A DNA stretch of 64,000 bases from Prosthecobacter vanneervenii (lineage in GTDB: Bacteria > Verrucomicrobiota > Verrucomicrobiia > Verrucomicrobiales > Verrucomicrobiaceae). Shown piece by piece: positions 1-64,000 of this stretch. A model generated the notes under the pieces. That model searched no databases, was not told the origin of the DNA, and worked only from the letters and a program-made list of their open reading frames with translations. Position 1 is the first letter of the stretch; each line of letters starts with the position of its first letter. The stretch is from positions 186,001 through 250,000 of the forward strand of contig NZ_JACHIG010000004.1 of assembly GCF_014203095.1 (NCBI RefSeq), written 5' to 3'. A program made the position numbers and the translations under genes.

Positions 1-22
1 GAGAGTGTTCATGCTTATGAGA

Positions 23-60
23 AACCGCGTCTGCCAACGCGGTTGTCGGCAGACGCGGTT
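23..60. repeat. 13-bp perfect inverted repeat at window start
   Basis: Bases 23-35 and 48-60 are exact reverse complements around a 12-base loop. No T-run follows on either strand, so it is not a standard intrinsic terminator. The gene it belongs to lies outside the window. The rest of the stretch up to 219 shows no supported gene. Confidence 0.5.
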
Positions 61-219
61 AACGTGGAGAGCGAGGACTCTAGGTTTGAACAAGAGAAGG
101 AAGAACCCTCATAGCCACGAATCCACTCTAAGATGAATGTCGCTGATTAGGCAACGTAAATTCCTCGCATGAGTGCAAAGAATGAGGTGTCTGAATCAGA
201 AAGTTCCGGCTGCAACTCA

Positions 220-1548
220 TCACGCCAGCTCCAGGCCGCGCATGGTGCCGGTGCTGCTGGCGAAGGGGTTTTCTTCGAGGCCGAGACGTTCGAGCATGGA
301 GACGAAGAGATTGGGCAGCGGGTAGTTGCGCGTGGTGTCGAAGACGAGGTGCTGGCCGTGCTTGAAGCCGCCGCCGGCGAAGAGCACGGGCAGGTTCGTG
401 GTGACGTGGGTGCTGGCGTTGCCGAGATTGCTGCCGTAGAGGATCATGGAGCGGTCCAGTACGGTGGCGCCGCCTTCCTTGGTGGACTTGAGCCCGGTGA
501 AGAGCTGGCCCAGCAGGCGCATGTGCTCGCGGTCGATGCTTTCGAGCTGTGCGAGTTTTTTCGGTGACTTACCATGATGTGACAGGCTGTGGTAGCCGTC
601 GCTGATCTCGGCACCCTCCACCTCGATGGTGGGGGAGTTCACGCTGTCCAGCATGAGGGTGATCATGCGGGTGCTGTCGGTCTCAAAGGCCAGGCGCGCC
701 ATGTCGTACATGAGCCGGGTCTTCTCCATGTAGTCTACCGGGCTGGCGGGGTCGGCGGGCTGCTTGGTTTTCACGGCGGGCTTGGGCTTGTGCTCCCACT
801 CGCGGGATTTGCCGAGGCGCTGCTCCAGATCGCGCACGCCGGTGAAATATTGATCGAGGCGCTCGCGGTCATGCGCACCGAGATCGCGCTCCAGGCTCTT
901 GGCCTGACCGGCCACGGCGTCCATGATGCTCTGCCCGAGCGCGAGGCGGCGCTCCTGCTCGGCGATCTCCTTGGGCGAGCCCTGCAGGAAGAGACGGCGG
1001 AAGACCTCGGAGGGTTTTTCTTCGCAGGGAATCAGCGCGCCGCTGCCTGTCCAGGAGAGGCTGCGGCTGCCCTGCGAGACATTGACGCCCAGCGTGAGCG
1101 AGGGGAAGCGCGTGAGGTGGCCGATGCGCTCTGCGGCGAACTGGTCGAAGGAGATGGTGTTGCGAAAGCCGCCGCTGCCCGGATGCGGTGCGGCGGTGAG
1201 GAAGCAGTTGTCCGCAGGATGGCCACCATCCACATCCGGATGCGAGACGCCGCTGAAGACGGTGAAGTCATTGCGATGCGCCTTGAGCACCTCCAGGTAA
1301 GGCGAGAGCTGGTAGTCGCGCCCGGTGGAGGTCAGGGCAGGAAAGAACTTTTCCGGCAGCAGGCCGAGGTTGTTGCAGACGCCGAGAAAGCGGCGCGGGG
1401 GCTCCTGCTTGGCCGCAGCGCGGGAAAACGCGGGCTGCATGGCTTCCAGAAACGGCAGCGCCATGCCGATGCCGGAGGCGCGCAGAAACTGCCGGCGTGA
1501 AACACCACGCTGCGTGGAGATGAAAACCGAGGGAGTGGGGCTGCTCAT
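220..1548 (-). CDS. DUF1552 (HXXSHH) family exported protein
   Basis: Member of the DUF1552 family, found almost only in Planctomycetes, Verrucomicrobia and relatives and nearly always encoded beside a DUF1592-type cytochrome; its biochemical role is not established. Residues 17-22 read SRRQFL and are followed by a hydrophobic stretch to about residue 45, a twin-arginine signal for export of a folded protein. The name-giving HxxSHH motif is present as HSLSHH near residue 320. The 442-residue length is normal for the family. Its ATG lies 5 bp after the stop of the upstream DUF1592 gene, so the two are almost certainly co-transcribed and probably act together in the periplasm. Confidence 0.9.
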
Positions 1549-1553
1549 GGAGA

Positions 1554-4142
1554 TTACTTGCTTTGGAACAACGTGCTCTGGACGATCTGATGTATCAGGG
1601 ATTTCACGCCATGGCCTTCGGCCTTGGTAGCGGCCAGCATCTGCTCGATGGCCGGGCGGTCGCCAAACTGGACGGGCGCGCCGGTGGCGTAGGTGACAAG
1701 CTGGCGCAGCAGATTGCGGGCGATTTGATCTTCATCGGCGAGCAGCAGCTTTTTCAATTCGCGGATGTCTTTGAAGTCGCGTCCATCCGGCAGCGTGCCG
1801 CTGGCATCCACCGGCTGTGCGGGATGGAAGGTGAAGGGCTGGCCGTTCTTGCCGTAGCCGGGCGGAGGAGTGCCGCCTTCGCCGAGGGCGCGGTAGTTAT
1901 CCCGCCAGCCGCCCATGACGTCGAAATTCTCCAGTGCAAATCCGGCGGGGTCGATCTTGGCATGGCAGGCGGCGCAGGTCTCCAGCTTGCGATGAGCGGC
2001 GAGCTGCTCGCGAATGGTGTGGGCACCGCGTGTGTCGGGCTCGATGGCAGGCACGCTCGCAGGCGGTGGAGGCGGGGGCTTGCCCAGCAGGCGCTCCATG
2101 ATCCACGCACCGCGCTGCACGGGGCTGGTGGTGGTGCCGTTGGCAGTGACCTTGAGCACGCTGGCCTGAGTCATGAGTCCGCCGCGCGGGCTGTCTTTGG
2201 GCAGCGAGACGCGCTGCAGCTTCACACCGTCCACCGCTGGCAGGCCGTAGTGCGCGGCCAGGCGCTCATTGAGCATGGCAAAGTCTGAGGCCACGAGATG
2301 GCGTGCAGGCAGATTGTTTTTTAGCAGCTCGGCAAAGAAGAGCTGCGTCTCCTGGGTGGCGGATTCCACCAGCAGATCGTCCAGGTAGTAGTCGGGGTAC
2401 AGCGTGGCGTCGGGGGAGGTGGCGTTGGCTTTGCGCAGGTCCAGCCAGTAGTCGAGAAAGGCATCTACAAAGCGGCGCGCACGTGCATCGGCCAGCAGAC
2501 GCTCTGTCTGCGCGCGCAGCACCTCGGGCTTGCTCAGGTCAGCGGCGCGCAGCTCGTCATCCGGGCCGGAGTTCCAGAGGAAGCAGGAGAGGCGGGTGGC
2601 CACGGCGGCATTGTCCAGACGGCCGGGTTTTTCTTCGAGGCAGACAAACTTGGGCGAGCACAGCACGGCAGTGTAGCCGGCGATCATGGAGTCGGCAAAA
2701 TCGCTGCCTGCTTTGCGTGCGGCTTCGATGACGTGGAGGAAGCGCTGCACATCCTCGTCGGCGAAGGGCTCGCGATAGGCGCGCTGCATGAAGCGGCGCA
2801 GCAGGCGCTCGGCATCGGCGGGATTTTTGGAGATGACCTCGACCTTGGCGTTTTTGTCTTTGCGGAAGACGGGCAGGTCATCAAACAGCACGCGATGGCC
2901 GGGCAATGGCCAGCTTTCGAGGATGGGGCCCTGGACTTCCATCCACTGCATGGCCAGACCAGGCTGGCCCTCGTGAGTGGCGAGGGGATTGTGAAACGCA
3001 GGCGGGCGCGAGCGGAAAAGACGCACCGCGTCGTAGCGGATCAGCTCGCCTTTGAGCAGGTAGGTGTCGATCTCCTGCACGGTGGGCTCCACCCCCACAT
3101 CAAAGCTGCCCAGCAAGCGAAGCTGACGCGGTGGCAGCTCGGAGTAGATCGTTACGGGCTCCGGACGGCGGCCTTTGGAGACCATGTCCAGATTGGGCCG
3201 CCACCAGCTTTTGGCCGGGCCTGGCCCCACCCACAGGGAGTAGCCGCTGAAGCGCAGCTTGTAGTGCCCGGACATGGGGGCTTTGAAAACGGTGAACTTC
3301 AGCTCGATGGGTTCGTAGCTGCTGGCCACGGTGCCGATGGCCTCCTGCTCGCGTGCTTTGGGGTCCTTGGCTCCGACCGTGGGCGGCGCGGTGCCTGCGC
3401 GGACGTCTGGCTGCGCCTGGGTGCCCAGTACAGGAAAGGTGGCGCGCTCGGGGCTGCGGTTGAACTCGCTGAACTTCATCTTGCGTACCAGCGAGGAGTC
3501 GGAGCGTGTGTAGTAGCGTTTGGTCTTCGACTCCGGGCGCGAGAGCTGCGAGGCCATGACCTCGCGCAGCGCGTAATCCGCCGCGCCGAGATAGCGCGCC
3601 ATCTGCACGTGGGAGACATCCAGCGCATCGCCGATCTTGTTGAAGCGGCTGGCCTCGCCGTCCTCAGGCAGCTTGTCCTTGATCTGCAGCCACGGAGCGG
3701 AGAGGAGATCGCGCAGCGTGTTTTCATACTCCAGGCGGTTCATGCGCCGCCAGGTGGTGCGGCCTTCCTTGGCGGTGCGCTCCTGATCTGCCGCGATCAT
3801 CGGCTGCTCGAGGTCTTTGAGAAACGCCGTCACCTCTGACGGTGCAGGCTGCGTTTTCTTTTTTTTCGGCGGCATCTCGCCATCGCGCACGCGATCATGC
3901 ACCTTGACCCATTCCGCGAAGGCCTTGGGATTCTTGAGGTCAAACTTCAGCGCCGTGAGGTCGAGGTTTCCTTTCTTGGTGTCTGCGTCGTGGCATTCGA
4001 TGCAGTACTGGTCCAGAAAGGACTGACGGCCTTTGTCAGCCGCCGAGGCGGGTGGTGCAGAGACAAGCGCCAGGCACAGGCCAGCGGCCTGTGGCAGCAG
4101 CGGAGAATGGCGACACAAAAACAGACGAGAGACAAAAGGCAT
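1554..4142 (-). CDS. DUF1592/DUF1588/DUF1585 c-type cytochrome-like protein
   Basis: Large exported protein of the planctomycetal DUF1587-DUF1592-DUF1588-DUF1585 architecture. A signal peptide ends near residue 35 (the PASAA region). A first haem-binding motif CIECH lies at residues 47-51 (PSCyt-like N-terminus) and a second CAACH at 723-727, in the DUF1588 region that precedes the C-terminal DUF1585. The substrate is unknown; family context suggests periplasmic oxidation or breakdown of carbon compounds with electrons passed through covalently bound haem. The downstream DUF1552 gene is 5 bp away, and the upstream SMP-30-like gene ends 82 bp before this start, which suggests a three-gene transcript. 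At 862 residues it is of usual length. Confidence 0.92.
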
Positions 4143-4224
4143 TGGGGGGATGTAGGAAACGTCCTGGATCGGCCAAAGTACCGCAAATTTGATGCGGGAT
4201 CATCTGGTTCCTGCCCCCTCGGCC

Positions 4225-5352
4225 TCAGCGCAGCGGTACGCTCCAGAGATGGCTGCCGGAGGTGATGAAGAGGGTCTTGCCGTCCTTGCCACCAAAGGCG
4301 CAGTTGCAGCATTCGTCCGGAGCCACGGGGATGAAGTCGAGCAGGTGGCCGGAGGGAGAGAGAATGTAACAGCCTGCCTTGAAGCTGGTGTTTTCGAACT
4401 CGGTGGCTTTGTTGGTGCCAGCAGCCACATAGATGCGGCCTGCGCTGTCCATCTTCATGCCATCGGGGCCACGGCCGTCTTTCCAATCGAAGAGGACTTT
4501 TTGTGTGCCGGGTTTCAAATCGCCGTTTTTATCCAGGGTATAGCGCAGGAGTTTGCGCGAGCCGCCGTGGGTGCTGTTGTTGTTGTCGGCGATGTAGAGG
4601 TAGTGGTTGTCTGGGGAGATGAGGATGCCGTTGGGGCGTTCCGCTCCGTCGCAATAGATGCGGGTGACGTTCGGGACATCGTAGACTAATCCACAAACGC
4701 CATGTGGAAATTTGGCTGGCCGATTGATCCGATACACACCTTCGACAAAGGGAACAAATGACTTCAAAGAATCTCCAATGTCTAAAAGGGCATCCAGTGT
4801 TTTGCTCTTCGATTTCTTTTCACTGCAGTGATGATAAAAATCGGCTGTATCTTGTGGGTTGGAGAATCCGCCAGGTAGACTAAAAATACCTAAACCCAGA
4901 CGACTCTGGATCTCCATCCCCGCCCGCGACCCATACCTCGGGTCCGTGAAATAAATCCGGCCCTTCGAGTCCGTGCACAGATCGTTCGGCGAGTTGAAGC
5001 GTTTCCCTTCAAACCGATCCGCCAGCACGGTGATGCTTCCATCCTTCTCCGTCCGTGTGACGCGGCGCATCTTCGTCTCGCAGGCCACCAGTCGACCCTC
5101 TTTGTCAAACAGCAGCCCGTTCGACGAATTATGGCGAAACACCGTCGTCTTCCCATCCGGTCCCATGCGGTTGATGTGCTGGCCGTCGGTAAAGTAGAGG
5201 GAGCCGTCTTTCCATGCGGGGCCTTCCGTCGCGCCGATGGCACCGTGGTCCTTGGGCTTGGCCCCAGGAACGATGGGCGAGCGCATGGAGGTGCAGGAGG
5301 CCAGGGCAAGGCCGAGGGCGAGGGCGAGGAAGGGAAGGGCAGTAGTGTGCAT
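4225..5352 (-). CDS. SMP-30/gluconolactonase-like lipoprotein
   Basis: Six-bladed beta-propeller of the SMP-30/gluconolactonase/LRE type, likely a periplasmic lactonase-like hydrolase; the substrate cannot be read from sequence. I choose the ATG at 5352 rather than an in-frame ATG at 5412 because it gives a clean lipoprotein signal with lipobox LASC (Cys 20). Family landmarks are ATEGPAW near the N-terminus, NSPNDLC and FTDPRYG in the middle, ERPNGI later and the RGPDGMK blade near the end. About residues 140-220 (4690-4935) are unusual: the family normally goes quickly from the DPRYG blade to EGVYRI, whereas here there is an extra Lys/Ser-rich stretch. Bases 4741-4860 are only about 39 % GC by hand count. 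First gene of the operon with the DUF1592 and DUF1552 genes. Confidence 0.85.
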   Translation of the reverse strand: MHTTALPFLALALGLALASCTSMRSPIVPGAKPKDHGAIGATEGPAWKDGSLYFTDGQHINRMGPDGKTTVFRHNSSNGLLFDKEGRLVACETKMRRVTRTEKDGSITVLADRFEGKRFNSPNDLCTDSKGRIYFTDPRYGSRAGMEIQSRLGLGIFSLPGGFSNPQDTADFYHHCSEKKSKSKTLDALLDIGDSLKSFVPFVEGVYRINRPAKFPHGVCGLVYDVPNVTRIYCDGAERPNGILISPDNHYLYIADNNNSTHGGSRKLLRYTLDKNGDLKPGTQKVLFDWKDGRGPDGMKMDSAGRIYVAAGTNKATEFENTSFKAGCYILSPSGHLLDFIPVAPDECCNCAFGGKDGKTLFITSGSHLWSVPLR

Positions 5353-5441
5353 GCGCGGTAGGCGGAATGATGACGCAGGAATACGGCGGGGGGCGGAAAA
5401 TTTCAGCGACACATCGCCGTAGCAGCGTTTTCTAACAGCAC

Positions 5442-6917
5442 ATGCGTTTGACCCTTCTGCTGCCCTTTCTCCTGCTCTCCGCCGCCATGCTGCACGCCCA
5501 GACCGGTGTGAGTGTGCCGCCGCCTGCGCGTGAACTGCGGGGTTCGTGGATCGCGACGGTGCGGAATATCAACTGGCCCTCCGAGCCGGGCCTGCCGGTG
5601 GCGAAGCAGAAGGCACAGCTGCTGGCATTGATCGACTCCGCAGCCAAGATCGGGCTGAATGCACTCATCTTCCAGGTGCGGCCCGCCGGAGACGCCATGT
5701 ATGAGTCAAAGCTGGAGCCGTGGTCGCCGTTTCTCACCGGAGAGATGGGCAAATCCCCCGGCTGGGATCCGCTGGAGTTTGCGGTGACGGAGGCGCACAA
5801 GCGCGGCATGGAACTGCATGCGTGGTTCAACCCCTTCCGTGCGCTGGCGGGGGAGAAGCATGCGCCGAGCGCTGATCATATCCGACGCGAGAATCCGCAG
5901 TGGACGATGAAGTACAACATCGACTGGTGGATGGACCCGGGCGTGCCCGAAGTGCGGAAGCAGGCGGTGGACGTGATGCTGGATGTGACTCGCCGCTACG
6001 ATGTGGATGGCATCCACATCGATGATTACTTCTACCCCTATCCCATCATGGACGCGGCAAAGAAGAAGATCCCGTTTCCTGATGAGGCCCGGTATGCGCT
6101 CTACCGCGCCAATGGCGGCACGCTGGAGCTCACCGCATGGCGGCGGCAGAATGTGGACGAGGTGGTGCGCACCACATACGAGGGCATCAAGGGGATCAAG
6201 CGGCACGTGAAGTTTGGAATCAGCCCCTTCGGCCTGTGGCGGCCCAACTACCCCGAAGGCACCGGTGGCGGGCTGGACCCGTATGAGGATCTGGCGGCAG
6301 ACTCGCTCAAGTGGCTGCAGCAGGGCTGGGTGGACTACTTCACGCCGCAGCTGTACTGGACGATCGACCGGCCCAAGCTGGGCTTCATCACCTACTACGA
6401 CTGGTGGCTGCAGCAGAACACGCAGGGCCGCCACATCTGGCCTGGGATGAACACCTCAAAAATTGGCGATGACCGCAACGCGGGCGAGATCCTGCACGAG
6501 ATGAGCGTGCTGCGGGAGCGCGGCCTGAAGATGACGCCCGGCCACTTTCACTGGAATTTTGGCGCGCTGCACAAGGACATCGGCAAGATTGGCACGTATT
6601 TGAAGCAGCGCGCCTACACGCCGCACGCACTGCCGCCCGCCAGCCCCTGGCTGAGCAATACGCCGCTGCCCGCCCCGCTGGTGGGCAAGACGATGCCCGG
6701 CGGCCGCAAGACGGTGGCGTGGCGTTTTGACGATCCGCGCTGGATGGCCTCCACCCGCTGGTGGGTGATGCAGGCGCAGATCGGCGGCAAGTGGCAGACG
6801 TGGAAGGCTTTTTACAAGGACCAGCAGAGCGCCGAGTGGCCCGAAGGCGCCACCGCCGTGGCCATCCGCGCCGGAGGTCTGGGCTGGGAAGTGGGCGAGG
6901 CAGGAGTGGCCAACTGA
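5442..6917 (+). CDS. GHL10 (DUF187) family glycoside hydrolase-like protein
   Basis: Secreted TIM-barrel protein of the GHL10/DUF187 family (YngK-like), related to glycoside hydrolases and thought to act on cell-wall or other polysaccharides. The N-terminal signal peptide ends near residue 20. The family opening ELRGSWIATVRNINWPS follows directly. The barrel motif DVDGIHIDDYFYPYP lies at residues 187-201 and holds the acidic residues usual for catalysis (D194, D195). A C-terminal segment of about 90 residues (from about 400) looks like a small beta domain. It is divergent from the SMP-30 operon, with 89 bp between the two starts, so the promoters must share that short region. 491 residues is normal. 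Confidence 0.88.
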   Translation: MRLTLLLPFLLLSAAMLHAQTGVSVPPPARELRGSWIATVRNINWPSEPGLPVAKQKAQLLALIDSAAKIGLNALIFQVRPAGDAMYESKLEPWSPFLTGEMGKSPGWDPLEFAVTEAHKRGMELHAWFNPFRALAGEKHAPSADHIRRENPQWTMKYNIDWWMDPGVPEVRKQAVDVMLDVTRRYDVDGIHIDDYFYPYPIMDAAKKKIPFPDEARYALYRANGGTLELTAWRRQNVDEVVRTTYEGIKGIKRHVKFGISPFGLWRPNYPEGTGGGLDPYEDLAADSLKWLQQGWVDYFTPQLYWTIDRPKLGFITYYDWWLQQNTQGRHIWPGMNTSKIGDDRNAGEILHEMSVLRERGLKMTPGHFHWNFGALHKDIGKIGTYLKQRAYTPHALPPASPWLSNTPLPAPLVGKTMPGGRKTVAWRFDDPRWMASTRWWVMQAQIGGKWQTWKAFYKDQQSAEWPEGATAVAIRAGGLGWEVGEAGVAN

Positions 6918-7035
6918 GACTGGGGGCAAGGTCTGGCCTTGTAGCAAGCTTGCATGCTCCATGGCCGATCCTGCAACAAGAAAGAAGCGATCATTTAGGC
7001 GACTAGTGATTTGTCATGCAGCAGCTTTTAATTGA

Positions 7036-7656
7036 ATGGAACTCAAAGCCATAGATCCCGCCTTTCTGGCACTCCGGGCGATCAATCAGATATCCGCCAT
7101 GGTGGCGTACTGGGATTCTGAGCAGCGCTGCCGCTTCTCCAATGATGCGTATCGGGAATGGTTTGGTCGCAGCCCTGCGGAAATGGTGGGCATGCACATG
7201 AAGGAGCTGCTGGGCCCGCTTTATGAAATGAATCTGGCCTACATCGAGGCGGCGCTGCGGGGCGAGCCGCAGCAATTTGAGAGGCACATCCCGCTGCCGC
7301 AGGGCGGAGCGAGGGACAGCATCGCCACCTACACACCGGATATCGAGGACGGGGTGGTGCGGGGCTTCTGGGCGCACGTGGCGGATGTGACCCCGCTGCG
7401 CATGCGCGAGGCAGCGCTGCGGCGGGCCATCTCCGAGCGCGACGAGGCGCTGGCGGAGGTGCGCACCCTTCGCGGTCTGCTGCCCATCTGTGCCGCATGC
7501 AAAAACATCCGCGACGAGCAGGGGGAATGGCATGGGATGGAGATGTACGTCTCCGCACATACGGAGGTGAGCTTTACGCATTCATTGTGCCCCACCTGCA
7601 TGCCCATTTACTTTCCAGAGTCCGAATCGCCGCCTCCCGATCCGGCTACAAACTAG
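7036..7656 (+). CDS. PAS-domain protein with C-terminal four-cysteine tail
   Basis: Cytosolic sensor-like protein with a PAS domain at about residues 10-120 (ISAMVAYWDSEQRCRFSN at its start, a typical PAS/PAC opening). A short helix follows, then the tail GLLPICAACKNIRDEQGEW. This tail type is usually found at the end of larger PAS histidine kinases and response regulators. It carries Cys at 152, 155, 185 and 188, a spacing that would fit a bound metal. No kinase, GGDEF or other output domain is present, so at 206 residues it is a stand-alone PAS protein. The following membrane gene begins 59 bp after its stop. Ligand and partner are unknown. Confidence 0.8.
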   Translation: MELKAIDPAFLALRAINQISAMVAYWDSEQRCRFSNDAYREWFGRSPAEMVGMHMKELLGPLYEMNLAYIEAALRGEPQQFERHIPLPQGGARDSIATYTPDIEDGVVRGFWAHVADVTPLRMREAALRRAISERDEALAEVRTLRGLLPICAACKNIRDEQGEWHGMEMYVSAHTEVSFTHSLCPTCMPIYFPESESPPPDPATN

Positions 7657-7715
7657 CCAGCATTGTGGAGCCAGATGCGGGTTGTCATCTCGCATGCCGG
7701 CCGCATGTTCTTCCC

Positions 7716-8006
7716 ATGAGACCGAGGACATTTGAAATCCGGGGACTGCCCGCCATGCTTTTCATGGGCATGCTGGCGGTGGCTGCCGTGGCCTTGCTGG
7801 CGCTGCTGCTGATGGTGGGTGCCGCCGTGGCCGTGACCGGTCTGGCTATTTCCGCCGTTGCCGCGCTCTTCTACACCCTGCGCCGCAAGCTCAGCTCCGG
7901 CAGCAAAAGCACCCCCTGGCTGGAGCCTGCTCAGACTTCTACGCCTACCACGACGAGCCTGGAAGTGCGTGAGATCGAGGTGGAGGTGCTGCCGCGCAGA
8001 GACTAG
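7716..8006 (+). CDS. small membrane protein, unknown function
   Basis: A 96-residue protein starting at the ATG at 7716. In-frame codons upstream exist but lie in sequence that also encodes the end of the PAS gene in another frame, so the shorter start is preferred. One long hydrophobic segment (about residues 12-50, Ala/Val/Leu-rich, probably two membrane passes with a tight turn) is followed by a basic stretch (LRRKLSSGSK) and a Thr/Glu-rich tail. No family recognised. It is convergent with the lipoprotein gene, whose stop starts one base after this one ends. Confidence 0.6.
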   Translation: MRPRTFEIRGLPAMLFMGMLAVAAVALLALLLMVGAAVAVTGLAISAVAALFYTLRRKLSSGSKSTPWLEPAQTSTPTTTSLEVREIEVEVLPRRD

Positions 8007-8882
8007 TCACGCGCAGTATTCCCAGAACAGCCCGCCCATCATGCAGCCGAGTTCATTGCGCGGGGCGAAGTTGCCACGCGTGTAGAGCACGATGGCGTAG
8101 GGAGTGTTGCGGTAGTAGAAGAACAGGGACTCGTGGTCCCACTCGCCGTAGTTGCCGGTCTTGCCGCCGATGTAGGTGATGCTGGCAGGCATGACCCAGC
8201 GGCCGAGGCCGTACTGATCCCGCCGCATGGCCTCCAGCAGCAGCTCGCAGCCATATTCCAGGCGGTAGTTCACACAGCGCTCGTAAAATTCCGCGTAAAA
8301 GCGCGGCGACTGCCAGTTGTTGAGGATCTGTACATTCGGGAGGCTGTACTTCCATTCAAAGGCCTGCTCGTCTGCAGAATTGAGCCGGGCCATGAGATAG
8401 TACCACGATTCATTCTGGCTGAGGTCGCAGGCATAGACGACGTTTTGGAATTCCTCGCGCGTCAGGTTGCCGCGTCGTTTTTCCAGCAATAGGGCGGCCA
8501 CGGCGGGCTTGGGCATGGAGCCGCCCACAAAGAGCTGGTCTGCCTGAAACTCTGCCAGGTAGTGCCCCGTGGCGAGGTTTTTGACCGCGTAGCCGATGCG
8601 GGGATCCCGCTTGTGTGTGCGGTACACATACTCCATGCCGGAGGTGAAGGGGCGGCCATGCGCGCTGTGGGGGCGGAAGCGCAGGCTGGCACCGGAGGCA
8701 AGAAAGCGGTTGTGGTATTCCCACTGCGCCCGCGTGCGGCGCGCCGAGACCCCGAGCACCGAGGTGGAGGCGCAGCCAGCAAGCGCTGCGGGAAGCGCCA
8801 GCAGCCCGCGCTGCAGCCAGCGGCGGCGTGTTTCCGGGGGCCCCGGCATGGGGAATGGACTCTCGGGCGGCATGCGCTCCAT
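8007..8882 (-). CDS. Tat-exported lipoprotein with class A beta-lactamase-like motifs
   Basis: Exported serine-hydrolase candidate. The N-terminus has three consecutive arginines (19-21) and a hydrophobic core ending in lipobox LAGC (Cys 37), so a Tat lipoprotein is likely. Three motifs of the penicillin-binding/class A beta-lactamase fold occur in the right order: SMPK (122-125, SxxK nucleophile and Lys), SQN (155-157, SxN) and KTG (241-243). The SxxK-to-SxN spacing of about 33 residues is shorter than in classical class A enzymes, and overall similarity is low, so beta-lactam hydrolysis should not be assumed. A peptidase or esterase role on peptidoglycan or another substrate is equally possible. 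No operon partner. Confidence 0.7.
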   Translation of the reverse strand: MERMPPESPFPMPGPPETRRRWLQRGLLALPAALAGCASTSVLGVSARRTRAQWEYHNRFLASGASLRFRPHSAHGRPFTSGMEYVYRTHKRDPRIGYAVKNLATGHYLAEFQADQLFVGGSMPKPAVAALLLEKRRGNLTREEFQNVVYACDLSQNESWYYLMARLNSADEQAFEWKYSLPNVQILNNWQSPRFYAEFYERCVNYRLEYGCELLLEAMRRDQYGLGRWVMPASITYIGGKTGNYGEWDHESLFFYYRNTPYAIVLYTRGNFAPRNELGCMMGGLFWEYCA

Positions 8883-9074
8883 TTTATCCCCTCATTTGAG
8901 GGTGCCAGAGGGAAAGTGTCAGAAGATTGTTTCAGCTCCGTAGAGCGCCGATGGGGGCTCATCTCATCTTCCTTCCGCGATAGACCCTCAACATTCCAAT
9001 CCAAGGGAGGAGGAGTATGAGTAAGAGGAGGAGAAAGATGACGTGGGATTTACTGGCAGTCTCACACGCGTCCC

Positions 9075-9103
9075 AAAAAAAGGGGACGCCCTGCGGCGTC
9101 CCC
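9075..9103 (-). terminator. rho-independent terminator of rpsA
   Basis: Read on the minus strand, a perfect 9-bp GC-rich stem (GGGGACGCC / GGCGTCCCC, bases 9103-9095 and 9090-9082) with a 4-base loop is followed by seven T (complement of A 9081-9075). It lies 37 bp after the rpsA stop. Confidence 0.9.
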
Positions 9104-9139
9104 TCGTGGTTGATTGGATGTTGAATCTCAGATCGCGGA

Positions 9140-10819
9140 TTACTGGCCGCCCGGACGCCACTCTTCGGTGGCGAACTTGAAGGCCTGCTCCAGACCGACG
9201 AGGTCGGTGCTTGGGCGCAGAGCTTCGAAAGCCTGGCTTTCCTTCTGGATGTCGGCGTCGCTGTAGTTCATGGCCTTGATGGAGAGGCCGATGCGGCGCT
9301 CCACCTTGTCCACCTTGATCACGCGGGCTTCCACTTCGTCGCCCACGTTCAGCTTGTCCTTCACCTTCTCGATGCGGTCTTCGCTGATCTGGGAGATGTG
9401 CACCAGACCGTCGATGTCGTCTTCCAGCTCCACAAAGGCGCCGAAGGAGGCGATCTTGGCCACGCGGCCCTTCACCACATCGCCCACCTTGAAGCGGGTG
9501 TCGATGATGGACCATGGGTCGGTGTCCAGCTGCTTCATGCCGAGGCTGATGCGCTGGTTGGCCTTGTCGATGCCGAGCACGACGGCGTCCACTTCCTGGC
9601 CCTTCTTGAGGAGCTCGGAAGGATGATTGATCTTGCGGGTCCAGCTGAGGTCGGACACGTGGATCATGCCATCGATGCCTTCTTCCAGCTCCACAAACGC
9701 ACCGTAAGCGGTGAGGTTGCGGACGGCGCGCTTGAGCTGCGTGCCGATCGGATAGCGGGTGTCGATGTCGTCCCACGGATTGGCTTCCAGCTGACGCACG
9801 CCAAGGCTGATCTTGCGCTCTTCCTTGTTGATGCCAAGGACGGAGGCTTCGATCTCCTGACCGACGGTAAGGACGTCGGAAGGACGGGCGATGCGCTTGG
9901 TCCAGGAAAGCTCGGAGACGTGGACGAGGCCTTCGACGCCTTCTTCCACTTCCACGAATGCGCCGTAAGCCACCAGCTTGGTGACCTTGCCGCGCACGCG
10001 CTGGCCCACGGGGTAGCGGGCTTCGATGTTTTCCCAGGGGTTGTTCTGGAGCTGCTTGAGGCCCAGGGAGACACGCTCCTTCTCGCGGTTGACTTCGAGA
10101 ATCTGGACTTCGATCTTCTGCCCGATTCCGAGCATTTCGGAAGGATGGTTGAGGCGGCCCCAGGACATGTCCGTGATGTGGAGCAGTCCGTCCATGCCGT
10201 TGAGGTCCACGAACGCACCGAAGTCGGTGATGTTCTTGACGATACCGATGACCTTGTCGCCAGGGGTGACGCCGTCGAGGAACTTCTGGCGCTGTTCGGC
10301 GCGCTCGGCCTCGATGACTTCGCGGCGGGAAAGGACGATGTTTTTGCGCTCGTCGTTGATCTTGACGATCTTGAATTCGAACACCTTGCCGACGTACTCG
10401 TTGAGGTCTTTCGGCGGGATAATGTCGATCTGGCTGCCGGGCAGGAAGGCTTCCACGCCCACATTGACCATGAGGCCGCCTTTGACGACGCTCTTGACCT
10501 TGCCTTTGACGAGACCGCCGTCCTTGAAGACGTTGTAGATCTTCTCCCAGTTCTGGCGGTGTGCGGCCTTCTCCTTGGAGAGGACGACCATGCCTTCGTC
10601 GTTTTCGAGGCGCTCGAGGAGGACTTCCACCTCATCGCCTACCTGGATGTCTTCATCTTCAAACTCGTTGGCCGGGATGGCACCTTCGGACTTGTAGCCG
10701 ATATCGACGAGGATGACCTGGGGTTTGATTTCGAGGATCTTGCCTTTGACGATGGATCCTTCGGAAAGCTCGCGGAAAGAACCTGCGATCAGGTCTGCGA
10801 GTGTCGCTGTTGCGCTCAT
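9140..10819 (-). CDS. rpsA: 30S ribosomal protein S1
   Basis: Ribosomal protein S1, which binds mRNA and helps initiate translation on messages with weak Shine-Dalgarno sites. 559 residues, almost the classical length, with six S1 RNA-binding repeats; the repeat landmark GAFVELEEGIDGMIHVSDLSW and close variants recur four times in the C-terminal two thirds. The N-terminal repeats contain the GSIVKGKILEI opening typical of S1. The start ATG at 10819 has no purine-rich Shine-Dalgarno directly upstream. It is a single-gene unit ended by an intrinsic terminator at 9075-9103. Many genes in this window also lack obvious Shine-Dalgarno sites, consistent with a strong role for S1. Confidence 0.97.
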   Translation of the reverse strand: MSATATLADLIAGSFRELSEGSIVKGKILEIKPQVILVDIGYKSEGAIPANEFEDEDIQVGDEVEVLLERLENDEGMVVLSKEKAAHRQNWEKIYNVFKDGGLVKGKVKSVVKGGLMVNVGVEAFLPGSQIDIIPPKDLNEYVGKVFEFKIVKINDERKNIVLSRREVIEAERAEQRQKFLDGVTPGDKVIGIVKNITDFGAFVDLNGMDGLLHITDMSWGRLNHPSEMLGIGQKIEVQILEVNREKERVSLGLKQLQNNPWENIEARYPVGQRVRGKVTKLVAYGAFVEVEEGVEGLVHVSELSWTKRIARPSDVLTVGQEIEASVLGINKEERKISLGVRQLEANPWDDIDTRYPIGTQLKRAVRNLTAYGAFVELEEGIDGMIHVSDLSWTRKINHPSELLKKGQEVDAVVLGIDKANQRISLGMKQLDTDPWSIIDTRFKVGDVVKGRVAKIASFGAFVELEDDIDGLVHISQISEDRIEKVKDKLNVGDEVEARVIKVDKVERRIGLSIKAMNYSDADIQKESQAFEALRPSTDLVGLEQAFKFATEEWRPGGQ

Positions 10820-11006
10820 TATCAGTTGTTTACGGGTTGCGAGTGTTTAGTGGGTAAACCGCGCACGCGCCTCCACTCCTGAGGCACCCGGCGGGCTGTC
10901 GTCCCGCAAAGCCAAAAGGCCTCCGGACAAGAGGGGCGGGATTGTCGGGGAAGAAACGCGTTTGGCAAGGGGGAAATGCGGGGGAAAGCGCCCCTCGGCT
11001 CCCTCC

Positions 11007-11480
11007 TCAAGGTCCAGTCCGCAAGTCTAACTTCTTACCGTCTGGCAACTCCACCTCCAAAGTCGAATATTCCCAGGCGGCAGCTTTGGACGCTTTGTGC
11101 GCCTTGACCCTGAGGGTGCCCTCTGCCTTGGGGCCACGTACCGGGAGGGTGAAGTCTGCATTCCCTACACCGTTGTTGTAGTTCGCCGAACCTGAGAACG
11201 ACCAGCCGGGTGCCATGGGCGTCCCCAGCTCCTTCCGCACTTCGGAGGAGTTTTCCACGCGCTTGAGAGCCTCCGTATACACATCCGACTTCTGGATGAA
11301 CCCCATGGCCAGGAAGTAAACACCAAAGGAGATGACCACGCTGACAAGGATGAGGCCAAGGCAGCCTCCACAGCCCAGCAGCACCCATTTACCACCACTG
11401 GCTTTCCCTGCTGGTGTCAGGGCAGGAGGTGGGGCCGGGAAAGGCGAGGGAGGCGGCGGCGGATGCGGGAGAGAGTCCAT
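11007..11480 (-). CDS. Coa1-like (cytochrome oxidase complex assembly protein 1) membrane protein
   Basis: 157-residue membrane protein. The start ATG at 11480 is chosen because the frame upstream overlaps the neighbouring DUF1501 gene and gives an improbable Arg/Pro-rich sequence. Order: a Pro-rich cytosolic N-terminus (residues 5-25), one transmembrane helix with a Gly/Cys-rich start (about 31-56), then an extracytoplasmic domain with SGSANYNNGVGNADFTLPV (about 95-115), the pattern of the Coa1/Tim21-like family. Such proteins occur widely in Planctomycetes and Verrucomicrobia as small stand-alone proteins; a role in respiratory oxidase assembly is only inferred from the family name. It lies 101 bp downstream of the DUF1501 gene. 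Confidence 0.75.
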   Translation of the reverse strand: MDSLPHPPPPPSPFPAPPPALTPAGKASGGKWVLLGCGGCLGLILVSVVISFGVYFLAMGFIQKSDVYTEALKRVENSSEVRKELGTPMAPGWSFSGSANYNNGVGNADFTLPVRGPKAEGTLRVKAHKASKAAAWEYSTLEVELPDGKKLDLRTGP

Positions 11481-11581
11481 GGCCGGGATCGGTTTCCAGC
11501 ATTCAAGCGGAAAGCTGCCTGAATGTCGAGAGTTCTCAGGGGGCACTGGCAATAACAAACTGCCAGCAGCAGGCTGCCATC

Positions 11582-13009
11582 TCATGCCAGCAGCTCGCTC
11601 AGCACCCGGCCGTGCACATCCGTCAGCCGCTGGTCGCGCCCGCCGTGGCGGTAGGTCAGCCTTTCGTGGTCCACCCCCATCTGGTGCAGCAGCGTGGCGT
11701 GGATGTCGTGGATGCTGACGGGATCCCGTGTCACAGAGTTGCCAAACTCGTCCGTCTCTCCGTATGCCATGCCTCCGCGCATGCCGCCGCCTGCCATAAA
11801 AAGGCTGTAGCCGTTTACGTGGTGGTCGCGCCCGCAGCTCTCCGTGACCTTGGGCGTGTGCGGGGTGCGCCCCATCTCCCCGGCCCAAAGCACGATCGTT
11901 TCGTCCAGCAGCCCGCGTTGCTCCAGGTCCAGGATCAGCGCCGCCACGCTCTGGTCCGTGATGCGGGCGTTTTTTTCGTGATTGATCTTCAGCAGCCCGT
12001 GCTGGTCCCAGGGCGAGTTGTTTCCGTCAAAGCTCGGGCAGGTGATCTCCACAAAGCGCACGCCTGCCTCCACCAGTCGGCGCGCCCGCAGCGCCTGCGT
12101 GGCATAAAAACGCTGGTGCTCGTCCGTCGCGTCCACGCCATACATCCGGCGCACGTGCTCCGGCTCCGCGCTGATGTCCGCGATCTGCGGCACCGCGCTC
12201 TGCATTCGGAAGGCCGTTTCGTAGTTTGCTATCGCCGCCTCGATCGCGTTCGCGTCCGAGGCCCGGGCCGCAAAGTCCGCATCCTGCGCCGCCAGCAGCG
12301 CCAGCTTCCGCCGCTGCACGGCCGCCGCGTCCCGGGGCGCGATGTTGTCCACCGGCACGCCGCGTGCGCGCACCATTGTGGCCTGGTGGCTCGCAGGGAG
12401 GAAGGAGCTGCCAAAATTCTCCAGTCCTCCGTTGGGCACCCAGTCATTGTTCAGAACGACATAGCCGGGCAGGCTGGTGTTCTCCGTGCCCAGTCCGTAG
12501 GACACCCACGCGCCAAAGCTCGGTGCCTGGCCCAGGATGCGCCCGGTGTGCAGCAGCAGGTTCTGCTGACCGTGCAGCGGCAGCTCACCCACCATGCTGC
12601 GCACCACGCACAGATGGTCCGCCACCCGTGCCGTGTGCGGCAGCAGGCTGCTCACCCACAGCCCGCTCTCCCCATGCTGGCGGAACTCCCACGGGCTGCC
12701 CAGCCATACACGCCCCGCGCCCGACTGCGCCCTTTTCGTCACCGCGCTCTCGCCGATGGGTTTGCCCTCGTGCTTTTTCAGCATCGGCTTCGGGTCAAAG
12801 GTGTCCACATGGCTCGGCCCGCCGTCCATGAAGCAGAAAATGATGTTCTTTGCCCTCGCCCGCGTGGTGCGGTGCTGCGGCAGTGCTCCACCTGCCAGCG
12901 CCTGCAGAGCCAGCATGCCAAAACCCGCCGACGCGCCCGCCAGCACCTCCCGTCTTCCGCAGCAGCGGACCGGCAGTCCGGGGGAGTGACATATGTGAGG
13001 CTTTTTCAT
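11582..13009 (-). CDS. DUF1501 family protein (sulfatase-like fold)
   Basis: DUF1501 protein of the alkaline phosphatase/sulfatase superfamily, exported through a Tat-type signal (GRREVLAGASAGFGML, residues 18-33). Family motifs visible are IIFCFMDGGPSHVDTFDPKP near residue 57 (metal-binding region), FVEITCPSFDGNNSPWDQHG, LWAGEMGRTPHTP and GGGMRGGMAYGETDEFG towards the C-terminus. No sulfatase CxPxR signature for formylglycine formation is seen, so true sulfatase activity is doubtful. It starts 21 bp after the PSD1 gene, the classical two-gene arrangement in Planctomycetes and Verrucomicrobia, and is the third gene of the operon divergent from the PAS-AraC regulator. Confidence 0.92.
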   Translation of the reverse strand: MKKPHICHSPGLPVRCCGRREVLAGASAGFGMLALQALAGGALPQHRTTRARAKNIIFCFMDGGPSHVDTFDPKPMLKKHEGKPIGESAVTKRAQSGAGRVWLGSPWEFRQHGESGLWVSSLLPHTARVADHLCVVRSMVGELPLHGQQNLLLHTGRILGQAPSFGAWVSYGLGTENTSLPGYVVLNNDWVPNGGLENFGSSFLPASHQATMVRARGVPVDNIAPRDAAAVQRRKLALLAAQDADFAARASDANAIEAAIANYETAFRMQSAVPQIADISAEPEHVRRMYGVDATDEHQRFYATQALRARRLVEAGVRFVEITCPSFDGNNSPWDQHGLLKINHEKNARITDQSVAALILDLEQRGLLDETIVLWAGEMGRTPHTPKVTESCGRDHHVNGYSLFMAGGGMRGGMAYGETDEFGNSVTRDPVSIHDIHATLLHQMGVDHERLTYRHGGRDQRLTDVHGRVLSELLA

Positions 13010-13030
13010 GGTGCGAAGCGGCAGATGATT

Positions 13031-16000
13031 TCAGCGGTAATAAATAAACTCCTTCGTATTGAAAAGCGCATGTGCCAGCGCGGCCCAGCCTTCCGGGGTG
13101 TCTCCGCCCAGACCTGCCAGTGCAGTGCACCAGCGCTCCGTCTCCACAGTGGCGGGCTCCCGCGCCAGCGCCTGCTCAAACATGTGGCGCACCCGGGCCT
13201 GGATGTCCTCCGCCGTGCCGCGCTCCGCCACCTGCCGACCCCAGCGCTGCGCCATCTCGTGCACCAGCGGATCATTCAGCAGGATGAGAGCCTGCGCTGG
13301 CACGTTTGTCACATCCCGTCTCCCCGTCGGCAGCTTGAGGTCTGGGAGGTTAAACCCCGTCAGAAACCTTGGCGGGTCCATGATCGACATCTGCAGATAC
13401 ACCGACCTCCGGCCGCCGCCGTCCAGAGGCCCGGAGAAAAGGCGCTTTTTGTCATCCTCCGCCGTGCGGTAGGGGGCCACAGGGCGGCCGTAGAGCTGAG
13501 GCTCCAGCCGGCCAGCAACCGCCAGCAGCGCATCGCGGATGCCCTCTGCCTCGAGCCTTCTTGTGGGCATGTAGGAGAGCAGCCGGTTGGCGGGATCGCG
13601 CTCGCGTGCCGCCTCCGTGCTCGTGCCGCTCTGGCGGAAGGTCTGGCTCAGCACCAGACGGCGCACCAGTTTCTTAGTGCTCCAGCCCTCGCGGATAAAC
13701 TCCCGCGCCAGCCAGTCCAGCAGCTCCGGGTGCATGGGCCTTTCCCCCAGCCGCCCAAAGTCATCCGGCGTGGCCACCAGCCCGGTGCCAAAGACCCACT
13801 GCCACACACGGTTCACATATACCCGCGCCGTCAGCGGGTGCTCCGGCTGCAGCAGAGACTCCGCCAGCGCCAGCCGGTCCGCCACTTTGCGCGTGCCTGC
13901 GCCCAGCATGCGCAGAGACCCCGGCGCTATGAGCTCGCCCGTGGCATCCACATTTCCACGTACATTTAGCGGGTACTTCACCGCAGGCGCGTGGCGTTCG
14001 TCCATGCTGACCACGCTGCGTGGGAAGGGGATGCCCCCCTCCACGCGGCGGTACTCCGCCACCAGCTCTGCCAGCCTGCTGCCCGGAGCGGCCTCGTTGC
14101 GCAGCAGGCCCTGCTGCAGCATCCAGTCCAGCAGCTCGCAGTCGCCGCTGTGGGTTTCGTTCCGGCCCCAGCGGCGCACCGCCGCATTCATCCAAGCCGC
14201 CGCACGCGCCCACACCTCTGCGGGTGGAGCGGCCGCAGCAGCGCCTTCTTCTCCATACAGCCCGCTGAAAACCTCCTGCGCATCCGGCGGCGCGGCGGCA
14301 CGGTCATGCGTCACGATCTCTGTGATGCTGATCCAGCTCCGCTTGTCATAGCCCAGGTCATGGTTCTTCATCCCCTTCGCCAGACCTGTGCGCGGCGGGA
14401 AGTTCGGGTTCAGCGGCGCGGTGCAGAACTCCACTGCCACCTGCTGCGCGCCGTTCTTCAGCACTGCATCCGCAAACGTGCGCCACTCCGGCCGTGCATT
14501 CGTGTAAAAGGCCACCGTCTCGTTTTGAAAGGCGTGGTCATCCACCACCAGATGCCCGCCAAACTCCCCGCCAGCCACCCGCAGGCTCACGTGCGTGCCC
14601 GGCACCCGATGCTCCGGCGGCATGCGCAGGCTGCCTGGCAGGCGCGAGCTCAGCGCATGCGTGTGCCACCCCGCAGGCAGCAGCCGCGCCACCACCCCCG
14701 GGCCCTCCAGCGCCACCAGCGGCGTCCCTTCCTCCGTCCGTCCATGCACCAGCCCGTCTCCCTCAAACACCCACTCATCCAGCCTGGCCGGCGTGTAGTC
14801 CGCGCGCGCCTTCACCGCTGCCGCATTCAGCTTCCGCCACTCCGCAGCACGTTTGGCAAACTCCGCCGGCACCACCGCCGCAGCCGCCAGTGCTGATCCC
14901 GGTCCGGGGCCCTTCAGCGCCTCCCCATGGGTCCCCGCCCAGGCCTGCAGCCCAGCAGCCTCCAGCGGCGGCTGCCCGCCCCACAGCGACGCCAGCTCCT
15001 TGCGGATGCCTCTGCGCAGCTCCTTCAGCCGTGAGACAGCCGCTTCATTCCGCCCCGGCGCATCCACCACCCGTGTCGTCCAGCGCGGCTGGGTAAACAG
15101 CGCCGCCAGCGCGTAGTAGTCCCGCTGCGCCACCGCCTCCAGTTTGTGATCATGACAGCGCGCGCATGCCACCGTCGTTGCCAGAAAAGCCTTCGAAAAC
15201 GCATCGATCTTGTTGTTCACCATCTCCTGGTGGATGCCGTTGAACATCAGGCTGCTCCCGTGCCTGTGCTCCCCCATGTGGTAAAACATCGGCCCGATCA
15301 GGCTCTCGTTTGTGTCCGCCGCCGCATGAATGCGCGGCTGCTTCAGCAGATCTCCAGCCAGCTGCTCGCGCACCATCTGGTCATAGCCCGTGTCGTCATT
15401 AAACGCGCGGATCAGGTAGTCGCGGTATTCATATGCGCCCTTCGCTGGATTATCCCACTCGTAGCCGTACGTGTCCGTGTAGCGCACCACATCCATCCAG
15501 TGCCGCGCCAAGTGCTCGCCAAAGCGCGGACTCGCCAGCAGCGCATCCACCCAAGCCTCCATTCTCTGCTCCACCGATGGCGCAGCAGAGGCCACGCCAC
15601 GGCCGCCCGTCGCCGCTGCCACAGGCGGAAGGCCCGTCAGCACCAGCGCCAGACGCCGCCGCAGCGTGGCCTCATCCGCAGGCGGGGCAGGGGAGAGCCC
15701 CGCTTTCTCCAGCCCTGCTTTGATAAAACAGTCCACCGGCTCGCGAGCCCAAGCCGCATCCTGCACACGTGGAGGTGTGGAGTGGCGCATCGGTTTCAGG
15801 CTCCACCAGTCCAGCCGCTTCTGAAACTCCGCCTCCCATGCATCCGCCGTCTTCAACTCTGCGCCCGCGTCTGCACCCGCGCTACGTGGGTCCGGCGCAC
15901 CCTCGCGCACCCAGTCCTTAAGCAGCTCGATCTCCGCCTGTGGCAGCCGCAGCTTCGGCGGCATTTTCAGATCCTTCTCCACATGGCTCACCGCCTGGAT

Positions 16001-16339
16001 GAGCAGGCTCGCCTCCGGTCTGCCCGGCACCACCGCCGGGCCGCTCTCCCCGCCTTTTTCCCAGCCGCTGCGGGAGTCCAGCGCCAGCCCGCCCTTGATC
16101 TTGTGCGCATGCGAGTGGCACTCAAAGCACCGTCTCTCCAGCAGAGGCCCGATCTTTTGGGCAAAGACATTCTCCGTCTGTTTCGCCTCAGGTGCTGAGG
16201 CAGCAGCCTCGTCTCCGGCAGCCTTCGCAGCGGGCCGCGCCTTCCCGGCCGCATGCCCCAGGCCACAAACGTGCAGCATGACAAAGAGCGCCAGTGCAGG
16301 TGGCATGAAGATGCTGGAACTGTGGGGGGGGGCGCTCAT
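13031..16339 (-). CDS. PSCyt1-PSCyt2-PSD1 domain cytochrome protein
   Basis: Large exported cytochrome-like protein of the planctomycete PSCyt1 (haem c), PSCyt2 (DUF1549) and PSD1 (DUF1553) architecture, 1102 residues from the chosen start. That ATG (16337-16339) overlaps the TGA of the upstream propeller gene in an ATGA, which decides the start over longer in-frame options. A signal peptide is followed by the haem motif CFECH at residues 71-75, then HWMDVVRYTDTYGYE (PSCyt2) and RVYVNRVWQWVFGTGLV, DFGRLGERP and AQALILLNDPLV (PSD1). The 300-residue insert between PSCyt2 and PSD1 contains a jelly-roll-like segment, as often in this family. Operon with the propeller and DUF1501 genes; probably part of a periplasmic polymer-degrading or oxidising assembly. 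Confidence 0.93.
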   Translation of the reverse strand: MSAPPHSSSIFMPPALALFVMLHVCGLGHAAGKARPAAKAAGDEAAASAPEAKQTENVFAQKIGPLLERRCFECHSHAHKIKGGLALDSRSGWEKGGESGPAVVPGRPEASLLIQAVSHVEKDLKMPPKLRLPQAEIELLKDWVREGAPDPRSAGADAGAELKTADAWEAEFQKRLDWWSLKPMRHSTPPRVQDAAWAREPVDCFIKAGLEKAGLSPAPPADEATLRRRLALVLTGLPPVAAATGGRGVASAAPSVEQRMEAWVDALLASPRFGEHLARHWMDVVRYTDTYGYEWDNPAKGAYEYRDYLIRAFNDDTGYDQMVREQLAGDLLKQPRIHAAADTNESLIGPMFYHMGEHRHGSSLMFNGIHQEMVNNKIDAFSKAFLATTVACARCHDHKLEAVAQRDYYALAALFTQPRWTTRVVDAPGRNEAAVSRLKELRRGIRKELASLWGGQPPLEAAGLQAWAGTHGEALKGPGPGSALAAAAVVPAEFAKRAAEWRKLNAAAVKARADYTPARLDEWVFEGDGLVHGRTEEGTPLVALEGPGVVARLLPAGWHTHALSSRLPGSLRMPPEHRVPGTHVSLRVAGGEFGGHLVVDDHAFQNETVAFYTNARPEWRTFADAVLKNGAQQVAVEFCTAPLNPNFPPRTGLAKGMKNHDLGYDKRSWISITEIVTHDRAAAPPDAQEVFSGLYGEEGAAAAAPPAEVWARAAAWMNAAVRRWGRNETHSGDCELLDWMLQQGLLRNEAAPGSRLAELVAEYRRVEGGIPFPRSVVSMDERHAPAVKYPLNVRGNVDATGELIAPGSLRMLGAGTRKVADRLALAESLLQPEHPLTARVYVNRVWQWVFGTGLVATPDDFGRLGERPMHPELLDWLAREFIREGWSTKKLVRRLVLSQTFRQSGTSTEAARERDPANRLLSYMPTRRLEAEGIRDALLAVAGRLEPQLYGRPVAPYRTAEDDKKRLFSGPLDGGGRRSVYLQMSIMDPPRFLTGFNLPDLKLPTGRRDVTNVPAQALILLNDPLVHEMAQRWGRQVAERGTAEDIQARVRHMFEQALAREPATVETERWCTALAGLGGDTPEGWAALAHALFNTKEFIYYR

Positions 16340-17409
16340 GGTTTTTCCTGGCCCAGCCACTGCAGGCCCACGATGCGCTGTTCGATGTTGCCAGTCTTTG
16401 GTTCCAGAGACCCCGGTTTCTTCCCTGCAAAAGCCTCCACGCCCAGCCGCCACACCACCTTCTTCTCCCGCGTGACCTCAAAGAGTTGCACCGCCGTCTC
16501 CTTTGCGTCATGGTAGTGCCAGTCGGAGTTGGCCACCAACGTGTTCCCGTTCTCAAAACGGTGAAACCCGCCAAAGATCACCACTGGAAACTCCCGGATG
16601 TCCTCCGGCCTCAGCTCCCACACCACTGCATGCTCCGGCGTAACCTCCAGCAGTCCGCCGCGCCAGGCCATCAGCGTGTGTCCGTTGGCCAGCCGCTCCG
16701 CCACCACCGGCAGGTCTGGCACCGCATGCCGCCACAGCTCCCGTCCCGCGCCGTCCACCTCTACAAAAGCCTTCTCCGCCCGCAGCGCCAGCAGATAGGT
16801 GCCCGCAGCGGTGCGGCGCAGCAGGTTGTATCGTGCATGCGGCCCCGCCTTCGCCGCAGCCTCCGTGGCGGGGGGCGGCAGCGCCACGCGCTCCGCCACG
16901 CCACCCTGCGGCGTCAGCCGCACCAGCTCCCGCGTGCCGGCATCCGTCGTCAGCGCACCACCATCCGGCAGCGGCACGCATGTCTTCAGCTCCGCAGGCG
17001 CCTTCACCGCATGCTCCCATATGATGCGCCCGTCTGGCGCCACCTCCCGCACCCAGCGGTGCGCCGAGCACAGGTAGTTCCCCGTTGGCAGCCGCCACCC
17101 GTCGTATACGATGTCTCCGTACGCCGTCTCTCCACCACGCCCGTTTTTCACCGGCACAAAAAAGCGCCCAAACTCCATCGCACCGCCGCGGTCAAACACG
17201 CAGATCCCTTCGCCAGACGCTATCAGGACTCTTCCAGCCGCCACCGGGGCGGCGGCCTGTGATTCCTTCGACTCAGATTCCTGACCCTCTGCCAGCGGTG
17301 CTGCCGCAAACATCATCGTCAGCAGCAGCGCCACCACGGCCGCCGCCGTCACCGCAGCCTGCATGGAGGAGGAGCAGGGCATGATCATTTCAGTGTGCAT
17401 GGATGGCAT
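16336..17409 (-). CDS. PQQ-like beta-propeller exported protein
   Basis: About 357 residues with a signal peptide (hydrophobic segment AAVVALLLTMMFAAAPLAEG) and a repeat pattern of a six- to eight-bladed propeller: GGAMEFGRFFVP, APDGRIIWEH, GAGRELWRH and HAVVWEL look like blade ends of PQQ-like or arylsulfotransferase-like propellers. The start is not certain: in-frame ATGs at 17409, 17400, 17388, 17382 and 17364 all precede the signal peptide, and the first has the only weak purine run upstream. The stop overlaps the PSD1 start (ATGA), so translation is coupled. First gene of the operon and divergent from the PAS-AraC gene, with 69 bp between. Confidence 0.8.
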   Translation of the reverse strand: MPSMHTEMIMPCSSSMQAAVTAAAVVALLLTMMFAAAPLAEGQESESKESQAAAPVAAGRVLIASGEGICVFDRGGAMEFGRFFVPVKNGRGGETAYGDIVYDGWRLPTGNYLCSAHRWVREVAPDGRIIWEHAVKAPAELKTCVPLPDGGALTTDAGTRELVRLTPQGGVAERVALPPPATEAAAKAGPHARYNLLRRTAAGTYLLALRAEKAFVEVDGAGRELWRHAVPDLPVVAERLANGHTLMAWRGGLLEVTPEHAVVWELRPEDIREFPVVIFGGFHRFENGNTLVANSDWHYHDAKETAVQLFEVTREKKVVWRLGVEAFAGKKPGSLEPKTGNIEQRIVGLQWLGQEKP

Positions 17410-17478
17410 GCCCAAACCTACGCCCTGCTTCTGTGCTCTCTGTGTGGCGGGATCATCAAAAAATGGTAAAATCCTCTC

Positions 17479-18366
17479 ATGCCAGTCCCCGACACCAGAC
17501 CCTCCGCCCGTCGGCCCAAATCCTCCCGTGCCTCCGCCCTGCAGCCTCGTCGGCAGCAACCGCAGCCTTCCGCACCAGACCAGCTTCTGCCAGACCCTGC
17601 CACACCGCAGCAGTTCTTCGCCTCGCTGGGAGATGGCCGCCAGATCCTCGACGCCCTGGAGCGTGTACCTGGTGCCATGTTCATGGTCAAAGACCTCCAC
17701 TCCCGCTACCTCTTCATGAGCCGCTCCCTCAAGGAGGCCATCCACCTCCCAGCGCATTTTGACGTCACCGGCCGTACCGACTTTGACCTCTTCCCCCGCA
17801 TCATCGCCGAGAACTTCCGCCAGAATGATCGTCGCGTCTTCCAGACGAGCCAGCCCCTCGTGCAGGAAATCCACGCCACAGGCTTTTTCGATCATCCCAC
17901 CTCCTGGTGCTACTCCAGCAAATACCCTCTCCACGACCAGTGCGGCCGCGTCATCGGCCTCATCACCATCAACGAAAAGCACACCGACGTGATGGGGGCC
18001 GGCTCCGAGCTCGACCGCCTCCTTCCAGCCATCGACCACATCTCCCGCCACTATGCCATGCGAATCACCATCGCCGCGCTCGCGCGGCTCTGTGGCTTCT
18101 CCTCCAGCCACTTCATGCGTATTTTCCGCCAGCGACTGCTTATGACGCCGCGTGCCTACATCGAGCAGGTGCGCCTGTTTCATGCCAGCGACTCCCTGCG
18201 CCGCACTGCCGCCTCCGTGGCCGAGATCGCCCTCGCCGCCGGCTTCTACGATCCCAGCTCCTTCGTCAAACGCTTCAAGCGCTTCACCGGCCTGACTCCT
18301 CTGCACTACCGCCGCCAGCAGCAGCACCGCACTCGTGCTGCTCTGGCCATTCCTGCAGTGCCCTGA
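17479..18366 (+). CDS. AraC-family regulator with N-terminal PAS domain
   Basis: DNA-binding transcription factor of 295 residues. A basic Pro-rich leader (1-40) precedes a PAS domain (about 50-165; ALERVPGAMFMVKDLHSRYLFMS and VTGRTDFDLFP) and two AraC-type helix-turn-helix motifs (about 185-285; IAALARLCGFSSSHFMRIF, then VAEIALAAGFYDPSSFVKRFKR). The PAS domain is PAC-completed (LITINEK) and probably senses a small ligand or redox state. The gene is divergent from the propeller-PSD1-DUF1501 operon with only 69 bp between starts, so it is the natural candidate regulator of that operon and of itself; this is inferred from arrangement only. Confidence 0.9.
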   Translation: MPVPDTRPSARRPKSSRASALQPRRQQPQPSAPDQLLPDPATPQQFFASLGDGRQILDALERVPGAMFMVKDLHSRYLFMSRSLKEAIHLPAHFDVTGRTDFDLFPRIIAENFRQNDRRVFQTSQPLVQEIHATGFFDHPTSWCYSSKYPLHDQCGRVIGLITINEKHTDVMGAGSELDRLLPAIDHISRHYAMRITIAALARLCGFSSSHFMRIFRQRLLMTPRAYIEQVRLFHASDSLRRTAASVAEIALAAGFYDPSSFVKRFKRFTGLTPLHYRRQQQHRTRAALAIPAVP

Positions 18367-18513
18367 CGTCTTGTGCTTTGCACGCCTTCCGCGCCCCCAG
18401 CTCAAGAATGGCGCAGCATGGGCAATTGCAGGCTGCAAGGTTATGCGCAAAGGGTAGATTGGGTGGCATTTTTAACCGATTTTGGGCCCTCCCATGATCT
18501 TCTTTGCTTTCGC

Positions 18514-21500
18514 ATGACAGCTTTCATCCGAGCGCGCATCTTCAGCGTGTTGCTGGGTGTGTTTTTGTGTCTTGGCTGCTCCGCCTTCGCTGCGCAGCCA
18601 AATTACCTTCAGGTGTATGACGGCGTGCTGCAGGGCACCTGGTCAAAGTTTGTGTGGGATCTCGGAGGGGCGGTCAATGTGAATCTGGCGGCCTCGGCTC
18701 CCGGGCGCACTGGAAACGCCATCGAGGTGTGGCCGGCACCCGGAAACGGCTACTGGGCCTTTGGGCTGCAGGATGTGAAGCCGGGCAATGACCACCAGTG
18801 GAAGTACATGAACGAGATGAGAACCATCGAGTTCGACATTTACCTGGAGGCGGACTCCACCGGCGTGGAGGACATTTTGATCTGGCCCACGGGCAACTAC
18901 AATGTGCCCAGCTCCCCGCACCTGATCGATCTCATACCCGGCTGGGCCTCCATGACGGCGGAGCAGCGCTACGGGCACTGGTTTCACATCACGGTCGATA
19001 TGACGCAGTGGCAGCCGGGATTGAAAGCCTTTTCCGGGTTTCTGATCGCCAGCTGGGGCACTGGCGCACCGCACTACCGTGTGGCGGATGTGAAGCTCGG
19101 CTGGGCGGATGATGCCACAGCTCCCGTGCTGACCACGGGCACCACCGCCTATGACAGCACTGCGCACAGCCTCACGCTGAATTTCGCCACCGATGAGCCC
19201 ACCGTCTGCGCCATCGAGTACGGCATTGGCAACTACAACACCCGCACCTGGTCCGACGACGCGCGCAACTGGGACAGCTTTGACCCCGGCAATCACCCCA
19301 ACCTCACGCACAGCGTGGTGCTGCCATACCTCATCCCGGGCGCGACTTATCAATACAGGATCATCGCGATGGATCACCGCACTGATGCCGCCGCAGTGCC
19401 CAATCGCGTGATCTCCACCGGCAGCTACACCGTGCCAGGGCCGCCCTACACACCGCCTGCGCCGCCCTCGCTGACCTATGTATGGGCCTATCAAAATGCG
19501 CTGGTGGGGTACTGGCTGCGCTCCGCCTGGGAGCAGAATGGCCCGCTCTACACGGATCTGAACGCCACCGCACCGGGCCGCAGCGGCCATGCCATCGAGG
19601 TGCGCTTTGATCCCAGCAATCTGTATGAAGCCGTGGGCCTGGGCGAGCGGCGCGATGGCTGGGACAACCAATGGAAGTTTTTCAACGAGTTCCGCACCGT
19701 CGAGTTTGATGTGTACTTCGAGCCTGACTCGGTGGGGCAGGACGGCTTCATGGTTTACATGGATGACGCCGGACTGGCGGACAATGCGCCCTACCTCACG
19801 GACTTGATCCCCGGCTGGCTGGACATGACACCCGCGCAGAAGTTTGGGCAGTGGATTCACATCACGGTGGATCTGCAGCAGATGAAACCCAAGTGGCCCG
19901 CCTTTGCCGGATTCCTGCTCTACAACAATGCTGGCGCGGTGACCACGCACTTCCGCCTGGCTGACATCAAGGCAGGCTGGGCGCCCGACACCACGCCTCC
20001 GGCCATTACGCTCACCACCAACTCGCTCAGCTACGACTACCAGCAGTACACGCTGAACTTCATCACGGATGAATCCGCCATCACCCAGGTGGACTACGGC
20101 ATCGGCAGCTACGCCAGCACCGTGCAGTGCGAGCCGAACGGCTGGGCGGGCTTTTCGCCTGCCACGAGCCCGCTCACCTCTCACGGCGCCGTGCTCACCG
20201 GGCTCACGCCAAACACGACGTATCAGTACCGCATCGTGGCCAAAGATCACCGCACGGGTACGAATGCCACTCCAAATCAGGGCGTATACACCGGCAGCTT
20301 CACCGTGCCGCCAGCGCCCACCACAGCGCCCACGCTCTCGCCCATCACGGTCACAGACATCACGGGAAACCGCGCCACTCTCTCCTGGACGGTGGAGCGG
20401 CCATCCACGGCGGTGGTCACGTATCAAAAGACAGGCGGGCAGGTGGTCACGCGCACGCTCAGCACCTTTCAGAGCAGCCAGAGCATCGTGCTGGATCTCA
20501 TCGAGCCGCTCACGGCTTACACCGTTTCCGTCGCGGTCACAGACTCCTTCCACTTCACCACCACGGCCAGCACCAGTTTCACCACCACGGCCGCTGCCGC
20601 ACCCACGGTCACCATCACGGCCGACACCGCGCACACGCTGCCCATTTCCAAATGGATCTATGGCATCAATGACGGCCCCGGCTTTGATCCGCAGGGAAAC
20701 TGGAACCGACTGCTGCAGCGCTCCTATGTGCCGCGCAATCTCACCTTTGGCCGCTATGGCGGCAACCGCTGGACCGCCTACAACTGGGAGAATAACGCCT
20801 CCAATGCGGGCTTCGACTACTATTACGAGAGCGACGACTACCTCGGCGGCGGCACCGTGCCGGCAGAGGCGGTGCGGGATCCCCTGGCAGACCTGCGCTC
20901 TCACGGCATGGCCACCCTCATCACCGTGCCCATGCTTGGCTATGTGTCGGCAGACAAAAGCGGCCCGGTGGATCTGAATGATCCCAACCACCTCGCCGCT
21001 CGCTTCAAACAGCTCGTCTATCGCAAGGGCTCCGCCTTCACCGCCACGCCCTCCACCACGGATGACTATGTGTATGCGGATGAGTTTGTGTGGGCGCTGC
21101 GCAATCTCTTCTCCGGGGACATCTACGGCGACTCCCAGCTCCCCACCTACATCAGCCTCGACAACGAGCCCGACCTCTGGCCCAGCACCCATGCGGAGAT
21201 CACCCGCACCGCGATCAATTCAGACACCTTCATCCAGAAGACCATCGACCTCAGCAGCGCCATCAAGGACGTGGCGCCCAACTCCGTGATCTTCGGCCCG
21301 GTGAACTATGGATTCCTCGGCATGTACAACTGGCAGATCGAGCCCGGATTCCCGAACACGATGTGGTTCACCGACAAGTTTCTGCTCGCACTCAAAGCCG
21401 CCTCGCAGACAGCGGGGCGCAGGCTGGTGGACGTCTATGACATGCACTGGTATGTGGACGCCGTGGTGCCCGGCACCAGCAAGGGCATCGGCAGCCTGCG

Positions 21501-22545
21501 CGGTGCCACGCTGAGCAATGCGGAGATCGACGCCATCGTGCAGAATCCGCGCAGCCTGTGGGACACGACCTATCAAGAAGACTCCTGGATCACCAACGGT
21601 GTGCTGGGAGGGCCCATCGCCATCCTGAACCGCATCCAGGCGAAAATTGACGCCGACTGGCCCGGCACCAAGCTGGCGGTGACGGAATACAACACCTCCG
21701 GCGACAACCACATCGCGGGCACCCTCGCTCAGTGCGACTACCTCGGCATCTTCGGTCAGAAGGGCATCTTTGCCGCCAACTTCTGGCCCATGAGCCCCAG
21801 CTATCCCTTCCTGCTGGCGGGCTTCAAAATGTACCGCGACTACGACGGCAACCTCGGCTCTTTCGGCGACATCTGCGTGCCCACGACCTCCAGCGACACC
21901 TCCAAGGTCTCCTCCTACATCAGCAAAGACAGCACCAATCCCAACCGCCATGTCATTGTGGCCATCAACCGCTCCTTCACCAGCCAGGACGTGGCATTCG
22001 CTGGTATTGCGGCCTCCGGCACCGCCAGAGTCTATCGCCTGCAGGGCACCTCCACCACGCCTGTCTTTGTGGGCGAGGTGCCGGCGGATCTTTCAAACTG
22101 GGTGGTCACACTCCCCGCGCTCAGCGTCTCCACCATCGAGATCACCGCCCCAGCGCTCTCTCCCATCGAGACCTGGCGGCTGGCCAAATTTGGCAGCAGT
22201 GCCAACAGCGGCAGCGGTGCAGACATGGCCATGCCTGCGCATGATGGCATCCCCAACCTGATGAAATATGCGCTGAACCTGGAGCCCTTCACGCCATCCA
22301 GGCATCCCATCACCACGGATATGAGTGCAGGCTGCCTGCGCCTCACCGTGACGCGCAATCCTGCGGCCACAGACGTCACCTATACGGTGGAGATCACCAC
22401 CGACCTGAGCAATCCCGACAGCTGGACCACCGTGGGCACCACCGTGGAGCTGAACAACAGCACCACGCTGCAGGTGCGTGACAGCCAGCCCATCGGCACC
22501 GGCGGGCAGCGCCGCTTCATGCGCGTCAAGGTCACGCGGCCTTAG
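18514..22545 (+). CDS. secreted multidomain GH44 glycoside hydrolase
   Basis: 1343-residue exported enzyme, most likely an endo-beta-glucanase or xyloglucanase. Signal peptide residues 1-28. Two homologous modules of about 280 residues follow (about 29-308 and 323-600), each a jelly-roll-like unit (APGRxGxAIEV, MxxIPGWxxMTxxQ...GxWxHITVD) plus a fibronectin/phosphatase-like beta-sandwich ending TYQYRI. A third Fn3-like domain lies at about 605-700. The GH44 catalytic domain spans about 700-1220: LDNEPDLW holds the predicted acid/base E885 and AVTEYN the nucleophile E1058. Their 173-residue separation equals that of E186/E359 in clostridial Cel44A. The C-terminus (DGIPNLMKYALNLEP) matches tails of secreted verrucomicrobial proteins. 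The ATG at 18514 is chosen because longer options add a non-signal leader. Confidence 0.85.
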   Translation: MTAFIRARIFSVLLGVFLCLGCSAFAAQPNYLQVYDGVLQGTWSKFVWDLGGAVNVNLAASAPGRTGNAIEVWPAPGNGYWAFGLQDVKPGNDHQWKYMNEMRTIEFDIYLEADSTGVEDILIWPTGNYNVPSSPHLIDLIPGWASMTAEQRYGHWFHITVDMTQWQPGLKAFSGFLIASWGTGAPHYRVADVKLGWADDATAPVLTTGTTAYDSTAHSLTLNFATDEPTVCAIEYGIGNYNTRTWSDDARNWDSFDPGNHPNLTHSVVLPYLIPGATYQYRIIAMDHRTDAAAVPNRVISTGSYTVPGPPYTPPAPPSLTYVWAYQNALVGYWLRSAWEQNGPLYTDLNATAPGRSGHAIEVRFDPSNLYEAVGLGERRDGWDNQWKFFNEFRTVEFDVYFEPDSVGQDGFMVYMDDAGLADNAPYLTDLIPGWLDMTPAQKFGQWIHITVDLQQMKPKWPAFAGFLLYNNAGAVTTHFRLADIKAGWAPDTTPPAITLTTNSLSYDYQQYTLNFITDESAITQVDYGIGSYASTVQCEPNGWAGFSPATSPLTSHGAVLTGLTPNTTYQYRIVAKDHRTGTNATPNQGVYTGSFTVPPAPTTAPTLSPITVTDITGNRATLSWTVERPSTAVVTYQKTGGQVVTRTLSTFQSSQSIVLDLIEPLTAYTVSVAVTDSFHFTTTASTSFTTTAAAAPTVTITADTAHTLPISKWIYGINDGPGFDPQGNWNRLLQRSYVPRNLTFGRYGGNRWTAYNWENNASNAGFDYYYESDDYLGGGTVPAEAVRDPLADLRSHGMATLITVPMLGYVSADKSGPVDLNDPNHLAARFKQLVYRKGSAFTATPSTTDDYVYADEFVWALRNLFSGDIYGDSQLPTYISLDNEPDLWPSTHAEITRTAINSDTFIQKTIDLSSAIKDVAPNSVIFGPVNYGFLGMYNWQIEPGFPNTMWFTDKFLLALKAASQTAGRRLVDVYDMHWYVDAVVPGTSKGIGSLRGATLSNAEIDAIVQNPRSLWDTTYQEDSWITNGVLGGPIAILNRIQAKIDADWPGTKLAVTEYNTSGDNHIAGTLAQCDYLGIFGQKGIFAANFWPMSPSYPFLLAGFKMYRDYDGNLGSFGDICVPTTSSDTSKVSSYISKDSTNPNRHVIVAINRSFTSQDVAFAGIAASGTARVYRLQGTSTTPVFVGEVPADLSNWVVTLPALSVSTIEITAPALSPIETWRLAKFGSSANSGSGADMAMPAHDGIPNLMKYALNLEPFTPSRHPITTDMSAGCLRLTVTRNPAATDVTYTVEITTDLSNPDSWTTVGTTVELNNSTTLQVRDSQPIGTGGQRRFMRVKVTRP

Positions 22546-22649
22546 ACCTGTCCTCGAAGAACCGCCGCGCACGTGGCGTACCTTCAGCCTGCCTATGCGG
22601 GGGGCCAGGTGCCCGGCCGTATCTCATCCACCACTCACCCGCCCGCTTC

Positions 22650-25034
22650 ATGCTCCTGCGCTCCTGCCTTGCTCTCGCATCTGCCTCGGCACTTCTGGGC
22701 CTGCATGCTCATGCCGAGATCCCCCAGCCCGCCGATGCCCCGCAGCCGCTCTCGCCGCAGGAAAGCGCGCGCGCCTTTGTGGTGCCGGAGGGCATGCAGA
22801 TACGCCTGCTGGCCGCAGAGCCCCTCATCCACGAGCCCTCCGGCATCTGCTGGGACGAGCGCGGCCGTGTCTTTGTCTGCGAGCTGCACGGCTACAATGT
22901 GGAGGGGCAGATCGACATTGATGAGCTCAACAAATCCGGCCAGCTCGACACCACGGTGCGCCGCATCGCCGCCTCAGAAAGTGCCAAGACCAAGGCTGAA
23001 GCGGAAACCTACGGAACCGTGAAGCTCCTGCGCGATACCGATGGCGATGGTGTCATGGACAAAGCCACCGTCTGGGCAGACCGCCTTCCGCCTTGCTATG
23101 GACTCACCGCAGCCAATGGCGGCCTCATCGTCGCCTGCGCCCCGCATATCGTCTTTCTCAAAGACACCGATGGCGATGACCTGCCTGACGTGAACGAGCG
23201 CCTCTTCACCGGCTTTGGCACGGGCATGCTGGAGCGCGGCATCAATGCGCCCACGCATGGCCCCGATGGCTGGATCTACTTTGGCAGGGGCTGGCCCGGC
23301 AGCGGTGCCATCACCGGCCCGCATCTCAAAGAGCCGGTGAAGCTCCCCGGCACTCACTTTCGCATCCGCGCCGATGGCAGCGCCATCGAGCCCGTGGGCG
23401 GCAGCACCCGCACCATCGGCACCACCTTCACGGCAGGTGGAGACCGCTTTGTCACCACCACCACCTCGCCGGGGCTCTTGGTCACGCCCCTTGAGTGGCG
23501 CTACCTCACGCGCAATCCGGACGATGTCGCCCCGCCGCTGGATGCACCTGCCACCACCGAGACGCGCGTCTTCCCCATCGCTCCGGTGCATCCCTGGCGC
23601 ACCAAGCGCGAGCAGCACGCCGAGTACTTTGCTTTCTACAAAAAGATCAGCCTCAGCGATGCCGCCGCCTCCGGCTACTTCACCTCCGCCTGCAGCCCGC
23701 TCGTTTATCAGCACGATGCCCTTCCTGGTCTAAACGGCCACTATCTGGTATGCGAGCCCGCCGCCAGCCTCATTCACCGCAGCGAGATCGTGCGCGATGG
23801 CACCGCCCTCCGCCTCCAGCGTGTGAAAGGGGAGGAGCAGCGCGAGTTCCTCGCCTCACGCGATTCATGGTTCCACCCCGTCAGTCTCACGCAGACACCG
23901 CAGGGCGGCATCGCCATCTGCGACTTCTACCGCGAGATCATCGAGGACTACTCCGCCATCCCGCGTCATCTCCAGCAGCAGTACGGAGTCACGCATGGGC
24001 AGGATCGCGGCCGCATCTGGCTGCTGCTGCCGCAGGATGAGTCCCGGCTGCAACGCCCGGCCCCGCCGCCCACTGCCACCGAGGCCCGAGCCCTCGCGCT
24101 GCGAACTGCGGATGCCGATCACTTTCAATCCCACTCCGAGCTGGAGAAAGAGCTGCTCGCCATGGATTTCGAAGACGCCTCTGCACCGCCCCAGCTCGTG
24201 CTGCAGGCCACGCTGAGTCTCGGCCAGAGCCGGTCACCACAGGTCTTCGACTGCCTGCGCCGCATCGCCCGCACGCACGGCACACGCCTGCAGTGGATCG
24301 ACTGCGCCATCACCAGCGCACTCTACAAGCGCGAGCGGGAAATGCTCCTCGCCCTGGCGCGAGATCCCGGTGCCTCCGCTCCGGTCATGGCGCGGCTCGC
24401 CTCGGTCATCGCCGCGCGTGGAGATGTGGCGGAGATTCAGTCCTGCCTCAAAGAAGCCGCGCTCATCACCGGCCAGCCACGCCAGATTCTCACCCTCGGG
24501 CTGGAGGATGCCCAGCCCCTTGCCAAAGGCGCAGCCGTTCCGGAAGTCCCGCCGCCAGCACCGCCCACCGCAGAGCAGACCGCCGCGTGGGAGTCGCGCA
24601 TGCCCGCCATCCTCGCCGCGCTCCAGGACAAGCCCGACCTCGCCGCTGGCCGTACGCTTTTCACCGGCGTATGCGCCTCCTGCCATCGCAGCCACGGCAT
24701 CGGCACCAGTGTGGGCCCGGATCTCGATGCCGAGTTTCAGCGCGCGCCGGAGACCATCGTGCGGGACGTCGTTTTCCCCGCCGAAGCCGCGCGCCCCGGC
24801 TTTGAGACGACTTTCATCAAGACCCGCCGTGGCGAAAGCCTCCTCGGCATCACGGCTTCAGACGGGCCCGGCAGCCTCACCCTCCGCCTGCCCGGTGGCG
24901 CCGAGCGCACCGTGCTCAAAAAGCACGCCACCATCCGCACCCTGCGCAACACCTCCCTCATGCCCTCCGGCCTCTCTGAAGCCCTCACACCACGCCAGCT
25001 TGCCGACATCATCGCCTTTCTGCGTTCTCGGTGA
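22650..25034 (+). CDS. PVC-type dehydrogenase/haem-binding CxxCH protein
   Basis: 794-residue exported protein of the planctomycete/verrucomicrobial membrane-bound dehydrogenase type (TIGR02604-like propeller) with a C-terminal haem-binding domain (TIGR02603-like). Signal peptide residues 1-24 (ending AHA). The propeller carries PLIHEPSGICWDERGRVFVCE, DGDGVMDKATVWADRLPPCYGL and THGPDGWIYFGRGWPG. A helical repeat region (about 480-640) precedes the haem motif CASCH at 675-679 and the family ending GLSEALTPRQLADIIAFL. Likely a periplasmic sugar- or alcohol-oxidising enzyme feeding electrons through a c-type haem; the substrate is unknown. It lies 104 bp after the GH44 gene on the same strand. 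Confidence 0.92.
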   Translation: MLLRSCLALASASALLGLHAHAEIPQPADAPQPLSPQESARAFVVPEGMQIRLLAAEPLIHEPSGICWDERGRVFVCELHGYNVEGQIDIDELNKSGQLDTTVRRIAASESAKTKAEAETYGTVKLLRDTDGDGVMDKATVWADRLPPCYGLTAANGGLIVACAPHIVFLKDTDGDDLPDVNERLFTGFGTGMLERGINAPTHGPDGWIYFGRGWPGSGAITGPHLKEPVKLPGTHFRIRADGSAIEPVGGSTRTIGTTFTAGGDRFVTTTTSPGLLVTPLEWRYLTRNPDDVAPPLDAPATTETRVFPIAPVHPWRTKREQHAEYFAFYKKISLSDAAASGYFTSACSPLVYQHDALPGLNGHYLVCEPAASLIHRSEIVRDGTALRLQRVKGEEQREFLASRDSWFHPVSLTQTPQGGIAICDFYREIIEDYSAIPRHLQQQYGVTHGQDRGRIWLLLPQDESRLQRPAPPPTATEARALALRTADADHFQSHSELEKELLAMDFEDASAPPQLVLQATLSLGQSRSPQVFDCLRRIARTHGTRLQWIDCAITSALYKREREMLLALARDPGASAPVMARLASVIAARGDVAEIQSCLKEAALITGQPRQILTLGLEDAQPLAKGAAVPEVPPPAPPTAEQTAAWESRMPAILAALQDKPDLAAGRTLFTGVCASCHRSHGIGTSVGPDLDAEFQRAPETIVRDVVFPAEAARPGFETTFIKTRRGESLLGITASDGPGSLTLRLPGGAERTVLKKHATIRTLRNTSLMPSGLSEALTPRQLADIIAFLRSR

Positions 25035-25132
25035 GGCAGGGTCGCTCAGCATGAGAGCCCATGCCTGAAACAAGAGCTAGATTTTAACAGGCTGGCGTGA
25101 TGGTTCCGCCACACTCCCGCCGTACTTCAGCC

Positions 25133-25882
25133 ATGGATCGTCTGCCTCATGAGAGAAACCGGCCAGCCAGGAAGCGGGTGCACGCAGGTGCGCTCCCGCT
25201 CCTCCTGGGCTGCTGCCTTGCCACCACGCTGCCCGCCGCAGAGGCCATGCCGCAGGCGCAGCAGGCCGAAGATGATGGTGCCATCCCGCGTGCGGTGCAC
25301 ATGGAGGACTTTGACGCCCTCGTGACCAATTCCCCCTTCACCCGCTCCCTTGGTGTCTCGGATTCGCTCATCCTCACCGGAGTCGCGCAGTTTGAGCAGG
25401 ATGTGTACGCCACGCTGCTCGACACGAAGACCTTCGAATCCCACATCGTCTCCCGTGCGCCCAACTACCTGGGCTGGCAGCTCGTCGGTGTGGGCGGCCG
25501 CAGCGAGGAGATGCAGACCTGGTCCGCCAAAATTCAAGTGCCCGGTGGCGAAGTCATCTCTGTGCGCTACCAGAAGCCCCCGCCCCGGCCCGCGAAGTCA
25601 AAGGCAGGCAGCAGCTCGGGTGGCGGCAGCGCTCCGGCTATCAGCTCCGCTCAGATGAACGAGGCCAAATCCGCCGCCGTGAACTACAAGGAAGGCTTCT
25701 CCTCCGACGGCTACCCCAAGGCCCCGCCGCCCGAAATGGTCGCCAAGCTCTCCCGCCTCAGCACCTCCCAGCGCGAGGACATCAACCGCCAGATGTTCAA
25801 CTACCGCAACCAAGGCCTCGGCCTGGATGAGCGCCGCAAGATTTATGAGGGGCTGGTGGAGAAGTCACTGCAGAGGCGGTAG
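25133..25882 (+). CDS. exported hypothetical protein
   Basis: About 249 residues from the preferred ATG at 25133; an in-frame ATG at 25097 would only lengthen a basic leader. N-terminus: Arg/Lys-rich, then a hydrophobic core ending TLPAAEA, a probable signal peptide. The middle has two compact segments (VHMEDFDALVTNSPFTRSL and LTGVAQFEQDVYATLLD) and YLGWQLVGVGG, resembling small verrucomicrobial secreted proteins of unknown function. A Ser/Gly/Pro-rich linker (about 155-185) leads to a charged helical C-terminus (INRQMFNYRNQGLGLDERR). No enzyme motif recognised. Codon pattern is like the neighbours. Confidence 0.7.
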   Translation: MDRLPHERNRPARKRVHAGALPLLLGCCLATTLPAAEAMPQAQQAEDDGAIPRAVHMEDFDALVTNSPFTRSLGVSDSLILTGVAQFEQDVYATLLDTKTFESHIVSRAPNYLGWQLVGVGGRSEEMQTWSAKIQVPGGEVISVRYQKPPPRPAKSKAGSSSGGGSAPAISSAQMNEAKSAAVNYKEGFSSDGYPKAPPPEMVAKLSRLSTSQREDINRQMFNYRNQGLGLDERRKIYEGLVEKSLQRR

Positions 25883-25933
25883 CGGGGCAGGACTCGGTTG
25901 CATGTCGGAAGCCAGAGGTTAACTTTGCTAACC

Positions 25934-26221
25934 ATGAGCACCAAAGAGCAAACCCTGTCCTTGCTGGCCGAGCTGCCAGAGGATTCGTTGGCCTGGCGCG
26001 AACTGCATGATGACGCCCGGCTGCTGCGGGATATTGCCGCTGCGGAAGAGGATGTGCGGAACGGACGTGAACGCCCGCTGGCCGCAGCCAGGGAACTGCT
26101 GGAACAAAAATGGCGACACAAAGCTGCAAACGGCTTTGATCAGCTGGATCAGGGGGATTCCGTTGAGTTGGATCGTGACGCTTTCATGAACCATTTCCGC
26201 AGTCGCAGGCAGGTTGCATGA
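25934..26221 (+). CDS. small antitoxin-like protein, orphan
   Basis: 95 residues from the ATG at 25934. Mostly charged and helical (LLAELPEDSLAWRELHDDARLLRDIAAAEEDVRNGRERPL, then a C-terminal DAFMNHFRSRR), the look of a small unstable antitoxin of the Phd/ParD kind, but no family signature is certain. No toxin gene follows: 13 bp downstream comes the end of another antitoxin-like gene on the opposite strand. Either an orphan antitoxin or an unrelated regulator. Confidence 0.55.
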   Translation: MSTKEQTLSLLAELPEDSLAWRELHDDARLLRDIAAAEEDVRNGRERPLAAARELLEQKWRHKAANGFDQLDQGDSVELDRDAFMNHFRSRRQVA

Positions 26222-26234
26222 CCTTGTGACTGGC

Positions 26235-26444
26235 TCACGCCTGAATGATCGTCATCAGATCGGCTAGGGCGATTTCGAGGGCCTCGCCTTCTTCACCAGA
26301 GAGGCAGCCCGAGGTGGCATCGATCATTTGAGCGCGGCGTACCCGACGTTCTGCAATCATGGCATGGATGTACTCGGCCGTTTCCTTCAACTGGTCGGCT
26401 GGCATGCGCCGCAGTTCATCAATGAACGGTGATGAAGTCGTCAT
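26235..26444 (-). CDS. small antitoxin-like protein, orphan
   Basis: 69 residues. The opening FIDELRRMPADQLKETAEYIHAM is typical of small helical antitoxins whose N-terminus resembles DUF2281-type proteins, and the C-terminal part (SGCLSGEEGEALEIALADL) is acidic. No toxin partner is adjacent: the next gene on this strand is upstream and is a serine hydrolase. Its 3' end faces the 3' end of the other antitoxin-like gene across 13 bp. Function is inferred from size and composition only. Confidence 0.55.
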   Translation of the reverse strand: MTTSSPFIDELRRMPADQLKETAEYIHAMIAERRVRRAQMIDATSGCLSGEEGEALEIALADLMTIIQA

Positions 26445-26543
26445 GGCTCAAGATTACGCGCTTTGTCCGGACTTGTCGAAGTGCTTCAAGGCGCATGGCC
26501 AGGAGCTTGGTTGAGTGGTCGTTGCAGCAGCGGTGAGCCCCCG

Positions 26544-27713
26544 TCACTTCCCCAGCGCTTTCGCCGCCGCGTTTTGAAACGCTTCGCGCACCGGGCTGGC
26601 ATCGCTGTTGGGGAAGTTGGCGCGTTGCACGATCAGGACGTAGATGACTTCCTTCTTTGGGTCGATCCAGGCCTGCGTGCCCCAGGCGCCGCCGTGGCCG
26701 AAGGTGCCGGGAGAGAGCATGGCGGCCAGGCCTTCATGCGGCGCCTTCAGCACGCAGGTGCCGATGCCCCAGCCGTAGTTTTTGCCGTGGCTGCCAAACT
26801 CGGGCTTCTGGAAGAAGCCGCAGGGCAGATCGCCCGTGTGCGCGGACGAGAGAATCTTCACCGCCTCGGGGCTCAGGATGCGTTTGCCTTCCAGCGTGCC
26901 GCCATTCAGCAGCATCTGGCAGAAGCGGGTGTAATCTTTCGCACAGGAATACAGGCCGCCATTGCCCTGCGGCGGGCGGCCGCGTTTGCCGAAGTCGGCG
27001 CGTGGCTGCACGGCTTCCAGCTTGCCGGTTTCCTTGTTCTTCGCGTAGCCGGTGGCAACGGTGCTCCACTGCGCATCCGTGGGGTAAAAGGTGGTGTTCT
27101 TCATGCCCAGCGGATCAAACAGGCGCTCCTGCAAAAACTCGTCGAACGTCATCCCGCTGATCACCTCCACGATGCGTGATGCGGCGTTGATGCCGGACTG
27201 GCAGTACTGCCATTTTTGACCGGGCTCAAACTGCATCGGCGTCGCCAGCCAGATGGGCACCAGATCGGCCAGCGTGTGTGCTTCCTGTGCCTTCGCACCG
27301 CCCGCCTCTCCGAGGCCCGAGGTATGCGTCAGAATCTGTGTGATGGTGAGATTCGCCGGCTTGCCCGAAGGCGTCTTCAGCGCGGCAAACTCCGGCAGAT
27401 ACTTCGCCACCGGGTCCGCGATGTTCAGCTTCCCCTCATCCTGCAGCATCATGATCGCCGTGCCCGTGATCGGCTTCGTCATCGAGGCGATCCAGCCCAT
27501 CGAGTCCACGCTCATGACCTTCTGCTTCTCGATGTCCGCCATGCCGTTCGCTTCCAGATGCACTACCCCATCCTTCTTCGCCACCACCGTCACCGCCCCA
27601 GCCACCTCACCCTTGGCGATCATCTCCTGCATCGCCTCGCCAATACCGGGAAGCTTGGGTGTGTCTGCGAAGGTGATAGACGATAGGAGGAAAGGAAGGA
27701 GGAGGGGGCGCAT
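26544..27713 (-). CDS. beta-lactamase family (class C/esterase-type) serine hydrolase
   Basis: Exported serine hydrolase of the beta-lactamase/transpeptidase family (EstB/family VIII esterase-like). Signal peptide to about residue 17. Catalytic SMTK at 77-80 (Ser 77, Lys 80) within GWIASMTKPITG; the second motif is YCQ at 170-172, where many homologues have YxN, so the Asn position is Gln. HGGAWGTQAW near the C-terminus is the usual third-motif region of this subgroup (HGG in place of KTG). 389 residues is normal. Single-gene unit; the substrate, ester or peptide, cannot be told. Confidence 0.9.
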   Translation of the reverse strand: MRPLLLPFLLSSITFADTPKLPGIGEAMQEMIAKGEVAGAVTVVAKKDGVVHLEANGMADIEKQKVMSVDSMGWIASMTKPITGTAIMMLQDEGKLNIADPVAKYLPEFAALKTPSGKPANLTITQILTHTSGLGEAGGAKAQEAHTLADLVPIWLATPMQFEPGQKWQYCQSGINAASRIVEVISGMTFDEFLQERLFDPLGMKNTTFYPTDAQWSTVATGYAKNKETGKLEAVQPRADFGKRGRPPQGNGGLYSCAKDYTRFCQMLLNGGTLEGKRILSPEAVKILSSAHTGDLPCGFFQKPEFGSHGKNYGWGIGTCVLKAPHEGLAAMLSPGTFGHGGAWGTQAWIDPKKEVIYVLIVQRANFPNSDASPVREAFQNAAAKALGK

Positions 27714-27889
27714 GGTGGTGGGCTGTTAAACGGAGCTATTACACTTTTGTTGCTCCGCGTTTCTACCCTGTTCCGACTTTCCCAGGGCGAGAACATCAGC
27801 TGCCAGATGTTCAACCACCACAAACCAAAGCCATAACTTCTTCTGCCGCTTTTAGCAATCCATAGCAGTCCGCGCGACCAGTATGATCC

Positions 27890-28411
27890 TCATGAAGCGG
27901 AAGATTCTTTTTCGTGAAGGTTGGGAGGGCAATCTTTTGGGAAATGCCAGACCCTTAGACCTTCATTTCTTGCCGCATGTGCCAAACCTTCATCCGCTGT
28001 CACCAGCACTGTTTTACAGTCTTGGGCACCATGCCTGCGCCTCCCATTTAAAATTGTATAGATCTGCAAGACATCGGAATAGTCGATTTTATGTTTTTTC
28101 ACCATCTGACCTAGTTCGTAAATCAGGTGTCTATCGTGAGGCTTGAATTCCGCATCAATTTGGATGAGCCCTTCGCTCAAAAAACCTTCCAGCTTAGCGA
28201 TCGCAAAAGTATAGGCATTGTCGTCCAATTCACCTCGGTTCCATTTTCGCTTTAGAGCACTCAATATCTCGTATAAAGCAAACTCAGTGATGTAGCATAT
28301 GGCCGTAGTGTTGCCGACTATGTAATCCGTGATGGTCTCGCTTCCTTTCTCTTTGCAAAAGATTTTAATGGCAACCGATGCATCCAAATAGTGAGATACT
28401 ATGTAGCTCAT
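27890..28411 (-). CDS. PIN-domain nuclease, VapC-like, without adjacent antitoxin
   Basis: 173-residue PIN-domain protein, probably an RNase toxin. Acidic active-site residues are in place: D10 (HYLDASVA), E48 (EFALYEIL), D113 (DYSDVLQI) and D140 (LVTADEGL). It is longer than most VapC proteins. No antitoxin gene precedes it; the upstream 50 bp hold nothing and mutS lies beyond. Base composition is clearly more AT-rich than the neighbours (long runs such as 28081-28110 are below 40 % GC), which suggests recent acquisition. It could instead be a stand-alone PIN nuclease. Confidence 0.8.
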   Translation of the reverse strand: MSYIVSHYLDASVAIKIFCKEKGSETITDYIVGNTTAICYITEFALYEILSALKRKWNRGELDDNAYTFAIAKLEGFLSEGLIQIDAEFKPHDRHLIYELGQMVKKHKIDYSDVLQIYTILNGRRRHGAQDCKTVLVTADEGLAHAARNEGLRVWHFPKDCPPNLHEKESSAS

Positions 28412-28461
28412 AAGAAATCGCGAATGTTGTGCAGTGGATAATGTTTGGTAGAGGATAATCC

Positions 28462-30963
28462 CTACCCAAACAACACCATCTGCCCCTTGTCCTCATCACT
28501 CACCACCTTCTTCCTCGTCTTCGCGGGAACGCTGGTGGCGACTGGGACTTCTTTGACGCTCTCCGCTGGCTGATGGCCGGCTTCGAGTTGTTGTAGCACC
28601 TCCTTGGCGCGGTCGATGACGTTCTCGGGCAATCCCGCGAGTCTGGCGACCTGGATGCCGTAGCTCTTTTCGGCGGAGCCGGGGAGGATCTTGTGGAGGA
28701 AGATGATCTGGTGGTTCCACTCCTTGACGGCCACGTTGTAGTTCTTCACGGCGCTGCGGCTTTGGGCCAGGGCGGTGATCTCGTGGTAGTGGGTGGCGAA
28801 GAGGGTGCGGGCGCCCACCTTGTCATGCAGGTGCTCGGCCACGCTCCAGGCGATGCTGAGGCCGTCGAAGGTGGAGGTGCCGCGTCCGATCTCGTCGAGG
28901 ATGACGAGGCTGCGCTCGGTGGCGTTGTTGAGGATGAGCGCGGTCTCGTTCATCTCCACCATGAAGGTGCTCTGCCCGCGCGCGATGTCGTCGCTGGCAC
29001 CGATGCGCGTAAAGATGCGGTCCACCAAGCCCACCTCGGCGCTGTGCACCGGCAGGTAGCTGCCGATTTGCGCCATGAGCGTGAGCAGCGCGGTCATGCG
29101 CAGGTAGGTGCTCTTACCGGCCATGTTCGGCCCGGTGATGAGGATGAGGCGGCTCTCCTCGGGCTCGAGCGTGATGTCATTCGGCACGAAGCGCTCGCCG
29201 CTGGTGAGGTTCTGGTCCAGCACCGGGTGGCGGCCCTCACGGATGAAGAGGTTGCGCGTCTCGTTGAGGACGGGGCGGGTGTAGTTGAAAAGGCGCGCGG
29301 TTTCCGCCAGCGATCCCAGCGCATCCAGAATGGCGATGGTCTCGGCGGTTTCCTGAATCTGCGCCAGGTGCTCCAGCACACGGCCGCGCAGCGCCAGGAA
29401 CTCCTCGTACTCCAGCGCCTTGCTGCGCTCCTCGCTGCCGAGGATCTTGTCCTCCATGCGCTTGAGCTCGTCGGTGATGTAGCGCTCGCCATTCACCGTC
29501 GTCTGCTTGCGGTGGTAGTCCGGCGGCACGCTGCCCACGTTCGCCTTGGTGATCTCGATGAAGTAGCCGAAGACAGCGTTGTATTTGATCTTGAGGCTCT
29601 TGATGCCGGTGCGTTCGATCTCGCGGTTTTGCAGGTCGGCGATCCACTGGCGGCCGAGGGTGGAGGCATTGCGCAGCTCATCCAGCGCAGGCAGCCAGCC
29701 CTCGCGGAAGACGCCGCCTTCCTTGATCTGCATGGGCGGCTCATCCGCAATGGCGCGTTGAATTTCCTGGGAGATGGCGGTGAGATCGTGCAGTCTTTCC
29801 AGCAGGAGGTTGAAGCCGGGGCTGCCAAAGGTCTCCAGCGCCGTGCGCAGGGCGGGCACGACTTCCAGTGAAGAGGCCAGCATGAGGAGATCGCGCCCAT
29901 TGCCGCTGCCCTGGCTGAGGCGGGAGCTGGTGCGCTCGAGGTCGCGCACTTCTTTGAGCAGGGTGCGGATCTGGCTGAAGATCACGGCCTCATCCAGCAG
30001 CGCGGCGATCATGTCCTGCCGCTGCGTCAGGGTATCGAGATCCCGCAGCGGATGCAGCACCCAGTGGCGGAGCTTGCGTGCGCCCATGGGCGTGCAGGTG
30101 CGGTCCAGTGCGCTGAGGAGCGTGTGCGAGCTGCCACCGCGTGCCGTGACAAGCTCCAGATGGCTCTGGCTGGCGGCATCGATCAGCACCACATCGCTGG
30201 TCTGCGCATGGCGCATGCGCTGGATGTGCTCCACGCTGCGGCGCAGCTGAAACTGCAGATACTGCAGGATGCAACCCGCCGCGCTGATGGCGGCGCTGAG
30301 GCCCTGGCAGCCGAAGCCGTCGAGAGACTGCACCTTGAAATGCTGCGTGAGGCTGTGCTGTGCCTGATCCAAGAGGAAAAGATAACCTTCCACGGATTGC
30401 GCGCAGGCCGGGCTGCCGAGAGCGTCGATGAGTTCACGCTGGTCCTCGCTGTAGAGCAGCTCGCTGGCCTGCAGGCGCTCCAGCTCATCCACGAGCTCCG
30501 CCGTGTCCTTGAACTCCGCCACCTCAAACTCGCCCGTGGTGTGGTCCACATAGGCGAGACCGAGTTTTTTCCCATCTCGAAACACCGCCGCGAGGTAGTT
30601 CGCGCGATTGGAGTCGAGCAGGTTGAGGTCGTTGATGGTGCCTGCGCTGAGGATCTGCGAGACGGCGCGCTCCACGATCTTTCCGGGCACCGGGTCGGTG
30701 GTCTGCTCGGCGATGGCCACGCGCTTGCCCGCTTTGATGAGCTTGGCGATGTAGCCCTGGGAGGAATGATGCGGCACGCCGCACATGGGCACGCCGTTGC
30801 GCTTCGTCAGCGCCACATTGAGCAGCGGGGAGGCGGTCTTGGCGTCTTCAAAGAAGAGCTCGTAAAAGTCCCCCAGGCGGAAGAAAAGCAGCACATCCTC
30901 CGGCAGCTCGCGCCGGATGGCGAGGTACTGCTTCATCATGGGAGTGGTGCTGGCGTCAGACAT
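28462..30963 (-). CDS. mutS: DNA mismatch repair protein MutS
   Basis: ATP-dependent mismatch-recognition protein. 833 residues with all MutS parts in order: the N-terminal mismatch-binding domain with MMKQYLAIRRELPEDVLLFFRLGDFYELFFEDA (the Phe-x-Glu-type reader is FYELF), connector, core levers, clamp, and the ATPase with Walker A TGPNMAGKSTYLR near residues 607-619, DDIARGQSTFMVEM, and Walker B LVILDEIGRGTSTFDG. Helix-turn-helix and Lys-rich C-terminus. No mutL nearby. Monocistronic as far as seen. Confidence 0.98.
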   Translation of the reverse strand: MSDASTTPMMKQYLAIRRELPEDVLLFFRLGDFYELFFEDAKTASPLLNVALTKRNGVPMCGVPHHSSQGYIAKLIKAGKRVAIAEQTTDPVPGKIVERAVSQILSAGTINDLNLLDSNRANYLAAVFRDGKKLGLAYVDHTTGEFEVAEFKDTAELVDELERLQASELLYSEDQRELIDALGSPACAQSVEGYLFLLDQAQHSLTQHFKVQSLDGFGCQGLSAAISAAGCILQYLQFQLRRSVEHIQRMRHAQTSDVVLIDAASQSHLELVTARGGSSHTLLSALDRTCTPMGARKLRHWVLHPLRDLDTLTQRQDMIAALLDEAVIFSQIRTLLKEVRDLERTSSRLSQGSGNGRDLLMLASSLEVVPALRTALETFGSPGFNLLLERLHDLTAISQEIQRAIADEPPMQIKEGGVFREGWLPALDELRNASTLGRQWIADLQNREIERTGIKSLKIKYNAVFGYFIEITKANVGSVPPDYHRKQTTVNGERYITDELKRMEDKILGSEERSKALEYEEFLALRGRVLEHLAQIQETAETIAILDALGSLAETARLFNYTRPVLNETRNLFIREGRHPVLDQNLTSGERFVPNDITLEPEESRLILITGPNMAGKSTYLRMTALLTLMAQIGSYLPVHSAEVGLVDRIFTRIGASDDIARGQSTFMVEMNETALILNNATERSLVILDEIGRGTSTFDGLSIAWSVAEHLHDKVGARTLFATHYHEITALAQSRSAVKNYNVAVKEWNHQIIFLHKILPGSAEKSYGIQVARLAGLPENVIDRAKEVLQQLEAGHQPAESVKEVPVATSVPAKTRKKVVSDEDKGQMVLFG

Positions 30964-31066
30964 GGGCGGTGGCTAGGAGTCGAGAGGTTGGACGGGAGGT
31001 CAAGATGGAGCAATGACGAATGATGATTTCAGCAGGACGAAAGGCCGTGGCGACGTTTGATGGGGC

Positions 31067-32188
31067 ATGACCACCCGCCGCCGATTTCTCCAAGGCTGCA
31101 GCGCTGCTGCCCTGCCTGCCTCCCTTTTGCCAGCCGCGCAGGCTGCGCGCCCGTTTTCCTTCATCCTCCTGGGGGATCTGCACTACGACAGCCTTTCTCA
31201 TCATGACCTGAAATGGCTGGACGAGCATCACGCAGGCGATCTGAGCCAGATCCAAAACTACTCCCGCCTCACCACCGAGACGATGCCGGGCCTGTTTGCT
31301 GCGGTGAAGCAGCGCATCGCCGCGCTGAAGGACAGCGCCGCACCGCCTGCCTTTGTGCTGCAGGTGGGAGATCTGGTGGAGGGCCTGTGCGGCAGTGCGG
31401 AGCTCTCTGTGCGGCAAAACCGCGAGGCGCTGGCCTTTGTGGCGCAGCAGCAGCTCGGCGTGCCGTTTGTCTTCACCAAAGGAAACCACGATGTGACTGG
31501 CGACGGCGCGGTCGAGGCCTTCGATGAAGTGCTGCGCCCGTTCATGGAACAGGAGACGCACAAGGTGGACACCGCCGCCGCACGCACCCAGGCCAGCCAC
31601 ACGATGACCTGCGGCGAGGCGCAGTTCGCCTTCTTTGATGCGTATGACAAAACCAGCCTGGAATGGCTGGAGGCCGTGGCAGCCCGGCGCACGGCACGGC
31701 ATTTCTTTGTGATCATCCATCCGCCCGTGGTGCCGTATGGCGCGCGTGCCTCATGGCATCTCTATGCCGGGGAAAAGCTCAAGGCGCAGCGCGAGAAACT
31801 GCTGGAGCTGCTGGGCCGCCAGGAGGCCATGGTGCTGGGTGGTCACTTGCACAAATACAGCGCGCTCACCCGCATGGCCGGTGGCCATAGCTTCACGCAG
31901 CTCGCCGTCAGCAGCGTGGTGTCCGCCTTGAACCAAAAGCCGAAGGATGTGCTGCATGGCATGGACTCCTACACCGGAGATCAGGTGAACCTGGAGCCCA
32001 AGCACGCACCCGATACCGCACAGGCACGCCGGGACATCTATGCCGCCGAGCGCAAGGTCGTGACTGCCTTTGATTACGCAGACACAGCGGGCTATGCCGT
32101 CGTCACCGTGAATGGCGCGCAGGTGGAGGCAGCCGTGCATGCAGGCACGCAGGCCGAGGCCTTTCAGACGCTGAAGATTTCTGTGTGA
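31067..32188 (+). CDS. Tat-exported metallophosphoesterase
   Basis: Calcineurin-like phosphoesterase of 373 residues. Twin-arginine signal TRRRFLQG at 3-10. Metal-binding motifs: GDLHYD (D37, H39), GDLVEG, KGNHD and the C-terminal GGHLHKYS. The phosphoester substrate is unknown; the leader implies periplasmic action. Divergent from mutS with about 100 bp between. The remaining C-terminal 100 residues form an unassigned domain often seen in this Planctomycetes/Verrucomicrobia subgroup. Confidence 0.9.
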   Translation: MTTRRRFLQGCSAAALPASLLPAAQAARPFSFILLGDLHYDSLSHHDLKWLDEHHAGDLSQIQNYSRLTTETMPGLFAAVKQRIAALKDSAAPPAFVLQVGDLVEGLCGSAELSVRQNREALAFVAQQQLGVPFVFTKGNHDVTGDGAVEAFDEVLRPFMEQETHKVDTAAARTQASHTMTCGEAQFAFFDAYDKTSLEWLEAVAARRTARHFFVIIHPPVVPYGARASWHLYAGEKLKAQREKLLELLGRQEAMVLGGHLHKYSALTRMAGGHSFTQLAVSSVVSALNQKPKDVLHGMDSYTGDQVNLEPKHAPDTAQARRDIYAAERKVVTAFDYADTAGYAVVTVNGAQVEAAVHAGTQAEAFQTLKISV

Positions 32189-32238
32189 GGAAGTGTGTGC
32201 TTGATCCACCGCCGCATGCTTGCCAACATTGAAACACC

Positions 32239-32598
32239 ATGACTCAACCACAACGCGAAGCCCTTTTCGACCTGCTCACTCTCTCCATCTACGCGGACGC
32301 CCACATCTCGCTGACCGAGGAGCGCCTGCTGGAGTCCGCCTTCATCGCCGAAGGCTGGGACTCCGAGTACCCCAAAAGCCTCTTCATCGACGAATCCTTT
32401 GCCCGTGCCCGTGAGATGGCCGAGAGCGACGACTCGATATTTGATTACATCAATGAACGCGCCCAGGTCTTCACCACCAAGACCGCACAAAAGGAAGTGC
32501 TCGGCGTGGTGAAAGGCATCCTCAAGAGCGACGGCGAGACACCCGAGGAAAACGAATTCTACAGCCTCCTGGTCCAGGCGCTGCCGAAGGCCAAGTAG
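32239..32598 (+). CDS. TerB-family-like protein
   Basis: 119 residues, all-helical, with an acidic N-terminal repeat (LLTLSIYADAHISLTEERLLESAF) and a C-terminal SDGETPEENEFYSLL helix pair, the pattern of TerB/DjlA-like metal-binding domains. Tellurite resistance itself is not implied. An intrinsic terminator follows 33 bp after the stop. It lies 50 bp after the metallophosphoesterase gene and may be co-transcribed with it. Confidence 0.75.
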   Translation: MTQPQREALFDLLTLSIYADAHISLTEERLLESAFIAEGWDSEYPKSLFIDESFARAREMAESDDSIFDYINERAQVFTTKTAQKEVLGVVKGILKSDGETPEENEFYSLLVQALPKAK

Positions 32599-32631
32599 TC
32601 TTGCTGAGCATTCCTCAAAGCTGAATGAGCA

Positions 32632-32662
32632 AGCCCGGCGGCCAGCACCGCTGGGCTTTTTT
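32632..32662 (+). terminator. rho-independent terminator
   Basis: A 10-bp stem (AGCCCGGCGG / CCGCTGGGCT, one G-T pair) with loop CCAGCA is followed by six T (32657-32662). It closes the TerB-like gene, and faces the 3' end of the MBL-fold gene on the other strand. Confidence 0.85.
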
Positions 32663-32686
32663 GTACCTCAGAAGATAGCCGGCGGC

Positions 32687-33712
32687 TCATGCCTGCTGCG
32701 GCACACTCAAATCCAAGTCCCAGTGCGGCGGGTAGGTGGTCTTCGGAAAGACCTGCCTGGCCTCCTTCAGCATCTCCAGCCAGTCGGCACGCGGGTAGCG
32801 GTCAGACAAATGGAAGAGCACCAGTTCCTCGACCCGCGCCCTCTCTGCCAGAGTCGCTGCGAGCACGGTGGTCATGTGAAAGTTTCTCCTGGCCAGCTCG
32901 ATGTCCGCGTGGCGGTACTGCCCTTCGCAGACCATCACCCGGCAGCCTTGCAAAGCATCGGTCAGGCGCTCCATCGCTGGTTCATCCAGCAGGAAATCGG
33001 TCAGATAGGCAATCGAGTCCCCGGGCGTCTCGACGATCAACCGCTCTCGCAGCTCATTCATTGAGTGCATCACGCCGTCGATGTCCACCATGTCGGTGCT
33101 GCCCGATGCCTCCTTCAGCTGCTTCAGCCAAGGTCCCGGCTTCAGGCCCAATGGCGACAGCCGGGAGGTGTCCACATTCCGCCGTGCCTTCTCACGGACG
33201 ATGTAGGCCAGCGTCGGGGTCCGATGGTCCATCGTGATGGCCTCCACCACGCACCCTTCTCCCTCCCACAGCTTCCGCACATACGGCTGCGCCCCTTCAT
33301 CATGGGCGGTTGCAAAGGCCTCGCGCAGCTCAAATCGCGCCGTGTGAATCTCCTGCGGATGCACGTCAGAGACCCGCCAGGTCGCCGCCATCTCCTCATG
33401 CAGGTTCCACAGGAATCCTTGGAAGCGGTGTTGCAGGATGCGCATGGTTCCCGGCGGCCCCCAGATCCGGTTGGGTTTCGCCTGCCGGTTGAAGGTGCTG
33501 CGAAAGAACGCATCAAATCCCCCCACATGATCCATGTGCAGGTGCGAAAAGAAGAGCTGGTCAATGGCCTGGATCTCGGCAAACGGCAGGTCAGAAAGGC
33601 ACGCGTCGCCACAGTCGAACAAAAGGCGTTCGACCGCCTGACCGCTGTCCACCTGCACCAGCAGGGCGTTGTCGCTGCCAGCAGTGCCCAGAATACGAAA
33701 CGAAAGGCTCAT
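32687..33712 (-). CDS. MBL-fold hydrolase, RNase Z-like
   Basis: 341-residue metallo-beta-lactamase-fold protein. Metal site motif SHLHMDHVGG (H57, H59, D61, H62) and the later TMDHRTPTLAYIV, plus LFHLSDRYP near the C-terminus, place it in the ElaC/RNase Z-like group (tRNA 3' processing or related phosphodiesterase). The family's own C-terminal HxSxRY-type motif is present as HLSDRY. Cytosolic, no signal peptide. Last gene of a minus-strand run 39.1 to 32.7 kb; the gap to the esterase gene is 49 bp. Confidence 0.85.
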   Translation of the reverse strand: MSLSFRILGTAGSDNALLVQVDSGQAVERLLFDCGDACLSDLPFAEIQAIDQLFFSHLHMDHVGGFDAFFRSTFNRQAKPNRIWGPPGTMRILQHRFQGFLWNLHEEMAATWRVSDVHPQEIHTARFELREAFATAHDEGAQPYVRKLWEGEGCVVEAITMDHRTPTLAYIVREKARRNVDTSRLSPLGLKPGPWLKQLKEASGSTDMVDIDGVMHSMNELRERLIVETPGDSIAYLTDFLLDEPAMERLTDALQGCRVMVCEGQYRHADIELARRNFHMTTVLAATLAERARVEELVLFHLSDRYPRADWLEMLKEARQVFPKTTYPPHWDLDLSVPQQA

Positions 33713-33761
33713 CGGCTCCTGCTACCGGCTGCGTGCCGCACGTCAAGCAGCAGGCGCAGCT

Positions 33762-34703
33762 CTACTTCAGCACCGGCTCACCCAGGTGCTTCTTGAAAAA
33801 CGCCGTGGCGATGTCCACCGTCTCGGCGCACCAGGGGTCGCTCATCCAAAAGGGATGCGGCGCTTCCTTGAGGGTGTGCACAGCAGTCTCAATGCCCAGG
33901 GCCTTGAGCTTTTCCATCATCTCGGCACGGCCGATTTTCAGCGTGTCTTTTTCACCCTCGATGTAGATCGTCGGCGGCACGCCGGCGCGCACGTGGTTGA
34001 TGGGGGAGGCCTGCTTGTAGATTTCCGGTTTCTCCATGGCATTGCCGCCAAAGAAGAGGATCGCGCTCTCGTTCTTCTGAAAGTAGTTCGAGTCCACCAG
34101 GTTCTGCGTGGCCGCCATGACGATGCAGGCCTTCACCGCGCTGGATTGTTCCTTGAAGGGCCCCTCGCCTTCAAACTCCGCCAGCCCGGTGGTCATCGCT
34201 GTCAGGCCGGAGAGATGCCCGCCGGCTGAGCCGCCCATGCAGCCGATGCGCTCGGGGTCGATCTTCAGCTCCGCTGCGTGTGCGCGCAGGCAGCGCAGGG
34301 CGGCCTTGCAGTCATGCAGTGCGGCCGGGTATTTCGCTTCGGTGGAGAGTCGGTAGCTCACCAGCGCGGTGACAAAGCCCCGCTGCGCCAGGCGCTCCAT
34401 CATCGGCTTGTCAGCCTCCACCTGGCGTGCCTTCCAGCCGCCGCCATGGATGTCCAGGATGCAGGGCCACGTGCCCTGGGCGTCCGGCACATACACGTAC
34501 AGCTCCACGGTGTGCTCCGGGTGCTTTGCCACTTCCAGCGTCTTCAGCGTATAGCCCGCAGGTGTCTGCGGTTTCAGGGCTTTCCACTTGGGGCCGTTGC
34601 GGTTCGGCTTGGCTGCGGGTTTGGGAGCAGGCTGCGCATCAGCCGCATGAAGGACGCCGGTCGCAAGACCAAGGGCAAGGCAGAGGAAAAGACGAAGATG
34701 CAC
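33762..34703 (-). CDS. exported alpha/beta-hydrolase (esterase/lipase type)
   Basis: 313-residue secreted hydrolase of the hormone-sensitive-lipase/BD-FAE type. Signal peptide residues 1-21. Oxyanion-hole motif HGGG at 86-89 and nucleophile S159 in GCMGGSAGGH. The Asp and His of the triad lie in EGEKDTLKIG and EAPHPFW near the C-terminus. Likely acts on acyl or feruloyl esters of polymers. 39 bp separate it from the upstream secreted protein, in the same run of genes. Confidence 0.88.
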   Translation of the reverse strand: MHLRLFLCLALGLATGVLHAADAQPAPKPAAKPNRNGPKWKALKPQTPAGYTLKTLEVAKHPEHTVELYVYVPDAQGTWPCILDIHGGGWKARQVEADKPMMERLAQRGFVTALVSYRLSTEAKYPAALHDCKAALRCLRAHAAELKIDPERIGCMGGSAGGHLSGLTAMTTGLAEFEGEGPFKEQSSAVKACIVMAATQNLVDSNYFQKNESAILFFGGNAMEKPEIYKQASPINHVRAGVPPTIYIEGEKDTLKIGRAEMMEKLKALGIETAVHTLKEAPHPFWMSDPWCAETVDIATAFFKKHLGEPVLK

Positions 34704-34742
34704 GGGCGTGGATAAACGCCCCCAGCGCGTCCGGTCCTTGCG

Positions 34743-35642
34743 TTAATTCTTTTCTTTCGGCACCAGGCCCAGGTCCTTGGGGCGGTCTGAGGCCTTGCGC
34801 ATGGCCTTCTTCTTCGGCGGCGGAGCGGTGGGGTCAAAGAATTCGCCGCCCACGACTTGCGCGCCTGTCTGGGTCATCACCATGGAGGGGCGGTTGCCAT
34901 CCGTATCACGGTAGTAGTTGCGCTTGCTGATCTTGCCATCCGGGTTCACCACCGCGTGGCAGAAAATATGTGGCTGCGCCAGGAAGAGGATGTGCAGCTT
35001 GTTGTGCACGTCGATGCTGATCTGCGGCTGCACCGCCATCATGGCAGGCCCCAGCAGGGAGGTGCCCAGGTAGGCGCCGGTGCGGTCGTCCGTGAGGCGG
35101 AAGTAAAGCTGCAGATCATCCAGCTCGCGGAAGAGGATCACCTGGTAGCGGCGCTGCCTTCCCGCGCCGGGAAAGCCCTGCGGCACGCCAAAGGGCTGGT
35201 CAAACATGTTCGGCTTGGAGTCGGTGATGGTCATGCGGGCGCGGTTGGACGCGTAATACTGCCCGCTGATCGGGTGCAGCACATTGGCCACGATCCCAAA
35301 GGTGCCGAGGCTGGAGGTGGAGTAGCCGCCGGAGATCTCCACCTTGTGCTTCGTCGTGCCGCCAGCCTTCATGGTGATCGCTGTTTCCGAGCCGATGGTG
35401 ACGGGCGAGAGCATGCGGCCGTCGCTGTCGCTGATCTCAAACTGCAGCCAGTCACGGGAGCCATGGCCGCCCACAATGACATCAGCGCCGGAGCGGTTGG
35501 TGATCGTGACCTCCGCCACCACAGGCTCTCCGGTGAGAAACTGGTTTTTCAACAGCGTAAGGTTGGTGACATACTGCGCACGCGCCTGGGCGCAGCACAG
35601 GCAGAGGATCAGCAGGAGCAGATGGCGGTTCATAAACTTCAT
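34743..35642 (-). CDS. secreted hypothetical protein
   Basis: 299 residues with a clear signal peptide (MKFMNRHLLLLILCLCCAQARAQ). The mature N-terminal part (NLTLLKNQFLTGEPVVAEVTITNRSG) looks like an Ig/BsuPI-type beta-sandwich; the middle (HNKLHILFLAQPHIFCHAVVNPDGKISKR) resembles a beta-propeller or repeated beta-strand segment; the C-terminus is Lys-rich. No known family. The start ATG overlaps the TGA of the upstream pseudokinase gene in an ATGA (35639-35642), so the two are translationally coupled and probably functionally linked. Confidence 0.75.
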   Translation of the reverse strand: MKFMNRHLLLLILCLCCAQARAQYVTNLTLLKNQFLTGEPVVAEVTITNRSGADVIVGGHGSRDWLQFEISDSDGRMLSPVTIGSETAITMKAGGTTKHKVEISGGYSTSSLGTFGIVANVLHPISGQYYASNRARMTITDSKPNMFDQPFGVPQGFPGAGRQRRYQVILFRELDDLQLYFRLTDDRTGAYLGTSLLGPAMMAVQPQISIDVHNKLHILFLAQPHIFCHAVVNPDGKISKRNYYRDTDGNRPSMVMTQTGAQVVGGEFFDPTAPPPKKKAMRKASDRPKDLGLVPKEKN

Positions 35643-37612
35643 GGGTTGGATTTGGCTGGATCGGTGCTGGAGGCGATGCGGAAGCCGCGTGCTAGAGTAG
35701 CTTCGTTTGCGGATTCTGGAAAGCGTCTGTCTGTCAGGAGCTGGTCGTTGCTCTTGAGGCCAAAGTGGCCGCCACGTACGACGGGCACTTTGATGTCCAC
35801 ATAGTCAGGGTGCGCGGGCCACTCGCCGGACTGGGTTTCGCTGGCGGTCCACTCGCTTACGTTGCCGGCCATGTCGCACACGCCGTAGGGGCTGACATCC
35901 TGCGTCACGCGGGTGATGGGGGCCCAGAGATTGTAGCCGTCGGTCCTGCCGCCCTTGCCTTTCGGGGATGCGTCATAGTCATCCCCCAGATTGGCGGCCT
36001 TGGCATTGGGCTTGTTGCCCCAGGGGAAGATGTAGCCGTGCTCACCACGCGCCGCCTTCTCCCATTCCTGCTCGGTCGGCAGCCGTCTGCCGCTCCATTT
36101 GGCAAAGGCGTACGCATCCCACCAGTCCACCTGGAAGACCGGCGTGTTCAGAGTGATGCTTTCGCCATTGAAAGTGGTGCCTGCTTTGGCGGCCGTGTAG
36201 TACTGCCCCCACTTGGCAGGTTCATGGCTTGTCTTGGTCTTGGGCTGCAGCGGGTGGTCGTAGCCTCCCTTGCCGGCGGTTTTCAGCGCCTTCAGGAAGT
36301 CCGCATACTGGCCGATCGTCACCTCATGCTTGCTGATCCAGAATTCCGGAAGTTTCACCTTCTCGTTCTTCTGATAGACAAAGGTCCCGGCAGGGATGTG
36401 CACCATCTCGACGGGCAGCACCGAGGCATTGGCGCCGCCGGCAGAGTTCTTGCCGTTCATCAGCGCGCCCAGCGCCGCCACCACCACGAGGATGAAGAAG
36501 ATCGCCAGCCACACCCACCACGGCTTGGTGCCATGCACGTCCACGGGCAGCGTTTCCGCCTCGATCTTGCGCACGATGCTGCGCTCTCGCATGTCGTCGC
36601 GCAGGTCGTCCAGCGCATTCAGCAGGCCGTTCCAGTCATGATGCGCGTCCGCCAGGGACTGCAGCAGGCCGCGCGCCTTGCCCTCGGCGGTCACGGGGCG
36701 TATGAGCTCGAGAAAGGCCTTCACATCAGCCTGCGGGTCACGCTTGGTGGCTGCGGGAGGTCGGAAGAAATTGACGATGCTGGCCTGATGGTCGGCATCC
36801 ACATAGATGTCCTTCGATGAAATGCTGCGGTGGTGGTAGCCGCGCTCCGTGGCAAACTGCATGGCCTCCGCCACGCCAAAGAGCACTTCAGTCAGGCGGC
36901 GCTCGCTGAGCATCTCGTCCGTCAGCTCGATCTCCGCCAGGCTGCGGCCGCGCGGCAGTTCGCGCGTGTAGAAGAGCCAGCCGTTGGCCTCGCCCGCCTC
37001 ATAAAGAGGCGCGATGCGCGGATGCGTGAGCGATGCCTTCACGCGTTCGCGCTCCTTGAACTTCGCCACCACCTCCGGCTGCTTCAGATACTCCGGCTTC
37101 AGCAGCACCAGCGCCACCGGCCGCTGCACCGTGATCTGCAGTGCGCGGTACGTTTCCGCTTCCTTCTCGATGTACAGTCGCTCCAGCACCTGGTAGTTTC
37201 CCAGCACGGTGCCCGGGGCCATCACCGGCGGCGGTTCATTGGTCTCCTCCTGCAGCGTGAGCAGATCTCGCACCCGGCTCAGCAGCTTCTCGGGCGTGTA
37301 GGGCGCGTCCTTCAGCACCAGGCCGTCGTCGATCTGTTCCTCAAATCCGGTCAGGTCATAGCGGGTGGTGAAGAGCACACGCGTCTGCGGGAAGCGCGCG
37401 CGCACCTTGTCCCTCAGCGTAAAGCCGCTCTCCTGCGTGGGAAAGATGGCCTCCGTCACCAGGATGGCCAGGGAGTCAGCCTTGGCCACCCAGGCGGCTG
37501 CCTGGGCTGGGCTGGGAAAATCCACTACCGTATAGCCGGGGAGATTATCCCTCAGCCACGCGGCTCGTGTGCCGCGCAGTGCGGCATTGGAATCGACAAA
37601 CAAAAGAATCAT
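35639..37612 (-). CDS. pseudo-receiver, pseudokinase and SUMF1-domain membrane protein
   Basis: 657 residues, four parts in order. Residues 1-120: a receiver-like domain with D7 and K101, but the phospho-acceptor position (4 before the conserved P58) is Glu 54. Residues 140-330: a Ser/Thr-kinase fold with Lys 172, in which the HRD is HRS (261-263) and the DFG is VNF (280-282), so no catalytic or metal Asp is present. Residues 365-386: one transmembrane helix (WWVWLAIFFILVVVAALGAL). Residues 400-650: SUMF1/FGE-sulfatase domain (PVEMVHIPAGTF, GRRLPTEQEWEKAAR, YGVCDMAGNVSEWT, VVRGGHFG) without the paired active-site cysteines of formylglycine-generating enzyme. Topology: signalling half inside, SUMF1 domain outside. 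Stop overlaps the next gene (ATGA); 19 bp after the upstream gene. Confidence 0.88.
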   Translation of the reverse strand: MILLFVDSNAALRGTRAAWLRDNLPGYTVVDFPSPAQAAAWVAKADSLAILVTEAIFPTQESGFTLRDKVRARFPQTRVLFTTRYDLTGFEEQIDDGLVLKDAPYTPEKLLSRVRDLLTLQEETNEPPPVMAPGTVLGNYQVLERLYIEKEAETYRALQITVQRPVALVLLKPEYLKQPEVVAKFKERERVKASLTHPRIAPLYEAGEANGWLFYTRELPRGRSLAEIELTDEMLSERRLTEVLFGVAEAMQFATERGYHHRSISSKDIYVDADHQASIVNFFRPPAATKRDPQADVKAFLELIRPVTAEGKARGLLQSLADAHHDWNGLLNALDDLRDDMRERSIVRKIEAETLPVDVHGTKPWWVWLAIFFILVVVAALGALMNGKNSAGGANASVLPVEMVHIPAGTFVYQKNEKVKLPEFWISKHEVTIGQYADFLKALKTAGKGGYDHPLQPKTKTSHEPAKWGQYYTAAKAGTTFNGESITLNTPVFQVDWWDAYAFAKWSGRRLPTEQEWEKAARGEHGYIFPWGNKPNAKAANLGDDYDASPKGKGGRTDGYNLWAPITRVTQDVSPYGVCDMAGNVSEWTASETQSGEWPAHPDYVDIKVPVVRGGHFGLKSNDQLLTDRRFPESANEATLARGFRIASSTDPAKSNP

Positions 37613-37631
37613 GCAGGCGCGTTGGTGGCGA

Positions 37632-39119
37632 TCATTTTCCCATCAGCGGGAGCAGCGGATTGGCACCGCCGGGCGCGGCGCCCGGGGTGGATCCGTACTC
37701 CAGGAGATCGCGGGGCTCGGAGGCCACATCCTGGAGCTTGTTGTTGTAGTAGAGCCGGAGCATGTACCCGTAGTAGGTGCGGCGTCCATGCTGCTGGATC
37801 TCGGCGGCGGACAGTGCTGGCAGATGGTAAACGACATCCAGCACCTCCTCGCCCGTGCCCTGCCAGTCCACCGGGGCGGACTGCCAGGCTTCGACCGGCT
37901 CTGGCGCGATGGTCTGCGCCACTTTCTCGTTGTTCACGCGGTCAAAGAAAAACACCTCCAGGTTCATCTCCTGGCTGTTGATGGGGCGGTTGCCAGCACG
38001 CACGATGGGCACCCGCAGCACGTAGCGCTCGCCGGAGCTCACGCTGAAATCCCGCGCCACCTGGCAGGCGCCGAGGCGCAGAAACTTCTCGCTCTCAGGC
38101 GCGCCGCTGGCAGACCCTGAGCCCAGCCTGCGGGAGGCCAGCTCAAAGAAGCTGCCCGCCTTGGTGGCCCCCAGCAGCTGGATGCGCCGCCACGCATCCG
38201 TGGCCTTCGCGGTGATTCCCATCTGCTCGTAGGTCTGCGCCATCTCGGCAATGATCGCCGGGTGGTCAGGATTCACCTCGTCGGCACGGCGCAGCAGCTC
38301 CAGTGCGCCCTGCATGTCGCTCATGCCACGGATTTCCTTGGCCGAGCTGATCACGAAATTCACATCGCGTAGCAGACCGGCATTCGGGTCAGGTTTGTTG
38401 CTCGGCTTGGCTGCGGCCAGAGCTGCAGGGTCCTGCCCTGAAAGCGACTTGATCGGTGGGACTGTGGCCGGAAAGCCTGGAGGCACACCGGCTGCGGTGG
38501 GGGCGGCGGGCGCAGGGGCTGGCGTTGCTGCCATGGGGGTCGTTGGTACGGGTGCCGGAGTGGCAGCCATGGGGGTCGCCGGGGCAGGAGCCGGCGTTGC
38601 AGCCATCGGCACAGCGGTGGGTGCAGCCGGGCGTGCGGAGGTCACCGCAGCAGGCGGTGCCTTGGGCATGCCGGGGGTGGCCTTGGGTACGACAGGGGGC
38701 GGCATCACGGCAGGTGCCGGAGCAGCAGTCACGGGAGACACGGGCGGAAGCTGAGCCGGAGTGGCTGGGGCGGCAGGTGCCTGCGATACCACGCCCGGCC
38801 GTGTAAAGGAGCCGATCGGAGGCGGTCCGCTGGAGACAGGTGCCGTCGGCACCGCCACCAGAGATCCGGGCAGGGGAGGGGCGCTCGCCACAGGAGGCAG
38901 CGCTATCTGGCCCACCTCCGGCACCACGCTGGGCACCGTCTTTGGCACGGAAATCACCGGCGTCGGGCTCGCAACAGGCGCGCTCTTGGGCGCCGCGTCT
39001 GAGCTCAGAAGCTTCAGCGCGATGACCGTCTGCACCGTGGCCAGCACGCACAGCGTTCCCCACGCGACCATGGAAGAGCGGTCACGTTCGGAAGTCAGGA
39101 TGGTGGAAGGAGGAGTCAC
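37632..39119 (-). CDS. membrane-anchored Pro/Ala-rich protein with TPR-like C-terminus
   Basis: About 495 residues from the GTG at 39119. An ATG at 39071 would start directly at the transmembrane helix, and an ATG at 39191 would overlap the pabB leader, so the start is uncertain. A short N-tail is followed by one transmembrane helix (TLCVLATVQTVIALKLL), then a 200-residue Pro/Ala/Val-rich linker with a tandem MAATPAPxPxxP repeat (38527-38634), then a helical TPR-like stretch (ELLRRADEVNPDHPAIIAEMAQTYEQMG) and a beta-rich C-terminal domain that ends in a short Pro/Gly-rich tail. Upstream gene of the pseudokinase operon, so it may be its structural partner at the membrane. Function unknown. Confidence 0.72.
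   Translation of the reverse strand: MTPPSTILTSERDRSSMVAWGTLCVLATVQTVIALKLLSSDAAPKSAPVASPTPVISVPKTVPSVVPEVGQIALPPVASAPPLPGSLVAVPTAPVSSGPPPIGSFTRPGVVSQAPAAPATPAQLPPVSPVTAAPAPAVMPPPVVPKATPGMPKAPPAAVTSARPAAPTAVPMAATPAPAPATPMAATPAPVPTTPMAATPAPAPAAPTAAGVPPGFPATVPPIKSLSGQDPAALAAAKPSNKPDPNAGLLRDVNFVISSAKEIRGMSDMQGALELLRRADEVNPDHPAIIAEMAQTYEQMGITAKATDAWRRIQLLGATKAGSFFELASRRLGSGSASGAPESEKFLRLGACQVARDFSVSSGERYVLRVPIVRAGNRPINSQEMNLEVFFFDRVNNEKVAQTIAPEPVEAWQSAPVDWQGTGEEVLDVVYHLPALSAAEIQQHGRRTYYGYMLRLYYNNKLQDVASEPRDLLEYGSTPGAAPGGANPLLPLMGK
38527..38634. repeat. 36-bp tandem repeat in coding sequence
   Basis: Three copies of a 36-base unit (starting at 38527, 38563 and, degenerate, 38599) encode the repeated Met-Ala-Ala-Thr-Pro-Ala-Pro pattern of the linker. 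Copies 1 and 2 are near-identical; copy 3 is diverged. Copy number could vary between strains. Confidence 0.75.
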
Positions 39120-39216
39120 GAGTTGCTGAAAAAGACACGCATGGTACGATTTAGGCCTCCTAGTGTCAATGCTGCAGGGTTCTTCGTTCAAAATGCCGGA
39201 AGGGCACTCCCTTCCG

Positions 39217-40452
39217 ATGTTTTCTCATGCCATTGAAACGTCACCGCACTACCGCCTGTGCGAATTTTCCTCCACCCCTGCCGAAATAGCGGCACAACTG
39301 TGTCAGCGGGAGGGCTTCATCTGGATGGATTCCTCCCTCGTCACCCCGGGGGCCATTTCCCTGCTCACAGCAGAGCCCGTGGCGGTGCTGCAGGGCCACA
39401 TCGACCAGGACTGGGAACTCGTGCGCAGCGCCCTGCGCACCCCACGCGCATCGGCTGGCGGCCTATACGGCTGGGTGGGCTACGACGGCCACTTTGTTCT
39501 CGGCATCTATCCGCATGGCCTCGTGTATCGGCATGACACCGGCCTCTGGTACGAATTTGGCGACTTTAAGCTCCAAAACGCGCCCACGGCAGCGCAGGCA
39601 CTCCTGCCCGCATCCTCCGCCCCGCCCCTGCATTTCCAGCCCCAGGTCACCAGCGCAGACTTCATTCACATGGTCCAGCGTGCGCAGGACTACATCACCG
39701 CCGGAGACATCTACCAGGTCAATCTCTCCTACCCCTGGCGCGCGCAGTGGCCGCAGGAGGCCGATGCCCTGGCCCTCTATCTCAAACTCCGCGCCATCTC
39801 CCCCGCACCACACGCCGCCTTCATGCGGCTCGCTGGCACCACCGTCCTCTCTGCCTCCCCCGAGCTCTTCCTCCGCATGCAGGGCTCCCGCATCGCCACC
39901 CGTCCCATCAAAGGCACCCGTCCACGCTTCACCACCGACCCCGCCCGCGACACCGCCGCCGTGCGCGAGCTGACCTCCTCGGTGAAGGAACGCGCCGAGC
40001 TGCTCATGATCACTGATCTTGAGCGCAACGACCTCGGCCAGGTCTGCGAATTTGGCAGCGTCTCCGTCCCCGAGCTCTGGCGGGTGGAAAGCTACGCCCA
40101 AGTCTTCCACCTCGTCTCCACCGTCACCGGCACTCTGCGCCCGCACGTGGATCATGTCGATGCCTTCCGCGCCTGCTTCCCCGGCGGCAGCATCACCGGC
40201 GCACCGAAAAAGCGTGCCAGCGAAATCATCGCCGAGCTCGAACCCCACGCCCGCGGCCTCTACACCGGCGCCATCGGCTGGTTCGGCTTTGATGGTCGCA
40301 GCCAGTGGAACATCGCCATCCGCACCGCCGTCCAAAAAGACCACCACATCACCTTCCACGTCGGCTCCGGCATCGTCGCCGACTCCGTGCCGCAGCACGA
40401 ATACGAAGAAACCCTCCACAAAGCAGCGGGGATTCTGGCAGCGGCAGGGTAG
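39217..40452 (+). CDS. pabB: aminodeoxychorismate synthase component I
   Basis: Converts chorismate to 4-amino-4-deoxychorismate with a glutamine amidotransferase partner, in folate synthesis. The chorismate-binding domain is complete: SASPELFLRM, RPIKGTRPR with Lys at the residue that marks PabB rather than TrpE (K232 from this start), ELLMITDLERNDLGQV, PGGSITGAPKKRA and the C-terminal GSGIVADSVPQHEYEE. The ATG at 39217 is chosen; an in-frame ATG at 39163 adds 18 poorly conserved residues. No pabA nearby. The last 388 bases recur, diverged, at 41318-41705. Confidence 0.93.
   Translation: MFSHAIETSPHYRLCEFSSTPAEIAAQLCQREGFIWMDSSLVTPGAISLLTAEPVAVLQGHIDQDWELVRSALRTPRASAGGLYGWVGYDGHFVLGIYPHGLVYRHDTGLWYEFGDFKLQNAPTAAQALLPASSAPPLHFQPQVTSADFIHMVQRAQDYITAGDIYQVNLSYPWRAQWPQEADALALYLKLRAISPAPHAAFMRLAGTTVLSASPELFLRMQGSRIATRPIKGTRPRFTTDPARDTAAVRELTSSVKERAELLMITDLERNDLGQVCEFGSVSVPELWRVESYAQVFHLVSTVTGTLRPHVDHVDAFRACFPGGSITGAPKKRASEIIAELEPHARGLYTGAIGWFGFDGRSQWNIAIRTAVQKDHHITFHVGSGIVADSVPQHEYEETLHKAAGILAAAG
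40065..40452 (+). repeat. 388-bp direct repeat, copy A (3' end of pabB)
   Basis: Ungapped match to 41318-41705 at an offset of 1253 bases, from the CGTCCCCGA start to the stop codon. I count 36 mismatches by hand, about 91 % identity. Only three change an amino acid (Tyr to Phe, Val to Ile, His to Asn); 14 of the mismatches fall between 40381 and 40440. Confidence 0.85.
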
Positions 40453-40499
40453 GGACGCAAAGCTTGCGATCGACCGCAATAAGTGGCAGAGTTAATCGC

Positions 40500-40823
40500 A
40501 TGACCGCGACATTGACCATCGATGAAACCGGGCAGATCAATCTGCCGGAATCCCTCCGTCGCGTCTTCGGTGCGCAGCCAGGCCTGCGCCTGCGCGCAGA
40601 GGTCACCAAAGATCGCATCGAAATTGTGAAGGATGTTCCAGTGGTCACCGAAACCATGCGTTCAGCCAGTGGGCGGCCCACCGGCGACGGTGTTCCTGTG
40701 GTGACGGCGGGGGAGCTTAAAGATGGTGTTCTCCTGTTGCCCAAGCTTGGCATCAAAATGGATGCTGGTGCCGCTGTTCGTGCTGATCGTGATGAACATG
40801 CAGTCCGTGCGTTGCGCCGATGA
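40500..40823 (+). CDS. AbrB/MazE-like antitoxin
   Basis: 107 residues from the ATG at 40500. N-terminal SpoVT-AbrB swapped-hairpin pattern (MTATLTIDETGQINLPESLRRVFG, LRLRAEVTKDRIEIVKD) for DNA binding, with a C-terminal tail (MDAGAAVRADRDEHAVRALRR) that would wrap the toxin. Its TGA overlaps the ATG of the PIN gene (ATGA), the standard antitoxin-toxin coupling. It probably represses its own promoter in the 47 bp after pabB. Confidence 0.85.
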   Translation: MTATLTIDETGQINLPESLRRVFGAQPGLRLRAEVTKDRIEIVKDVPVVTETMRSASGRPTGDGVPVVTAGELKDGVLLLPKLGIKMDAGAAVRADRDEHAVRALRR

Positions 40824-41239
40824 GTATCTTGCTGGATAGTTCGGTTCTGATCGCCGCACTTGCACCCGACGAAGACAGGCATGAAGAGTGTCTTGCGCTG
40901 CTGATGAAAGGTGACTGTGTGATTTGTGCACATGCCCTGTTGGAGACATTTTCCACGCTCACCGGAGGCAAGCTTGGCATGAAGGTCGATGCGGACGTTG
41001 TAGCACAACTTCTCAGCCTGACAGTCATACCGCGTGTTCATCTTGTCGAATTGAGTGCGGAAGATATCCTGAAAGCGCTAAGGGTGGCGAGAAAACACGG
41101 CGTGCGTGGCGGAGCTGTTTATGATTATGTTCATCTTGTGGCGGCAAGGAAAGCCGAGGTCACGGAACTTTACACCGTAAACCTCACCGACTTCCAAGCT
41201 CTCCGCCGACAAGGCGATCCCGAGATCCGACGTCCCTGA
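40820..41239 (+). CDS. VapC-like PIN-domain toxin
   Basis: 139 residues of the PIN-domain toxin family, likely an endoribonuclease. Active-site candidates: D6 (ILLDSSVL), E42 (HALLETFST), D102 (AVYDYVHL) and the C-terminal VNLTDF with D124. Translationally coupled to the AbrB-like antitoxin. The pair sits exactly between pabB and a duplicated pabB 3' end, so it is the cargo of whatever made that duplication. Confidence 0.88.
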   Translation: MSILLDSSVLIAALAPDEDRHEECLALLMKGDCVICAHALLETFSTLTGGKLGMKVDADVVAQLLSLTVIPRVHLVELSAEDILKALRVARKHGVRGGAVYDYVHLVAARKAEVTELYTVNLTDFQALRRQGDPEIRRP

Positions 41240-41317
41240 TCATCTTTCTGTCCCTAGCTCCTCACCACATCTTCTCCAACGGGGCTGCGAAGGGTTGCCG
41301 AAAAAATGTCGGACATA

Positions 41318-41705
41318 CGTCCCCGAACTCTGGCGTGTCGAAAGCTTCGCCCAGGTCTTCCACCTCGTCTCCACCGTCACCGGCACCCTCCGCCCCCACA
41401 TCGACCACGTCGATGCCTTCCGCGCCTGCTTCCCCGGCGGCAGCATCACCGGCGCTCCCAAAAAGCGTGCCAGCGAAATCATCGCCGAGCTCGAACCCCA
41501 CGCCCGCGGCCTTTACACCGGCGCCATCGGCTGGTTCGGCTTCGACGGCCGCAGCCAGTGGAACATCGCCATCCGCACCGCCGTCCAAAAAGACAACCAT
41601 ATCACCTTCCACGTCGGCTCCGGCATCGTCGCAGACTCTGTTCCGCAGCATGAGTACGAGGAGACACTGCACAAGGCGGCGGGAATACTCGCTGCGGCAG
41701 GCTAG
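41318..41705 (+). pseudogene. 3' fragment of pabB (repeat copy B)
   Basis: Second copy of the pabB 3' end, encoding only the C-terminal 128 residues of the chorismate-binding domain (from PELWRVESF to the stop). The frame stays open and an ATG at 41295 would yield a 136-residue product, but the 5' two thirds are missing, so it cannot be a working PabB. Differences from copy A are nearly all synonymous, meaning that the two sequences diverged while under protein-level selection. See copy A at 40065-40452. Confidence 0.85.
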
Positions 41706-41741
41706 CACTCCCGCGAACGCGCCAGCGTTTTGATTTGGAGT

Positions 41742-41786
41742 GCGGTCGCGCAGATGCAAGGCGCAAGCCTGCATCGTAGCTACCGC
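41742..41786. repeat. hairpin element in the pabB-fragment downstream region
   Basis: Nested inverted repeat: GATGCAAGGC (41753-41762) pairs with GCCTGCATC (41767-41775) with one bulged base, inside GCGGT (41742-41746) / ACCGC (41782-41786). The gap 41706-41987 holds no supported gene; it contains this element and unassigned GC-rich sequence that looks like a dispersed intergenic repeat. Confidence 0.5.
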
Positions 41787-41987
41787 TTTCGCGGGGTGCA
41801 GCACGTTCGTCGTCCTGAGCCCGCTCTGCGAATGCCAGGTGCCCGGCATGAATGCCCTCGCCTCGTTCTTGTCTCCAGCACGCACATGCGCCCCATTCGC
41901 GTCAGTCTGCTGCGCAAGACTCCATAGTTGCGGCTCAAGGCTTGCATCGGCTAATCCATGCCACCCTTGCTATTCGGAGCTTAAAAA

Positions 41988-42353
41988 TTACCGAAATGAG
42001 GAAGCGAGCGTTTGAGCCTCATCATCGGTTTCAGTCACATAGCCAGCAACGGGCCACACCGCAGATTCCTCGTTGAAAATTGTCTTTGTATCGAACGCTT
42101 CAGGCACTGATCCGGAGCAAGCAATCTGCAAAAACATCAGAGCAGCGTGGAGATAAGCTTCTCTCGATCCGATCAGAACAGACTCAGAATAACTGGATTC
42201 CGCTTCTAGGCGCAATTCATCATGCTGAGAAAGGCGCGGCCTGATCTGCTCCTCAAGTTGTTGAATGATGTTATGTAAATCGGCTTTCTCCATTTGCCCA
42301 TCTACTCGTTGTTTTTCCCCACTGGTCGAGAGTTTCCCCTCATTTTCTGGCAT
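41988..42353 (-). CDS. hypothetical protein
   Basis: 121 residues if started at 42353, or 101 from an in-frame ATG at 42293. Acidic, helical, with a coiled-coil-like stretch (LHNIIQQLEEQIRPRLSQHDELRLEAESSYSES) and an Ala/Leu-rich helix (REAYLHAALMFLQIACS). AT-richer than its surroundings, like other probable recent arrivals here. No family recognised and no partner gene adjacent; support is the open frame and protein-like composition only. Confidence 0.45.
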   Translation of the reverse strand: MPENEGKLSTSGEKQRVDGQMEKADLHNIIQQLEEQIRPRLSQHDELRLEAESSYSESVLIGSREAYLHAALMFLQIACSGSVPEAFDTKTIFNEESAVWPVAGYVTETDDEAQTLASSFR

Positions 42354-42475
42354 TGCCCGTGCAGATTTGTCAGTCCTCTAGGATGAATGGGGGCCGGGTG
42401 CAAAAAACGAGGATGGAGTCAGCGCGCAAATAATTCACCAATTCCATGAGGCTTTCACATGAAGATTAAAGCTCA

Positions 42476-43816
42476 TTACTTCTCGCCAACCTGAACATCC
42501 CTCCGCACCTTCAGCCGCCCCAGCCGGTGCTCCCCAATCAGCCACACCTGCACTTTCCCTGGCTTCTTCAGCAGCCCCGCCGGAATGCTCACACTCCCGG
42601 CACGACGCTCCTCCTCGCTTAAAACGATGGGATGCCGCCCATAGCTGTCCTCCTCATTAAAAAGGTAAACCGCCGCGATCGGAATGTTCTCGCCCTTGAA
42701 CTGCACGCGCCATTCCTTGGCCAGCGAAACGCTTCCCTCCGGCAGCTGCAACTCGAGATCACACACCGCAAATTCACAGGCGGAACTCGCCGAACCATCC
42801 GGCCGCAGCACATGCGCCGTGTAGTCGCCGCAGTCCTTGAAGGTCCGCTCCACCACGCCAGGTCCACTCACGGGCACCTCCTCCACCACCTTGCCATCAC
42901 GCCGGATGACCAGCGCCTTTACCCCCAGGCCGTCACGATCCATCACGTTGATTTTCACCGGCTTCCCCTTCTGATACGGAACCCAGTCCCCGAGATCGAG
43001 CAGCAGCGTGCGGTTGATCTCCGGGCGTGTGGCATCCAGTTTGTAATTCGGGAACTGCAGCGACTCAGCGCGATTCCCGCCTCGCCACGCATCCAGATCG
43101 GTCACGCGGAAAAGCAGCTTGTTTCGGTGCTTCAGATGAGCCTCAAAAGCCTCCGGACTGCGATCCGTCGTCTTCGTCGTCATGGGGCGACTCTCCTCCA
43201 CCCGTACCGAAGTCACGCGGCCCTGGGCATCCTTCGTCACCGCCGTCACCAGCTCCACATGCGACCCATCTCTCTCGGTGGTATGCGGTGTGTAAATCAC
43301 ATCGCCCACCTGCGCGGCCTGCGCCGTCTGCGGTTGCACCCGTTCCACGCCCTTGCTCACACCCGGCCCATGTCGGCGGCTCACCTCGGGGATCGCACAT
43401 TGCAGCGCATAGCTGGTGAAGGACGAGCACACCGTCCCATAAAAGCTCGCCGCATTCGCCGTCTTGCCCGCCAGACTTTGAGTATAAAGAACACTCAGCG
43501 GGTTTTCGACCGCCGCCAGAAACGTCCGCAGATTGATGTCAAAGCCGATGTAGCGCCCATCCGCCTTCACACTGGAGTAGGGCACTCCCGTGTATTCCTT
43601 TCCCTTCTCAAAAAACCCGCCGTTCCGCTCCGGCATCGTCCCCGCCACCGGCGTCCATCTCACCTGCGAAAGAAGATGCGCATGCTCCGCCGCCGATGCC
43701 TGCCAGGAAGCTGCCGGGGCTGTCGCGGAAGGTTTCGACACGTCTTCGGCCCGCGCGGCGCAGAGAACGAGTGAAGCTGCGGCAAAAAGGCAAAGCTGAA
43801 ACGGTGGCGCAAACAT
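42476..43816 (-). CDS. exported Cys/His (NlpC/P60- or CHAP-like) putative peptidase
   Basis: About 446 residues from the ATG at 43816; longer in-frame starts put charged residues before the signal peptide. Signal peptide MFAPPFQLCLFAAASLVLCAARA. Middle: FYGTVCSSFTSYALQCAIPE, with a Cys at the start of a helix as in papain-like NlpC/P60 or CHAP amidases, followed about 55 residues later by RDGSHVELVTAV with the His expected at the next motif and a preceding VGDVIYTP. The C-terminal 200 residues are beta-rich (probably Ig-like). Cell-wall or peptide amidase activity is inferred only from the Cys/His pattern. Confidence 0.65.
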   Translation of the reverse strand: MFAPPFQLCLFAAASLVLCAARAEDVSKPSATAPAASWQASAAEHAHLLSQVRWTPVAGTMPERNGGFFEKGKEYTGVPYSSVKADGRYIGFDINLRTFLAAVENPLSVLYTQSLAGKTANAASFYGTVCSSFTSYALQCAIPEVSRRHGPGVSKGVERVQPQTAQAAQVGDVIYTPHTTERDGSHVELVTAVTKDAQGRVTSVRVEESRPMTTKTTDRSPEAFEAHLKHRNKLLFRVTDLDAWRGGNRAESLQFPNYKLDATRPEINRTLLLDLGDWVPYQKGKPVKINVMDRDGLGVKALVIRRDGKVVEEVPVSGPGVVERTFKDCGDYTAHVLRPDGSASSACEFAVCDLELQLPEGSVSLAKEWRVQFKGENIPIAAVYLFNEEDSYGRHPIVLSEEERRAGSVSIPAGLLKKPGKVQVWLIGEHRLGRLKVRRDVQVGEK

Positions 43817-43967
43817 AAGGCGGAGCGGATGGCGATCTAGAAAACAGCGACCAAGCTTCAAACTATCGCACTCCCGTATGGAAAGACGATTTCAGAAGTC
43901 ATCTCTGCGGTCTTCTAATCTCTTGCGTTGCTAAATCAGTGCTTCTCCAAGCGTTCCTCTCACCCTC

Positions 43968-44750
43968 ATGACCCGCCTCACCTTCCTCGCCCTCGCTCTC
44001 TTCAGTCTCGTCGCCCCGCTCCTCCACGCCGCAGACTCTCCGGTGTATGAACTCCGCATCTACACCTGCAACGAAGGCAAGCTTGATGCCCTCCTCGCCC
44101 GCTTCCGCGACCACACCTGCAAGCTCTTCGAAAAGCATGGCATGAAAAACATCGGCTACTGGGTGCCGGTGGATGAGGAAAACGGCTCCAAGACCACCCT
44201 CATCTACGTGTTGGAGCACAAAAGCCGTGATGCCGCCAAGGAGAGCTTCAAAGCCTTTGGCGCAGACCCCGAATGGCAGGCGGCACGGAAGGCCAGCGAG
44301 GAAGGCGGCAAGATCCTGGCCAAGGCACCGGAGTCCATCTTCATGACCCCCACGGACTACTCCCCGCCGGTGGCCATCACCAAAGCCGGCAAGCCGCGTG
44401 TCTTTGAAATGCGCACCTACACCTGCAACGACGGCAAGCTCGACGCGCTCAATGCCCGCTTCCGCGACCATACCTGCAAGCTCTTCGAGAAGCACGGCAT
44501 GACCAACCTCGCCTACTGGACGCCCACCGATGCCGACAAGGGCGCTGGCAAAAAGCTCATCTACATCCTGGCCCACGACAGCAAGGAGGCCGGCCTGGCT
44601 TCCTTCACCGCCTTCCGCGCCGACCCCGATTGGGTCAAGGCCAAGGCCGCCAGCGAAGCCGCCAACGGCGGCTCCCTGACCATCATGCCGCAGTCCGAAG
44701 GCGTGAAGAGCGTCTATATGAAGGCCACGGATTTCTCGCCGATTCAGTAA
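43968..44750 (+). CDS. exported protein with two NIPSNAP domains
   Basis: 260 residues, a signal peptide ending LLHAAD, then a clear internal duplication: VYELRIYTCNEGKLDALLARFRDHTCKLFEKHGM at about 25-58 and VFEMRTYTCNDGKLDALNARFRDHTCKLFEKHGM at about 145-178, each the start of a NIPSNAP (ferredoxin-like dimeric alpha-beta-barrel) domain. The two halves make a pseudo-dimer in one chain. Bacterial NIPSNAPs have no assigned substrate. The gap to the SBBP-repeat gene is about 40 bp, same strand. Confidence 0.9.
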   Translation: MTRLTFLALALFSLVAPLLHAADSPVYELRIYTCNEGKLDALLARFRDHTCKLFEKHGMKNIGYWVPVDEENGSKTTLIYVLEHKSRDAAKESFKAFGADPEWQAARKASEEGGKILAKAPESIFMTPTDYSPPVAITKAGKPRVFEMRTYTCNDGKLDALNARFRDHTCKLFEKHGMTNLAYWTPTDADKGAGKKLIYILAHDSKEAGLASFTAFRADPDWVKAKAASEAANGGSLTIMPQSEGVKSVYMKATDFSPIQ

Positions 44751-44791
44751 GTGCGTAATAGCTGCGCCCGTGCGCCCGTATGCTGCGGGCC

Positions 44792-46138
44792 ATGATCTCG
44801 CTCCGCACGCTCTGCCTCGCCCTCTTTGCCACCTCCCTCCATGCCGCCACGCCCACCTTTGAATGGGTGGCCGGCGGCGGCGGGGCCAAGAGCGACAAGA
44901 CCCGCGCCGTCACCTTTGACCGCGAGGGCAATGTCTTCATGGCCGGCGAGACCACGGACGACGGCACCTTCGGCGACCAGAAACGCACCGGCCTGGGCAG
45001 CACGGATTTCTTTCTGACCAAGCTGTCAAAGGACGGCAAGTTCCTCTGGGTCCGCAGCCTCGGCGGCAGCCTGGTGGACCGCGGCTACGGCGTCGCCTGT
45101 GATGCCGCCGGGAACGCCTACGTCACCGGCCACTATCAGAGCACCGACGCCCAGGCCAATGGCCAGACCCTGCCCAATGCCGGCGACTACGATGTCTTCA
45201 TTGCCAAATACGACACAAAAGGAGCGCTTATTTGGATCAAAACCGCCGGCGGAAAAGGCTACGATTACGGCCACGGCATCGTCGTCGATTCCAAGGGAGA
45301 CATCGTCGTGACCGGCTCAGTGGCCGGGGAGTCGAAGTTTGGAGACACTATCGTCAATGCTGGGAGCACCACCCGCCCCATCTTCTGCGCCAAGTATGAC
45401 GCCGCAGGAAATCTGAAGTGGGTGAAGACCACAGGCGGCAAGTTTTCCGGCAGCGGTCATGGCCTGGGCGTCGATGGCACAGACTCTCTATATATAGGAG
45501 GCAGCGGCGGCGGCGAGGGAGCCATGGATGGCGTGACGCTGCAATCAAAGGCACAGGCTGGCATCGTACTGAAGCTCACCCCCGAGGGCACAGCCGTCTG
45601 GGCCGCCTTCCTGCCGGGAGTACCGAGTGCAGGCTTCCACGAGATCGCCGTGGACACCGCAGGCCGCACCTGGTGCGCAGGCATGTTTAAAGGCGTGCTC
45701 AACGGCGGCCCCGTACACTCCACCGGAGACAAGGACAACGACGGTGTGCTCGCCCACTTCAGCCCTGAGGGCAAACTCCTCTGGAGCCACGTCCTGCAAG
45801 GCCCTGCAACTGACTACTGCCTCGGCGTAGCCACGGACAACACCGGCCGCTGCTTCGTCACGGGCGAGTTTTCAGAGACCGCCACCTTTGTCGGGCAGAC
45901 ACTCAAGACCCAGGGCGCCACAGACATTTTTACCGCTGCTTTTGACGAAAAAGGCGGCCTCGAATGGCTCCTGCCGACCGGCGGAGCCAAGGGGGACAAC
46001 GCCTACTGCATGGCCTGGCACCCCTCCGGAAGGCTGATTTTTTCGGGTGCCTGTGTCGCACCTGCGACATTCGGCAGCCAGACTATGACCTCTCCCGGCG
46101 GAGCGGAGGCTTACGGGGCGGTTTTGCTTTTAAAGTGA
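44792..46138 (+). CDS. SBBP-repeat beta-propeller exported protein
   Basis: About 448 residues with signal peptide MISLRTLCLALFATSLHA; an ATG 12 bases upstream (44780) is equally possible. At least seven repeats of the SBBP type are visible, such as DAAGNAYVTGHYQS, DSKGDIVVTGSVAG, DTAGRTWCAGMFKG and DNTGRCFVTGEFSE, making a seven-bladed propeller. Role unknown; such proteins often serve as surface-displayed or binding proteins. It follows the NIPSNAP gene closely and is probably co-transcribed. Confidence 0.85.
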   Translation: MISLRTLCLALFATSLHAATPTFEWVAGGGGAKSDKTRAVTFDREGNVFMAGETTDDGTFGDQKRTGLGSTDFFLTKLSKDGKFLWVRSLGGSLVDRGYGVACDAAGNAYVTGHYQSTDAQANGQTLPNAGDYDVFIAKYDTKGALIWIKTAGGKGYDYGHGIVVDSKGDIVVTGSVAGESKFGDTIVNAGSTTRPIFCAKYDAAGNLKWVKTTGGKFSGSGHGLGVDGTDSLYIGGSGGGEGAMDGVTLQSKAQAGIVLKLTPEGTAVWAAFLPGVPSAGFHEIAVDTAGRTWCAGMFKGVLNGGPVHSTGDKDNDGVLAHFSPEGKLLWSHVLQGPATDYCLGVATDNTGRCFVTGEFSETATFVGQTLKTQGATDIFTAAFDEKGGLEWLLPTGGAKGDNAYCMAWHPSGRLIFSGACVAPATFGSQTMTSPGGAEAYGAVLLLK

Positions 46139-46220
46139 CACAGTGGCGCTAAAATAGCCCCTGAAAGAGTCCAAACGGTCGTTTTCGGCCCCAGCGGGCT
46201 ACAAATCCCCGCGTTGACAG

Positions 46221-46240
46221 GGGTGTCGAACTCGACACCC
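46221..46240. promoter_or_regulatory. 20-bp palindrome upstream of 3D-domain gene
   Basis: GGGTGTCGA and TCGACACCC flank a two-base centre (a perfect 9-bp dyad). A TTGACA-like hexamer lies just upstream (46214-46219). Position and symmetry fit an operator for the 3D-domain gene that starts 62 bp downstream, but no regulator is known; a stem without a T-run argues against a terminator. Confidence 0.4.
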
Positions 46241-46302
46241 TGCGCGCCCCCCAACCCGGACCCCCATTCGGAAGGGCGCGCCCCAACAACCAACCCCACT
46301 GA

Positions 46303-46812
46303 TTGAATCCAACCATCCTTCTGTGCTTTGCTGCCATGTGCGTTTCCGCTGCTGCGGAAGAAGTAGTTAAAAGCTCCTCCTCAACCACAACCCCAGCTGG
46401 CACTCCAGGCCAGGTCATCGCAGGCGTCAAAACCACCGCCTACACCCACGACGAAGGCGACCACATCGAATACGGCGCGCGCACTGCCGCCGGCACCCCG
46501 CTCAGGCATGGGCAGATCCGCAGCGCCGCTGCAGACTGGTCCATCTACCCGGTGGGCACGGTGTTTCAGATCAAGGGAGACCCCTCCCTCTACGTCGTGG
46601 ATGACTACGGTTCCGCCCTCGTGGGCACCCGCACCATCGACCTCTACAAGCCCACCCAGGGCATGATGCACAGCTGGGGCACCCGCCACGTGACCATCCA
46701 CGTGCTCAAGTGGGGTTCCTTCTCACGCAGCCTCGCCATTCTGAAGCCTCGTGCCTACAAAGCCTGGCACGTGCGCGAGATGGTGGCCCGCATCCAGAGC
46801 CGCCCGGCATAA
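46303..46812 (+). CDS. 3D (Asp-Asp-Asp) domain exported protein
   Basis: 169 residues. The most upstream start in frame is TTG (46303), which gives a proper signal peptide (MNPTILLCFAAMCVSAAAEE); the first ATG would remove the hydrophobic core, so TTG is preferred. The 3D double-psi barrel of the MltA/YabE type lies at about 75-145 (YPVGTVFQIKGDPSLYVVDDYGSALVG, RTIDLYKPTQ), with the typical Asp cluster DDYG. Likely a cell-wall lytic or resuscitation-factor-like domain. A terminator follows at 46843-46878. Confidence 0.82.
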   Translation: MNPTILLCFAAMCVSAAAEEVVKSSSSTTTPAGTPGQVIAGVKTTAYTHDEGDHIEYGARTAAGTPLRHGQIRSAAADWSIYPVGTVFQIKGDPSLYVVDDYGSALVGTRTIDLYKPTQGMMHSWGTRHVTIHVLKWGSFSRSLAILKPRAYKAWHVREMVARIQSRPA

Positions 46813-46842
46813 CCCAATCCCCCAAAACCTGAATCCAGGTTG

Positions 46843-46878
46843 AGCCACGCAGGCCGTCTGTCGGTCGCGTGGCTTTTT
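46843..46878 (+). terminator. rho-independent terminator
   Basis: AGCCACGC (46843-46850) pairs with GCGTGGCT (46867-46874), followed by five T (46874-46878). It ends the 3D-domain gene and precedes the acyl-CoA ligase. Confidence 0.85.
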
Positions 46879-46959
46879 GTTGCTCACAGGCCGCAGGTGC
46901 GAGCCTCTTTTCTCTCGCCTTTCTCAGCAGCCTTCGGCTAGGGTTTACGTTTTCTCCCC

Positions 46960-48531
46960 ATGGAAACCCCGCTCTCGCCCCTCGACTTCGCCCGCCGTGC
47001 CCGCCGCCTGTATGCCGACCGCGAGGCTGTGGTAGATGGAGACCGCCGCTTCACCTACCGCGAGTTCTTTGAGCGCTGCGACCGCTGGTCGGGGGCGCTG
47101 CAGAAACTGGGAGTAAAGCCCGGCGAACGTGTGGCTACCATCGCGCCGAACACGCATGCGCATCTGGAGGCATTTTACGCCATCCCGCAGATCGGAGCCG
47201 TCATTGTGCCGATCAATTTCCGCCTCACCGCCGCCGACTTTGCCTACATTCTGAATCACAGTGGTGCTCGCGTCGTCTGCGTGCATGTGGATTACCTCGA
47301 TGCGGTGGATTCCATTCGTGCCCAGGTGCCTGGGGTAGAGCACTTTGTGGCGCTATCAGGGGAAAAGGCGGGCTGGACGAGCTATGAGGCGCTGCTGGCG
47401 GCCTCCGCGCCCGAATTCACCGCCGCCGAGATCAGCGAGACGGACATGATCGCGCTGAACTACACCAGCGGCACCACGGCGAATCCGAAAGGCGTGATGG
47501 TGAGCCACCGGAACACCGCCTTCAACATCATGGGCCATCTCATGCACACGCACCTCACCAGCGCGGACCGCTACCTGTGGGTGCTGCCCATGTTTCATGC
47601 CAATGGCTGGACCTTCGTCTGGACCGTCACCGCCGTGGGCGGGCGGCATGTGTGCATTCCCAAGGCGGACCCGAGGCTCATCTTTGAGGCGATACGGAAG
47701 GAGGGCTGCACCCTGCTGTGCGCGGCCCCCACCGTGCTCATCGGCATGGCCAATGCGCCGGAGGAAGTGCGCCGGGATGTGCCGCGTGGTGTCCGCGTCA
47801 TCACCGCTGGCGCACCGCCCGCCGCTGCTACCATCGAGCGCATGGAGGGGGAGCTGGGCTGGGAGATCACCCACGTCTATGGCCTCACGGAAGTCTCCCC
47901 CATCGTGACCATCAGCGAATCCCGCTCGGAGCATGCGCAGCTCAGCGCACGCGAGCGCGCCATCATCAAAGCCCGGCAGGGGGTGGAATACCTGGCCAAC
48001 GCCGAAGTCCGCGTGGTGGATGACGAGGGCCACGAAGTCGCCAAAGACGGCGCCTCCATGGGTGAGATCATCATCCGTGGCAATGCCGTGATGAAAGGCT
48101 ACTACAATGATCCCGCCGCCACCGCGAAGGCCATCCGCAACGGCTGGTTTTACAGCGGAGACGCCGCCGTGGTGCATCCGGACGGCTACATCGAAATCCG
48201 CGACCGCTGGAAGGACATCATCATCAGCGGCGGCGAAAACATCTCCTCCGTGGAGGTGGAGGGCGTACTGCTGCGCCATCCTGCCATCCAGGAATCCGCC
48301 GTGGTAGGCCTGCCGCATGAGAAGTGGGGAGAGACCCCGCAGGCCTTCATCGTCCTGCGGCCCGGTGCGACTGCCACTGCTGAGGAATTGCGCCTTTTCT
48401 GCCGCGAGCACCTAGCGCATTTCAAGGTGCCGCATGGTTTCGAGTTCATTGCCGAGCTGCCGAAGACCGCGACTGGGAAGATCCAGAAGTATGTGCTGCG
48501 TGGCGGGCGGGCGAATATCGTGGTGCAGTAG
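46960..48531 (+). CDS. long-chain acyl-CoA ligase (AMP-forming)
   Basis: 523 residues of the ANL superfamily: activates a carboxylic acid to an acyl-CoA via acyl-AMP, in the cytosol. AMP-binding P-loop YTSGTTANPKG at 168-178, the A5 motif HVYGLTEVSP, A7 GWFYSGDAAVVHPDGYIEI, A8 RWKDIIISGGENIS and the C-terminal catalytic Lys in TATGKIQKYVL. Most like medium/long-chain fatty-acid ligases; the exact substrate cannot be told. Its stop codon already lies in a palindrome that opens a repeat element (48530-48706). Confidence 0.93.
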   Translation: METPLSPLDFARRARRLYADREAVVDGDRRFTYREFFERCDRWSGALQKLGVKPGERVATIAPNTHAHLEAFYAIPQIGAVIVPINFRLTAADFAYILNHSGARVVCVHVDYLDAVDSIRAQVPGVEHFVALSGEKAGWTSYEALLAASAPEFTAAEISETDMIALNYTSGTTANPKGVMVSHRNTAFNIMGHLMHTHLTSADRYLWVLPMFHANGWTFVWTVTAVGGRHVCIPKADPRLIFEAIRKEGCTLLCAAPTVLIGMANAPEEVRRDVPRGVRVITAGAPPAAATIERMEGELGWEITHVYGLTEVSPIVTISESRSEHAQLSARERAIIKARQGVEYLANAEVRVVDDEGHEVAKDGASMGEIIIRGNAVMKGYYNDPAATAKAIRNGWFYSGDAAVVHPDGYIEIRDRWKDIIISGGENISSVEVEGVLLRHPAIQESAVVGLPHEKWGETPQAFIVLRPGATATAEELRLFCREHLAHFKVPHGFEFIAELPKTATGKIQKYVLRGGRANIVVQ

Positions 48532-48706
48532 CGGCGAAGTCGCCGCTGTGGAGCGCGGAATTTATTCCGCAGCAGGTCGCCTTTGCGTAGCGGGTTTTTG
48601 CGTGCGCTGAAGCTCGCAGACACCGTGATCTTCGGCGAGAAGAAGGTCAGGTAGTGGATGAGAGCTTTGTGAGCTGCGGAGTGCAGCGGAATAAATTCCG
48701 CGCTCC
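48530..48706. repeat. palindromic REP/MITE-like element
   Basis: Three palindromes in 177 bp. AGCGGCGAAGTCGCCGCT (48530-48547) overlaps the ligase stop codon. A 21-bp arm at 48550-48570 recurs as a perfect inverted copy at 48686-48706, and each arm is itself a hairpin (GCGGAAT..ATTCCGC). The inner 115 bp have no coding capacity I can support. The right arm ends exactly next to the ThuA stop codon (48707). Confidence 0.75.
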
Positions 48707-49495
48707 TCACTGCCCCGCCAGCTTCCCGTCCTCCACATGCACCGTGCCGCCGCGCACCTCGATCTTCTCGCGTGCCTGTTCGACGGGCACATGGCGTGGG
48801 GTGTTGGCGGCTTCGCCTTGTGGGCGGGCCCAGCGGATGCCGTTGGTAATGACGCGCTGGATCTCGGGATGGTGGTAGATGGGGTACACCTCGTGCCCGG
48901 GGCTGAAGTAAAAGATGCGTCCGCTGCCACGCGTCCACGTCGCGCCGCTGCGCATCACTTCGCCGCCTTGGAACCAGGAGACGAAAATCAGCTCGTCTGG
49001 TGTCGGAATGCCAAAGGGCTCGCCATACATCTCTGACTGCTCGATCTCGATGCAGTCGCCGATGCCTGCCGCGATGGGGTGGCCGGGGTTGATCTTCCAC
49101 ACACGCTCCCTCTCGCCCGCCTCGCGCCAGCACAGCGCGCAGCTGGTGCCCATGAGGCGCTTGAAGACCTTGGAGAAATGCCCCGAATGCAGCACGATCA
49201 GCCCCATACCTGCGAGCACCCGCTGCTGTACGCGTGTCACCAGTTCATCGCTCACTTGGTCATGGGCAGCGTGGCCCCACCAGAGCAGAACGTCGGTTTG
49301 ATCCAGCACCACCGGAGGCAGGCCCTGCTCCGGCTCGTCCAGCGTGGCGGTGTGAACGACGAGGTCGCCGTGCTTGGACAGCGCCTCCGCCAGCGCCCCG
49401 TGGATGCCCTGCGGATAGATGGCGGCCACGGCGGGATTCTGACGCTCGTGGACAAACTCGTTCCAGATGGTGACGCGGATGGGGGGATTGTGCAT
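48707..49495 (-). CDS. ThuA-domain protein
   Basis: 262 residues from the ATG at 49495 ([14 protein letters not shown]), preferred over an ATG at 49561 whose leader is not protein-like. Class I glutamine-amidotransferase-like ThuA fold, usual in sugar-utilisation loci: [10 protein letters not shown] at the N-terminus, [52 protein letters not shown] and [12 protein letters not shown]. The nucleophile-elbow Cys is absent, as in most ThuA proteins. The C-terminus ends exactly at the repeat element. Confidence 0.88.
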
Positions 49496-49629
49496 GGGTG
49501 ATGGGAACGCGGCTTGGGAAGAATTCAAACTCACTTTTTCGGACAACCAAACCATACGCACTCAAACCAACGTCGTCCTCGGAAAGGAAGCGAGAAGGTG
49601 TCGCTGCATTATGAGGCGCATGTCGTGGG

Positions 49630-49736
49630 AGGATGCGCACACTTCTCGCGCCCCTGCCGGGGCGCATCCTGCAGGTATGCGGAATGATGGGCGTAGATCC
49701 GGTGGTTCCCGGTCGCTGCGCTCCCTTCGCCACCGG
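49630..49736. repeat. two hairpins in the 355-bp intergenic gap 49496-49850
   Basis: AGGATGCGC (49630-49638) / GCGCATCCT (49662-49670) is a perfect 9-bp stem that also encloses CCCC/GGGG; CCGGTGG (49699-49705) / CCACCGG (49730-49736) forms a second stem. The rest of this gap shows no supported gene. The sequence type, direct runs of hairpins ending in a cytosine-rich tail, fits dispersed intergenic repeats. Confidence 0.55.
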
Positions 49737-49850
49737 CTAATTTCCTGCGAGCCTCCGGCTCAAAATCGTTTGATCAAAGCCAGTGAACAGTCTTTCAAGC
49801 AGATCGATGCGGATCACAGAAGGGTTATTAAGAGCCCATTATCATCCACT

Positions 49851-50480
49851 TTACATTAGTAACCCCGCGAGGACTACAAGACCGCAGATGTTTTCTAATA
49901 TATTTGGATCTTTAAGCTCGTTACACTTTGCTATAAATTCACGGTAAGAATCTCTTTTGTCGATTAGCACCGCTGTATTCTTGAGATCAAAGGCCATATC
50001 ACCCGGCAACCGCCATTCACGCTCATGCATCCAATCGACCATGTTTTTAGTATTTGAGAGGTCGAAGGATACTATTCTCCAATGTTCGTTTTGATCGGTG
50101 ATGTACTTTTTGGCTTCTGACGGTTTGTCATAAATCACAGGCCGCCCTCCTTTAGCATGTACAAGGTATTTCGAGAAGATTAGACCGCACCCCGAATATC
50201 GGTTCCGCCCCTCATAATGCTTGTTTTCGAATGCAATATTTTCAGCGATTGAGCTTAATGGGGCATCTTGAAAACACACTGCAGAGCGGTTTCCAGTGAT
50301 GAAACCTTTTCGAGGATTGCTGCCGATGAGCTTTCCTTCTTTGAGTATCTTGATCAAGACATCAACGGCAGAATGCTCTTTTCCTTCTATAGTAGCGCTG
50401 CGGGTAAGATGAACCAAAGACGAAGACAGATCTGAGCGCTGGGTGACACGCTCTTTCCACTGGTCGTAGCTATAGGACAT
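49851..50480 (-). CDS. AbiGi-like abortive-infection-type protein (tentative)
   Basis: 209 residues, markedly AT-rich compared with the neighbours (most of the gene is close to 45 % GC). The pattern SLVHLTRSATIE near the N-terminus, IKILKEGKLIGSNPRKGFITG, AVCFQDAPLSS and later DWMHEREWRLPGDMAF resembles the AbiGi/DUF2971-like group, in which a His-Leu-Thr opening, a CF(x)DxPL motif and an EREWR-type motif occur in order. Family assignment is tentative: it rests on motif order, not on a full alignment. AbiGi proteins act in abortive phage defence. It is not paired with an AbiGii-type toxin here. Confidence 0.5.
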   Translation of the reverse strand: MSYSYDQWKERVTQRSDLSSSLVHLTRSATIEGKEHSAVDVLIKILKEGKLIGSNPRKGFITGNRSAVCFQDAPLSSIAENIAFENKHYEGRNRYSGCGLIFSKYLVHAKGGRPVIYDKPSEAKKYITDQNEHWRIVSFDLSNTKNMVDWMHEREWRLPGDMAFDLKNTAVLIDKRDSYREFIAKCNELKDPNILENICGLVVLAGLLM

Positions 50481-50528
50481 AATGTTTGATCGGACTTGGA
50501 AGCATCATGAACAACACAGCAACCTCAC

Positions 50529-52169
50529 TCAATGCTTCACCGAGCAGCCCGGGCCGACGGTTTGGAAGAAGTCGTTGCCTTTGTCATCGATGAGGATGAA
50601 CGCAGGGAAGTCTTCGACTTCGATCTTCCAGATGGCTTCCATGCCGAGTTCGGGGAACTCGACGACTTCGACCTTCTTGATGTTTTCCTTGGCGAGGATG
50701 GCGGCGGGGCCGCCGATGCTGCCGAGGTAGAAGCCGCCGTGTTTTTTACAGGCATCCGTCACCTGCTGGCCGCGGTTGCCTTTGGCGATCATGACCATGC
50801 TGCCGCCGTGGCTCTGGAAGAGGTCCACGTAGCTGTCCATGCGGCCGGCGGTGGTGGGACCGAAGCTGCCGCTGGGCATGCCTGCGGGTGTCTTGGCGGG
50901 GCCGGCGTAGTACACGGGGTGGTTCTTGAAGTAGTCGGGCAGCGGCTTGCCGGCATCGATCATCTCCTTGAGCTTCGCATGCGCGATGTCGCGGGCCACG
51001 ATAATGGGGCCGTTGATGAGGAGGCGGGTGGTGGTGGGATACTTGCTCAGTTCCGCACGGATCTCGGCCATCGGGCGATTGGTGTCGATGCGCACAGCGT
51101 TGGTGTCCTTGCGGTGGCGCAGCTCCTCGGGGATGTACTGGAGCGGGTTGGTTTCGAGCTTCTCGATGAAAACGCCATCCTTGGTGATCTTGCCCTTGGC
51201 CTGACGGTCGGCGGAGCAGGAGACGCCGATGCCAATGGGCAGGGAAGCGCCGTGGCGCGGCAGGCGGACCACGCGCACATCCAGCGCGAAGTATTTGCCA
51301 CCAAACTGCGCGCCGATGCCGCACTCGCGTGCAGCCTGCAGCATCTGGGCCTCCAGCTCCACATCGCGGAAGGCGCGGCCGTGTTCGTTGCCGGTGGTGG
51401 GGAGGTTGTCGTAGTACTTGGTGGAGGCCAGCTTGACGTGCTTCATCGTCGATTCCGCGGAGGTGCCGCCGATGACGAAGGTGAGGTGGTAGGGCGGGCA
51501 GGCGGCGGTGCCGAGGCTCGTCATCTTGTCGCTGAGGAACTTCACGATGCTCTTCGGATTGAGCACGGCGCGGGTTTCCTGATACAGGAAAGCCTTGTTG
51601 GCCGAGCCACCGCCTTTGGCGATGAAGAGGAATTTGTACGCATCGCCGTCCGTGGCGTAGAGGTCGAGCTGCGCGGGCAGGTTGGTGCCGGTGTTCTTTT
51701 CGTCGAACATGTTCAGCGCCGCATTCTGGGAGTAGCGCAGGTTGTTCTCCGTGTAGGCGAGGTAGACGCCCTTGGAGAGCGCGGCCTCATCGCCACCGCC
51801 GGTCCAGACCTGCTGGCCTTTCTTGCCCATGATGATGGCGGTGCCGGTGTCCTGGCAGAAGGGCAGCAGCCCTGCGGAGGCCACGTCGGCGTTTTTGAGC
51901 ATCGTCAGGGCGACCATGCGGTCGTTTTCGCTCGCCTCGGGGTCGTCAAGGATGGCAGCCACCTGTTTGAGATGCTTGGGGCGCAGGAAGAAATTGATGT
52001 CGTGGAAGGCTTGGTTGGCCAGTAGGGTGAGCGCCTCTGGATTCACCACGAGCACCTCCTTCTCGCCAAATTTCTGCACGGAGACGTGCTCCTTGGTCAG
52101 CAGACGGTATTCGGTGTCATCGGTGCCGAGTTCGAGGAGTTCCTGGTAGTGAAAGGGGGGCGTGGGCAT
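50529..52169 (-). CDS. class I fumarate hydratase
   Basis: 546-residue iron-sulfur (4Fe-4S) fumarase of the TCA cycle, FumA/FumB type. Ligand Cys at residue 105 (LPFCQDTGT), further Cys in [15 protein letters not shown] and in the [10 protein letters not shown] region (AARECGIG). C-terminal domain motifs are present: [46 protein letters not shown] and [12 protein letters not shown]. Single gene; no other TCA gene adjacent. Confidence 0.96.
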
Positions 52170-52273
52170 GGGGAGGGGGCGGGCAGTTTGCAGGGAAAAG
52201 TCAGTCCGGGCAACGAGGGAAAGGGGGCATTTTGCAGGTTGTCGGACCGCAGATGGAGGATTAAATTAGAGTT

Positions 52274-52501
52274 ATGATTCTGGAAACTTTGCCCGCAGTC
52301 AGGCTGCTCAGTCCCCGTGACAAGCGGCAGCTGGCGGAAGAGCTTTTGGACTCGGCCGATGCCGAGGATGGGGAAGTCGTGGTCGATGCCGCCATCATGG
52401 AGCTGCTGGACCGACGTCTTGCTGCTCATGCGGCCAATCCGCAGGCTGTTTCGACTTGGGAAGAAGTGCAATCTCGAGTCTTCTCAGGCCGTGGCGCATG
52501 A
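52274..52501 (+). CDS. addiction-module antitoxin (unstable-antitoxin type)
   Basis: 75 residues: LPAVRLLSPRDKRQLAEELLDS, then a charged C-terminal helix with LDRRLAAHAANPQAVSTWEEV, the hallmark of the small antitoxins that pair with ParE/RelE-like toxins (the W-E-E-V segment is the toxin-binding tail). It overlaps the next gene by 11 bases. Confidence 0.8.
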   Translation: MILETLPAVRLLSPRDKRQLAEELLDSADAEDGEVVVDAAIMELLDRRLAAHAANPQAVSTWEEVQSRVFSGRGA

Positions 52502-52802
52502 CATTGTCTGGACGGCGGGAGCGGAGGCTGATTTGCTTCGACTTTATGAACAGGTGGGTGACCACGATCTCGCCATCAAGGTGCTGAGGGAGCCACTGAA
52601 GCGGGTCTTGAGCCTACTCGCTGAGCATCCCGTGCTGGGTGCGAAAGTGCATGGGACGCAGCGAATTCGCAGGTTGCTGACCGGGCCTGGAAAACGATTC
52701 GGTATTTTCTACGTCGTAGAAGCCCGTCGCATTATGATACATGTGCTGATCGACATGAGGCAAGACCCTGAACTGCTTCGGCTGCGGCTAACCGATCTGT
52801 GA
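52491..52802 (+). CDS. ParE/RelE-superfamily toxin
   Basis: 103 residues from GTG at 52491, chosen because no ATG lies near the start in this frame and homologues begin with a beta strand (AHDIVWTAGAEADLL). ParE-type pattern LRLYEQVGDHDLAIKVLREPLKRVLSLLAEHPVLGAKV, then GPGKRFGIFYVVEARRIMIHVLIDMRQDPE. It probably poisons gyrase or ribosomes. The GTG overlaps the antitoxin stop; its 3' end overlaps moaE by 15 bases on the opposite strand. Confidence 0.82.
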   Translation: MAHDIVWTAGAEADLLRLYEQVGDHDLAIKVLREPLKRVLSLLAEHPVLGAKVHGTQRIRRLLTGPGKRFGIFYVVEARRIMIHVLIDMRQDPELLRLRLTDL

Positions 52803-53189
52803 TTCATCCGCAAAAACGGGCTTCTTCCAGATCGGCACGCTGGTTTTGATCTCCTTGAGGTACCAGCGGCAGAGGTCAAAGGACTCGGCGCTGTGCTTGG
52901 TGGCCACGCGGATGACGATGCTGGGCTGCTCTGCGGCCACGAAGCCGAGGCGATGTTGGATGAAAACGCGGTGTGGGCCGTGCTCGCTCTGGCCGCGGTC
53001 GATCAGCTCCTGCAGCATCTTTTCCGCCATCGGAAGGTAGGCGCTGTAGTCGATGCCCGTGATGGCCCGTCCGTCCTCCATGCCGCGCACAACGCCGAGA
53101 AACTGCGTCTCTGCTCCCTCGCCCGGCTGGAACTCGGCGGGTGTGTTGGGGATGGGATCGTTGCTGAGGATGAAACTGGCAGGAGGCAT
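52788..53189 (-). CDS. moaE: molybdopterin synthase catalytic subunit
   Basis: 133 residues. Makes molybdopterin from precursor Z together with MoaD in molybdenum cofactor synthesis. Landmarks: GAETQFLGVVRGMEDGRAITG, a Lys-containing helix YLPMAEKMLQELI, HRLGFVAAEQPSIVI and the C-terminal WYLKEIKTSVPIWKKPVF with the conserved active-site Lys. No other moa gene is near. The 3' end is convergent with, and overlaps by 15 bases, the ParE-type toxin. Confidence 0.93.
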   Translation of the reverse strand: MPPASFILSNDPIPNTPAEFQPGEGAETQFLGVVRGMEDGRAITGIDYSAYLPMAEKMLQELIDRGQSEHGPHRVFIQHRLGFVAAEQPSIVIRVATKHSAESFDLCRWYLKEIKTSVPIWKKPVFADESQIG

Positions 53190-53396
53190 GAAGTGAGGGG
53201 CAAAGAACTACCACAGAGTTCCTGATTTTGAACGCGAATAAACACGAATGGCGGTGGCCTGTGCTGCATTCGTGCGCATTCAGGTGGGCAATTTGGGGCT
53301 GAATCTGCCTGGCGAGATTTTCACAAATAATGGCCGATTTATCATAAAACTTGTCCGCTGGGTTCGGTCTCTGTTAGCGTTTGTTTCACTCCAACC

Positions 53397-56300
53397 ATGA
53401 AACGTCTGCTCTTCCTCCTCCTCGCCGCCCAGCTCCATGCGGAGACCCAGATCACCTGGAAGCGCCAGCAATTGCATGGCGACTTTTATTCCGAGGGCGC
53501 GGCGATCGGTGACATCAATGGCGATGGCAAGGCGGACGTGGTGGCCGGGCCGTTTTGGTGGGAGGGGCCGGCGTTTGAGAAAAAGCACGCCTACTACGAG
53601 CCGAAGATTTTCAGCATCAATGGCTACTCGGACAACTTCTTTGCCTACGTGCATGATTTCAATGCGGACCAGAAGAATGACATCCTCATCCTCGGCTTTC
53701 CCGGCAAAGAGGCGCGGCTGTACCTGAACCCCGGCACGCACGATGACAAGCCCTGGCCCATGCACATCGTGGCGGATGTGGTGGACAATGAATCGCCGGT
53801 TTTCACCGACATCACGGGCGATGGCAAACCGGAGATCGTGTGCAGCACGGGCGGCAAATTCGGCTGGTTCGCGTCAAACTGGGAAAAGCCGACGGAGAAG
53901 TGGCCCTTTGTGGCGGTGACAGAGGATGTGAAGGTGGCCAAGTTTACCCATGGGCTCGGAGTGGGTGATGTGAATGGCGATGGCAAGATGGACCTGCTGG
54001 AGGCGCGGCGGTGGTGGGAGAACAAACCCGGCAGTGCGACTTGGGAGCAGCACAACTTCGCCGCCGGCGTGGGCGGCGGGGCGCAGATGTTTGCATATGA
54101 CTTTGATGGCAACGGCACCAGCGACGTCTTCACCAGCCTGTCGGCGCATCGCTATGGGGTGGCGGTGTTCTTGCAGAACAAGCCCGCTCCGAACCAGCCC
54201 AACTGGCAGCGCATCATGCTGGCCAGCGAGCAGCCGCAGGACAACGACTACGGCATCGTCTTCTCCCAGCCGCATGCGGCGTATCTGGCGGATATGGATG
54301 GCGATGGGATCAAGGACATCGTCACTGGCAAGCGCTACTGGGCGCACAATGGGCACGACCCCGATGAAAGCGGGCATCGTGTCATTTACTGGTATCAAAC
54401 GAAGCGCGATGGGAAGGGCGGCGTGGATTTTGTGCCACACCTTGTGGATGCCGAGAGTGGCGTGGGTGTGGATGTTCAGGTGGGCGATGTGAATGGCGAC
54501 AAGCTGCCAGACATCGTGGTGGCCAATAAAGCGGGCGTTTTCATCCTCATGCAGGAGCGCAAAGAGACGACGGCGGACGTTACGCCGAAGAAGATGTACG
54601 GGGCGGGGCTGATGGCGCAGAAGGATTATGCGCATGGCACACGCGTCAGCGGGGAGCGCCTGCGTCCCGCAGGCAGTCTTTCGCGTCCCGCGGAAGACCG
54701 TCCCAAGGCGGACGCAAACACACCAGTAGGCGCAGGGGATAGAACGGCATCCGGCGGGACGCCAGATGCAGCACGCGAGACGCGTGCGCTCCCTCACGCG
54801 CTTGATCTCATGCAGCTTCCTGGCGGGTTTAAGGCGGAGCTGATTGCCGCAGAGCCGGATCTTGTGCAGCCCATCGCCTTCACGTTTGATGAGCGCGGCC
54901 GCATTTGGGTGGTGGAGGGAAACAGCTATCCGAAACCACGTGAAGTGGGTGCAGGGCAGGACCGCATCAAGATTCTTGAAGACAAAGATGGAGACGGTGT
55001 CTTTGAGACGAAGAAGATTTTCTGCGAAGGGCTGAATCTTGTGAGCGGGATCGAGCTGGGCTTTGGCGGGGTGTGGGTGGGGGCTGCCCCGTATTTCATA
55101 TTCATCCCGCGCGATGGCGACAAGCCGCTACCGCTGGGTAGTAACCGGGCTATTCCTGGCGCGCCAGATGGGGGCAAGAATGCCCCCGCTACGCAGGTCC
55201 CAGGCCTTAACTTCACCGCCTACGCCCTGCTGGATGGCTGGGGCAGCCAGGATACGCACGAGACGCTTAACAGTTTCATCTGGGGCCCCGACGGCTGGCT
55301 TTACGGCTGCCATGGTGTCTTCACCCACAGCAAGGTCGGCAAGCCAGGCGCGCCCGATGCTGAGCGCAAGCCCATCAACGCCGGTATCTGGCGTTACCAC
55401 CCGACGCGGCACGCGTTTGAAATCTTTGCCGAAGGCACAAGCAATCCGTGGGGGCTGGACTACGACCAGTACGGCGAGTTCTTCGTGACCGCCTGCGTCA
55501 TCCCGCATCTCTACCACATCGTGCCAGGCGGGCGCTACCAGCGCCAGGCGGGTCAGCACTTCAATCCCTACACGTATGAAGACATCAAGACCATCGCCGA
55601 CCATGCGCACTACGCGGGCAGTGCGCGCCCTGATGTGACCTTCGACAAAAACACCGGCGCCGGCATCATGAATGACGACACCAATGCGCTCGGTGGCGGG
55701 CATGCGCATTGCGGTCTGGCCATCTATCAGAGCAGCCTCTTCCCACCGACGTATCGCAATCAGCTCATCTTTGGCAATCTGCACGGGCATCGGCTGGTTA
55801 CCAACTACACTGACCCGCACGCGAGCAGCTATATCGGTAAGCACGGCAGCGACTTCATGCGCGCGAATGACATGCACTTCATTCCCGTGACGCAGAAGGT
55901 GGGGCCGGATGGTGCGCTGTATGTGAGCGACTGGAGCGACCAGCAGATCTGCCACCGAGGAAGCAACGCGGTGGAAAACTGGGACCGTAGCAACGGGCGT
56001 ATTTATCGCATCAGCTACGACGGCTGGAAGCCGTGGAGGGGGGATCTGGCGAAGGAGAGTGATGAAGAGCTGGCGAAGCTGGCGGTCCAGACGGAAAACG
56101 AGTGGGAGTCGCGCATGGCGAGGAGGGTGCTGATGGAGCAGCGGAAGAAGAACAATGCAATCGAGCCAGTAAGTAAACTTGCGATGGATCTACTGAAAGA
56201 TGCAAAAAAACCAGTCGCATCATTGCGGGGACTTTGGTTGTTAGCCGCAGGATACGTCCCATCTCAGACACCAATCCAGTTCCGAACCCTTGATCTCTAT

Positions 56301-58307
56301 TTCCATTCAGATGAGCGAGTCAGAATGTGGGCTTGGAGGCTGCTGTCCAACGAGGAGTGGATGTTTAATGAAACTCTCGGTTATCTTATTGAAAACGGTC
56401 GTAACGCACCGAAAGAGCGCAGCAAGCTTTATGGGCGGGAAAATGTCCCTTCCTTGTCAGATGCGCTAATGAAGGAGACATCAGTGCTTGTCCGACGTGG
56501 TGCCGCATCCTGTCTGCAACGGATTTCTTATTTGCCGGATCGAGCCCCCCTCGCCAGTTCTCTGCTATCCCACGGCGAAGACAAGGACGATCCCATGATC
56601 CCGCTGCTGATCTGGTATGGCATCGAGCCGATGGTTGGTGCTGATCCGAAGGTGGGGCTGGAGCTGGCGGCGGTGTCGAAGTTGCCGAAGGTGACGGAGT
56701 TTATTTATCGTCGTTTGTCGTCGGATGATGCGGGGCGGGCTTCGGTGCTCTCTGAGCTCACGAAAGAGCCGGATGCGGCGAAGCGCGAGGCGACGCTGGG
56801 AATGATCCTGAGTAGTGCGCGGGGTGCGGGCAAGCTGAGCATGCCAGCGGACTGGCCGGCGACTGCGGCGAAGCTCAAGACGGGTGCTTCCGGGGCCGTG
56901 GAAAAGATGGTCGCCGAACTGAGCGCGTTGTTTGGTGATGCGGGGGCGCTGGAAAGCTTCCGCGGACAGCTCGGGTCTGCTACGCTGGACACGCCTGCAC
57001 GTGAGAAGGCGCTGGCTGTGCTGCTGCAGTCTCAGGACACAGCGACGGCGAAGCTCCTGCAGCATATCGTTTCTGACCAAGGCACTCCCGCCTCGCTCAG
57101 GCGCAAGGGCATCCAGGCGCTGGCCTCGCTCAAAGATGCGGGCACGCCGAAGGTGCTGGGGGCGCTGCTGCCGAAGCTCTCTGCGAATGAGCTGCCGGAT
57201 GCGGTCAACACGCTGGCTTCGACGAAAGAGGGCTCCAAAGAGCTGCTCAAAGCCGTGGAGGCCAAGACAGTGCCTGCTACGGCACTTTCTCCCTTCCTTG
57301 TGCGCCAGCTCACCGCTTTTGACGACAAGGAGATCAACGGCCTCATCAAATCCGCCTGGGGCGATGTGAATGCGCCGAAGGCGAACTTGGGCGAGCGGAC
57401 GAAGAAGTACCGCGAGATGCTCACGCCTGCGGCTGTTGCGAAGGGCGATCTGGAGAAAGGCAAGATGCTCTTCACCATGACCTGCGGCCAGTGCCACAAG
57501 CTCTTTGGCCAGGGGCAGAACGTGGGCCCGGACATCACGGGCAGCAATCGCGCGGATTTGAACTACCTGCTCGAAAACGTGCTGGATCCGAATGCGGTGA
57601 TCGGCAAGGCCTACCAGCTCAACCTCTTCACCATGAAGGACGGGCGTGTGATGAGCGGTGTCATCAAGGAGGAAACGCCAGCCACCGTGCGCATCGCCAT
57701 GATGGGTGGCGTGGAATTTACGCTGCCGCAGCCGGACATCGCCAAGCGTGAGGTGTCGAAGCTGAGCACGATGCCGGAAGGATTGTTCGATGCTCTGAAG
57801 CCGGAGCAGGTGATTGATCTGGTGAAGTATCTGCAGAGCGGGGCTTCCGGACCGGCCAAAGGCGCGACGACAATCCCCGGAGCGATTGAGGGTGAGGGGC
57901 TGAAGGTACTGAACAAAACCGGCGGCAATGCGAAACCGCAGGGGATGGGCGGCTTTGGCAGCGAGTGGAGCGGGGCTTCGCAGCTCTGGTGGACCGGTGG
58001 CAAGCCGGGGCAGAAGCTGACGCTGGCGCTGCCGGTGCCGGAGAAGGGAAAATACAATCTCAAAGCGGCGCTGACGATGGCACGCGACTACGGCATCATC
58101 GATGTCTCACTTGATGACAAACCCGTGGCCAGCGCCTGGGACGGCTACAACGGCCCCAAGGTCATTCACAGTGACGAGCTCGACTGGGGCACGCATGAAC
58201 TCAGCGCGGGCGAGCATCAGCTTTCCATCACGATCACCGGCAAGCACGCCGATGCGGTGCCGGGCTACATGGTGGGGCTGGATTATGTGAGGCTGGAGAA
58301 GAAGTGA
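53397..58307 (+). CDS. giant PVC dehydrogenase/haem-binding protein with FG-GAP domain
   Basis: 1636-residue exported protein. Order: signal peptide (to about 16); an FG-GAP/VCBS seven-bladed propeller (20-400; DINGDGKADVVAG, DVNGDGKMDLLEA, DMDGDGIKDIVTG); a repeat-derived linker (about 418-465); a PVC-type dehydrogenase propeller (470-900; DLVQPIAFTFDERGRIWVVEG, WGPDGWLYGCHGVF, SDWSDQQICHRG); HEAT-like repeats (900-1330); haem motif CGQCH at 1363-1367 with NVGPDITGSNR; a C-terminal CBM-like domain (about 1500-1636). Likely a periplasmic carbohydrate-binding oxidoreductase. A second insertion (about residues 580-604) is absent from the paralogue at 58844-61897. Confidence 0.93.
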   Translation: MKRLLFLLLAAQLHAETQITWKRQQLHGDFYSEGAAIGDINGDGKADVVAGPFWWEGPAFEKKHAYYEPKIFSINGYSDNFFAYVHDFNADQKNDILILGFPGKEARLYLNPGTHDDKPWPMHIVADVVDNESPVFTDITGDGKPEIVCSTGGKFGWFASNWEKPTEKWPFVAVTEDVKVAKFTHGLGVGDVNGDGKMDLLEARRWWENKPGSATWEQHNFAAGVGGGAQMFAYDFDGNGTSDVFTSLSAHRYGVAVFLQNKPAPNQPNWQRIMLASEQPQDNDYGIVFSQPHAAYLADMDGDGIKDIVTGKRYWAHNGHDPDESGHRVIYWYQTKRDGKGGVDFVPHLVDAESGVGVDVQVGDVNGDKLPDIVVANKAGVFILMQERKETTADVTPKKMYGAGLMAQKDYAHGTRVSGERLRPAGSLSRPAEDRPKADANTPVGAGDRTASGGTPDAARETRALPHALDLMQLPGGFKAELIAAEPDLVQPIAFTFDERGRIWVVEGNSYPKPREVGAGQDRIKILEDKDGDGVFETKKIFCEGLNLVSGIELGFGGVWVGAAPYFIFIPRDGDKPLPLGSNRAIPGAPDGGKNAPATQVPGLNFTAYALLDGWGSQDTHETLNSFIWGPDGWLYGCHGVFTHSKVGKPGAPDAERKPINAGIWRYHPTRHAFEIFAEGTSNPWGLDYDQYGEFFVTACVIPHLYHIVPGGRYQRQAGQHFNPYTYEDIKTIADHAHYAGSARPDVTFDKNTGAGIMNDDTNALGGGHAHCGLAIYQSSLFPPTYRNQLIFGNLHGHRLVTNYTDPHASSYIGKHGSDFMRANDMHFIPVTQKVGPDGALYVSDWSDQQICHRGSNAVENWDRSNGRIYRISYDGWKPWRGDLAKESDEELAKLAVQTENEWESRMARRVLMEQRKKNNAIEPVSKLAMDLLKDAKKPVASLRGLWLLAAGYVPSQTPIQFRTLDLYFHSDERVRMWAWRLLSNEEWMFNETLGYLIENGRNAPKERSKLYGRENVPSLSDALMKETSVLVRRGAASCLQRISYLPDRAPLASSLLSHGEDKDDPMIPLLIWYGIEPMVGADPKVGLELAAVSKLPKVTEFIYRRLSSDDAGRASVLSELTKEPDAAKREATLGMILSSARGAGKLSMPADWPATAAKLKTGASGAVEKMVAELSALFGDAGALESFRGQLGSATLDTPAREKALAVLLQSQDTATAKLLQHIVSDQGTPASLRRKGIQALASLKDAGTPKVLGALLPKLSANELPDAVNTLASTKEGSKELLKAVEAKTVPATALSPFLVRQLTAFDDKEINGLIKSAWGDVNAPKANLGERTKKYREMLTPAAVAKGDLEKGKMLFTMTCGQCHKLFGQGQNVGPDITGSNRADLNYLLENVLDPNAVIGKAYQLNLFTMKDGRVMSGVIKEETPATVRIAMMGGVEFTLPQPDIAKREVSKLSTMPEGLFDALKPEQVIDLVKYLQSGASGPAKGATTIPGAIEGEGLKVLNKTGGNAKPQGMGGFGSEWSGASQLWWTGGKPGQKLTLALPVPEKGKYNLKAALTMARDYGIIDVSLDDKPVASAWDGYNGPKVIHSDELDWGTHELSAGEHQLSITITGKHADAVPGYMVGLDYVRLEKK
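54646..54793. repeat. palindromic cassette inside the haem-protein gene
   Basis: Four consecutive stem-loops in about 150 bp: GCCTGC/GCAGGC (54658-54663, 54669-54674); GTCTTTCGC/GCGGAAGAC (54676-54684, 54690-54698; 9 bp with one G-T pair); a nested GCATC.GGCG/CGCC.GATGC stem (54747-54769); and a perfect GCACGCG/CGCGTGC stem (54771-54787). Two of the loops read GTCCC. GGGAGCGC (54652-54659) and GCGCTCCC (54786-54793) bracket the whole. The frame stays open, so it encodes an unrelated linker. Confidence 0.8.
55156..55187. repeat. second palindromic insertion inside the haem-protein gene
   Basis: A perfect 12-bp palindrome CTGGCGCGCCAG (55156-55167) lies 2 bp before a GGGGGC/GCCCCC hairpin with loop AAGAAT (55170-55187). 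Translated, this region gives extra residues between the DGDKP and LLDGWGSQDTHE segments that the neighbouring paralogue lacks. Confidence 0.7.
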
Positions 58308-58347
58308 ACGCTCGACATCGCGGAGTGCGGATTTACGGTTCCGCTTC

Positions 58348-58731
58348 ATGGACGCAATTGGCGACATTTTCTCTACCTTGGCTGAAGCAGTGGTGGAACT
58401 GGTGATCCGGCTTTTGCAGCTGCTGTTCTATGTGGTGGAGAATGTCGTTTATGGTGTGCTCTGGCTTTTCCGGTGTTCGAAGTTCGCCGGGCCTAGGCGC
58501 AAGAGAAAGCTGCCCGAAGAGACACGATATCTGATTCGGAGCTGCTTGCACTCGACGCTGGCTTTGGGGCTGCTGTCACTGGGTATCTATTTTGTGTGGC
58601 CGAAAAAGCCTGTGCGGCCAGAGCCATCTGATCCTTCACCACCGTCAACGAAAGTCGAGAAGGTGGGGAAGGCGATCGAAAAAGCCCAATGGATCAAAGA
58701 AGCGCTGCTGCCGCCGAAGACTCAGCCATGA
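58348..58731 (+). CDS. small membrane protein, unknown
   Basis: 127 residues with two hydrophobic segments (about 10-40, LAEAVVELVIRLLQLLFYVVENVVYGVLWLF, and about 70-88, STLALGLLSLGIYFVW), a basic loop between (PRRKRKLPEET) and a Lys/Pro-rich tail. No family. Its TGA overlaps the ATG of a 29-residue remnant (ATGA at 58728-58731). It follows the haem protein by 40 bp and may belong to its transcript. Confidence 0.65.
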   Translation: MDAIGDIFSTLAEAVVELVIRLLQLLFYVVENVVYGVLWLFRCSKFAGPRRKRKLPEETRYLIRSCLHSTLALGLLSLGIYFVWPKKPVRPEPSDPSPPSTKVEKVGKAIEKAQWIKEALLPPKTQP

Positions 58732-58817
58732 AAGACCTCCAATCCACCCGCGCCATGTGGCTCAAAGGCTGGTTGTTTTTGTTCATCGGCCTCATATCGC
58801 CGTCAGCCGGTGTTTAA
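58728..58817 (+). pseudogene. 29-codon truncated membrane-protein gene (possible)
   Basis: Starts in an ATGA overlap with the upstream gene and runs 29 codons to TAA: a charged N-terminus (MKDLQSTRAMWLKGW) then a hydrophobic run (LFLFIGLIS) that stops abruptly after PSAGV. The beginning resembles the N-terminus of small verrucomicrobial membrane proteins, but a full transmembrane helix is not completed. Either a genuine mini-protein or a remnant. Confidence 0.4.
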
Positions 58818-58843
58818 AGGTTGCTCCGCTATGACATTATTCT

Positions 58844-61800
58844 CTACTTCTTCATCAGATAGGCAAAGAAGTCCTTCAGGTCCGCGTCACTCATGCCGGT
58901 GGTGAGGCCTTCGGGCATGAGGGAGATGGGGGAGGCTTCGAGCTTCTCGATGTCGGCCTGCTTGAAGGCGGTCTTGTTGCCGGCCATGTCCTTGAGGACG
59001 ATGCCGCTGGCGTCCTGCGCGTCCATGAGTCCGGTGAGGATCTGGCCTCCTTTCGTTTTCACGATGTAGGCGCCGAAGCCTTCGCGGATTTCCATGCTGG
59101 GCATGAAGAGGTTGTCCAGCCAGAAGTCGGCGTTGGTGCGGTCGTAGCCGGTGAGGTCGGGTCCGATCTTGCCGCCTTCGCCAAAGAGGGTGTGACAGAT
59201 GGCGCAGCGGCCCATGAACTGGATCTTGCCCTTGGCTGGATCTCCCAGGCCGGTCTTGACCACCGCCTTGATGCGCTCGGATTCCTTCTTCTTCTCCGGT
59301 GTGGGGCCGGTGGCCAGCAGGCCCTTCCAGTGCTTGTCGATGGCGGCGTCGATCTCGGGATCTTTGTGCAGGCTGAGCTGGCGCACGATGTCCACGGTGA
59401 ACTGCTTGGCAGGAATCTTCCACTCATTCACAAAGCTGACGAGAATCTGCGCCCACTCCTTGCGGCCCGCCATCACACGCAGGGCGTCCTCGCGCAGCGC
59501 CTTGTCTCCGGCGATCTGGCCTTCCCAGCCCAGCAGCAGCGCCTCGGGGATGCGCTTGTCATCAAACTTGGCTGCTGCCTGCAGGATGCCGCGCTTGAGG
59601 CCCGGCGGGTTCGTGGCTTTCAGGATGTTCACCATCGGCATTACCGCCTCCTGCTTGCCGAGCTCTGCCAGCGTTTTGGCGATGGCGATGCGGGCCGTGT
59701 TGCTGGCCTTCTTGTCTTCGAGAAGTTTCAACGCGCTCTTCAGTGCATCTGCATTGCCGCTGCGAAGCGCCAGGGTGAGATCGCCACCGCTCTGCTTGGC
59801 TATGTAATCATTGAGCGCCTTCGTCAGCGCCTCGGGCAGCTTCGGCATCTCCGCCCCTTCAAAGGCGGAGGCGATGCCGGCGATGAACTTGCCGCGCAGC
59901 GCTTCATCATTCGTCATGGCCAGCAGGTCCGCGCAGGACTGCAGGTTTTCCTCGCCGCCGGCCAGGGCGTAGCGTTTAGCGAGCTTCTCGGCGAGGTGGT
60001 CGCGGAAGAGGGTGGTCTTGAGGAAGGCGGTGTCGCTCTTGAGGAAAGCGAAGACGGCGGCGCGTTCTTTTTCCGCTTTCGATTCAAGCGCCCACCACGC
60101 GAGGAGGGGCAGGTGGCCGCTGATGTCTTCCGCATCGCCGGCCCAGAGGAGGGGCAGGGCGGTAGATGCTTTCAATTTTTTCGCGGATGCCAGAATCTGG
60201 GCGCGGACTTCAATGTTCGTCTCGCTTTTTGCACGTGGAATCAGGCTTCCTTCGACCCATGAAGACCGGCGTTCACCGATTAGTTTGACGATCCATCTCC
60301 GCACATAAGCATCTTGATGTTCAAGCAAATTGTAAATGATGGGATCACCCTGGAAGGGTTCTCCTGTCTTATGTTGTGAGATCAAATCAATTGACCAAAG
60401 TGCCTCGAGTGCATGAGGGTTGTTATGTTCGGTGAGCATTTTCATCAGCTGCGGGTACAACTGATCTAACTCTCGCCACCCAATCTCCAATACCGCCTGC
60501 TTCCGGAACCACTCGTTCGGATGGCTCAAATAGCCGAGCAGTTCATCCGGTGTCGCCTTGCTCAGATCAAAGGGCTTCAGCTTTGGCACTCCGGCGGCAG
60601 GGCGTACGCGGTAGATACGGCCGCTCGTTTTGTGCCAGTCGTCGATGGGGCTCACGTGGCTGAGGCGGGTGTCATACCAGTCGGCCATGTAGAAGCCGCC
60701 ATCGGGGCCCACGCCGGCCCACACGGGGCGGAACCAGCGGTCAGGGGTGCTGAGCAGGTTTTCCTCGTCCTTGGTGCGGAAGGTGGAGCCTTCCGGGATT
60801 CGCTCGCTCACATACACGAGGTTTTGCAACGCGTTCGGGGCGATGATCTTGCCCTCATAGGCGCTGCCCAGCAGCCCGCCCTCATACACGGTGAAGGCCT
60901 GCGGGAAGCGTTTATTATCACCTTGATGGTTCATGTGCTCAAACCAGCCGAAGGCATACGGATTGGTCAGAGGGCCGTGCTTGCCCCAGCCTTTGATGCC
61001 GTAGCTGCCCTGCTCGTAGTGCATGCCGCGGCTGGCTCCGTTGGTGCCGGAGAAGAGGCGACCCTTGCTGTCGATGTCCAGGCTGAAGGTGTTGCCGCCG
61101 CCCTCGGCGTAGATTTCAAAAGTCTTCTTGATGGGGTGGTAGCGCCAGATGCACTGCCCCTCCCATTTCACATTCTTGGTGTTGGCGCTGCTGACATTGC
61201 CGGTGGTGGTGCTGCCGTTGGCACCGTAGAGCCAGCCGTCCATGCCCCACTGCAGGTTTGTGGCCACGCTGTGGGTGTCCTCCAGGCCAAAGCCGCTCAG
61301 CTCCACCTCGGGCGTGTCAGAGTCAGGCTTGGCGTCAAAGTCAGCATCCGCATAACTGAGCAGGTAGGGTGGGTTCAGCACCCAGATGCGGCCCATGCCA
61401 TGCAGCGCCGCGCTGGCGATGTTGAGGCCAGTGATGACGTCCTCATGCTTGTCAAAGAAGCCGTCGCCGTCTGTATCTTCAAAGACGGTGATCTTGTCCG
61501 CGCCCTTTTCGCCACGAGGCGGGGGGAGGGGGACTTTGTCAAACTTGGCGCGCAGGTGCTGGTCGTAGCTGATGATCTTGAGCCCGGCGGGAAACTGGTA
61601 CTGGCGGTACTGTACCACCCACATGCGGCCTTTGGAGTCCCAGCTGGCATACAGCGGCTGCTCCACCACCGGCTCGGCGGCCATGAGATCGATCGCCACG
61701 TCGCTGCGCGTTTTGAATTTCTTCAGTGCCTCTTCCGGGGGCGTGGGCGGGGTGTCGTCGCGCATCACCCCGCGTCCAGCGCGGGTCTCCATGATCTTCT

Positions 61801-61897
61801 TCACCGCCTCATTGCCAGCCACGGCGTCCGGTTTGACGTTGGGGTCGGCGGCGAGCGCGGAACTGCCTAGCAGGAGGAGGAAAAGACGCGTGTTCAT
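58844..61897 (-). CDS. PVC-type dehydrogenase/haem-binding protein
   Basis: 1017-residue exported paralogue of the upstream giant protein but without its FG-GAP and CBM parts: signal peptide (about 1-17), dehydrogenase propeller (60-450; VVEQPLYASWDSKGRMWVVQYRQYQFP, LQWGMDGWLYGANGS, MADWYDTRLSHVSP), HEAT-like repeats (450-870), haem motif CAICH at 898-902, then the family ending MPEGLTTGMSDADLKDFFAYL. Likely a periplasmic oxidoreductase with haem c. It is convergent with the preceding genes. Bases 60241-60480 (about residues 473-552) are clearly AT-richer than the rest. Confidence 0.93.
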   Translation of the reverse strand: MNTRLFLLLLGSSALAADPNVKPDAVAGNEAVKKIMETRAGRGVMRDDTPPTPPEEALKKFKTRSDVAIDLMAAEPVVEQPLYASWDSKGRMWVVQYRQYQFPAGLKIISYDQHLRAKFDKVPLPPPRGEKGADKITVFEDTDGDGFFDKHEDVITGLNIASAALHGMGRIWVLNPPYLLSYADADFDAKPDSDTPEVELSGFGLEDTHSVATNLQWGMDGWLYGANGSTTTGNVSSANTKNVKWEGQCIWRYHPIKKTFEIYAEGGGNTFSLDIDSKGRLFSGTNGASRGMHYEQGSYGIKGWGKHGPLTNPYAFGWFEHMNHQGDNKRFPQAFTVYEGGLLGSAYEGKIIAPNALQNLVYVSERIPEGSTFRTKDEENLLSTPDRWFRPVWAGVGPDGGFYMADWYDTRLSHVSPIDDWHKTSGRIYRVRPAAGVPKLKPFDLSKATPDELLGYLSHPNEWFRKQAVLEIGWRELDQLYPQLMKMLTEHNNPHALEALWSIDLISQHKTGEPFQGDPIIYNLLEHQDAYVRRWIVKLIGERRSSWVEGSLIPRAKSETNIEVRAQILASAKKLKASTALPLLWAGDAEDISGHLPLLAWWALESKAEKERAAVFAFLKSDTAFLKTTLFRDHLAEKLAKRYALAGGEENLQSCADLLAMTNDEALRGKFIAGIASAFEGAEMPKLPEALTKALNDYIAKQSGGDLTLALRSGNADALKSALKLLEDKKASNTARIAIAKTLAELGKQEAVMPMVNILKATNPPGLKRGILQAAAKFDDKRIPEALLLGWEGQIAGDKALREDALRVMAGRKEWAQILVSFVNEWKIPAKQFTVDIVRQLSLHKDPEIDAAIDKHWKGLLATGPTPEKKKESERIKAVVKTGLGDPAKGKIQFMGRCAICHTLFGEGGKIGPDLTGYDRTNADFWLDNLFMPSMEIREGFGAYIVKTKGGQILTGLMDAQDASGIVLKDMAGNKTAFKQADIEKLEASPISLMPEGLTTGMSDADLKDFFAYLMKK

Positions 61898-62083
61898 GGG
61901 CGGGGTGGATTAACAAACGGAGCGGCGGCGCATTCTTGCCACCTTATCACCGGTTCCGGTATTTTCGTGTGTCGTAGCGGTAGCCGGGGGCGGCCGCCCG
62001 CCATTTTGGGGAACAAAACCTAAATATATTCCAATGTTTATGGTTGTTGCTCCCGTAAAGAGGTGTGCCACAGTACTTCACTG

Positions 62084-63379
62084 ATGCGTCTTACCAGCAG
62101 TTCCAGCACCGCCGCGCCTCTCGTGACGCGCTCCGCGCCGCCCACGTCGCAGGAGCTTACCGTCATGATGCCGTTTGGACGGTATTCCGTGCAGGCGCAG
62201 GTGGGCATCGGCGGCATGGGCACCGTGTACCGGGGCACCCAGCTCAGCCTGGGCAGGCCGGTGGCCATCAAGGTGCTGCGTGTGAGCGACGGCTACGACT
62301 TCGCCTTTGAAGACCGCTTCCGCAGGGAGGCACGGGCCATGGCCACGCTGAACCACCCGAATATCGTGGCCATTTACGACTACGGCCACATCGGCACCGA
62401 GTTCCTCTTCTTCGTCATGGAGTACGTCGATGGCACGGACCTCGGTGACATCATGCGCACCGGCCGCATGACGCGCGAGCTGGCGCTGCAACTGCTGCCG
62501 CAGATCTGCGCGGGGCTGGAGTACGCGCATTCCAAGGGCATCGTTCACCGCGACATCAAGCCCGCCAACATCATGCTTACCCGCCAAGGCGAGGTGAAGA
62601 TCACCGACTTTGGCCTGGCGAAGGATGTGATGCGCGCCCCTTCCATGGTGACGGAGACGCACATGGTCATGGGCACGCCGGAGTACGCTGCGCCGGAGCA
62701 GTTCAATGCGCACCGGCACGTGGACCACCGGGCTGACATCTACGCCCTGGGTGTGCTGATGTACCAGATGCTGACTGGGGCGCTGCCGCGTGGCTCCTGG
62801 CAGCCGCCCTCCAGCCTGCTGCCCGGGCTGGACCCCCGGCTGGACGCCGTTGTCATCCGGGCGCTGATGACCGACCCCGGGCACCGCTTTCAAAATGTAG
62901 GCGACATGCGCCGTGCCATCGAGGCCGCCATGGTGCCAGCCGCTCAGGCTCCCAGCAGGCCCATGCCCGTGGCCCAGCCCAGCGCCGGGCGCATCCTCCT
63001 TCTGGAGGACGATCTCATGGTGCGCGATCTGATGCGGCGTGCGCTGGAAAAGGCGGGTTACGAAGTGGTCGAAACGGGAGACGGCAAGGACACACTGCGA
63101 CTCTACCAAGAGGCCATGCACCAGGGGCAGCCCTACGATCTGGCCATCCTCGACCTCACCATTCCCGATGGCATGTGCGGGCGTGAGACGATGCTCTACC
63201 TCCGCCGCATGGACCCGCAGATCCTCGCCATCGTCTCCTCCGGCTACCGGGACGATCCCGTGATGAAAGACTGCGGTGCCTACGGTTTTGCCGCCGCCCT
63301 GCCCAAGCCCTACCAGGTGGAGGGCCTGCTGCAGATCGTGAATGGTGTGCTGGCTGTGGGACGAAGGAGGACGCTATAA
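62084..63379 (+). CDS. Ser/Thr protein kinase with C-terminal receiver domain
   Basis: 431 residues from the ATG at 62084; a GTG at 62063 or an ATG at 62165 is possible. Kinase domain (about 28-285): glycine loop GIGGMGTVYRG, Lys 63, VHRDIKPANIM (catalytic Asp 157), TDFGLAKD (Asp 175), GTPEYAAPEQF. All catalytic residues are present. An Ala/Pro linker leads to a CheY-like receiver (about 302-425): LLLEDD acidic pair, phospho-acceptor Asp 356 (AILDLTIPDG), and KP at the C-terminal conserved position. No membrane segment, so cytosolic. Kinase and receiver in one chain is uncommon and implies that two-component and Ser/Thr signals meet here. Confidence 0.92.
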   Translation: MRLTSSSSTAAPLVTRSAPPTSQELTVMMPFGRYSVQAQVGIGGMGTVYRGTQLSLGRPVAIKVLRVSDGYDFAFEDRFRREARAMATLNHPNIVAIYDYGHIGTEFLFFVMEYVDGTDLGDIMRTGRMTRELALQLLPQICAGLEYAHSKGIVHRDIKPANIMLTRQGEVKITDFGLAKDVMRAPSMVTETHMVMGTPEYAAPEQFNAHRHVDHRADIYALGVLMYQMLTGALPRGSWQPPSSLLPGLDPRLDAVVIRALMTDPGHRFQNVGDMRRAIEAAMVPAAQAPSRPMPVAQPSAGRILLLEDDLMVRDLMRRALEKAGYEVVETGDGKDTLRLYQEAMHQGQPYDLAILDLTIPDGMCGRETMLYLRRMDPQILAIVSSGYRDDPVMKDCGAYGFAAALPKPYQVEGLLQIVNGVLAVGRRRTL

Positions 63380-63419
63380 GCACATTGCCAGCAAGGGCTT
63401 CCTGTCTTTAAATAAACGG

Positions 63420-64000
63420 ATGCTGACCCGGCTTAGAATCAAAGGCTTCAAAAATCTCTCAGATGTGGAGGTGTTTTTTGGCCCCTTCACGTGCATTGCG
63501 GGTGCAAATGCGGTGGGGAAATCGAACCTTTTTGATGCCATTCGCTTTCTTTCCCTGCTAGCGGATATGAAGCTGGACGAAGCGGCACGTTCTATCCGGG
63601 CCGAAGACGATCGTAACGGAGACGTTCGCTCACTTTTCACTAATGACGGGTACGCCGTTGCCAAAGAGATCGAATTCGATCTGGACATGATTGTTCCTCG
63701 TGAAGCAGTGGATGAACTTGGACAGACTGGAGAAGCCTCCACTACCTGCCTCAATTACAAGCTGAGGATTGGTTACCGTGAAACTGCAGACGATCGCAGA
63801 CAGCTTGGCGAACTTGAGCTGTTGTTTGAGGAATTAAACTACATCACACACACTGATGCAAGAAAACGACTGCGTTTTCATCCTTCCAGGGCTTGGCTTG
63901 AATCGGTCATAGTTGGCCGTAAAACCAGCAAGCTCATTTCCACGCTGTCTGAAAGTGGAAAAACATTCGTGGTGCTGCATCAGGACGGTGCCGCGCGCAC
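63420..64000 (+). CDS. AAA family ATPase, partial (cut by window end)
   Basis: 193 codons of an open frame that continues beyond the window. MLTRLRIKGFKNLSDVEVFF followed by GPFTCIAGANAVGKSNLFDAIRFL: Walker A GANAVGKS at residues 29-36 and the usual N-terminal beta-hairpin of AAA_15/AAA_21 (SMC-like, OLD-related) ATPases. The remainder is charged with a lower GC content than the neighbouring kinase. Such proteins often act in phage defence or DNA repair with a TOPRIM or HNH partner; the partner, if any, lies outside the window. It begins 40 bp after the kinase-receiver gene. Confidence 0.8.
   Translation, partial: MLTRLRIKGFKNLSDVEVFFGPFTCIAGANAVGKSNLFDAIRFLSLLADMKLDEAARSIRAEDDRNGDVRSLFTNDGYAVAKEIEFDLDMIVPREAVDELGQTGEASTTCLNYKLRIGYRETADDRRQLGELELLFEELNYITHTDARKRLRFHPSRAWLESVIVGRKTSKLISTLSESGKTFVVLHQDGAAR

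Follow-up and report, generated by a model that had tools for sequence, protein, structure and literature searches.

An in-frame REP-like insertion in a Prosthecobacter gene, probably linked to a RAYT lineage that resides within housekeeping genes of Verrucomicrobiota

The window analysed here is a stretch of 64,000 nucleotides from Prosthecobacter vanneervenii (contig NZ_JACHIG010000004.1, positions 186,001 to 250,000). Its plus strand carries, at 53397..58307, a gene for a protein of 1636 aa with FG-GAP repeats, DUF7133 and cytochrome c, which we take to be a PVC-type haem-binding dehydrogenase. Within this gene, a palindromic element without strand assignment (54651..54793) leaves the frame open and encodes about 48 residues (aa 419-466) between the FG-GAP and dehydrogenase parts. 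The four adjacent hairpins, two with plus-strand GTCCC loops, and the 48-residue linker in an open frame that an earlier note had described are both present. The element is an inverted pair of REP-like ends around a short middle, each end with two GTCYC-loop hairpins. Read off the sequence, hairpins 1 (54658..54674) and 2 (54676..54698; one G-T pair in the stem) have GTCCC loops on the plus strand, while hairpin 3 (54747..54769; one stem mismatch) has a GTCCC loop on the minus strand (GGGAC on plus) and hairpin 4 (54771..54787) a minus-strand GTCTC loop (GAGAC on plus). Inverted termini enclose the hairpins (GGGGAGCGC, the foot, at 54651-54659 and GCGCTCCC at 54786-54793), and the halves of the element pair as a single imperfect inverted repeat of 50 nt that is 72% complementary.

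Base composition fails to explain the lengths of these stems, since those around GTCYC loops sum to 18 bp, compared with a mean of 0.26 and a maximum of 7 in shuffled sequences (0 of 2000 shuffles reached 18). The predicted RNA fold had a z of -3.70 (0 of 200 shuffles as good) and the DNA fold a z of -2.46 (1 of 200). Two inverted REPs lie close together, as in a BIME or REPIN, and inverted pairs of these ends spanning ~130-260 bp recur elsewhere. The foot of the ends is GGAG, not GTAG, which counts against the explanation we favour. The foot (GGGGAGCGC) contains neither the GTAG nor the CGTC tag of the two REP superfamilies; we therefore call the element REP-like and place it in neither. A palindrome-like stretch near 55170 proved to be ordinary, being part of a linker also present in several congeners. 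The region after the DUF7133 match (aa ~935-1035) is hypervariable among congeners.

The element has no special openness in all frames: 34 elements had on average 3.47 of six frames open, compared with 3.20 after shuffling (4 of 6 for the window element, 2.94 in its shuffles). A conserved in-frame peptide of the RPE type was not seen either, as different sites use different frames. The window copy reads ERLRPAG../..ETRALP, those in recG and in the tRNA synthetase of locus L088 read SARV../..DACAP, and L255 uses a third frame.

The earlier note had suggested aligning homologues to see whether the linker is missing. Homologues of the window gene were collected at 30 loci; four did not include the region and one (G014) was dropped as short, leaving 25 for comparison. 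The element occupies the same codon in four (G000, G012, G013 and G016), and 20 have no insert at the site (19 congeners and G040, from another genus). About five codons (for example QSPQD) replace the element in the 19 empty congeners. The remaining homologue (L030, from G028) carries a differing insert at that very codon. G031 is also filled: its DNA matches the element to 85% at the corresponding position. One of the 19 empty congeners, G026 (L032), has a different palindromic in-frame insert ~20 aa upstream of the site. Carriers of the window element are scattered among non-carriers in a tree of recG, which points to loss or allele exchange; judging from these sequences, one or the other has probably happened.

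Further copies, for which the earlier note had proposed a search, were found. The same genome holds a longer diverged copy (234 bp, contig C9) and a single end (C10), and the element has matches in 20 of the 56 genomes searched, its own included (E <= 0.01). The end pattern, allowing up to 2 mismatches, is present in 26 of 48 genus genomes with up to 41 occurrences per genome; a reversed-pattern control gave one match over all 48. We scored 53 repeat loci, some overlapping and recG cases excluded, for spanning open frames, using frames only and no gene calls. Since the spanning frames are mostly short, the majority of copies appear to be intergenic. At least three further copies are in frame (chosen by eye from those whose open frame extends at least 90 aa to either side, then scanned): in a class I tRNA synthetase of G018 that reads as valS and in a DUF7133/HEAT protein of G016, both with domains on either side, and in an MmeI-type methylase of G012, with a domain on the upstream side only. 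The recG of G004 (L096, G004:C41) was rejected as an in-frame case because its element sits outside the open frame, just upstream. REP-like ends occur near the 5' end of recG at G004:C41, G017:C395 and G031:C71, and L084 (G033:C6:364500-366800) consists of three tandem units of ~253 bp with one REP doublet each. These copies and the mostly empty homologues confirm an insertion: the stretch in the window is an in-frame REP-like palindromic element that entered the gene and added a linker to its product, as the earlier note had proposed. That part of its interpretation stood; it stopped short of the transposase with the same ends that is embedded in housekeeping genes.

Elsewhere in the genus, ends ~550 bp apart flank a gene for a RAYT (an HUH/Y1 transposase) inside recG, in frame with recG on both sides (total frames of 796-956 aa). 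A search with the RAYT alone in 48 genus genomes gave nine copies of this subfamily (61-100% identity), all in recG-length frames; seven were aligned as recG, and those of G056 and G057 read through as recG. The next RAYTs among the matches listed had at most 47% identity to the recG-RAYT. The 30 aligned recG loci comprised seven filled, one with a REP remnant (G034), 21 empty and one partial. Outside this alignment, G004, G011, G014 and G028 look empty, as judged by a break in the match, and no close recG was seen for G009 in the search of genus genomes. Other genus sequences listed as matching the recG part had 38-40% identity and are probably Mfd; L299 also matches the mfd model. In G018, whose recG is empty, TGGAGCA stands about where the insert starts with TGGAGCG in G033 and G034, a likeness that is the single clue to targeting and can be taken as a hint. 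Searches with both the RAYT and recG found no recG-RAYT in the genome of the window, so the mover of the window copy was not seen there.

Element ends are more numerous in genomes with the recG-RAYT (mean 15.7 versus 2.1; p = 0.0004 after subtracting two flanking ends each, phylogeny ignored). Ends also occur in genomes that do not have it, such as G018 (19) and G034 (11), which counts against our preferred explanation. The recG-RAYT is under purifying selection, with dN/dS values in close pairs of 0.019 (G033/G019), 0.058 (G033/G056) and 0.072 (G012/G013). The RAYT and recG trees agree at the deep split. Synonymous divergence is higher for the RAYT than for recG in several pairs; this also counts against our explanation, and the insert may have a history partly separate from that of recG.

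Other RAYTs were found in frame within further genes of the genus: in clpB (L207, G019:C6; a RAYT of another subfamily), with the first AAA part before it and the second AAA domain after it; in a GT4 glycosyltransferase of three genomes (L208, L210 and L211); and in an ADH/GFO-IDH-MocA protein of two (L165 and L166). Host domains flank Y1_Tnp on both sides in each of these cases, which were selected for their long frames. In 11 genus genomes, four of 128 Y1_Tnp matches lay in frames of at least 600 aa, the recG copies falling outside that listing. We conclude that RAYTs in general are not embedded as a rule, and that embedding is a property of certain RAYT lineages.

To cover the phylum and beyond, one genome per species (84,980 species) was scanned with two exact peptide patterns from the recG-RAYT alignment. 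It yielded 107 relatives, and the best 80 were retained (78 labelled Verrucomicrobiota and one Kiritimatiellaeota). Most of the data come from MAGs; apart from one bin-named record, Ereboglobus sp. PH5-10, with an alaS-RAYT, is the single entry among the 80 whose title does not call it a MAG. Host frames contained 76 of these 80 (alaS 35, recG 25, metH 10, thrS 4, carB 1 and priA 1), and four were free-standing. The proportion holds for the embedded lineage and its nearest kin, as the query was taken from the embedded lineage. Hosts were named with Pfam and NCBIfam models on one or two members per group, the rest through BLAST grouping of flanks. Contig ends cut six of the 76 embedded loci, the priA locus and five in alaS, recG, metH or thrS; for these four genes, 69 of 74 loci matched their group with both host flanks, and the other five are those cut. 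At L273, carB matches on both sides of the RAYT. Both alaS and metH have at least two RAYT insertion sites. Mapped on the RAYT tree, the host label changes 13 times (minimum possible 6; shuffled mean 38.5), and well-supported branches force at least four changes for alaS, five for recG and four for metH, losses counting as changes. These forced changes indicate that the hosts were entered or left repeatedly.

Each of 12 genomes checked among the 35 with an alaS-RAYT has a single alaS, so the enzyme must work with the RAYT inside unless the assemblies have missed a second copy. The alaS gene of one such genome (G258) is spread over two contigs. In another (G257), a TAA lies within the matched alaS stretch, yet the frame is open for 442 and 510 aa around the RAYT. 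The arrangement is rare: of 135 phylum genomes, G127 and G142 (the latter split between contigs) were the only two with it among the matches listed. In the alaS of five genomes (G079, G095, G128, G149 and G150) the match breaks at the RAYT site, with 183-345 bp unmatched in between; these are possibly repeat remnants.

A wider look at 194 phylum genomes found that at least eight of the ~150 best NF047646 matches listed have frames of at least 600 aa, a lower bound because only best matches were covered and embedded copies tend to score low; four of these eight long frames proved to have a named host part. Of 20 further long-frame stretches, three repeated earlier loci and one was a duplicate, and 16 frames were scanned. 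Host models matched in two or more stretches in nine of them: carB, metH (two frames), a DUF1156 anti-phage protein, ispG, hsdR, leuS (two) and isochorismate synthase. A further three have a host match on a single side (ispG, at the end of a contig, a creatininase-like protein and a glycosyltransferase). L417 and L421 were not counted as hosts, because their long frames match the RAYT model only, nor was L420 (menE), where the RAYT follows the enzyme; L425 (arsC), also with a long frame, was left out of the host count. At L408 (G261:C107, frame 2215-6570, minus strand), a single metH frame of 1452 aa holds two RAYT copies.

The embedded domains look like transposases of the TnpAREP type. By pattern, 75 of the 80 retain the HUH motif and YxxNP with its one catalytic Tyr; the catalytic motifs look altered in the other five, which counts against our explanation. 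Inverted repeats flank the RAYT at 74 of 78 loci tested, the remaining two of the 80 having too little flank. In one set of fusions, all eight match the NF047646 model at 70.6-82.2 bits, one of them above its cut-off of 80 bits. A profile of the RAYT compared with PDB sequences gave a sole match, 4er8 (TnpArep, E 0.0033). Among the matches listed for the fusions scanned, there was no Hint splicing domain or intein family. An in-frame ATG lies within 40 codons upstream of the RAYT in 16 of the 76 embedded copies, and an ATG, GTG or TTG in 55, so that the embedded RAYT may also be initiated internally.

AlphaFold2 modelled a RecG fusion (895 aa, 22 sequences; mean pLDDT 73.0, pTM 0.56) with a folded RAYT at ~410-551 and low confidence at 363-408 and 554-572, the predicted repeat-encoded linkers. 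The model of an AlaRS fusion (1127 aa, 21 sequences; mean pLDDT 71.4, pTM 0.45) likewise has a folded RAYT between low-confidence linkers at 453-483 and 629-645, and part of the AlaRS core (52-138) was also poorly predicted. A Foldseek search with the whole RecG fusion was uninformative about the RAYT domain, the best 50 matches listed being RecG, Mfd and other helicase folds.

Earlier literature already describes both REPs in frame and RPEs (PMC3733652, PMC10969869). GTAG/CGTC REPs, likewise palindromic repeats read in frame, were described in 2013 inside ORFs, many of them replication or repair genes, and also in the verrucomicrobium Opitutus terrae (PMC3733652); the earlier note had been aware of no equivalent described in Verrucomicrobia. 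The present ends differ in their GGAG foot, and the available text of that study describes no transposase gene within a gene. RPEs are also palindromes of ~150 bp that add in-frame peptides, (PMC10969869), but the present element differs in that its ends also flank a RAYT, its frames differ between sites and most of its copies look intergenic. With REPtrons (PMC8266576, PMC6006769, PMC3733652), the embedded RAYTs have in common the HUH/Y1 core and inverted flanking palindromes with a 5' foot, and differ from them in that the gene sits in frame inside host genes and has no stop of its own. A few unexpectedly long TnpA-Y1 proteins were discarded as gene fusions or annotation errors in one survey (PMC6006769). 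Literature searches, in which subscription journals and preprints were thinly covered, turned up nothing on entire RAYTs situated within housekeeping genes. The embedded RAYTs can also be compared with inteins, which are in-frame mobile insertions in housekeeping genes. They share this feature, whereas the fusions scanned have no listed intein or Hint family and the RAYT sites are linkers and loops.

We consider it likely that the window element is a REP doublet moved by a RAYT, whose lineage lives in frame inside housekeeping genes. What the sequences show directly is the insertion, the shared ends and the open frames, a single alaS in each genome examined for it, conservation of the HUH and Tyr motifs, and purifying selection. 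The element would be a non-autonomous, BIME/REPIN-like doublet with foot GGGGAGCGC and two hairpins per end, which a RAYT (HUH/Y1) presumably moved into the interdomain linker of the host gene, the HUH enzyme carrying out a single-strand transfer. We propose that it was retained because it happened to keep the frame open at a place where additional residues are tolerated. The RAYT gene itself sits stop-less, in frame and flanked by its two REPs in linkers or loops of recG, alaS, metH, thrS, carB and other genes. It would then be translated as a domain within the host enzyme, between two disordered REP-encoded linkers, and the fused polypeptide may be the active form of both enzymes. Embedding would persist since removing the RAYT would in most cases disrupt a gene that the host needs, a hold like that of an intein but with no splicing. 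In its full form, this picture is of a REP-transposase lineage with an intein-like life minus the splicing, in frame in linkers of essential enzymes across the phylum, hard for the host to delete, co-expressed with it and spreading REPs, some of which become linkers; we advance it tentatively, as a possibility that falls a little short of even odds.

Under a somewhat unlikely alternative, chance would suffice: RAYTs and REPs insert everywhere, and the in-frame survivors are seen in tolerant linkers without any advantage. This accords with the mostly intergenic appearance of the REPs, with frames no more open than in shuffles, with insertion sites that are linkers or loops, and with the mostly short frames of RAYTs from other subfamilies, but fits less well with the mere four free-standing members among 80 of this subfamily (the query coming from the embedded lineage) and with the recurrence of recG, alaS and metH as hosts on separate branches of the RAYT tree. 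Domestication, in which the RAYT has become a working domain of its host enzyme, is unlikely. Fork DNA is a substrate of RecG as well as of TnpA-type enzymes, and RecG could, for instance, deliver a single-strand endonuclease there; the purifying selection and the retained catalytic motifs would also fit. The same subfamily, however, also occurs in unrelated metabolic and translation enzymes, and its presence is patchy, with many close relatives that have no RAYT. An assembly or annotation artefact is very improbable: despite the preponderance of MAGs and the alaS split at contig ends at the RAYT in Ereboglobus sp. PH5-10 (L315), the fusions come from many separate assemblies, one on a contig of 2.7 Mb (G016), and they lie at recurring sites, share divergence and have low dN/dS. 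An ordinary GC-rich linker, as the composition rich in Arg, Pro, Gly and Ala might suggest, is refuted by its absence from 20 of 25 homologues at the site, the different insert in another and the homologous DNA elsewhere.

Housekeeping proteins have repeatedly taken up transposase domains and REP peptides, and embedded RAYTs of this kind can be concealed by filters on protein length. RAYTs are usually regarded as domesticated transposases that persist, mostly in single copy, and whose benefit is unknown. A RAYT lineage locked in frame in alaS, recG, metH and other genes suggests a testable means by which they may persist.
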